The position numbers and the translations under genes were made by a program. Positions 1-29,437 of a DNA stretch of 29,437 bases are shown piece after piece. Every line of letters begins with the position of its first letter. Within the stretch, counting starts at the first letter, position 1. Under the pieces are notes generated by a model that saw only the letters and a program-made list of their open reading frames with translations, had not been told where the DNA came from and made no database searches. The stretch covers positions 1-29,437 of the IMG/VR virus record IMGVR_UViG_3300036785_000595. One strand, 5' to 3'. The stretch comes from a virus.

Positions 1-2
1 CG

Positions 3-416
3 ATCAATCGTCGGCAGTACAATCAAATGCTGGACAGCTTTGACGACGTGGAGTACATTTCTCGGCGTGTCATTGGCTCGATGTCGAAAGATGAGCTCAA
101 GGAAAATTTCGGGATCGGCGATGATCTTCCCCCTGGTGCACTGCCGCGCCCAGGTCATGTGCCGCTCCACTGGCGAAAAAATCCTGGCTATGATGAAGCT
201 GGCCAGCTGATCTGTCCGGGGTGCAGAAATCCGATGAGCGTAGCCGCAAGCGAAAAAGACGGGCACACGCACGCGGTCTGCGCAACAGGCGGATGCGAGC
301 TCTACGGCCGGGATTATGTGTCGGGATCGGAAACAGGGAACCCGCACCGACATTCGCCAGCAACTTTTGACGCGACAACGGGAAAATACGTTTGCGGCTG
401 CGGGCAAGAGCTATGA
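3..416 (+). CDS. Cys-rich hypothetical protein, possibly 5'-truncated by the window edge
   Basis: The frame is open to the left edge. The first ATG is at 27 and gives 129 aa, but it has no visible ribosome binding site, so the real start may lie outside the window. The N-terminal third is charged and probably helical. The rest has Cys pairs typical of small metal-binding folds: CPGC near residue 63, a C-x4-GGC cluster near residues 85-90 and CGCG near the C-terminus, with His residues between. This suggests a zinc ribbon, but I recognise no named family. The stop overlaps the next ATG (ATGA at 413-416), which supports this as a real coding frame in a tightly packed operon. Function unknown. 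Confidence 0.6.
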   Translation: MNRRQYNQMLDSFDDVEYISRRVIGSMSKDELKENFGIGDDLPPGALPRPGHVPLHWRKNPGYDEAGQLICPGCRNPMSVAASEKDGHTHAVCATGGCELYGRDYVSGSETGNPHRHSPATFDATTGKYVCGCGQEL

Positions 417-541
417 TCGCTGAAATGAAATGTATCTGCTGCAAAAAAGAAGCCCTTAACGGGGAATACTGTTTCTATTGCGGTGGGCAACTATCGAAAC
501 GTGGCGAATGCGTGTTGTGTCAGTGTCGGAGACAAGGGTGA
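413..541 (+). CDS. 42-aa double zinc-ribbon-like small protein
   Basis: This short ORF starts on the ATGA overlap with the gene before it and ends on a GTGA overlap with the gene after it. It encodes 42 residues with eight Cys: C-I-CC near residues 7-10, C-F-Y-C at 20-23, C-V-L-C at 33-36 and a final C at 38. The spacing fits one or two zinc knuckles. Small zinc ribbons in phages may bind nucleic acid or protein, but nothing here shows which. Overlapping junctions on both sides and the Cys density are the main evidence that it is real. Confidence 0.6.
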   Translation: MIAEMKCICCKKEALNGEYCFYCGGQLSKRGECVLCQCRRQG

Positions 542-690
542 CGAAGCAAGAAGCATGCCCAAAGTGTCGGCGTGTGTGTTTTAGCGATGAGCAGTTACGC
601 GAACACGAGTGTTTCGACATGCGCGACAAGCTCGATGCGGAAATCGCTGCGTGCAAATTCGAGACGGAATGGCGCAAGCAAAATGCCTGA
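538..690 (+). CDS. 50-aa zinc-finger-like protein
   Basis: I chose the GTG at 538 because it overlaps the previous TGA (GTGA) and has a GGAGACAAG-type ribosome binding site just upstream. An in-frame ATG at 478 would overlap the previous gene by 64 bases. The protein has C-P-K-C near residues 7-10 and H-E-C near 22-24, separated by a short loop and helix, as in a classical single zinc finger. A charged helix follows. The stop overlaps the TerS-like start by 8 bases. It may be a small nucleic-acid-binding accessory protein; its specific function is unknown. Confidence 0.55.
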   Translation: MTKQEACPKCRRVCFSDEQLREHECFDMRDKLDAEIAACKFETEWRKQNA

Positions 691-1129
691 TCTAACTCCA
701 CAGGAAAAAGTTTTTGTTGATACCTACCTCGAGGCGCAGCTGCACGACGACACGCGGCCACTAGCTGCGATGATGGCTGCAGAAAAAGCCTACCCGAACG
801 CTGCGCACCGCTCGCACGTTGCGATGAGTCACGAGGTTTTGAATCGGCGAGATGTGCAGGAAGCGATCGTGCTCGGCCGCGGCATTCCGGAAGTTTTCAC
901 AAAAGAATATTTGCTTTTGCGCCTGAAAGAAATCATCGAAAACGAAAAAGCGAATCCCGCCTCGCGCGTGAGCGCCATCAAGATTGCCGGCGAAATCACG
1001 GGACACCTGGCCACCGCCGGCAACTCGAAAAAACCGAAATCACGAGCCGAAGAGCTGGGCGAAACATCGCAGCTCAAACAACTAGCCGCCAAAGCTGCCG
1101 AGTATCAGGAAATCGAAAAGGCAAGTTAG
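683..1129 (+). CDS. terS: Putative terminase small subunit
   Basis: This 148-aa protein starts MPDLTPQEKVFVDTYLEAQ, a typical opening for phage small terminases ('LT.KQ..FV..YL'). A helix-turn-helix-like region rich in Ala follows (AAMMAAEKAYPNAAHRSHVA, residues about 28-47), then 'V.EAI' and a helical part with 'SRVSAIKIAGEITGHL', which resembles the segment before the oligomerisation region in that family. Small terminases bind the packaging site and load the large ATPase. The large subunit (5089) is not adjacent but lies about 4 kb downstream, on the other side of an accessory block. A longer frame from 572 overlaps the zinc-finger gene and is rejected. The family assignment is by eye. Confidence 0.6.
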   Translation: MPDLTPQEKVFVDTYLEAQLHDDTRPLAAMMAAEKAYPNAAHRSHVAMSHEVLNRRDVQEAIVLGRGIPEVFTKEYLLLRLKEIIENEKANPASRVSAIKIAGEITGHLATAGNSKKPKSRAEELGETSQLKQLAAKAAEYQEIEKAS

Positions 1130-1139
1130 GAGCTCCGTC

Positions 1140-1616
1140 GTGGATATCAAAAAAGATCGGCGCGATGCAGCTACGGTCGAAAGCGTCGAAGGCATGTACC
1201 CTGGCGGGAAAGGCCACGGATCGGCGGCAAGCGATAACAACATCGGCTGGGACGTGCGGGCGAGCTCGTGGCAGCGCGGCGCCGATACTTGCTACGCTTC
1301 GATCGAAGCGGAGAAAAAAGAGAACGACGAGCGTTTTGGTGTGCCTCACGCGGATGTTTTGCCGAATCCTGCAGATTCTAATTCGGACGGCAACGCCACG
1401 CTGTCGAATCCCCACAATTTTTCGAATAACCCTGGATTCTCGGCCACTCCGGTGATGACAGGCCCAGCCAGATTCACTCCACCACCGCGGCCGGCGGGTC
1501 CGCGAGCGGTGGGACCGGCACAGCATTTCACGCCAGGGAGGTCGCTTTTAGCCCCGCCAATCAAAGCGCAGGGGGGAGAGAAGCTGGTGGAGGACTCGTT
1601 TCAGGATCGACAATGA
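1140..1616 (+). CDS. Hypothetical protein, Pro/Gly-rich C-terminus
   Basis: A GTG start at 1140 follows a good TAGGAGCTC ribosome binding site 7-8 bases upstream. The 158-aa product has a hydrophilic N-terminal half (Asp/Asn/Gly-rich) and a Pro-rich, low-complexity stretch from about residue 105 to 145. No domain is recognisable. It is probably disordered. It sits between the terminase small subunit and the O-methyltransferase, and its stop overlaps the next small ORF (ATGA at 1613-1616). It could be a minor virion or accessory protein; the sequence does not decide. Confidence 0.6.
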   Translation: MDIKKDRRDAATVESVEGMYPGGKGHGSAASDNNIGWDVRASSWQRGADTCYASIEAEKKENDERFGVPHADVLPNPADSNSDGNATLSNPHNFSNNPGFSATPVMTGPARFTPPPRPAGPRAVGPAQHFTPGRSLLAPPIKAQGGEKLVEDSFQDRQ

Positions 1617-1756
1617 GCTCAAAAGCGAATCCAACCGTGGGGCGATCTGCATCGCTCGGCCACGGCTCGATCGCGATGCCCGATCAACAAGCAACTGATC
1701 CGGGCGCGAAAAGCGATATGGCGCCGCAAGTGGTGACGACGGGCTTCGGGGGTTAA
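1613..1756 (+). CDS. 47-aa hypothetical protein
   Basis: The start is on the ATGA overlap with the preceding gene, and the TAA stop directly abuts the ATG of the methyltransferase gene (TAAATG at 1754-1759). The sequence is short, hydrophilic and rich in Ser, Gly and Ala, ending TTGFGG. No motif is recognised. Continuity of the packed gene string is the main support. A GGTGGAGG stretch upstream of 1613 can act as the ribosome binding site. Confidence 0.5.
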   Translation: MSSKANPTVGRSASLGHGSIAMPDQQATDPGAKSDMAPQVVTTGFGG

Positions 1757-2518
1757 ATGCACCAGGTTGTTTCCGACAAAGAAGGGCGGCTGAATACCGT
1801 AGTCAATGCCGCGATCGCTGCCGGCGGGCAGGTTCACGTCAAGCCGCAACCTGCCGCCAGCGCGGCGCAGCAAGTTATTTCGGTGGACGACACGCTGTGT
1901 TCACCATTTCGTCTCGAGGTGGTTTTGAAATATGCTTTCCTCGCGTGCCACCTCGATGGCGAGCTGTGGGAGCTCGGCGTTTACAAAGGCGGATCGGCGA
2001 CGATCTTGGGACACTACGCCGCGATGGCTGGCAAGAAAGTGCGGCTGTTTGATTCCTTTGCCGGGCTCCCTGAACCTTGCGCTTTGGATGTGCCCGAAGG
2101 CGGCATGACGCAGTTTGGTGAAGTGGTGATGCACAAAGGCGAGTGGACAAACACGGATGTGGAGCTCGTGCGTCAGAGAATGCCGAAGGGTTGCGATTAT
2201 GAAATTCACCAGGGTTTTGTGCCTGACACTTTGGCTGGGCTGGAAGATTGCCGAGTGGGATTTGCTCACTTGGATCTTGACCTGTACGAAGGCACGAAAG
2301 CTGCCTTGCAGTTTCTATATCCGCGCATGGTGCCCAACGGAGTGATCGTTTGCGATGATTATAACTACCCGCGCAATCCTGGCGTGATGCTCGCCGTTCG
2401 ACAAACGCTGCCAGAAAACTTTCGGATCTGGAGTGAAGCAGACCAACAGGCCGTGTTGAAACGAAACGTCGAGTACGCAGCCACCGTGGAGGTGCCTAAA
2501 AATGGCGATCACGCATGA
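1757..2518 (+). CDS. TylF/MycF-family SAM-dependent O-methyltransferase
   Basis: The 253-aa protein has the signature of the TylF/macrocin O-methyltransferase family. The SAM-binding motif I is GELWELGVYKGGSA (residues 68-81). 'LFDSFAGLPEP' (97-107) is the strand-loop typical of this family, and 'FAHLDLDLYEGTKAAL' (169-184) plus 'CDDYNYP' (199-205) supply the acidic residues that bind metal and substrate. Members transfer a methyl group from S-adenosylmethionine to a sugar hydroxyl, usually with Mg2+. The first 45 residues are less conserved. In a phage it may methylate a surface or virion glycan, or another small molecule; the substrate is unknown. It overlaps the Acb2/Tad1-like gene by 17 bases, which suggests translational coupling. 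Confidence 0.85.
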   Translation: MHQVVSDKEGRLNTVVNAAIAAGGQVHVKPQPAASAAQQVISVDDTLCSPFRLEVVLKYAFLACHLDGELWELGVYKGGSATILGHYAAMAGKKVRLFDSFAGLPEPCALDVPEGGMTQFGEVVMHKGEWTNTDVELVRQRMPKGCDYEIHQGFVPDTLAGLEDCRVGFAHLDLDLYEGTKAALQFLYPRMVPNGVIVCDDYNYPRNPGVMLAVRQTLPENFRIWSEADQQAVLKRNVEYAATVEVPKNGDHA

Positions 2519-2720
2519 GCAGCTGGAAAATTGGTTCACGTATCACGCACCCGAAGGCGATCAGCAGAAGCAGTACGTGGCGATTCGCGAGGCGGGCCTG
2601 GCGCTGGCGAAGGTGATCGTGGCCAACTCGCCGGCGTCGGCCGATCAAACGGCAGCCATCCGCAAAGTGCGCGAAGCGGTGATGACTGCGAATCAATCCA
2701 TCGCGTGCAAAGGACAATAA
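2502..2720 (+). CDS. acb2: Acb2/Tad1-family cyclic-nucleotide sponge (anti-CBASS / anti-Thoeris)
   Basis: This 72-aa protein matches the Acb2/Tad1 hairpin family by its conserved pattern: 'LENWFTYHAPEGDQQKQY' (8-25), 'IREAGLALAKVI' (28-39), 'SPASADQTAAIRKVREAVM' (43-61), then 'TANQSIAC'. Known members form oligomers that bind and sequester immune signals: Acb2 takes up cyclic di- and trinucleotides of CBASS, and Tad1 takes up the glycocyclic ADP-ribose of Thoeris. The Tyr in 'FTYH' (residue 14) and the basic residue after 'AI' (Arg29) sit where ligand-contact residues are expected, judged by eye. I cannot tell from sequence which ligand it binds. The start lies inside the methyltransferase gene (17-base overlap), so the two are probably co-expressed. 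Confidence 0.85.
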   Translation: MAITHEQLENWFTYHAPEGDQQKQYVAIREAGLALAKVIVANSPASADQTAAIRKVREAVMTANQSIACKGQ

Positions 2721-2724
2721 CCCC

Positions 2725-3018
2725 GTGAAGTACATCGCGAAGCCGATCGTAGTCGATGCTTGGGAAATTACGGACGTGGCCAAGGAAGCCAAACACCTAG
2801 TGCGCAACGAAACGGGAAGCGATTGGGTGGGCGGCGAAACGAAATTGCTGTTCGCCGACCGCGAGGAATTTATCTGCGATGAGGGAATGACGGCGCGGAT
2901 GGATCCGAAGCCCGGAGATTACCTCGTGATGCAGAGTGACGGTTATGTGTACCTCAACCCCAAAGATGTTTTCGAAGGGAAGTACGGACTAAAAAAAAAC
3001 GCGAATCAGGACGAGTAA
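2725..3018 (+). CDS. Small phage protein of the 'GDYL..G..Y....F...Y' type
   Basis: A GTG start at 2725 follows an AAAGGA site 11-12 bases upstream. The 97-aa sequence has the layout of a very common small phage protein of unknown function: an N-terminal 'KPIVVDAWEI' strand, a middle segment, then 'GMTARMDPKPGDYLVMQSDG' and 'VYLNPKDVFEGKYG'. In that family the conserved part is G-D-Y/W-hydrophobic, then G, Y, and a final F-x3-Y. The function of the family is not established to my knowledge. Its place right after the Acb2/Tad1 homologue suggests an accessory or early role. Confidence 0.6.
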   Translation: MKYIAKPIVVDAWEITDVAKEAKHLVRNETGSDWVGGETKLLFADREEFICDEGMTARMDPKPGDYLVMQSDGYVYLNPKDVFEGKYGLKKNANQDE

Positions 3019-3021
3019 AAG

Positions 3022-3339
3022 ATGGGATTCGACGGCGCACAACAAGGCGTAGATCTTAGAAACCCGCCACCGTTTGCGGGTGAGTGGGAGCTGCGTCTCG
3101 AGGATGCTGGCGTGTTGAATGACGCATGCGACGGCCGGAATTGGGCGTATCTTTCGGAGATTTGCATCGCGGAAGGCAATGCGCGAACGTCGGCGCTGGC
3201 TTTGAACGCAGTGGTTTTTTGCGAACCGGAGTGGGGATTCGATATCGTGGGCGTAGGCGTGGGAAACTATCGCGGTGGTATGCTTTCGGGCGGTGGCCAG
3301 CTCGGGAACACTGCCGGCGGATTGACGGTGGCCTGGTGA
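3022..3339 (+). CDS. Hypothetical protein (105 aa)
   Basis: The ORF begins three bases after the previous stop and ends with TGATG, overlapping the next start. The product has a central acidic segment with three Cys (two near residues 35-50, one near 67) and a Gly-rich C-terminus. No family is recognised. The overlapping frame beginning at 3126 is a shadow in its first 71 codons and becomes real only from 3339. Function unknown. Confidence 0.6.
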   Translation: MGFDGAQQGVDLRNPPPFAGEWELRLEDAGVLNDACDGRNWAYLSEICIAEGNARTSALALNAVVFCEPEWGFDIVGVGVGNYRGGMLSGGGQLGNTAGGLTVAW

Positions 3340-3587
3340 TGGTTTGGATTGATGGCGGTCCCAATAAGCCGGAAGATCGAAAACTAGGGAGACTTTTGCC
3401 GCCGGCGGATGAGTGGGTGACGGTAGTAGAGAAGTTCACCAAGCACCCGGATGGGAAAATCACGGTGAGTCGATGGATCGAAACTCAATCGGGCGAAGGT
3501 ATTTTTCTCGATAAAGACGTCGAGTGCCCCATTACTTTTTTGGAGATGGAAGGGCGCCGATTGTGGGATGTGAAACCAAGTGTCTGA
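3339..3587 (+). CDS. Hypothetical protein (82 aa)
   Basis: I placed the start at the ATG in the TGATG junction with the previous gene (3337-3341). A longer reading from 3126 would run across the whole second half of that gene and is unlikely. The product is a compact mix of short strands and loops, with Trp residues near positions 3, 27 and 46. It is not a recognised family. Its stop overlaps the next gene's GTG by 8 bases. Function unknown. Confidence 0.55.
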   Translation: MVWIDGGPNKPEDRKLGRLLPPADEWVTVVEKFTKHPDGKITVSRWIETQSGEGIFLDKDVECPITFLEMEGRRLWDVKPSV

Positions 3588-3903
3588 CGACGAATCAAAA
3601 CTGCGTCGCGATTTTAAGATTCGCGGCATCGCGGCCTCGGAATTCGATACGGTGCGCGGAACTATGTGCACCAAAGATGAATTCGGCGGCTGGGGAGCGG
3701 ATCTCTCTGGCAAGCCGTATCAGCTGAACGATGGGCGCGGCGTGATCGGCTCGAGGTCGGAAAAAATGTCCTATGCCGAGGCGCTGGCCGTGAAGGATAA
3801 CGAGCTGTGCATTCACGGAAACAAAACTACGGAGTGCCCGTACCGCCAGCAAGGCCAGGCAACTTGCCGCGTGGCCGTGACGGACGGCCGGCCGATGTTC
3901 TGA
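3580..3903 (+). CDS. Hypothetical protein with C-terminal Cys/His cluster
   Basis: This 107-aa frame starts with GTG inside the previous gene's end (8-base overlap). The N-terminal 70 residues are mixed and charged, including 'RGTMCTKDEFGGWGAD'. Near residues 76-96 there is a Cys/His cluster, 'ELCIHGNKTTECPYR' and then 'ATCRV', giving C-x-H, C and C ligands that could hold a zinc ion. No family is recognised. It belongs to the unknown part of the accessory block downstream of the Acb2/Tad1 homologue. Confidence 0.55.
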   Translation: MSDDESKLRRDFKIRGIAASEFDTVRGTMCTKDEFGGWGADLSGKPYQLNDGRGVIGSRSEKMSYAEALAVKDNELCIHGNKTTECPYRQQGQATCRVAVTDGRPMF

Positions 3904-3910
3904 GAAAAAA

Positions 3911-4195
3911 ATGCTACCGACAAGCGGACAGGCAAAAGTAAGCGGCGGGAAATTCGGGCTCAACAAAAAAGTCGCGGACACCTCGCACCAGAATTCTCCG
4001 TTTCGCGATCTCGAGAAAGATGGCCACGAGCTGAACCACGGCTATAAAGTGCCGGCCGCGAATCTCACGGGCGTGAATCACAGCTATATGCACCCGCTCG
4101 TGCCGGGCCTTCCTGGCGGCACGCCGCCGGGATTTCCGACACCGAAGATACAAAAAATTTCACCGCTCGATCAGCATGGCAAGGGCGGCAAGTAA
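3911..4195 (+). CDS. Hypothetical protein, His/Pro/Gly-rich (94 aa)
   Basis: An ATG start lies seven bases after the previous stop, with only a weak GAGAAAAA stretch as a ribosome binding site. The product is hydrophilic in its first half. The second half is rich in Pro, Gly and His ('HPLVPGLPGGTPPGFPTPK'), probably extended or disordered, and it ends HGKGGK. No family is recognised. It is followed by about 93 bases without a gene that hold two inverted repeats. Confidence 0.5.
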   Translation: MLPTSGQAKVSGGKFGLNKKVADTSHQNSPFRDLEKDGHELNHGYKVPAANLTGVNHSYMHPLVPGLPGGTPPGFPTPKIQKISPLDQHGKGGK

Positions 4196-4201
4196 TCCCA
4201 C

Positions 4202-4265
4202 GTCTAAACCGTTAGACAAGGCATGAGGCGGCCGAAGGGCAAGCCGTGTAGACGGCGGCCGCCTC
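4202..4265 (+). promoter_or_regulatory. Two inverted repeats in the leader of the crAss001_48-like gene
   Basis: The gap at 4196-4288 contains a 6-bp palindrome GTCTAA-accg-TTAGAC (4202-4217), then a perfect 10-bp inverted repeat GAGGCGGCCG (4225-4234) and CGGCCGCCTC (4256-4265) with a 21-base loop. A short T-run (ATTTTT) and a strong AAGGAG ribosome binding site follow before the ATG at 4289. The GC-rich hairpin plus T-run could be a weak terminator or attenuator, and the short palindrome could be an operator. Neither role is proven by sequence alone. It is one of the few real gaps in this packed operon. Confidence 0.4.
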
Positions 4266-4288
4266 TAGGATTTTTAAGGAGAAACAAC

Positions 4289-4573
4289 ATGACGCAAGGC
4301 TATCCAGGCGGGGATTTCGGCAACGAAGCGCCGATCGTGGCTCACCGGGAACGGGTGATTGTGGACGAAGCGCCGATGTCTTACCAGGAACGGGTGATTG
4401 CGGAGAAAGCAGAGCTCGATGAAAGAATCGCAAAGCTAGGCAATTTCATCGCGGGGGGAGCGTTCGTCGGGGTGCCTGGTGCGGAGCAGGCCCGCTTGAG
4501 GGCACAGGCGAACCTGATGCAGCAGTATTCCAAAATTCTTGGCGAACGCATCAACGAATTTCAAGGCGTATAA
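4289..4573 (+). CDS. crAss001_48-related protein
   Basis: The ATG at 4289 was chosen because AAGGAG lies 8 bases upstream; the longer frame from 4223 reads through the hairpin region. The 94-aa product carries the pattern of the widespread phage family called crAss001_48-related: 'YQERVIAEKAELDERIAKLG' (residues about 32-51), then 'FI', and a C-terminal helix 'LRAQANLMQQYSKILGERI'. The family is helical, and its function is not established as far as I know. It often turns up in phage accessory regions. The N-terminus contains a 14-residue duplication (see the separate repeat entry). Confidence 0.75.
   Translation: MTQGYPGGDFGNEAPIVAHRERVIVDEAPMSYQERVIAEKAELDERIAKLGNFIAGGAFVGVPGAEQARLRAQANLMQQYSKILGERINEFQGV
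4325..4408 (+). repeat. In-frame tandem duplication of 42 bases
   Basis: Two adjacent 42-base units (4325-4366 and 4367-4408) encode 14 residues each: EAPIVAHRERVIVD followed by EAPMSYQERVIAEK. The longest matching runs are GAAGCGCCGAT and GGAACGGGTGATTG. The second copy is the one that fits the conserved start of the crAss001_48-like domain, so the first copy is probably the added one. It keeps the reading frame. Confidence 0.75.
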
Positions 4574-4619
4574 GCCTAACGCGAAGTGGCAGCACACCCA
4601 CGCAGCAAGGAAGTTTCTC

Positions 4620-4907
4620 ATGGCAGAACTGGTTCAACCGGGAAACAAAATGCCGCTCGGCGAGGATCCTTCGCCCAACAGCTCGAGCTCTCGCGAGGAT
4701 GCTATTCTCGAGAAAAGCAAATCGCTCGCATTCCCCAGCGGAGCTTGTCTCCCGCTCGAGAATTTCGAACACAAAGGCGATCGCCCGGCCGGCCACCAAA
4801 ATTCCATCGCGGACATGACGCACCTTAGCGGCAAGGAACTGCAGGAATCTTACCGCGCCGGCTTGCCAATGTCGGCAGCCAACCACGACAAAGTAACCGA
4901 CCGATAA
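4620..4907 (+). CDS. Hypothetical protein (95 aa)
   Basis: The ATG at 4620 has a good AGGAAG ribosome binding site 6-8 bases upstream; the frame's earlier ATG at 4539 would overlap the crAss001_48-like gene by 35 bases and lacks such a site. The product is hydrophilic, with a Ser-rich stretch (residues about 20-27) and no recognisable domain. It lies just before a DUF6496-like gene and the large terminase. It may be a small virion or packaging accessory protein, but this is a guess from position only. Confidence 0.55.
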   Translation: MAELVQPGNKMPLGEDPSPNSSSSREDAILEKSKSLAFPSGACLPLENFEHKGDRPAGHQNSIADMTHLSGKELQESYRAGLPMSAANHDKVTDR

Positions 4908-4918
4908 CGGGGGCGGCT

Positions 4919-5092
4919 GTGGCTAAAGCCGTTCCGAAGTCGCCAAAATCTCGCGCAAAGGTGCGGAAAACTATGCGCGAATTCAAAAAGGGCAAGCTGC
5001 ATTCCGGCTCGAAAAAAGGTCCGAAGGTCAAAGATTATTCGCAGGCTGTAGCGATTGCTCTCTCCCAGGCTCGCAAGGCGGCGGGAAAATGA
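4919..5092 (+). CDS. DUF6496-like small basic protein
   Basis: This 57-aa ORF starts with GTG after a GGGGGCGG stretch and ends on an ATGA overlap with the large terminase. Its core, 'MREFKKGKLHSGSKKGP' then 'KDYSQAVAIALSQARKA', matches the DUF6496 pattern (E-F-K-x-G-x-L-x-S-G-S ... K-QA-IAIAL-S-A) seen in small basic proteins of phages and bacteria. About a third of the residues are Lys or Arg, so nucleic-acid binding is plausible but unproven. Its tight coupling to TerL suggests a role around packaging or early infection (inference). Confidence 0.75.
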   Translation: MAKAVPKSPKSRAKVRKTMREFKKGKLHSGSKKGPKVKDYSQAVAIALSQARKAAGK

Positions 5093-6648
5093 ACACCGTT
5101 CGCCAGTCGATCGCGGAGCTGGGCAAAACCGATCTATTTTTCCTCTGCAAAGAAATCCTCGGGTACGACAAGATGGTGGATCGCGTGCACCGGCCGGTTT
5201 GCAATAACTACGCGAAAAAACGGCCGGGCGTTCCTCTCGTGCTGCAGGACACGGTTAAAAATCGCTTACTGCTCGATGCTCGCGGCCACTACAAATCCTC
5301 GATCAACATGGGCGACAAGATCCAGTGGATGCTGATTGATCCCAACGTGCAAATCATCCTGCTGTCTGGATCGCAGCCGCGCACCAAAGAGATGATCGCG
5401 GAGATGAAATTACATTTCATTCAAAACGAAAAATTTCGCCAGGTCTATCCCGAGTTTGTGCCGCCCGACGGAATTCAGGATTGGGGAAATACTTCTGGAT
5501 TCACCACGCCGGCACGCACCCTGGCCAAACGCTCACCCACCATCACGATCGGAACGATTGGAACGGTGAAGGCTTCGGCGCACTACGATCTGAGAGACGG
5601 TGACGACGTAGTGAACGAAATCAATTCAGCCACCCGCGAAGGCTGCCAGGAAACCGTGCGCCGCTGGAATCACACTCGCCCGCTCTTAAATCCTGGCGGC
5701 TATACTCACCTCACCGGAACCTGCTACGATTTTTCAGATCTCTACTCGCAAACCATCGAGCGCGGGCAAGCGGTCTGGAAAATTTTCCGGCGCGGCGCCT
5801 GGGTAGTCGATGAAACCGGCCGGCGGATTGTGACTTTTCCCGAGCAGTTCTGCACGGACGACGATCCGGATCCGGCCAAGGCTAATCTGGACGACATACG
5901 CCGGGAAATTGGCGACGTCATGTTTGCCGCGCAATATCTCAACGATCCTGTGGCCACCGTTTCGCCACGCTTCCCGCTCGATCTCCTGATGCAGCAAACG
6001 ATCTCGCGCAAACAGATGCCGGCGGACATGGCCATGTTTCTGGTGTTTGACCTGGCCGCCACAGCCAAAGATGAGTCGGACGAAACCACTGGAATTTTTG
6101 GAGGCTGGGGCAGAGACGGATCGCTGTTTGTGTTCGATGGATTTTTCGGGATCTGGAATGCTTCGCAAATTATTCAGGCAGTGATCGGCGGGGCTCGCAA
6201 GTGGTCGATCAATCGCGTGGGCATCGAGGATGCGGTAGGCGTGCAGCTGATCGAGCCCGGCCTGTACGCGAAAATGAAAGAGCTGGGAGTCAACCTGCAA
6301 GTCGATTGGCTGAAAGTGCCGCGGATCAAAGGCCGAAAAGAGATCGCTATCAGCTCGCTCGAGGCGCTGCTGGTGCAGAAAAAACTTTGGTTTGCGAGCG
6401 AGATGCCGATCCTTCCGCACCTCTACACGCAATTTACTCGCTTCCCGAAATACAAACAGGATGGAATTCCGGACGCGATTACTTTACTGCAGCACTACCG
6501 CGGCCTGGCGCCGGCCAACCGCTATTTGGAAGATCCCGTGTCCACTGAAATTGGCGGGGCTTCCGGCTACTCTCCGTTTTCCGACATGAACGACGGGCCC
6601 TCGCCTGACGGCGACTATGAAGGGCTCAGTGCGGGGTTGGTGGGATGA
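5089..6648 (+). CDS. terL: Terminase large subunit (packaging ATPase/nuclease)
   Basis: A 519-aa protein with the expected two-domain order. The N-terminal ATPase has a deviant Walker A, RGHYKSS (residues 65-71), and a Walker B-like segment YDLRDGDDVVNE (166-177). 'MFAAQYLNDPV' (278-288) is a typical linker motif in this family. The C-terminal RNase H-like nuclease has 'MFLVFDLAATAKDESDET' with Asp321, a second acidic site in 'VGIEDAVGVQ', and a third in 'GIPDAI'. It cuts concatemeric DNA and pumps it into the prohead through the portal at 6863. Length is normal. The start and stop both overlap neighbouring genes (ATGA). Confidence 0.93.
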   Translation: MNTVRQSIAELGKTDLFFLCKEILGYDKMVDRVHRPVCNNYAKKRPGVPLVLQDTVKNRLLLDARGHYKSSINMGDKIQWMLIDPNVQIILLSGSQPRTKEMIAEMKLHFIQNEKFRQVYPEFVPPDGIQDWGNTSGFTTPARTLAKRSPTITIGTIGTVKASAHYDLRDGDDVVNEINSATREGCQETVRRWNHTRPLLNPGGYTHLTGTCYDFSDLYSQTIERGQAVWKIFRRGAWVVDETGRRIVTFPEQFCTDDDPDPAKANLDDIRREIGDVMFAAQYLNDPVATVSPRFPLDLLMQQTISRKQMPADMAMFLVFDLAATAKDESDETTGIFGGWGRDGSLFVFDGFFGIWNASQIIQAVIGGARKWSINRVGIEDAVGVQLIEPGLYAKMKELGVNLQVDWLKVPRIKGRKEIAISSLEALLVQKKLWFASEMPILPHLYTQFTRFPKYKQDGIPDAITLLQHYRGLAPANRYLEDPVSTEIGGASGYSPFSDMNDGPSPDGDYEGLSAGLVG

Positions 6649-6863
6649 GATTCCCGCACATTCTCGCTCGATTCGCGCCGAATCGGCGCTGCACTCGCTG
6701 TGGCCGAGTGGGCTACTGCGAAGCTACGATCCACCTGTGCGGATCCTGCTTTGGAATTCACATTGCTTTTTTCGAGGCGCGTCTCAAGATCATCACTCAA
6801 CGGGCCGCCAAGCCGAGTCGTAAGTTTCATCGAGTCGAAACACCTATGCAACGGGTGAACTGA
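6645..6863 (+). CDS. 72-aa zinc-ribbon-like protein between TerL and portal
   Basis: It starts on an ATGA overlap with TerL and ends on TGATG at the portal start. Cys pairs C-T-R-C (residues 16-19) and C-G-S-C (32-35), with a further Cys at 25, give a zinc-ribbon layout. The rest is basic (Arg/Lys-rich C-terminal half). Its position in the packaging operon hints at a DNA- or terminase-related role, but no family is recognised. Confidence 0.6.
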   Translation: MRFPHILARFAPNRRCTRCGRVGYCEATIHLCGSCFGIHIAFFEARLKIITQRAAKPSRKFHRVETPMQRVN

Positions 6864-9007
6864 TGGCGCTGCTCGATACCCCGCCCGATCTGCACGGTGA
6901 TCTTGATCCCAAAAGTATCCCTGCCCTGCCGCGGCTGCCTGCCGATCTGGATGCCGTAAAGCTGGTCCTGAAAAACCTCAATCGCGCCGAATATTATCTG
7001 CTCGCGAAAGGGCTCACGGTCGAGTGGGACAAAGACGATCGCCTATATCTGTTTCGCATGCCGCAAGCATTTTGGGAAGGCTCGAGCGTGCCGCGCAGCT
7101 CGCTCGGAATTCCCCTGTGCCTCGAGCACATCGAAGCCACCATGCGACAGATCATGCCTACGCTGTTTCCCGATTCCGATCCGTTCATGTGTGAGCCGGA
7201 ACCTGGCACCGAGCGCGGCGCCGCAGATGCAAATCGCGTAGTGATTTCCAAACAGCTCAAGGCCACAGGTTTCAAAGAAGAAACCCGCCTGGGCGTGAAG
7301 TGTGCCACCACCTACGGCAGTGCGATTTTCAAATTTTTCTGGAAACGAACGAAGCGAGTGAAGCGGAGTTGGGCTTGGTCTGAGCCGATCAGTAAACAAC
7401 AAACCGATATGGGCGTGGTGGACGCGCCGAAAAAACGCCGGAAGATGGTGGAAACCGTCGAGGAAGTTTGGACAAACGGGCCCGGCGTTGAAAATTGCTA
7501 CATCCGGCACATCATTCTGGATCCCGATCTGCGCGTGCCGGATATTCGCTTAGCAAAATACGCGATCCATCGCACCTATCCCACGATGGAGGAAATTGAC
7601 GATCTTAGGAACACCCCCGGCTTTAAGATCCCGCCGCTAAATGATCTTTTGACGCTGATGCAGCCGCCGAAGGAAACCCCCGAGCGATCGCTGCTCGAGG
7701 GCCGATCGACCTCGAGCGTTTTGAACACGGGAATCAGCTCGCTCGATATCAACATGGAATTTCGGGCGATGCCGCGGTGGCAGGAATCGAGTGCGGATCC
7801 CAACCAGGGCAAGCTCGAGCTCTTGGAATACTGGACACCGGAGCGAGTGATCTATGTCCTCAACAGGAAACTGTGTCTTAAAAACGACCTTAATCCCTTT
7901 GGGAAAATCCCGTTTCTATCTTTTTGCTACATTGACGTGCTGGATTCATTCTACGGCCTCGGTATCTGTAAACTTATCGGGGGAGAACAACGGTTACAGC
8001 AGGGCGTTATCAATTCTCGACTCGATGATCTCGCCCTGCGGTTGTCGGGCACGTTCCTGCGCAAGCGCGGATCCAACACTCCGACTCAACAGCTCCGGCT
8101 TCGCCCCGGAGGCATAATCGACTCAGACGACGAAAAGGGCGTGCAGATGATTCAATACCCGCCCGCGATCGTAGATGCGTTCACCGAAGTGGAGGCTTCG
8201 GACATGCGGGCCCAGCGCCGCACAGCGGCCAATTCCGCCGTGACTCAGGGTACGGTGCCGCAGCAAGGCCAGATCGGCCGCACGGCCACCGGGATGGACA
8301 CGATCGCCGCGGCGGTGGGAACGGCGATGGGATACTTTGTCGATTTCATCGCCGATCTTTATTTCGTTCCGCTGCTCGAGGCTTTCCATGAAATGAATTG
8401 CATGTGGCTCGAGGATGAAGATATCGAAGAGCTGCTGACTGCCGATCAGATGGAGCTCTATAAAATCGACGCTTGCGGGCTGAAAAATGCCAACCTGGCA
8501 TTCAACGTCGAAGCGGGTACCAGGCTGCGGGCAAAACAAGCGATGGCCGGCCAGCTGATGAACATCATCACGCTGCTGCAGCAATCCGCAGTGCAAGAAT
8601 CGCTCTCCGATCAAGAGTACAAAACCGATTGGGCGAAGCTGATCGACATGATGTATGACACAACGAGCTGGCCAGGCAAGCAAGAGCTGATCGTCAAAAT
8701 GACGGACGACGACAAAAAACGTGCAGCTCAGAAAGCACAGGTGGCGCAGCAAATGAGCCTCGAATCGCAGAAGCACACAAGCCGCATGGCTGAGATTGAA
8801 CAGAAAGGCGTTGCAACCCTTTCGACTAAGATAGTAGAGTCCCTGCTTGCAGAGATGAGTCCGGAAGGAAAGAAAGCACTGCTCGAGCTGAACCAGGCTG
8901 CGCAGGCCGCGGCCGAGCAACAGCAAAACGGAAATGGACAACAGCCAGCACCAGCCGGCGGCGGCGGATCGAGCAACGGAAGTAACGGCGCTGGTGCTGC
9001 TGCGTGA
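6863..9007 (+). CDS. Portal protein
   Basis: A 714-aa protein directly after TerL. The middle holds typical portal features: a long mixed alpha/beta body, 'NPFGKIPFLSF' (near residue 346), 'SFYGLGICKLIGGEQRLQQG' and 'VINSRLDDLALRL' (crown/wing to stem region), and 'GRTATGMDTI', a loop also seen in podovirus portals. The last about 100 residues are a Gln/Ala-rich coiled coil followed by a Gly/Asn/Ser-rich tail. The portal forms the dodecameric ring for DNA entry and exit. The length suits portals of short-tailed phages. The assignment rests on sequence pattern, length and position. Confidence 0.85.
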   Translation: MALLDTPPDLHGDLDPKSIPALPRLPADLDAVKLVLKNLNRAEYYLLAKGLTVEWDKDDRLYLFRMPQAFWEGSSVPRSSLGIPLCLEHIEATMRQIMPTLFPDSDPFMCEPEPGTERGAADANRVVISKQLKATGFKEETRLGVKCATTYGSAIFKFFWKRTKRVKRSWAWSEPISKQQTDMGVVDAPKKRRKMVETVEEVWTNGPGVENCYIRHIILDPDLRVPDIRLAKYAIHRTYPTMEEIDDLRNTPGFKIPPLNDLLTLMQPPKETPERSLLEGRSTSSVLNTGISSLDINMEFRAMPRWQESSADPNQGKLELLEYWTPERVIYVLNRKLCLKNDLNPFGKIPFLSFCYIDVLDSFYGLGICKLIGGEQRLQQGVINSRLDDLALRLSGTFLRKRGSNTPTQQLRLRPGGIIDSDDEKGVQMIQYPPAIVDAFTEVEASDMRAQRRTAANSAVTQGTVPQQGQIGRTATGMDTIAAAVGTAMGYFVDFIADLYFVPLLEAFHEMNCMWLEDEDIEELLTADQMELYKIDACGLKNANLAFNVEAGTRLRAKQAMAGQLMNIITLLQQSAVQESLSDQEYKTDWAKLIDMMYDTTSWPGKQELIVKMTDDDKKRAAQKAQVAQQMSLESQKHTSRMAEIEQKGVATLSTKIVESLLAEMSPEGKKALLELNQAAQAAAEQQQNGNGQQPAPAGGGGSSNGSNGAGAAA

Positions 9008-9096
9008 TCTCCACCGTTGGAATTATGGTATCTGGATGGACCGTATCGCACTGAGCATGCAACCCTTTTTTTCCAGGGTTAGATGGGTAAATCAAA
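9008..9096 (+). other. Intergenic gap with a small hairpin
   Basis: This 89-base stretch separates the portal from the next gene. It has no credible ORF (only a 16-codon and a 25-codon frame). It contains a 6-bp inverted repeat AACCCT/AGGGTT (9061-9066 and 9075-9080) whose loop is mostly T. The T-run is in the loop rather than after the stem, so it is not a normal intrinsic terminator. It may affect translation of the TTG-started gene downstream. Confidence 0.35.
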
Positions 9097-9501
9097 TTGA
9101 CGCAATCAGCTGAGCCAGAGAATCCGCAAATCACCGGAAAGAACGATGCCGGCGAAATCATTTTTCGGCTGACCGACGATCAGCTGAAAATCGTGCGCGA
9201 AATCGTGAACGCTCGCGAGCTCGAGGAACTATCGCGCTTCCCTGGATTCGAGCGGTTTTGTCAGATTGCCAAAATGCGGATCGGGCAGATCGAGCGGCAG
9301 TTTATGAATCCGAAAGTGGCCTACGACAAGGATACCTCGTGGGTGATGCGCGAACGCCTGGTGGCTGTGCAAACTTTTTGGAATAGCATGCTCGAGGGAA
9401 TCGAAGTGGCCAAAGAAGCACTCGCCAATCCGCAGGAAATCGAAGATGCGCTACGCGTGGCCGCGGTGAATCCTGCCGATCTGCCCGGAGAGCTCGAGTG
9501 A
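9097..9501 (+). CDS. Hypothetical protein downstream of portal (134 aa)
   Basis: The frame opens just after a TAA at 9088, and the first usable start is TTG at 9097; the first in-frame ATG is about 60 codons in and would remove the conserved-looking front. The product is largely helical and charged, with 'LTDDQLKIVREIVNARELEE' near residues 25-44. It ends on a GTGA overlap with the next gene. Position between portal and scaffold is common for small head proteins, but I do not recognise the family. The weak start and the hairpin upstream suggest low or regulated translation. Confidence 0.65.
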   Translation: MTQSAEPENPQITGKNDAGEIIFRLTDDQLKIVREIVNARELEELSRFPGFERFCQIAKMRIGQIERQFMNPKVAYDKDTSWVMRERLVAVQTFWNSMLEGIEVAKEALANPQEIEDALRVAAVNPADLPGELE

Positions 9502-9674
9502 CCTTGGCAGACAAGAGCAAGCCGATCCGCGAACTGTACGAAATTTGGCCGAGTCTTGAGTATCCGATTTGGTATTCGCAAGGGAAGAATCAAGTCGTTA
9601 GTCATTCGAGTTTAGAAGAAGCGGAAAGGTTTGTGGCGGAGGCGAAAAAAAATGCCGACGACGACGGGAAATAA
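9498..9674 (+). CDS. 58-aa hypothetical protein
   Basis: It starts with GTG on a GTGA overlap and its end overlaps the scaffold-like gene by 23 bases. The product has an aromatic-rich first half ('LYEIWPSLEYPIWYSQGK') and a charged C-terminal helix ('LEEAERFVAEAKK'). No family is recognised. Support comes from packing and from the fact that the downstream ribosome binding site lies within it. Confidence 0.5.
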   Translation: MTLADKSKPIRELYEIWPSLEYPIWYSQGKNQVVSHSSLEEAERFVAEAKKNADDDGK

Positions 9675-10578
9675 AGCTACGGAAGGTTTGCCGGATTCTG
9701 ATTTCGCTGGTACATCACCCGCGCTCGAGGATCTGGTATCGCCCGAAGATTTTAACAAACTCATCAACGAGCAAGCGCAGGCGCCGCCGGCTACACCGCC
9801 GGCCGAACAATTCCCCTGCCAGAAAACGATCGACCTGGGCGACGGCAAAGGCGTGCAGGTTTTCAAAGGCAAAAGCTGGGAAGAGGTGTCCGACAAACTT
9901 GTCGAAGCGCAGCGTCACGCCACTGCCAAGATCCGCGAGCTCACCTCGCGAGCCCCGAACGGAAACCAGCCAGAATCAAAGCCGCTTTTTCAATCCGTCG
10001 AATATAAACCCCAGCCGTTAACTCGTGCCGAGCAACTGCAGATTGCCGAATTACTCGATGAGAATCCCGAGCGCGGATTCGATGAACTGATTAAAAAGCG
10101 CCTGGGTGCGGATCCTCAAGCGATCGCCAACGGCCTGAACATCATGCAGACGCTTTACCGCGACAAGCTCGAGCAAAACGCTACATCGGCATGGGCGCAA
10201 AGGCACAGCGGAGAATATTGGCAGTATGACCTCGTGCCGGCGCTGCAGAAGATCGCGCAAAAGCTACTTGGGGGCGGCTACCCGATCACGGAAAACAATT
10301 TGGAATGGAGTTATTCGCACCTGGTGGCTGCCGGCGAGCTCATGGTCAATGAGCCGGCGGAAGAGTTGCCGCCACCACCGCCCCCGCCGGCGAGCCCGCC
10401 GGCCGAAGCGAAAACGATTTCACGTTCACCGGCCCCACCCGCGTTTGTTGTTTCCGATCGCTCTGGACAGCGAACGGAAGCGACGACGCGGCGCGAGGGC
10501 GTAGACGTCGCCGCATTGAACAAGCTGACTCTCGCTGATATGCGTGATGCCATCAACACACGCTTGAAACAGGGATAG
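9652..10578 (+). CDS. Putative scaffolding / capsid assembly protein
   Basis: I chose the ATG at 9652, with GCGGAGG about 8 bases upstream, over the ATG at 9631. The 308-aa product is acidic and Gln/Pro-rich, with helical segments ('EEVSDKLVEAQRHATAKIRE', residues about 78-97), a poly-Pro stretch (PPPPPPP near 245-251) and a short basic C-terminal helix 'LADMRDAINTRLKQG'. A charged C-terminal helix that binds the capsid protein is typical of scaffolds. Position between portal and major capsid gene supports this. No sequence family is recognised, so the call is from context and composition. Confidence 0.55.
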   Translation: MPTTTGNKATEGLPDSDFAGTSPALEDLVSPEDFNKLINEQAQAPPATPPAEQFPCQKTIDLGDGKGVQVFKGKSWEEVSDKLVEAQRHATAKIRELTSRAPNGNQPESKPLFQSVEYKPQPLTRAEQLQIAELLDENPERGFDELIKKRLGADPQAIANGLNIMQTLYRDKLEQNATSAWAQRHSGEYWQYDLVPALQKIAQKLLGGGYPITENNLEWSYSHLVAAGELMVNEPAEELPPPPPPPASPPAEAKTISRSPAPPAFVVSDRSGQRTEATTRREGVDVAALNKLTLADMRDAINTRLKQG

Positions 10579-10616
10579 CTCGAGCTCAGTGCGCGGAAAG
10601 CTGCAGAAAGCGCGAG

Positions 10617-10799
10617 GTGCGCAAAGACCTGTCCAGGGTCGATGCGCGACGGACGCCGCAGCGGCCCAAAAGGCGATTCACTGCTGAGGAAATTTGCGAA
10701 CTCGAATCCGGACTGAAAGGGCGATCCCCAAGTAGGCCAGGTCCCTCGAAAACGCGCCGTCGAATCAGCGGTCACTCTCTCGCAGTAACAAACCCATGA
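10617..10799 (+). CDS. Possible 60-aa basic ORF in the capsid leader
   Basis: A GTG-started frame fills most of the 217-base gap between scaffold and capsid genes and ends on an ATGA overlap with the capsid start. The product is very basic (Arg-rich), with 'RRFTAEEICELESGLKG' in the middle. Its packing fits the operon style, but composition looks less protein-like than its neighbours and the ribosome binding site (GCGCGAG) is weak. The stretch could instead be the untranslated leader of the capsid gene, which has no clear ribosome binding site of its own. Confidence 0.3.
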   Translation: MRKDLSRVDARRTPQRPKRRFTAEEICELESGLKGRSPSRPGPSKTRRRISGHSLAVTNP

Positions 10800-11788
10800 G
10801 TTATACCCCAGCATCAGTTACCACTGCGACTAGCGGCCTCTCGCACCTTGCCTCGATCTATTACGACCGCGTAGCAGTGGAAAACCTAAAGCCGAATCTT
10901 CCCTATGTTGCTGTGACTTCCCGCCGGAAACTTCCCGATCGCAACGGCAGAACGATCCAGCTGTTTGGATACGATTTGCTCGCAGCGAACACGACACCCG
11001 GCTCGGAAGGCACAGTGGGCACCGGCATCAACCCCACCACGTCGGTAAGAAACGTCACGGTCAATCAGTTCTTTGACTTTGCTTCGTTCTCCGACATTTT
11101 GGTGGAAACGGCGATTGATCCCATCGTGGAAAACACGGCAGCTGAGCTCGGATTCCGAGCGGCGCTTACGGCTAACACCCTGGCCCGCACTGAATTTGAA
11201 GCGGAGGCAACCGCGGATTCTACGATCGTGATCTCGGGCACGGACAACGAATTCATGTCGGCATCACTGGCCCGCCAGGCAGTGATGTCGCTTCGAAACG
11301 CTGACGTGCGGCCACAAGCTGACGGATTGTTTGCCGGAATCATTTCGCCCGCTCCAGCGTTCGATCTGATGAACGACAACACCGCCGGCGGCGTGATCGA
11401 CATTCTGAAATACCACAAAGAGGGCTCGGAAGAGCTGCAGCGTGGCATCCAGGGATATCGCGTCATCGACATTGCCGGGATTCGCTTTATCGAAACCACC
11501 ACAGCATCACAGTTCACAAACTTTCCATCCTCAGGCAAAACCGGCTATGGAACCTATGTGATCGGGCAGGATGCTGTTTTCAGCGTGAGCTTGGGCGCCA
11601 CTGAAATTCCCGAACAGCGCAACTATCAAGTGATAGTGCGAAATTGGGAACCTTCGGCCGCGGATCCGGCTCGCGTCGTGGGCGCTTCCTGCGCCTATAA
11701 CTTCAAATATGCCGCGCTGCGCGTGCCGCAGGCGATTGCTCTGCACCCGCGTTTCCGGCAGATCAAAACCGAGGCGAGCATTTCCTAG
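10796..11788 (+). CDS. Major capsid protein, N4-gp56 family type
   Basis: A 330-aa protein in the expected place after the scaffold. The N-terminus 'YYDRVAVENLKPNLPYVA' with 'SRRKLPDRNGRTIQLFGYD' is the pattern of N4-gp56-type HK97-fold capsid proteins. Further features are 'FFDFASFSDILVETAIDP', a middle region with 'MSLRNADVRPQADGLFAGII', and a C-terminal 'YNFKYAALRVPQAIALHPRF'. It builds the icosahedral shell. No typical Shine-Dalgarno site precedes the ATG, which is odd for the most abundant virion protein; translation may be coupled to the frame ending at 10799. Confidence 0.85.
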   Translation: MSYTPASVTTATSGLSHLASIYYDRVAVENLKPNLPYVAVTSRRKLPDRNGRTIQLFGYDLLAANTTPGSEGTVGTGINPTTSVRNVTVNQFFDFASFSDILVETAIDPIVENTAAELGFRAALTANTLARTEFEAEATADSTIVISGTDNEFMSASLARQAVMSLRNADVRPQADGLFAGIISPAPAFDLMNDNTAGGVIDILKYHKEGSEELQRGIQGYRVIDIAGIRFIETTTASQFTNFPSSGKTGYGTYVIGQDAVFSVSLGATEIPEQRNYQVIVRNWEPSAADPARVVGASCAYNFKYAALRVPQAIALHPRFRQIKTEASIS

Positions 11789-11817
11789 ACTCGCTTGCGG
11801 GAAGGGGGGAGGGGATC

Positions 11818-14800
11818 GTGAAAACGACGGGCTTCCGCGGTCCCCTTTTCCTTCGAATTCTGGTTTTGATCCTGGCTCTCTGCTGCGCGAGCTCGCGCCT
11901 GGCGCACGCCCAGCTGCAGGGTAACTCGTTTGTCACGCAGACTGTTCCTGGCCAAGTTTTGCAGGTGAAAGTCATTGGCGGGTCGGTCATGGTGCAGGGC
12001 ACTGTGATCGGGATCGCCACGCAGATCGTGAACGTGCCGGCTGCGACAAATTATATTTTCATCTCGAGCGCCGGCGCACTTACCGTTTCGAGCTCTACCT
12101 TCCCACTTGGATCTATGCCTGTTTCGGTGGTGAATTGCGATCTGAATAACATCGTGGTGACTTCGATCAACGATTCCAGGCCGCAGTGGATCTTGACTGG
12201 CGGCCAAACCTTTTCCGCGGCCGGCGATCTTTCCGGAACGCCTCTACTGCAAAACGTCATCGGGCTGCATTTCGGAACGCAAGACGTTCCAACGATAGGT
12301 TCGGCACAGACTGGCTGCATCGAGATCCTGGCCGGCCTGCTGCAGGGCACCGGATCAAACTGCTCGACTCCCACGGGCGCTTTCGCTGGTCCCTTCATGG
12401 TCTACGACGCGCAGCAATATAACGCCACGCCATTCAGCTTTTCGACGGCCCAGGAAATTGGGATCGTTACTTGCACGGGCGGCACAAAAAACTGCACGCT
12501 GGCATCCGCATTGCACTTCACTACGGGCGAAAACGTGGCGATGCTCCATGCCGGCGCCGCTACCGCTCAATCGACGCCGGGAGCTCCTACCGCCACCGCG
12601 ATCAACGTCACCGGATCCACGACGCTGCATTACAACTGCACCGGGATTGATGCTCTCGGCGGCCTGGTAGGCGGATCCACCGGAACGATCGCTAATGCGC
12701 CGGCGGTCTTTGGCAATGGGCAGATCGTTATCAGCTCGATCTCGCAAACGGCCAACGTCGTCACCGTCAATGCGACAGGGATCAATGCGGTAGCAGGTGA
12801 AACGGTTTCGATCTCCGGAGTCACCGGCGCCGGCGTTGGATTCAATAATCACTGGCTCGTTGCGACTGGCGGCGCGAACAGTCTCACATTTGCCCTGGCT
12901 GGCAATGCCGGCGCTGGCACGGTTTCTGGATCCTCATTCGCGCAGCTCGAGAATTCGCACAACATCACCGCAATCAGCCGGGCGCTCAGTGGCGTGATTT
13001 CGATGACGACGGATGCGAATCATAATTTTATCGCCTCGGCCACCAACACCCCAAACATCGTGATCGTCACCGGCGCTTCGCCCGCCGATTTGAACGGCTG
13101 GTATCCGATCCTGACCGCTTCGGGAACCTCGATCACTGCGCAATCGTCAATTTTGAACACGACGGAAACGGGATCGGTCGCCACCGGATCCACCATCGCC
13201 ACGGTGCACGAGAAGATCCTGGTAACCTGCCCTGCAATTTCAGGAAGCACGCAAAACTATGCTGTTTACACTGACTCACCGAGCCAGGGTACGGGATCAA
13301 TCGTCTACCTCACAGAAACGATGTATACCCAGCGATCACTCGAGGATTGGGGTATTTTCTACATGAGTTCGGGCTTTCAGCGCAACTATATGCCGGGCAC
13401 GCCATTGGCAAGTGGCGTCACACAGCCGCAGCTGCAGGCGAACACGATTTGCGCCGGCGGCGGTACGACCACTCTGACGATGTGCAATAACGTCACGCAA
13501 AGTGTTACCTCGGCGGGAATGGCGCACGATGCGGGATCGGGAATACAAGTCGCCCTACAGACTGCGGCTGCGAATGGCGGCGGCGCTGTTTATCTCTCTC
13601 CGATCGCAAGTCAGTTTTGCCAGTACCCGATCAACATGCCTGTGAGTGTGCCGCAATTCACCGATCTGATTCTCGGCTGTAACATTCTCGGAAACGAAAC
13701 GGTCACGAGCCAAGGATTCAATCACATTTATACGCTTTGGGGCGGCGCCGGAAACAACCAGGGTAACCCTCAGTTTCCAACTTCGCCGCACTATCAGAGC
13801 TGGTTCGGATCCGCAAAAGAATTTCTACATGGCGGTGCAAACAACCAATCGGATCAGATTCAGGGGATAGCCTTCGGAAGTTTCGCGAACAATCAAAATT
13901 ATCTAGTCATGGAGAACAGCAGTTATGATCGGATCTCCCAGGTTGCTTTGCTTCCGTTTGCCGCCGGGTCTACCACATCGGCGAACAATGTCGGCATTAC
14001 TTACATGGGCGGCGGGTCCGGAGGTTCATTGCACGAGCTGAGGGATATCGCATCGACCTTATGGGGCCCGCTCGGTGTCGGTGGAAACGTGGGAACCATC
14101 CCCGGAATTATGTCCTTTGGCCCGCTCATTCCCGCGATCTGGATTCGAAGTGGCGACCAGGGCAATCCTCAAATCCTTGGCGCTCAGTTCTACCTTCGCG
14201 GCAATAACACGATTTCCGGCCGCGGCATCTTGATTGACCAAACCTACTGCAGTAATTGTGTGGGGCAGAATTTTGAATTTGGCGCAGACTGGAATCAAGG
14301 GCCCTCGACGCCGTGGGTCACTTTCCTTGGCGGCGGGCCCCCTGGCGGCATCTCGCAGTCTAGCATCACGGTTGCTCACGCTTTACTCGATAGCTCCTGC
14401 GCACCTGTTTTTGCCAACTTCACGCTTCTTGCTGGATCGGTGACGCTGGACGAGGATACAAGCTGCCCGTTCGCGAACCTCGTGAGCGGCAATGTTACTC
14501 CCTCTCTCATGGTCAAAAGCCGAAGCCAGCCCATCGGGCAGAACGTCTTTTTCATTGATCTGCCGTCCTCGAATACTGGTAACTCTCAACGGTTGTCTTT
14601 CCACACACCGACGATTGCTCTCGATGCCTTTGGGGATATGACCAAGAACGGCAGCGATCGCGTTCTCGGAAACATGATTGTCACCGGAGGACACAGCTCG
14701 GTAAACCCTGTGGCCAGCGGTGGTGCGCCGGTCGTCACGTTGCTAGGGTCAGCTCACACAGGCCCACCGGAGGCAGTTGCCGCGACGCCCACCATCGGGC

Positions 14801-15720
14801 ACTCGCTTATTGCTATGGTGTCTACGGGATTCGCGTCAACCTCGAACATTGCAGACTCGCTCGGAAATCCGTTCACGAAAGTTTTCGCCTTTGCGGGTAA
14901 TGCCTCGGAGTTTTGGGTTAGTCCTTGCATCCTTTACGGAAACCAGACTGATACGGTTACGCACACGGTGAGTGGCAACTCCCAAACGCCAGGATTTTGG
15001 GTGTTTGATGTCACCAACCTAAATTGCTCGAATCCCTTTTCGCAAGGCTCGAGCGGCAGCGGAACCGGCACAGCGGCATCGCTTTCACCACTACTCACGA
15101 GCCAAAGCCCGAACGATCTCGTTTTTACTTTCATGTCGAACAGTATCGGCAACCATCCTACGATCGGCGGCGGCTACACCTCAGTGGCCAGCTTCGACGG
15201 CGATTTTTTTGCTGCCGGCTACCAGAATTTCGCTACGCCGCAAACGCAAACCGGAACTAATGTTTTTACCTTCACCAGTCAAAGCTGGTTGCAGATAGCA
15301 GCGACTTTCCAGACTGCGCCGCAGCTCGGATCGGCAAGCACTCCGTGGGCGGGTGGTGACGTAACTAATCAGACTGTCGGCACGCTACAAACGCAAACAA
15401 AATGCGCGGCGCAGGGCTCGAGCGCGGGAACATCGCTGGTCGCTTGCGGATCCGCAGCCGCCGGCCTGTTCTCTGTGCCGATTACGACGCCGACGGCCGC
15501 CACGGTGAGCACCACGGCGATTGGTCCTAATTCAGTGGTAATCGTGCAGCAACGGCTCGACACGGCCGCCGGCACGGCGCTCGGAGTGACTTGCAATTCG
15601 ACCGCGAATGCCACATTTCCCAACGTGAATGCGCTCGTGGGCGGAACCAGTTTCACGATTCCTTTAGCTGCTTTTGCAGTGAACCCAGGGTGTTACGAAT
15701 ATTGGATCATCAACCAATAA
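11818..15720 (+). CDS. Large secreted-type fibre/adhesin-like protein (1300 aa)
   Basis: A GTG start follows a strong GGGGGAGGGG site. Residues 1-31 form a signal peptide: basic start, hydrophobic core LFLRILVLILALCCA, and AHA-Q as a type I cleavage site. A beta-rich region with 'VTSINDSRPQWIL' and 'SAAGDLSGTPLLQNVIGLHFG' follows, patterns found in phage tail fibres. Two beta-sandwich repeats lie at about 300-470, then a long Gly/Asn/Ser-rich, beta-helix-like body at 540-940. A domain at about 985-1170 ('GHSLIAMVSTG' ... 'SWLQIAATFQ') is related to the N-terminal domain of the next protein. It is probably a receptor-binding or adhesin protein. A signal peptide is unusual for a virion fibre, so secretion by the infected cell is possible. 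Confidence 0.65.
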   Translation: MKTTGFRGPLFLRILVLILALCCASSRLAHAQLQGNSFVTQTVPGQVLQVKVIGGSVMVQGTVIGIATQIVNVPAATNYIFISSAGALTVSSSTFPLGSMPVSVVNCDLNNIVVTSINDSRPQWILTGGQTFSAAGDLSGTPLLQNVIGLHFGTQDVPTIGSAQTGCIEILAGLLQGTGSNCSTPTGAFAGPFMVYDAQQYNATPFSFSTAQEIGIVTCTGGTKNCTLASALHFTTGENVAMLHAGAATAQSTPGAPTATAINVTGSTTLHYNCTGIDALGGLVGGSTGTIANAPAVFGNGQIVISSISQTANVVTVNATGINAVAGETVSISGVTGAGVGFNNHWLVATGGANSLTFALAGNAGAGTVSGSSFAQLENSHNITAISRALSGVISMTTDANHNFIASATNTPNIVIVTGASPADLNGWYPILTASGTSITAQSSILNTTETGSVATGSTIATVHEKILVTCPAISGSTQNYAVYTDSPSQGTGSIVYLTETMYTQRSLEDWGIFYMSSGFQRNYMPGTPLASGVTQPQLQANTICAGGGTTTLTMCNNVTQSVTSAGMAHDAGSGIQVALQTAAANGGGAVYLSPIASQFCQYPINMPVSVPQFTDLILGCNILGNETVTSQGFNHIYTLWGGAGNNQGNPQFPTSPHYQSWFGSAKEFLHGGANNQSDQIQGIAFGSFANNQNYLVMENSSYDRISQVALLPFAAGSTTSANNVGITYMGGGSGGSLHELRDIASTLWGPLGVGGNVGTIPGIMSFGPLIPAIWIRSGDQGNPQILGAQFYLRGNNTISGRGILIDQTYCSNCVGQNFEFGADWNQGPSTPWVTFLGGGPPGGISQSSITVAHALLDSSCAPVFANFTLLAGSVTLDEDTSCPFANLVSGNVTPSLMVKSRSQPIGQNVFFIDLPSSNTGNSQRLSFHTPTIALDAFGDMTKNGSDRVLGNMIVTGGHSSVNPVASGGAPVVTLLGSAHTGPPEAVAATPTIGHSLIAMVSTGFASTSNIADSLGNPFTKVFAFAGNASEFWVSPCILYGNQTDTVTHTVSGNSQTPGFWVFDVTNLNCSNPFSQGSSGSGTGTAASLSPLLTSQSPNDLVFTFMSNSIGNHPTIGGGYTSVASFDGDFFAAGYQNFATPQTQTGTNVFTFTSQSWLQIAATFQTAPQLGSASTPWAGGDVTNQTVGTLQTQTKCAAQGSSAGTSLVACGSAAAGLFSVPITTPTAATVSTTAIGPNSVVIVQQRLDTAAGTALGVTCNSTANATFPNVNALVGGTSFTIPLAAFAVNPGCYEYWIINQ

Positions 15721-15735
15721 AACGGAGGGTGTGAA

Positions 15736-16794
15736 ATGAAAAAAATTGCTTGCCTGCTTTTTCTGTTTGCTCTTTCAGCTTTCGGAACCTCTGCCCAAAC
15801 TACGTTTGTCGGCTCTACTGTCGCCAACGGCAGCAACATCGTGTTGACCGCTACGCTGCCAGTGACGAATGCGGGCGACACGATCTTTCTCGATCTGTTT
15901 ATCGGCAACGCTACGACCATTCCTGTTTCAATCACAGACACGCAAGCGAACACCTACCTGCAAATTTCCGGGCCGATTTTCTGGTCCCCGAACTCGGCAA
16001 CCCCACCTGTCGGAAAATTCAATGAAATTCTCTATGCAGCGCAAGGGATCAAGGGTGGCGCGAATAACGTCATCACGGTGCATGTATCCGTTAGCACCTA
16101 TTTCGAGGTTTATCTTTTCGATTATGCCGGGGTTGGTTCGATCGACCCGCCCCCACCCTCAAACCCGCCGACGCCGCCGCCCACGGGCCGGGCGAGCACA
16201 GCTCCGACGACGACCGCGACATCGAATCCCGTGACGACGACCAATCCGACTGATTTACTGTTCGCGTTTTTCCACTCTGACAATGGAGCAGTTCAAACCA
16301 TCGGTTCGGGATGGACAGGTAGGCCAAGCAATACGAATCCGAATGCAGAGGATCAAATCGTTACGGCTACCGGAACGTATTCGGCCACAATGACGCTGGC
16401 GCCGGCTGCAAACTACGTGGCTTTTCTAGTTCCGTTTCACGCAACGTCAAATCACACTGTGACGTTGAATTGGGCAGCTCCGACGGGATGCACCGGAACG
16501 CCATGCAATCCAGTCACGTCCTACACGGTTTACCGCGGCGTGACTTCTGGCTTTGAGACGATCCTGCAAAACACCGGGAACACAGCTCTGACGTTCACAG
16601 ATAAATCGGTGGCAAACGGCACAACCTATTTCTACGAAGTCACAGCAACGAATAGCTGCTGCGAATCCATAAAATCGAATGAGGTGTCGGTGACGATTCC
16701 TGGGGCAAACTCGGCAGCGCCGAACGCGCCGAGTCTAAGCCAGCCGTCACCGACTCCACCAACACAGAAAAATTTGAAAGGAACAGTCCAGTGA
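15736..16794 (+). CDS. Secreted protein with beta-sandwich and fibronectin III domains
   Basis: The ATG follows a CGGAGGG site. Residues 1-20 are a clear signal peptide (MKK, then IACLLFLFALSAFG, cleavage near TSA-Q). Residues about 20-235 form a beta-sandwich domain ('GDTIFLDLFIG', 'VSITDTQANTYLQ', 'NPTDLLFAFFHSDNGA', 'QIVTATGTYSATMTLAPAAN') interrupted by a Pro-rich loop (PPPPSNPPTPPP). Residues about 237-325 are a fibronectin III domain ('HTVTLNWAAPTG', 'SYTVYRGVTSGF', 'TTYFYEVTATN', 'SNEVSVTIP'). The C-terminus is a Pro/Ser linker. This architecture is typical of secreted bacterial proteins, notably in Acidobacteriota. It may bind glycans on the cell surface; no catalytic motif is visible. 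Confidence 0.75.
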   Translation: MKKIACLLFLFALSAFGTSAQTTFVGSTVANGSNIVLTATLPVTNAGDTIFLDLFIGNATTIPVSITDTQANTYLQISGPIFWSPNSATPPVGKFNEILYAAQGIKGGANNVITVHVSVSTYFEVYLFDYAGVGSIDPPPPSNPPTPPPTGRASTAPTTTATSNPVTTTNPTDLLFAFFHSDNGAVQTIGSGWTGRPSNTNPNAEDQIVTATGTYSATMTLAPAANYVAFLVPFHATSNHTVTLNWAAPTGCTGTPCNPVTSYTVYRGVTSGFETILQNTGNTALTFTDKSVANGTTYFYEVTATNSCCESIKSNEVSVTIPGANSAAPNAPSLSQPSPTPPTQKNLKGTVQ

Positions 16795-16958
16795 ACCAAT
16801 GCGACTGGCCCAAAAAAGGCTGGCTGCGCTGCAATGTCGCGGCGACTACGCAAGTGGGCGAACGGTTCTATTGAAGAAAGCACACTGTGTTCGTCGAACA
16901 CAATCGCAGGTGGATCGCGGGAGGATGGGCGTGGGCGTTTGTGAAACCTAGAAAATGA
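16791..16958 (+). CDS. Zinc-ribbon-like small ORF interrupted by an in-frame UGA
   Basis: A GTG start overlaps the previous stop (GTGA) and has an AAAGGA site upstream. The frame gives 27 residues to a TGA at 16872-16874, then stays open for another 27 codons to a TGA at 16956 that overlaps the ATG of the next gene (ATGA), the usual junction of this genome. Read through, the pattern is C-D-W-P ... R-C-N ... G-E-R-F-Y-(UGA)-R-K-H, where a Cys is expected at the UGA. So it may be a ~55-aa zinc ribbon broken by one nonsense change, a sequencing error, or recoded. Alternatively two tiny ORFs exist (16791-16874 and 16887-16958). Confidence 0.45.
16886..16902 (+). promoter_or_regulatory. Hairpin 11 bases after the in-frame UGA (SECIS-like spacing)
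   Basis: TGTGTT (16886-16891) and AACACA (16897-16902) pair perfectly around a 5-base loop CGTCG. The 17-base stem-loop starts 11 bases after the UGA codon, which is the spacing of the minimal upper stem-loop in the E. coli fdhF SECIS, and the loop has a G in its second position. It may also be coincidence or a simple coding palindrome. Confidence 0.3.
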
Positions 16959-17590
16959 GCATTGCAGACAGGATCGGCGAGGTGCTGCTCTACATCAGCC
17001 GGCATGCGAATGTGGGGATGGATTCGGCCGGCAAGATCCGCGGGCTCGTGAACGATGAACTCGATGAAGAAGGCCAGGCCCAGGCACTCGAGCTCAGAGA
17101 TTACTTTGAGGGGATTCCGCTCTCTGGTATCTACTGCGATGATCTCGAGCGCACCTATCAAACCGTCTTGCCACTCGCAGAAGCGAAAGCAATCGAAATT
17201 ACTCGGGATATTGCCCTGCGCAGCTGGGATGTGGGCCCCGAGCTCGAGGGGAAGTCGATCGACGCGCATGCCGCCGAAATTGCGGAGCTCAAACAACAGC
17301 CTTGGAAAATACCAGTGGGCGGGCAGGCATGGGGCATCTACCAGGATCAAATTCTTACAGCTTTCGATCGCTACTCAAATCTCGCCATGGCCATGCCGCA
17401 CCCGATTTTGCTTTGCATGCACGGATCGGGGATTTCGGTGATAGCCTGCACGCTGGGAGCTGCAGATCCGAGCGCGGAATATGAGCATACCTTTCTCGAG
17501 CCGGCCGGGATCGCGGCCGTATATTTGACGCGAATGGACGGCCTAGACATGCGAGCACTCAAAGGCGGCAAAGGTTCGGAAGATGAGTGA
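16955..17590 (+). CDS. Histidine phosphatase superfamily protein (phosphoglycerate mutase-like)
   Basis: A 211-aa protein with the layout of this superfamily: 'LLYISRHANVGMDSAGKIRG' has the catalytic His17 in an RHA version of the RHG motif. 'LDEEGQAQALELRDYF' is the conserved E-G-x-x-Q-A helix, 'IYCDDLERTYQT' carries the phosphate-binding Arg66, and 'PILLCMHGSGI' has the second active His156. Such enzymes remove phosphate from small molecules or proteins through a phospho-histidine. The substrate here is unknown. In a phage it could act on nucleotides or on host phospho-metabolites or signals. The stop overlaps the next gene by 8 bases. Confidence 0.85.
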   Translation: MSIADRIGEVLLYISRHANVGMDSAGKIRGLVNDELDEEGQAQALELRDYFEGIPLSGIYCDDLERTYQTVLPLAEAKAIEITRDIALRSWDVGPELEGKSIDAHAAEIAELKQQPWKIPVGGQAWGIYQDQILTAFDRYSNLAMAMPHPILLCMHGSGISVIACTLGAADPSAEYEHTFLEPAGIAAVYLTRMDGLDMRALKGGKGSEDE

Positions 17591-17876
17591 ACCGCTAGAT
17601 ACAGACGTGATTCTTGGTTTCCTACGCGGATGGCGAAAAGAAGTGGCCGCGATTCACGATCCGATTTCGGGCGAGACTTACCAGGTCTTTCCTACACCTC
17701 AAAAACTTGGCTCGATTATTTCGGCGGAACATTGGGAATCGCCAGGAGCTTCGGACGACCAACGATGCAGGCTCAATTCGCGGATTTTGCGCGAGGCACC
17801 ACCTAGTGAATTACTGCGCGAACTGACTCGCTACCCGCTTGCGCCAGGCTACTGGTATCAGGTGATAGTGGACTGA
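17583..17876 (+). CDS. Hypothetical protein (97 aa)
   Basis: The ATG lies 8 bases inside the histidine phosphatase gene and the stop overlaps the next ATG (TGATG). The product begins with an acidic helix ('LDTDVILGFLRGWRKEVAAI'), has a middle loop region, and ends with 'LLRELTRYPLAPGYWYQVIV'. No family is recognised. Its coupling to the phosphatase could mean a shared role, but nothing in the sequence shows it. Confidence 0.6.
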   Translation: MSEPLDTDVILGFLRGWRKEVAAIHDPISGETYQVFPTPQKLGSIISAEHWESPGASDDQRCRLNSRILREAPPSELLRELTRYPLAPGYWYQVIVD

Positions 17877-18535
17877 TGATCGAAACTGCAAACCTCGAGC
17901 GGTCTTTCAAAGAGCTGAAGCGATTTGTGCCGGCGGCCTACAGTTGGACGACGCGGCCGAAGCGCGATGACACCGTGAAGCGCCGCAACCTGGTGAAAAA
18001 AAATTCAGGAAGCACCTGGCACAAAGGCGGGTTTCTACCGGAGGCTGTGAGCTCGGGCGATCTCCTGGCCATGATGCACGAAGAAACTGAAAAGGCGCTG
18101 GCGCCGATGCGGCACCCTGGTCACAACGATTTCAAAAATGCCGCAAAGCGTACCGGCCAGGCGCTCACCTCGAATCAACTTATTCGCATGGTGACGACGC
18201 TCAACCCGAATTTGGTTTGCGAAGATTCATTGAACTCGAAAAACTGCGCCGCGTTTTATGAAGTGAGATACAATCCCGCGACAGGGAAGCCCGAGAAACG
18301 CTACACGGCCGCATGCTTTCGAAAAGGCTACTTACCGGAATTCACCATCGTAAAGGCAGACGCCGCAGATATGGTCAACTCTGACGGCATCACTTATGGG
18401 TGGCGGACAGTGCTGCAGCGATTGATTCAGCAGAAGGCTTTGCGATACCGAGACGCGATCGAGGTATTTGGCGAAGTGCATCACCAAGACCTGCGAGGCA
18501 AAAACTGGGCGCTGGCAGTGGCAGCTTTCAGGTAA
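17876..18535 (+). CDS. Hypothetical protein (219 aa)
   Basis: The start is on the TGATG junction with the preceding gene. The product is basic at the N-terminus ('TTRPKRDDTVKRRNLVKKN'), has a helical middle, and a C-terminal half with 'YEVRYNPATGKPEKRYTAAC' and 'GWRTVLQRLIQQKALRYRDA'. Cys residues are scattered (about positions 117, 125 and 142) without a clear metal site. I do not recognise the family. It is followed by 16 bases and then a small beta-rich virion-like gene. Confidence 0.6.
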   Translation: MIETANLERSFKELKRFVPAAYSWTTRPKRDDTVKRRNLVKKNSGSTWHKGGFLPEAVSSGDLLAMMHEETEKALAPMRHPGHNDFKNAAKRTGQALTSNQLIRMVTTLNPNLVCEDSLNSKNCAAFYEVRYNPATGKPEKRYTAACFRKGYLPEFTIVKADAADMVNSDGITYGWRTVLQRLIQQKALRYRDAIEVFGEVHHQDLRGKNWALAVAAFR

Positions 18536-18551
18536 CACTCGAGGCGAATAC

Positions 18552-18920
18552 ATGGCGGTAATAGGAACGGCAAATTCAAACTCCGGATCGGCGCCAGGCC
18601 CGTGGTGCGAAGTAGGCACGGCGGCATTCGGAGCTGTGACGCTATCGGCTTCGGCCGTCACGGCACACACCGTGATTCTGCCGGCAACGGGGCAGGGATC
18701 GAATTTTAATCCGCTGCTTCCGATCGCTGTCAGTTTCCCGGCCGGCGGCTCGATTCAGGGCAGCTCAAACTCAGGCATGCCGGCAAACTGCGGCGTGGGA
18801 AGCGTAACGGTGGGCACGGCGTCACCGTCCACTGTAACCGTAAACTTCGTCAACTCAGGTGCGGCGGCCACTTTGACGGTCGGCTCGCGTATGTTGCTTG
18901 TCCAACAGACTGGCGTTTAA
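18552..18920 (+). CDS. Small beta-rich protein, possibly a head decoration or fibre protein
   Basis: The ATG at 18552 has a GAGG site 7-8 bases upstream; the frame's earlier ATG at 18468 lies inside the previous gene. The 122-aa product is Ser/Gly/Ala/Val-rich and probably all beta. Its C-terminal 'NFVNSGAAATLTVGSRMLLV' is echoed in the next gene ('KLVNSGAAQTLIGCDLLAVQ'), so the two are probably paralogues or share a small domain. Composition fits a virion surface protein. The TAA stop sits inside the loop of a strong intrinsic terminator. Confidence 0.6.
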   Translation: MAVIGTANSNSGSAPGPWCEVGTAAFGAVTLSASAVTAHTVILPATGQGSNFNPLLPIAVSFPAGGSIQGSSNSGMPANCGVGSVTVGTASPSTVTVNFVNSGAAATLTVGSRMLLVQQTGV

Positions 18921-18940
18921 TCGCGCCAGTCTTTTTTTTT
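18907..18940 (+). terminator. Rho-independent terminator
   Basis: A perfect 9-bp stem, AGACTGGCG (18907-18915) with CGCCAGTCT (18924-18932), an 8-base loop, and a T-run that reaches 18940. The stem begins inside the last codons of the 122-aa gene and its TAA lies in the loop. This is the clearest transcription stop in the window and probably ends, or attenuates, the transcript that runs through the fibre and phosphatase genes. Confidence 0.87.
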
Positions 18941-18958
18941 GAAAACTGAGGCGAAACG

Positions 18959-19348
18959 ATGGCACCAAACAACGGAACTTTCAATAAGTCGAATTGGTCG
19001 CGCACAGTGAGCGATCCGCATTCGGTTCAATATATGCCGGCGGCCAAGGGCGGAATCGCGAATCCGACTACCGTAGCATCGAATTCGGTGCTCACGACCA
19101 CGATCGCGGCTGCCTTTCAGTTCAAAGGCAACGGCCCGCTCGAGGTATCGCTGCCTTTCGGCCAGCAGATTTTGAATTCAGCAACCGCGGCGGCCACCTC
19201 GATATCGCTTGGCGAGTCCTGGCTCAGCGGATCCATAGCATCGAGCGGCTATGCTGCTGGCGTCCATCCCAGCATCATTTACAAACTCGTGAATTCGGGC
19301 GCAGCTCAAACGCTGATTGGCTGCGATTTGCTTGCAGTTCAATACTGA
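18959..19348 (+). CDS. Small beta-rich protein, paralogue of the preceding one
   Basis: The ATG follows a GAGG site (TGAGGCGAAACG). The 129-aa product has a short polar N-terminus, then a Thr/Ala/Ser-rich beta body, and ends with 'KLVNSGAAQTLIGCDLLAVQ', close to the C-terminus of the protein at 18552. It lies just downstream of a strong terminator, so it is either served by read-through or by a promoter that I cannot identify. A decoration or fibre role is inferred from composition. Confidence 0.6.
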   Translation: MAPNNGTFNKSNWSRTVSDPHSVQYMPAAKGGIANPTTVASNSVLTTTIAAAFQFKGNGPLEVSLPFGQQILNSATAAATSISLGESWLSGSIASSGYAAGVHPSIIYKLVNSGAAQTLIGCDLLAVQY

Positions 19349-19349
19349 A

Positions 19350-19571
19350 ATGCTTTTGATCCATCCGGATGGCCGAGTGTGGGACCACTTTACGGAAGAG
19401 CCCGACCTGCGGCTTTCCCAACTCGTCTTAAAGGTCCGCCACGTTGGCGACGGCAATGACGGGAATCCGTTCGATCCTAGAATTGTCAAAGTGGTGCACT
19501 CGAAAAATCCGGACGGCAAAACGTATATGGAAATTTTTGTTGACGCTTCACGAGTCACAGTGAAACCCTAA
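19350..19571 (+). CDS. 73-aa hypothetical protein
   Basis: The ATG follows the previous stop directly (TGAAATG) and there is no clear ribosome binding site, which suggests coupling. A longer frame from 19317 would overlap the preceding gene. The product has 'LLIHPDGRVWDHF' at its start and 'KTYMEIFVDASRVTV' at its end, a strand-rich small protein with no recognised family. Confidence 0.55.
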   Translation: MLLIHPDGRVWDHFTEEPDLRLSQLVLKVRHVGDGNDGNPFDPRIVKVVHSKNPDGKTYMEIFVDASRVTVKP

Positions 19572-19615
19572 AGCGAACGGGATTGTTCCGAGGGGAAATT
19601 TGAGGAGATAAAAAA

Positions 19616-20107
19616 ATGCCACCACCTTTTGGAAAGCACAAAGACGTCGAAGGGCTCACCAGTGAGCAAAGGGAAGAGGCCGGCAACGCGGCAAGCGATA
19701 TCGCGATCAAGGCTCGGGAAGCTGAGATGTCGATCCCTGACGCCGAGCGAACAAAAATCGACTTGGAAGAGCTTGCGATTTTGCTCGCGAAGGCGATTCG
19801 GGACGCGAACAAGGATCCGATCAAAGAGGCTCAAGCCAAGCGGGCAAAAGCACGCGGCCAGGCCGAAGCGGATCTGCGCACTAAGAACATGGCGGATCGC
19901 GAATCGAAATGCTCGCACATGTTTCCTTTCCCTTATGCGAACATCACGCGAGTTGCGTGGGCTCAGCAATCCGACGGTGTGTGGCGTGGCTACTGTCCAA
20001 CATGCGGCGGGCTCTTTGCACCTGGCCATCCCAGGTACAACGAGCTCGTGAAACTTCCGCGGCATCCGCTCGAGGCGCAGCCTGTCTCCGTGGGAATGAC
20101 TTATTAG
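19616..20107 (+). CDS. Zinc-binding hypothetical protein (163 aa)
   Basis: A strong GAGGAG ribosome binding site lies 8 bases before the ATG. The first about 90 residues are charged and helical (coiled-coil-like 'EAQAKRAKARGQAEADLRTK'). The second half holds a metal site: 'CSHMFPFPYANITRVAWAQQ' then 'GYCPTCGGLFAPGHPRY', giving C-x-H and C-x2-C ligands. This Cys/His arrangement with an intervening Trp-Gln turn is common in small phage proteins of unknown function. Position between decoration-like and tail genes suggests a virion or assembly role, not proven. Confidence 0.65.
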   Translation: MPPPFGKHKDVEGLTSEQREEAGNAASDIAIKAREAEMSIPDAERTKIDLEELAILLAKAIRDANKDPIKEAQAKRAKARGQAEADLRTKNMADRESKCSHMFPFPYANITRVAWAQQSDGVWRGYCPTCGGLFAPGHPRYNELVKLPRHPLEAQPVSVGMTY

Positions 20108-20121
20108 CCTGAGCGTGCGTT

Positions 20122-20919
20122 ATTTCGAAAACGATCACAGGGAATTGGCTGCTACCGAATGGCTGCCCTGTAGCAAACGGGGTGCTGTTTTTTTCTCTCT
20201 CGGCTGATGCCGCGCTGGCCAGTACGGCTGGGGCGGTGGCGCCGAAGGTCGTCCAAGTTAGCCTTAACTCTGCAGGTTCGATTCCCGCCTCGACCACCAT
20301 CGTTGCCAATGACGAACTGATTCCCGCCGGCACGCAGTACAGTCTCGTGCTCAATGGGCCCGGCGGTGGAAAGCTATGGGGTCCGCAGATCTATTCGATC
20401 AGCGGAGCGTCACCGATTAACCTAAACACCTTGATACCTACGGCCGCGGGCGGGCCTTTCTTTCCCGTGCCTGTAGTGCAGTCGCCCACCGCAGCGCAAA
20501 CCATTTCCGGATTCCCGCTCACCATGAAAGCCGGCGCCGCGGTGCAGGGAGGCTTAATCGCCGATAGCATGACAGCCGCAGGGCGAGTGACGATTCAGGA
20601 AAATTCTACGATGACCCTGGTGAGTGGAAATAATAACAACCTGGCGATCGCGGGCTCGACTGTGCTACTCGGTGGCGCACCTGGTACAACTGCTACAGTC
20701 ACAGGCATGCTCGCCGGCGGGCTCGGAGATGTTGTGGTTCTGCTCAATGGCACGAGCCAACCTTGCGTGCTTTCGATCGAGGATGTGGCCAGCAGCGCCG
20801 CAAATCGGTTCCGGGCAAACCGTGGAACGAGTTTTACGCTTAATACGAATTTTGGTGGCGCACTGTGCATGTGGGACGGCCTACGCTGGAACGTGATTGG
20901 AGCAACACCAGGATCCTGA
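20122..20919 (+). CDS. Tail-associated beta-rich protein, start codon uncertain
   Basis: The first standard start is GTG at 20182 (245 aa), but the frame is open from 20113 and the residues before that GTG, 'ISKTITGNWLLPNGCPVANG', fit the start of a known phage domain of the form 'TG.....PNG.PVANG.L.F.LS'. The domain continues with 'NDELIPAGTQYSLVL' and 'WGPQIYSISGASPINLNTLI'. I therefore propose a rare start near ATT 20122. The C-terminal half is a beta-rich domain ending 'FGGALCMWDGLRWNVIG', typical of proteins that cap tail fibres or bind glycans. The gene is followed directly by the neck-like gene. Confidence 0.6.
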   Translation: MSKTITGNWLLPNGCPVANGVLFFSLSADAALASTAGAVAPKVVQVSLNSAGSIPASTTIVANDELIPAGTQYSLVLNGPGGGKLWGPQIYSISGASPINLNTLIPTAAGGPFFPVPVVQSPTAAQTISGFPLTMKAGAAVQGGLIADSMTAAGRVTIQENSTMTLVSGNNNNLAIAGSTVLLGGAPGTTATVTGMLAGGLGDVVVLLNGTSQPCVLSIEDVASSAANRFRANRGTSFTLNTNFGGALCMWDGLRWNVIGATPGS

Positions 20920-20920
20920 A

Positions 20921-21895
20921 ATGCCATCGACTCTCTCTTTGCAAGCCGTGATTGATTGGGCAGCGGTAGTGACGCGCAACTCGATCCTCTCGGGCGCCGG
21001 CGGCGTCATGCTCGAGCCTGGCCTGAGTTTCGCGAATGACATTATGGGGATGCTGTTTTCCAAACCCTATAACTGGCGATTCAACATCAAGGTTTTTGGA
21101 AACATCACCAACGTGGCATTCACCACCCAGGCCAGCCAGCAAGACTACGTGCTGAGCGGCGCCACGGCTACAGTCGTACAGAAGGGCGTCGTGCCGATCA
21201 ATTCCGTGCTCTCGAGCACACCTGGCGTCACGATCGCCGGCAACGTGGCCACAGTCAACACGGGAGATTCGAGCCCGCACGGTTTTGCCAGCGGTGACAC
21301 CGCTTCGCTGCTCGGCTTGCTGCAATTTCAATTGAATGTTTCGGGCGTTATCACGGTGACTTCGCCTACGCAGTTTCAGCTCACCTCGCCTTCATTCGCC
21401 GGGCTCAACACCGATGGCGGCCAGGGGATCTCGGATATTCAGTGGGTGACGCACGGGATCGCGCAGGATTGGGCCTCGAGCGCCACGGTCAAACCTGTGC
21501 ACGATTATGAAGTGGTGGCCGGGCTTCCTGTCGAATCCATCATCCAGAATCCGTTTAAGATCTGTTTTCTCGTTGAGAATGTGCTGAACAACACAGTTAT
21601 TTTCCGGGTGTGGCCAGTGCCCAGCTCGCAAATTTGGGGGCAGATCATCACCTATCAGGCCAAGCCGGCGCTGTTGACCGATCTTGGGCAGACCTGGACA
21701 CCCTGGCCGGATGAGCTGGCTTTTGTGGTGCGCGGCATGATGAAAGAGATGGCCATGGGATCCGCGGAAGATGCGCGGCAGTTTCTCGAGAAACAAATGA
21801 GCGATCAGCGAGTGCTGATGGCGCTCGATGTGAAGGATCAAGAACAGCGCCACGAGGCTTTCTTTCCTGAGCTGCCAATTATGAGAGGCGGATGA
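20921..21895 (+). CDS. Putative neck / head-tail adaptor protein with an inserted beta domain
   Basis: The ATG at 20921 has an AGGA site 8-10 bases upstream. In the 324-aa product, residues 1-70 ('LSFANDIMGMLFSKPYNWRF', then 'TTQASQQDYVLSG') and the C-terminal 120 ('IFRVWPVPSSQIWGQIITYQ', 'WPDELAFVVRGMMKEMAMG') look like tail tubular A/adaptor proteins, where 'GQ..Y.LP' and 'P.P....I...Y' are common. Residues about 90-165 ('VATVNTGDSSPHGFASGDTA', 'VITVTSPTQFQLTSPSF') are an inserted beta-sandwich related to repeats in the 1300-aa protein. It would join the portal to the nozzle. The call is by pattern and position. Confidence 0.55.
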   Translation: MPSTLSLQAVIDWAAVVTRNSILSGAGGVMLEPGLSFANDIMGMLFSKPYNWRFNIKVFGNITNVAFTTQASQQDYVLSGATATVVQKGVVPINSVLSSTPGVTIAGNVATVNTGDSSPHGFASGDTASLLGLLQFQLNVSGVITVTSPTQFQLTSPSFAGLNTDGGQGISDIQWVTHGIAQDWASSATVKPVHDYEVVAGLPVESIIQNPFKICFLVENVLNNTVIFRVWPVPSSQIWGQIITYQAKPALLTDLGQTWTPWPDELAFVVRGMMKEMAMGSAEDARQFLEKQMSDQRVLMALDVKDQEQRHEAFFPELPIMRGG

Positions 21896-24306
21896 GAGTT
21901 AACGCAGCCGCACCACTCTATTTCAATCGCTTCTACACTGGCCTGATAACCCAGCGCAATCGCCTGGCGATCCCGATCCGCGTTTTCGGTCGGCGAATCA
22001 TCGAACTGTACGATGCTCTGATTGACGGGCTCAACATGGAGCTCAACAGCTTTTTGACTTTGCAGCGGGCGCCTGGCTACATCCAGTACAATTCCAACAC
22101 GCTCGCAGGGATCCAGCAAAACTACTATTCGTTCAAACCCACCGGCCTAAAGCAGTGCCTTCCGATTTTTGATACCACCACCGCAGTTTTTCAGATGCAG
22201 CCAGGCGCCGTCGCTCCGACTACGCTCATCACCAAAACTCAGCCGATCCAGTCCACCTTCAAAGCCATAGGCGGATATCTCTACGTGGGTGCGCCGCAAT
22301 TCATCGCGCAAAAAGTAGATGCGAGCCTGAACGTCACCAACATGGGGATCGCGATTTCGCCGGCGGCCGATTCGGTGGGACCCAACACGGCCGGCACGGG
22401 CGCGAATGCCGGCGGGGGCGGTACGGCTTGGACGAATCCGAACAACATCAATTCGAACGTGTCTTTCGCCACAGCAACTTTTTCCTATGGCCCAGGCCAT
22501 TTCGCTTCGGTCAGCCAGCTGCTCAATGCGCAGACGTTCGCCTTTGCGATCCCCGGAACAAACACGATCAGCGGAATTCAAGTCTTTCTGCAGGCAAAAT
22601 ATCTTTTGAATTCTGGCAGTCATGGAACGAACACTGTCACCGTCACACTTCTGAAAAACGGCAACCCCACCGGAATTTCAAAGCAAACCACGATAACGGA
22701 TCCACTCGCCACCTACCCTTTCGGCGGCCCTGGGGATACGTGGGGGACGACGTTCACCCCGAGCGATGTAAACAACGCAGCCTGGGGTTTCGCTGTTTCA
22801 GTTAGTACGCTTTTGATCGGAACCACAGGCAACGGAACTTTCAGCGTGAACTTTGGGCAAGCCACTATTTTTGGAGTGGGCGGCCCAACTGTGACGCCTA
22901 CGGGCGTGGGATCGCTCTCCGCGCAAAACGGCTGGATCTATGCCTATTCTTACGGCAACTCGCAATCGGAAAACGAATCGAACCTTACGCCACCATCATC
23001 CTCAACCGGGCCTTTCACCGGGAAATCGTTTGTGGGTGTTGGCGTCCTGGCTTCCCCGGATGCGCAGGTAAATCAGATCCACGTCTACCGCACGACGGAC
23101 GGCGGCCCGGCGAATTTGTTTTTCGAGCTGCCCAACTCACCTTTCCCGAACGCTAACGCAACGATCCAAGACACTGCGATAGATTCGGGCCTGCAGGTTA
23201 GCTCGGTGCAGCAGTATCCCTCGATCAACTTCCCACCGCCCGCCGGCGCGAGTGGGTTTGAATGGTATGGCGGCCGGCTGTGGGCCTTTGTCGGCAATCT
23301 GCTCTATTTCTCGAGCGGGTCCGATATCCTGAAAGGCAACGAGCCGGAATGCTGGAATCCGGATTATGTTTTCGAACTGCCTGTCGATATCGTGCGCCTG
23401 GTCCCGCTCGGATCGGCCGGCATGTTTGTCGTGACGCTCGATGAGATCCACCTAGTACAAGGCACGTCGACGCAATCTTTCAGTGTCACGCCATGGGCAG
23501 CGGGCATCGGCGCCAGGTCATATAACGCGGTCGATGCGGATGGATCGAACGTATATATTTTCACTACCGATCGCCAGCTGCTTTTGATTTCGCCGGCCGG
23601 CGTGGCAGAGCCAGGCGACAATATCGGAGATCTGCTCGACACCCTGGATCCCACGCTCGCCTATGTGCGCGTGCATCGCTCTGGATCCCAGGATCAGAAT
23701 CTTTTTGTGAGTGATGGAGCCACAACTCTTTACACCCTCAATTTGAAACAGCAAGCCTGGTGCCCGAAACGGCAGCCCGTGGGCGGGGTGAACGCGATCG
23801 AGTCGATCGAGATCACGCCAGGCGTTTGGAAATTCATGCTGGGATCGCCGAACGCCGGCCGGGTTGTTTTGCAGCGCGATCTTGCGACTTTTTCAGATAA
23901 CGGCACGACCTATCCTTGCTCGTGCACTTTCGGAAACATCCAATTCGCCGATCCGGGGATGCTGGCCAACGTCGAATCGCTTGTCACTGAGCTGTCGAAT
24001 GTCACCACTAAGCCGAGTGTGGGGATCCTGGTAAACGATATCAGCGGATCTTTTGCGCCACTTTCGCAGCCGCGCACTGAGCCCACCACGATTTCTTACT
24101 CAGCGCCGCAGGGCAGTTATGTTTCGCTGTTGTGGTATCTGAAAACAGCTGATAAGAACAAGGCATCCACGGCTATGCGACACATGCAATTCAAACTGGC
24201 CTGGCCGGCGGAAACAAACAAAGAGGAAATTCTCGGCATCGGCTTGATGGGCCCGCCGGATACTTCCGGAGCTCCCGCGCCGCAGCCGGCAATCCAGGGG
24301 CGATGA
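21892..24306 (+). CDS. Putative tail nozzle / tail tubular protein B-like (804 aa)
   Basis: It starts on an ATGA overlap with the neck-like gene. The N-terminus ('FYTGLITQRNRLAIPIR' ... 'LQRAPGY') matches the opening of podovirus nozzle or stabilisation proteins, where an N-terminal strand leads to '[KR]RPGY'. Residues about 170-330 hold a Gly/Asn-rich beta-sandwich insertion. The rest has propeller-like repeats ('YVGAPQFIAQK', 'YVFELPVDIVRLVPLGSAGM', 'NVYIFTTDRQLLLISPAG', 'QNLFVSDGATTLYTLNLKQQ'). A nozzle closes and extends the tail below the adaptor. Length is similar to T7 gp12-type proteins. The family call is by eye. Confidence 0.6.
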   Translation: MRVNAAAPLYFNRFYTGLITQRNRLAIPIRVFGRRIIELYDALIDGLNMELNSFLTLQRAPGYIQYNSNTLAGIQQNYYSFKPTGLKQCLPIFDTTTAVFQMQPGAVAPTTLITKTQPIQSTFKAIGGYLYVGAPQFIAQKVDASLNVTNMGIAISPAADSVGPNTAGTGANAGGGGTAWTNPNNINSNVSFATATFSYGPGHFASVSQLLNAQTFAFAIPGTNTISGIQVFLQAKYLLNSGSHGTNTVTVTLLKNGNPTGISKQTTITDPLATYPFGGPGDTWGTTFTPSDVNNAAWGFAVSVSTLLIGTTGNGTFSVNFGQATIFGVGGPTVTPTGVGSLSAQNGWIYAYSYGNSQSENESNLTPPSSSTGPFTGKSFVGVGVLASPDAQVNQIHVYRTTDGGPANLFFELPNSPFPNANATIQDTAIDSGLQVSSVQQYPSINFPPPAGASGFEWYGGRLWAFVGNLLYFSSGSDILKGNEPECWNPDYVFELPVDIVRLVPLGSAGMFVVTLDEIHLVQGTSTQSFSVTPWAAGIGARSYNAVDADGSNVYIFTTDRQLLLISPAGVAEPGDNIGDLLDTLDPTLAYVRVHRSGSQDQNLFVSDGATTLYTLNLKQQAWCPKRQPVGGVNAIESIEITPGVWKFMLGSPNAGRVVLQRDLATFSDNGTTYPCSCTFGNIQFADPGMLANVESLVTELSNVTTKPSVGILVNDISGSFAPLSQPRTEPTTISYSAPQGSYVSLLWYLKTADKNKASTAMRHMQFKLAWPAETNKEEILGIGLMGPPDTSGAPAPQPAIQGR

Positions 24307-24413
24307 TGAAATTTCGGTGGTATGACAAGAAAGCTCTGAAAATGTTGAAAAAAAATCTGGTTCTTTCTCCCTCAACTCTACAGAAGATTAACCGCGCATG
24401 CGGGGGCTGGTGA
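24303..24413 (+). CDS. 36-aa Lys-rich small ORF
   Basis: It starts on an ATGA overlap with the nozzle-like gene and ends on TGATG with the next. The product is very basic (nine Lys and Arg in the first 18 residues) and its DNA is more A-rich than its surroundings. No family is recognised. Overlaps on both sides are the only real support; it could also be a spacer that carries translation across. Confidence 0.4.
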   Translation: MMKFRWYDKKALKMLKKNLVLSPSTLQKINRACGGW

Positions 24414-25054
24414 TGGCTAACAACGCATTCACGCAAATGAAAGCGGAGCTCGAGGCGCAACAGAACGGCGAGACGCCGGCTACCAGGTCGCCGGCTGTCG
24501 TGGTCGGCCGCGGAGCTCCATCGGCCGAGACGAGCTATGACGTGGGCGCCCCTGACGTCGATGCAGTGACGACGCATCCGTTTAAGCCTGGTGTGCGGCG
24601 AGCGTTTTGGGTGACGCCACCGAACACGATGCGATCGCAAGTCACGAGCATTAAGGATTCCGCGTTTCCGCAGAAGGGCTCGCAGAATGGCGCGTATCGT
24701 GCCGGCCTGAAACTGGCGCCCACCACTTCACTCGCAACGTATTCGGTGATTCCGGATATGAGTGTGGGCTTGCAAACCAACGGCCAGGTGAGTGCGCAGC
24801 TTATCGGATCATTCGAGGGACCGACCAATGCCACGCTTTCTTTTGCTCTGTTTCGCGATGGCGTGCAAGTGAGCCGCGATTTTCCTGTGGTGCCGGCAGC
24901 TGCGGCTTCACCGTTTCTTGTCAACGTCCAGGTGATTGATTCACCGCAGCCAGGCGTGCACAGCTACGATGCGCGATGGCAGACCAGCGCCGGCACAGCG
25001 ACGGCCGCGGCTTACTCGCGGTCGATCCAAGTGCAGAATTTGAGGCCGCAGTGA
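24413..25054 (+). CDS. Hypothetical virion-like protein (213 aa)
   Basis: The ATG at 24413 sits in a TGATG junction; the frame's earlier ATG at 24398 adds five residues and overlaps the small ORF. The first 100 residues are hydrophilic. Residues about 110-210 look like a single beta-sandwich (Ig-like), with 'VSAQLIGSFEGPTNATLSFA' and 'SPQPGVHSYDARWQTSAG', a layout common in tail fibre parts. No family is recognised. It is next to the nozzle gene, so a tail role is likely. Confidence 0.6.
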   Translation: MANNAFTQMKAELEAQQNGETPATRSPAVVVGRGAPSAETSYDVGAPDVDAVTTHPFKPGVRRAFWVTPPNTMRSQVTSIKDSAFPQKGSQNGAYRAGLKLAPTTSLATYSVIPDMSVGLQTNGQVSAQLIGSFEGPTNATLSFALFRDGVQVSRDFPVVPAAAASPFLVNVQVIDSPQPGVHSYDARWQTSAGTATAAAYSRSIQVQNLRPQ

Positions 25055-25254
25055 GCGAGCATTACACGCGAAACACCGAACACGGTGTGCTGAAAAACTG
25101 TAATCAGTGCGGCCGGCTCACAAAGCACCTCGTGTTTGATGGGCGGATCGGTCGGTGCATGGAGCATGAAGCGCAGCTCGAGACAAAAAAGCAAAAAGCA
25201 GCAAAGGCTCGCCGAAAGCTCGAGCAGAAGCAAAAAAGTCTGTGGGAGGAATGA
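25051..25254 (+). CDS. 67-aa zinc-finger-like basic protein
   Basis: The GTG at 25051 overlaps the previous stop (GTGA); the longer frame from 24976 is rejected for overlapping the preceding gene. Residues about 17-40 hold 'CNQCGRLTKH' and 'GRCMEHE', giving C-x2-C and C-x2-H ligands. The C-terminal half is a Lys/Gln/Glu-rich coiled coil. Small zinc-finger proteins recur in this phage (413, 538, 6645 and 16791). Function unknown. Confidence 0.6.
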   Translation: MSEHYTRNTEHGVLKNCNQCGRLTKHLVFDGRIGRCMEHEAQLETKKQKAAKARRKLEQKQKSLWEE

Positions 25255-25257
25255 ACG

Positions 25258-25419
25258 ATGACTATCTATCTCGATCTGTTGATAGCGATCATTGGTGCGC
25301 TGGCGTATCTGCTTTGCGCGAATCCGAAGTGGGCCTACCTGGGCCTGGTGACGTGGGGTGTCGGCCTGCTTACTTTCCTGGCAGGGGTTGGGCATGGTCA
25401 GATTGCATTTTTGAAATGA
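25258..25419 (+). CDS. 53-aa membrane protein with two transmembrane helices, holin-like
   Basis: The ATG has a GGGAGGA site 8 bases upstream. Residues about 4-21 (LDLLIAIIGALAYLLCA) and 26-47 (AYLGLVTWGVGLLTFLAGVG) are strongly hydrophobic with a short polar loop, 'NPKW', between. Two helices in a protein this small, followed by another single-helix protein, fit a holin or a small inner-membrane phage protein. No endolysin is recognisable next to it, so the lysis role stays tentative. The stop overlaps the next gene (ATGA). Confidence 0.55.
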   Translation: MTIYLDLLIAIIGALAYLLCANPKWAYLGLVTWGVGLLTFLAGVGHGQIAFLK

Positions 25420-25535
25420 GCTGGCACGATTATTTCGCGTGGGCGTGGCTCGATCTCAAAATGAAGCTCGGTTTCACTGCAGTAGTTTTGCTGATGATCG
25501 CGATCGTGTTTTATCTGCGGAAAAGGAAGCCATGA
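25416..25535 (+). CDS. 39-aa single-pass membrane protein
   Basis: It starts on the ATGA junction with the two-helix protein and ends on another ATGA junction. One hydrophobic helix (GFTAVVLLMIAIVFYL, residues about 19-34) is followed by a basic tail RKRKP, and the N-terminus is Trp-rich. The topology suggests the tail is cytoplasmic. Pairing with the preceding protein resembles holin/antiholin or spanin-like sets, but the sequence alone cannot decide. Confidence 0.55.
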   Translation: MSWHDYFAWAWLDLKMKLGFTAVVLLMIAIVFYLRKRKP

Positions 25536-26023
25536 AACTGGAACTGGCCAAACTCGAGGATTCGGAACAAATGGGAGCTTGGGCTGTGCGCAAACTTGAG
25601 GACGGCTACGATCTCTCGGTCGATGAGCTGCAGGGCACGATCTTGAAAGTGGCCAATGCGTTTTTTATTCCTGCTCGCCAGGTCATGTTCCTGGGCCCGC
25701 TCATTCCCTCGCCCGAGGTGGACGGCAAAACCTTGACTGTTGCGCTACACCGGATGATTAAAACCATTAGGAAAACTTTTTCCGGGGATATCGTGTACCT
25801 GAACTACCAGGACAATGGGATCGACCAAGCGGCCGTGGAAATTGGCGGATTTGCGCCTTGTGAAGACGTGGTGGTGATGACGCGCCACGGATCGGCAAAG
25901 CTGATGGTTTTGCGCGGCGAGAGCATACCGTCACACGTCCAGATAGGGGAAAGCGATGGGTTATCAACAAAAAACCCAGCACAGGTGCGATGGCACGTTT
26001 CGAAAGCGAAGCGGCATTGCTGA
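25532..26023 (+). CDS. Hypothetical protein (163 aa)
   Basis: The ATG sits in an ATGA junction; the frame's earlier ATG at 25439 is inside the membrane protein gene. The product is mixed alpha/beta with 'GTILKVANAFFIPARQVMFL' and 'IVYLNYQDNGIDQAAVEIGG'. It does not match a family I know. It lies between the membrane proteins and the first putative internal virion protein. Confidence 0.55.
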   Translation: MKLELAKLEDSEQMGAWAVRKLEDGYDLSVDELQGTILKVANAFFIPARQVMFLGPLIPSPEVDGKTLTVALHRMIKTIRKTFSGDIVYLNYQDNGIDQAAVEIGGFAPCEDVVVMTRHGSAKLMVLRGESIPSHVQIGESDGLSTKNPAQVRWHVSKAKRHC

Positions 26024-26044
26024 TGGCGGATGAGGAATTGCGAA

Positions 26045-26719
26045 ATGTGCAGCGGACCTAATCAGCAGGAAAAAGACGCGCAAAAGCAAACGGCTGCTTT
26101 TTCAAAACAGCTGCAGACGCAGTTCACCACCGAATTTCAGCAATCCCAAGATCTGATGACGTTCTTGACCGCTCAGCTCGAGCCGATGATTAAGGATCCC
26201 ACCGGCTTTACGCCGCAGCAAATGTCGGATCTGCAATCGAACCTGATTAACAACGTGGGATCGCAGGTCGCGAGCGCCAAACAGCAGATACAGGAATCAG
26301 CCGACACTCGCAACGAAGCGGGGATGCCTTCGGGTGTCGCAGATATGAATAAGGCGCTGGTGGAGGGTGCCGGCGTCAGTGCGGAAGCCGGCGGACTAAA
26401 TACCATTCAACTCGAATCCGCGCAGCTCGCCCAGCAAAAACAGCTGGCCGCTGAGCAAATGCTCGGCGCAACCGCTAACACTCTCGTTTCGCAAGGCAGC
26501 TCCACAGGCGGGCAGACAGTCTCGAGCCAGCAAAATCAATTCCAGCAAGCGGACACGATGGCGCAGCAGTCCACGCAGATGTGGAGCAATTTATTGAGTG
26601 GAGTTATCGGCGCCGGCAGCGCGTTCCTGACGGGCGGAATTTCGATGTTTAAGCCACCGGCGCCGGCGGGAGGGGGCGGCGCGATTCCGGCCAGTTACGG
26701 AGGCACAGCAGCAGGATGA
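26045..26719 (+). CDS. Putative internal virion protein, Gln/Ala-rich
   Basis: I prefer the ATG at 26045 because GAGGA lies 8 bases upstream; the ATG at 26030 adds five residues. The 224-aa product opens 'MCSGPNQQEKDAQKQTAAF' and is made of Gln/Ser/Ala-rich helices, with 'FTPQQMSDLQSNLINNVGSQ' in the middle and a small hydrophobic segment near the end (LLSGVIGAGSAFLTGGI), then a Gly/Pro tail. Proteins of this type ('CSGP..Q' start, helical, Gln-rich) are common just after the nozzle in podovirus-like genomes and are thought to be ejected with the DNA (compare T7 gp14). The role is inferred. Confidence 0.6.
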   Translation: MCSGPNQQEKDAQKQTAAFSKQLQTQFTTEFQQSQDLMTFLTAQLEPMIKDPTGFTPQQMSDLQSNLINNVGSQVASAKQQIQESADTRNEAGMPSGVADMNKALVEGAGVSAEAGGLNTIQLESAQLAQQKQLAAEQMLGATANTLVSQGSSTGGQTVSSQQNQFQQADTMAQQSTQMWSNLLSGVIGAGSAFLTGGISMFKPPAPAGGGGAIPASYGGTAAG

Positions 26720-27177
26720 ATCGCATCGAGGCATTGACGGACGGCTTGTGTCGAATGACGGATTTTAGCGATCCGAGCTCGGCAATCTATCGTTACCGGA
26801 ATCCGCTCGGACTGCGCGTTTTTTGCGTGCATGGCAAAGGTGTCGGACGCTGCGAGATCTGTCCCGCCGGCCATCCGCTGATCGGCCGGATCTGGCGCGA
26901 ACGCGAGTGGGATCACTCCACCGGCGTGCGAGTTTTTCATACGCTGATGGACGGATACCAGGCTTCGCTGTTTGATGTGAAGATGAAATGCAGCGGGAAA
27001 TCGCATGCCGCAATTCTCGAGAGCTCGCCACTTTCCGAGCTGTGCATCAGCTACGGGATCAGTGGCAGCCGGCCGGCCGATGCGCTCGCGAAATTCCTTC
27101 GCCGAGCCCTCGATGACGATTCAATTCGAGCCGACACCGCGGTAAGTTTTTTTGTGAATGGAGGCCCGCATGATTGA
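26716..27177 (+). CDS. Hypothetical protein between internal virion proteins (153 aa)
   Basis: The ATG sits in an ATGA junction. The product has 'IYRYRNPLGLRVF' near residue 24, 'RCEICPAGHP' near 45, 'VFHTLMDGYQASLFDVKMKC' near 73, and a helical C-terminus, 'RPADALAKFLRRALDDDSI'. The order 'N-P-x-x-x-R', 'F....GY.A...D...K', then a C-terminal helical part recalls divergent virion peptidoglycan hydrolases ('NNPGNI...F...G..A...DL..K'), but I see no certain catalytic Glu, so this is only a suggestion. It overlaps the next gene by 8 bases. Confidence 0.6.
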   Translation: MNRIEALTDGLCRMTDFSDPSSAIYRYRNPLGLRVFCVHGKGVGRCEICPAGHPLIGRIWREREWDHSTGVRVFHTLMDGYQASLFDVKMKCSGKSHAAILESSPLSELCISYGISGSRPADALAKFLRRALDDDSIRADTAVSFFVNGGPHD

Positions 27178-28576
27178 CGACGACGCGACAACGGCAACTG
27201 CAGAGGACGCCGCCGGCGCCGGGCTCTCGAGCGTGCAACCGAATCAGCCCATGGTCCCATCAGGATCCCCAGCTCCCGCCACCGCTCCTGCGACCCCTGC
27301 AAGTGCAGGATCCGGCGGCAACGCTGGCCTAGGTGGTGCGCCACCATCTGGGCCAGTCCCGCCTATGCAGCCAGGTGGCTTTCCGACAAGTAGTGCTGCG
27401 GGTGCAGCTGGGCCTGGCGTGCTGCGCTCGATCCTGGGAGTTTTCCTTACCGGAATCTCTGCCGGCTTGCAGGGTGGGCCCGGCCCGCAAGGTCCCGCTC
27501 GAGCTGCAGCGATCGGACAGCAGAGCGAGCAGGCCAACATCGACCGGCCACGAGCCCAAGAGGCGGCCGACCTCGATACCTCGATGAAGAAAGCGCAGCT
27601 CGCCATGTTGCAAATAAACCTGCAGCGGTCACTCATGATTTACCACTCGCAAGAGCCGGCACTGCAAAACGCAAAACTCATGGCGTGGATCGCGAATGGT
27701 GAGCAGGTCGAAGCCAATGCCGCTAAAGGCCAGGGAGAAGTGTTATTCACCACTTCGCCGGATCAGGATCCCACCCAGGCTTTCCAGGCGCTCAACACTG
27801 AGTGGATGGCACACATCAAAAAAGGCGAATACGATGTGATCCCCTACGCCACCGGAGATCCCGCGAAGCCGATTCTAGGATTATATAAATTCAAAAATTC
27901 GCAGTGGCAGGGCGGTGATTATTGGTCAACCTCGAATCCAGAGGATCCCACGCATCCGATCGAATCGCGGATCCCCGATGGGATCAAGCAAGGCGGCACG
28001 GCCGCGGTGCAGAAATGGGGTTTGTCAGTCGATAACCGCATGGAGAAATCGCGGCACGATGCCGCAGTGGAGAAAGGCAAGCAAGCCGATATCGCGGCCA
28101 CGGGCGCAATCAAAAAGAGCATTGTCACAGCGCAGATAGCCGGCGCCAACTGGCGAGCTCAGCTCCATGAAACGCACGCGGACGCTCGCGCCATGATAAC
28201 GAAAGCCAACAAAACGAATGACAAGGAATACGTTTCGCTCGTGAAGCAGTATCAGAGCGAGATAGACAAGGCCGATAAGTGGGCCCAGGACAACAAAATG
28301 TCGCTGGCGTTCGGCTGGAAAGATAATCCATTTTCCTCGAGTGTCGATGCCTACCAGAAAATCGTGCAGGATTATGAAGCGCGGCATCCGGACGTGCTGA
28401 ATGTCGTCACAGGCGAATCGGCCGCGGGCGGCAAAGGCGCCGGCGGGCCCAAAGCTAAACCGGCTGCGCCTGGCGCCAAGGTAAGAGTTAAATTGGCTGA
28501 TGGTAGACAGGGCACAGTCGATCGCAAGGATTTTGATTCGAAAACTATGACCGAGCTGCCCGCCGCGGCAAAATAA
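27170..28576 (+). CDS. Putative internal virion (ejection) protein, 468 aa
   Basis: The ATG at 27170 follows GGAGG by 6 bases; the frame's earlier ATG at 27158 lacks this. Residues 1-75 are Ala/Pro/Gly-rich and probably disordered. A hydrophobic stretch, VLRSILGVFLTGISAGL (about 84-100), could enter a membrane. Residues 100-400 are mainly long charged helices ('QQSEQANIDRPRAQEAADL', 'SLVKQYQSEIDKADKWAQDN'). The C-terminus has a small domain, 'KVRVKLADGRQGTVDRKDF'. The composition, size and place before another long protein fit a podovirus ejection protein (compare T7 gp15/gp16). The function is inferred from this. Confidence 0.6.
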   Translation: MIDDDATTATAEDAAGAGLSSVQPNQPMVPSGSPAPATAPATPASAGSGGNAGLGGAPPSGPVPPMQPGGFPTSSAAGAAGPGVLRSILGVFLTGISAGLQGGPGPQGPARAAAIGQQSEQANIDRPRAQEAADLDTSMKKAQLAMLQINLQRSLMIYHSQEPALQNAKLMAWIANGEQVEANAAKGQGEVLFTTSPDQDPTQAFQALNTEWMAHIKKGEYDVIPYATGDPAKPILGLYKFKNSQWQGGDYWSTSNPEDPTHPIESRIPDGIKQGGTAAVQKWGLSVDNRMEKSRHDAAVEKGKQADIAATGAIKKSIVTAQIAGANWRAQLHETHADARAMITKANKTNDKEYVSLVKQYQSEIDKADKWAQDNKMSLAFGWKDNPFSSSVDAYQKIVQDYEARHPDVLNVVTGESAAGGKGAGGPKAKPAAPGAKVRVKLADGRQGTVDRKDFDSKTMTELPAAAK

Positions 28577-28577
28577 A

Positions 28578-29437
28578 ATGGCAAACGGAACACCAGCGAG
28601 TTTTCAGGAAGAAAAGCCGGCCTCGAGCGCACCGGCCAGCTTCCGGGCGGACACGCCTACGGCGCCCCCAGCGCAGCCGCCGGCGGCCCCAGCGGCCCCG
28701 CAGTCGGATTTTGACCCTCTGCACCCTGGCCAGCCGCGCTCAGCCAGGGGAGCGCCGCCCGCCCACACGGATCCCGTAACACCTGAGACGCCGGGCGCGA
28801 TCGAGCAGCGAGCCGGACAGAAGATGGCTGCCGGCCAGGCTGTCAACTTTGGCGAAGCTGGCAACATGCTGCTCATGGGTGGCGCCCACTTCATCAAAGA
28901 TTTTCTCGATCCCAGCCTGCCCGTCATCAGAGCCTCGGATTTTTCGACTCCCAAGCCAGGGGAGCACCCGGCGCAGACATTGGTGCGGAAATACGTTATG
29001 GGCCCCATGGAAGAGCAGAAAGCCGCCGCCGAGGCTGCAGGCACCAAGGGGGATGTTCCTGGCGTCCTGGCTCACTCTGTAGGCGCTGGCGTGCCATTTG
29101 CGGGCCCCATGGCCGGCACCACGTTCGAACAGGTTCGCAGAGCTCACACTCTCAGCGAATACGCCGGCGCCGGCCTGTTCGGCCTGGCCACCGCTTTTGC
29201 GGCTAAGGGCATGAAGGAAGCCGCTCCGGATCTCGCACCTGGCCAGCCAGGTGTCGGCGACGTGGCACGAGCTCTCACCGATCGCGAGGCGATCGTGGGA
29301 GGCAGCCACCAGGTATTGCACAATGCGGCGAAGAGTGCCCAAGCGAATCTAATCAAATTCCAGGCCAAGGTAGGCGCTCGAGTCGGGCAGCTTGTCGATT
29401 CGATTGGCCACGATGATATCGCCAACTCGTTTGGCGA
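28578..29437 (+). CDS. Putative large internal virion protein, 3'-partial
   Basis: The ATG begins one base after the previous stop (TAAAATG), and the frame stays open for 286 codons to the window's right edge. Residues 1-70 are Pro/Ala-rich with a repeated 'PASF' motif and are probably disordered. The next part is amphipathic, with hydrophobic Gly/Ala segments ('GNMLLMGGAHFI', 'YAGAGLFGLATAFAAKGM'). This fits the N-terminal part of a large ejection protein that may form a channel in the envelope. No domain can be named because the rest is missing. Confidence 0.65.
   Translation, partial: MANGTPASFQEEKPASSAPASFRADTPTAPPAQPPAAPAAPQSDFDPLHPGQPRSARGAPPAHTDPVTPETPGAIEQRAGQKMAAGQAVNFGEAGNMLLMGGAHFIKDFLDPSLPVIRASDFSTPKPGEHPAQTLVRKYVMGPMEEQKAAAEAAGTKGDVPGVLAHSVGAGVPFAGPMAGTTFEQVRRAHTLSEYAGAGLFGLATAFAAKGMKEAAPDLAPGQPGVGDVARALTDREAIVGGSHQVLHNAAKSAQANLIKFQAKVGARVGQLVDSIGHDDIANSFG

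Follow-up and report, generated by a model that had tools for sequence, protein, structure and literature searches.

A stand-alone Acb2/Tad1-hairpin protein of a variant subfamily, a probable immune-signal sponge encoded upstream of a viral large terminase gene

The DNA analysed here (hereafter, the window) comprises the 29.4 kb of a virus record that encodes an SU10-type portal; the virus infects bacteria and probably comes from soil. On the plus strand, at 2502-2720, lies a small gene whose translation is MAITHEQLENWFTYHAPEGDQQKQYVAIREAGLALAKVIVANSPASADQTAAIRKVREAVMTANQSIACKGQ (72 aa). On the evidence of Pfam PF24729, PHROG 1454, an AlphaFold2 model and a split into subfamilies, the product is a stand-alone Acb2/Tad1-hairpin protein, and it belongs to a variant subfamily with A47, D48, R54, R57, T62 and C69. 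Its likely ribosome-binding site, GGAGG (2488-2492, +), is nine bases from the ATG and within the preceding gene (1757-2518, +), which encodes a TylF-type methyltransferase (PF05711, 64 bits) and overlaps the hairpin gene by 17 bases (2502-2518). Downstream is a small, fast-diverging gene (2725-3018, +) that weakly matched PHROG 11049. A preliminary description of this DNA had placed the hairpin gene between the terminase genes. The large subunit (TerL) is evident at 5089-6648 (PHROG 38, E = 1.5e-39), but the supposed small subunit at 698-1129 matched no family or profile; its product starts LTPQEKVFVDTYL, which is reminiscent of small terminase subunits, and is 69% identical in a sibling record, L049. 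The window also carries, amid its tail or structural genes, a gene of the histidine phosphatase superfamily (16955-17590; PF00300, 74.6 bits). When the hairpin gene was compared with relatives about 66-78% identical to it, pS was 0.56-0.98, i.e., near saturation, and pN was 0.16-0.30 (mostly 0.16-0.24). Since pS is high and pN low, these values indicate that 2502-2720 is a real gene under strong purifying selection.

The 72-aa product can be placed with confidence, by profile matching, in the Acb2_Tad1_hairpin family. Against PF24729 it scored 41 bits, well above the curated cut-off of 27 (E = 2e-10; profile positions 1-58 of 58), compared with 71.5 bits for T4 Acb2 and 34.2 bits for the experimentally established Tad1 of SBSphiJ7. 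All 27 of the relatives aligned with it in our alignment A1 matched the profile individually, and the motif pieces noticed earlier (N-W-F-T-Y-H, I-R-E-A, A-I-R-K-x-R-E-A-V-M, and A-N-x-S-I-A) were all found in the product. The best PHROG was phrog_1454 (E 5.5e-15), followed by 31113. PHROG 717, to which the Acb2 proteins of T4, PaP2, and GAP32 were assigned, gave no match at E 0.1, nor was PHROG 2428, that of SBSphiJ7 Tad1, matched in the PHROG search. Since PHROG 1454 was matched best rather than 717 or 2428, the protein belongs to a third, stand-alone branch, distinct on these profiles from both Acb2 and Tad1 in the strict sense. Profile-profile comparisons with Acb2 (E 0.005, with the expected positions aligned) and Tad1 (E 0.03) were each weak alone, and the link to the family is therefore carried by Pfam and by PHROG 1454, which itself weakly matched both T4 Acb2 and SBSphiJ7 Tad1 in their last helix. 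Thus, the designation "Acb2/Tad1-type" held for the hairpin family, through the curated and bridging profiles, but not for Acb2 or Tad1 themselves. Among PDB sequences, phmmer with the single protein returned only chance helical matches and the A1 profile missed Acb2 and Tad1; with a mixed profile (A2), Tad1 chains and "Acb2 homolog 43" came up at E values that are suggestive only (0.025-0.2). The best of these solved-structure matches, PDB 9PTQ (E 0.025), for which our literature search found no paper, differs from the window protein in having the canonical pattern G-R-E...K-T-K-L-E-E. PADLOC and NCBIfam returned nothing for the protein.

Comparison with the named systems showed what is shared and what is not. 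Acb2 (T4 Vs.4; PaP2 p26) is likewise a stand-alone protein with the Pfam hairpin domain and a tyrosine and a basic residue 15 positions apart, but it is only about 10-24% identical to the window protein, which does not have the Acb2-invariant Asn20 and Arg79. Tad1 (SBSphiJ7; CbTad1, PDB 7UAV) shares the Pfam domain and a last helix that aligns without gaps, with the pattern A-I-x-K-[LV]-x-E-A-[LV]-M; however, Tad1 has an N-terminal beta domain and is about 125-142 aa long, whereas the window protein is a hairpin only, and the last-helix pattern of Tad1, R-E-x(5)-T-x(2)-E-x(4)-W, is replaced by A47, D48, R54, R57, and T62.

The AlphaFold2 model (mean pLDDT 89.5) predicts a short helix (residues 5-11) followed by two long antiparallel helices (22-42 and 47-68), and a short helix plus a long helical hairpin is the topology given for Acb2 (PMC12043709). 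A fold search of solved structures (Foldseek, VIA) returned unrelated helical bundles and no Acb2 or Tad1 chain; in a viral fold library the top named matches were Acb2/Tad1 hairpin proteins, with probability near 1 and E above 0.01. In T4 Acb2, cGAMP is contacted by Y8, which stacks, by K23, which forms a salt bridge, and by F82, H11, and R79; the substitution S74N disturbs binding, and the hexamer interface comprises L29, A66, A73, and A77 (PMC10097602). A lower affinity has also been reported for T68M (PMC12657230). Using a gap-free alignment of both helices with T4 Acb2, we found all four hexamer-interface residues to be kept (L35, A52, A59, and A63 in the window protein). The Tyr8/Lys23 pair was kept at identical spacing as Y14/R29, the lysine being replaced by arginine; Tyr14 (codon 2541-2543, +) also aligned with Tyr11 of PaP2 Acb2, and Arg29 (codon 2586-2588, +) with its Lys26. 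The pocket is thus preserved in part, but the other positions are changed: H11 to P17, S74 to V60, R79 to Q65, F82 to A68, and Thr68 to Arg54. Arg79 was invariant across 12 Acb2 sequences. Since PaP2 Acb2 does not have equivalents of T4 His11 and Phe82 either, those two losses alone do not exclude binding.

The change to Arg54 is part of a coordinated switch at six positions in helix 3 (residues 47-69; 2640-2708, +). In our set of 171 distinct relatives, 96 had R54 and R57, 73 had T54, and two were natural intermediates (L090 and L132); because the choice of queries shaped which relatives were sampled, these counts are not abundances. The variant group, which includes the window protein, has A/P47, D48, R54, R57, T62, and mostly C/L69, whereas the canonical group has R47, E48, T54, E57, W62, and R69. 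In the solved CbTad1 the first five of the six positions carry the canonical residues (R-E...T...E...W), and the threonine at position 54 is shared by T4 Acb2. The core kept in the variant subfamily comprises F12, Y14, H15, P17, R29, N64, and A68, and with A36 these are common to both groups. The canonical PHROG 1454 proteins of Paenibacillus and Gordonia phages resemble the window protein in length, in the N-terminal F-x-Y-H-x-P, and in R29, N64, and A68, but are about 40% identical to it and differ at the switch. A tree separated the two groups with a support of 0.92, and the split persisted when the six positions were masked (94/95, support 0.93). The simplest reading of these sequences is a single clade with a rebuilt binding site. 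What had been described as a divergent version is borne out, the third branch and the switched residues giving the term concrete content. The hairpin domain and the sponge principle are already known, and UniProt labels relatives "Acb2/Tad1 hairpin domain-containing"; in the papers that our literature search covered, which did not extend to several key subscription papers, we found neither the two-way split with its coordinated residue switch nor any mention of the stand-alone family under a Pfam or DUF number.

Taken together, we consider it probable (roughly 0.77) that the protein acts as a hexamer with a remodelled site that sponges up a nucleotide-derived signal of host immunity. Support for this reading is given by family membership, the predicted fold, the conserved core, purifying selection, and the exchange of the gene as an accessory, described below. 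Weighing against it are the changed equivalents of T4 R79, F82, H11, S74, and Thr68 and the failure of the fold searches to return any solved Acb2 or Tad1 chain, such chains being reached by sequence only at E 0.025-0.2. The stand-alone hairpin protein would assemble as a hexamer, and the hexamer would sequester an alarm molecule, either a cyclic oligonucleotide of CBASS or an ADP-ribose derivative of Thoeris, so that the host immune effector would not be switched on. Within this reading there is somewhat less than an even chance that the signals bound are the known ones (3'3'-cGAMP, other CDNs, cA3, or gcADPR) and that the changes in helix 3 either have no effect or compensate for one another. 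Variant and canonical subfamilies alike keep Y14 and R29 almost without exception, PaP2 Acb2, solved as an Acb2, has the same two absences noted above, and known sponges bind several ligands (PMC12043709), all of which would fit such a conservative outcome. Against it, the six positions switched together and are fixed in 96 distinct sequences, and they include the threonine whose change lowers the affinity of T4 Acb2 (PMC12657230). Since six positions switched together while the core was kept, the variant clade may prefer a ligand other than those of Acb2 and Tad1. A bolder and distinctly less probable proposal, which we put forward only tentatively, is that the 96 variant sequences constitute a functionally distinct class of sponge: with Arg54 and Arg57 rebuilding the site, they would take up a signal to which neither Acb2 nor Tad1 binds; if true, their existence would point to a host immune signal not yet described or not yet assigned. 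The six co-switched residues and the intermediates L090 and L132 allow a direct test of specificity, in which residues are swapped from one small protein to another. Since sponges reveal the immune signals that phages meet, a large clade whose site is altered throughout also offers ready-made baits with which to look for the signals of Acidobacteriota, Planctomycetota, and other bacteria that have been little studied.

The hairpin gene was also compared among loci. L049 (IMG/VR 3300047160_008186) is a syntenic sibling of the window, with a TerL 91% identical and most neighbours 55-90% identical. Its order, however, is methyltransferase (79% identical), the homologue of 2725-3018 (44% identical), and then a hairpin gene whose product is 64% identical to that of the window, i.e., on the other side of that homologue from the window's place. 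Within the L049 stretch 2338-8618, the hairpin gene and the 2725-3018 homologue were the most diverged genes, and their order was swapped. Comparison of the two records indicates that these two genes form a small island, open to exchange, ahead of the large terminase gene. Moreover, the window protein is closest to that of another phage, L002 (77-78%), whose TerL is only 28% identical. Since the sibling carries a different version elsewhere and the best match lies in a phage with so distant a terminase, the comparison indicates an accessory gene that is exchanged between phages, like counter-defence genes. A hairpin fold recruited for a non-immune task, e.g., in a small protein of the head, of packaging, or of host takeover, would agree with the position upstream of the large terminase gene in the window, L049, and L002. 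We consider this unlikely, since in other phages the gene is far from packaging genes, its neighbours are rarely shared across 114 related loci, and siblings with 91% identical terminases carry different versions of it. The claimed coupling to the methyltransferase was exact as to the 17-base overlap but is not conserved, and functional coupling was rejected on the gene order of L049, where the methyltransferase is retained and the hairpin gene lies elsewhere. Partnering or regulation of the methyltransferase by the hairpin protein, suggested by the overlap and by the ribosome-binding site inside the methyltransferase gene, is thus largely refuted and very improbable, since the 2725-3018 homologue intervenes in L049 and methyltransferases of this cluster (33) occurred within four neighbours on each side of the hairpin gene in no related locus besides the window and L049.

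The candidate sponge has relatives in other phages and other gene contexts. Nearly all variant members are in uncultivated phages; others occur in phages of Acidobacteriota and Mycobacterium, with copies in bacterial records. The closest named phage copy is gp101 of Tunturi_1, a phage of Tunturiibacter (Acidobacteriota), at 53% identity, and further variant relatives are found in the Mycobacterium phages Phabba, Myrna, and ScoobyDoobyDoo (41% identical to the window protein in the last); the variant pattern was seen in both Tunturi_1 and ScoobyDoobyDoo. These relatives are annotated as hypothetical or by domain name only, and the Tunturi phage paper contains no discussion of anti-defence. The TerL of the window best matched, though distantly (22%), that of another Tunturiibacter phage. 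Bacterial records with close copies include those of Acidicapsa, Pyrinomonadaceae, Geobacteraceae, and Planctomycetota, and many of these are metagenome bins. In ScoobyDoobyDoo, gp210 (L034, 2501-2947; 148 aa) adds a C-terminal extension to a hairpin of the variant type, and its gene adjoins two tRNA genes. In Gordonia phage Schomber (L036, 2489-4777), a hairpin gene of the canonical type is flanked by the portal gene on one side and, on the other, by genes annotated as RNA ligase and ADP-ribosyltransferase. Canonical hairpins of ~68 aa in L037 (2492-2695) and in other Paenibacillus phage records (H29-H33, H39-H43, H50-H53, and H58-H59) are annotated "phosphomannomutase", a label that, on these Paenibacillus phage hairpins, is probably a propagated misannotation.
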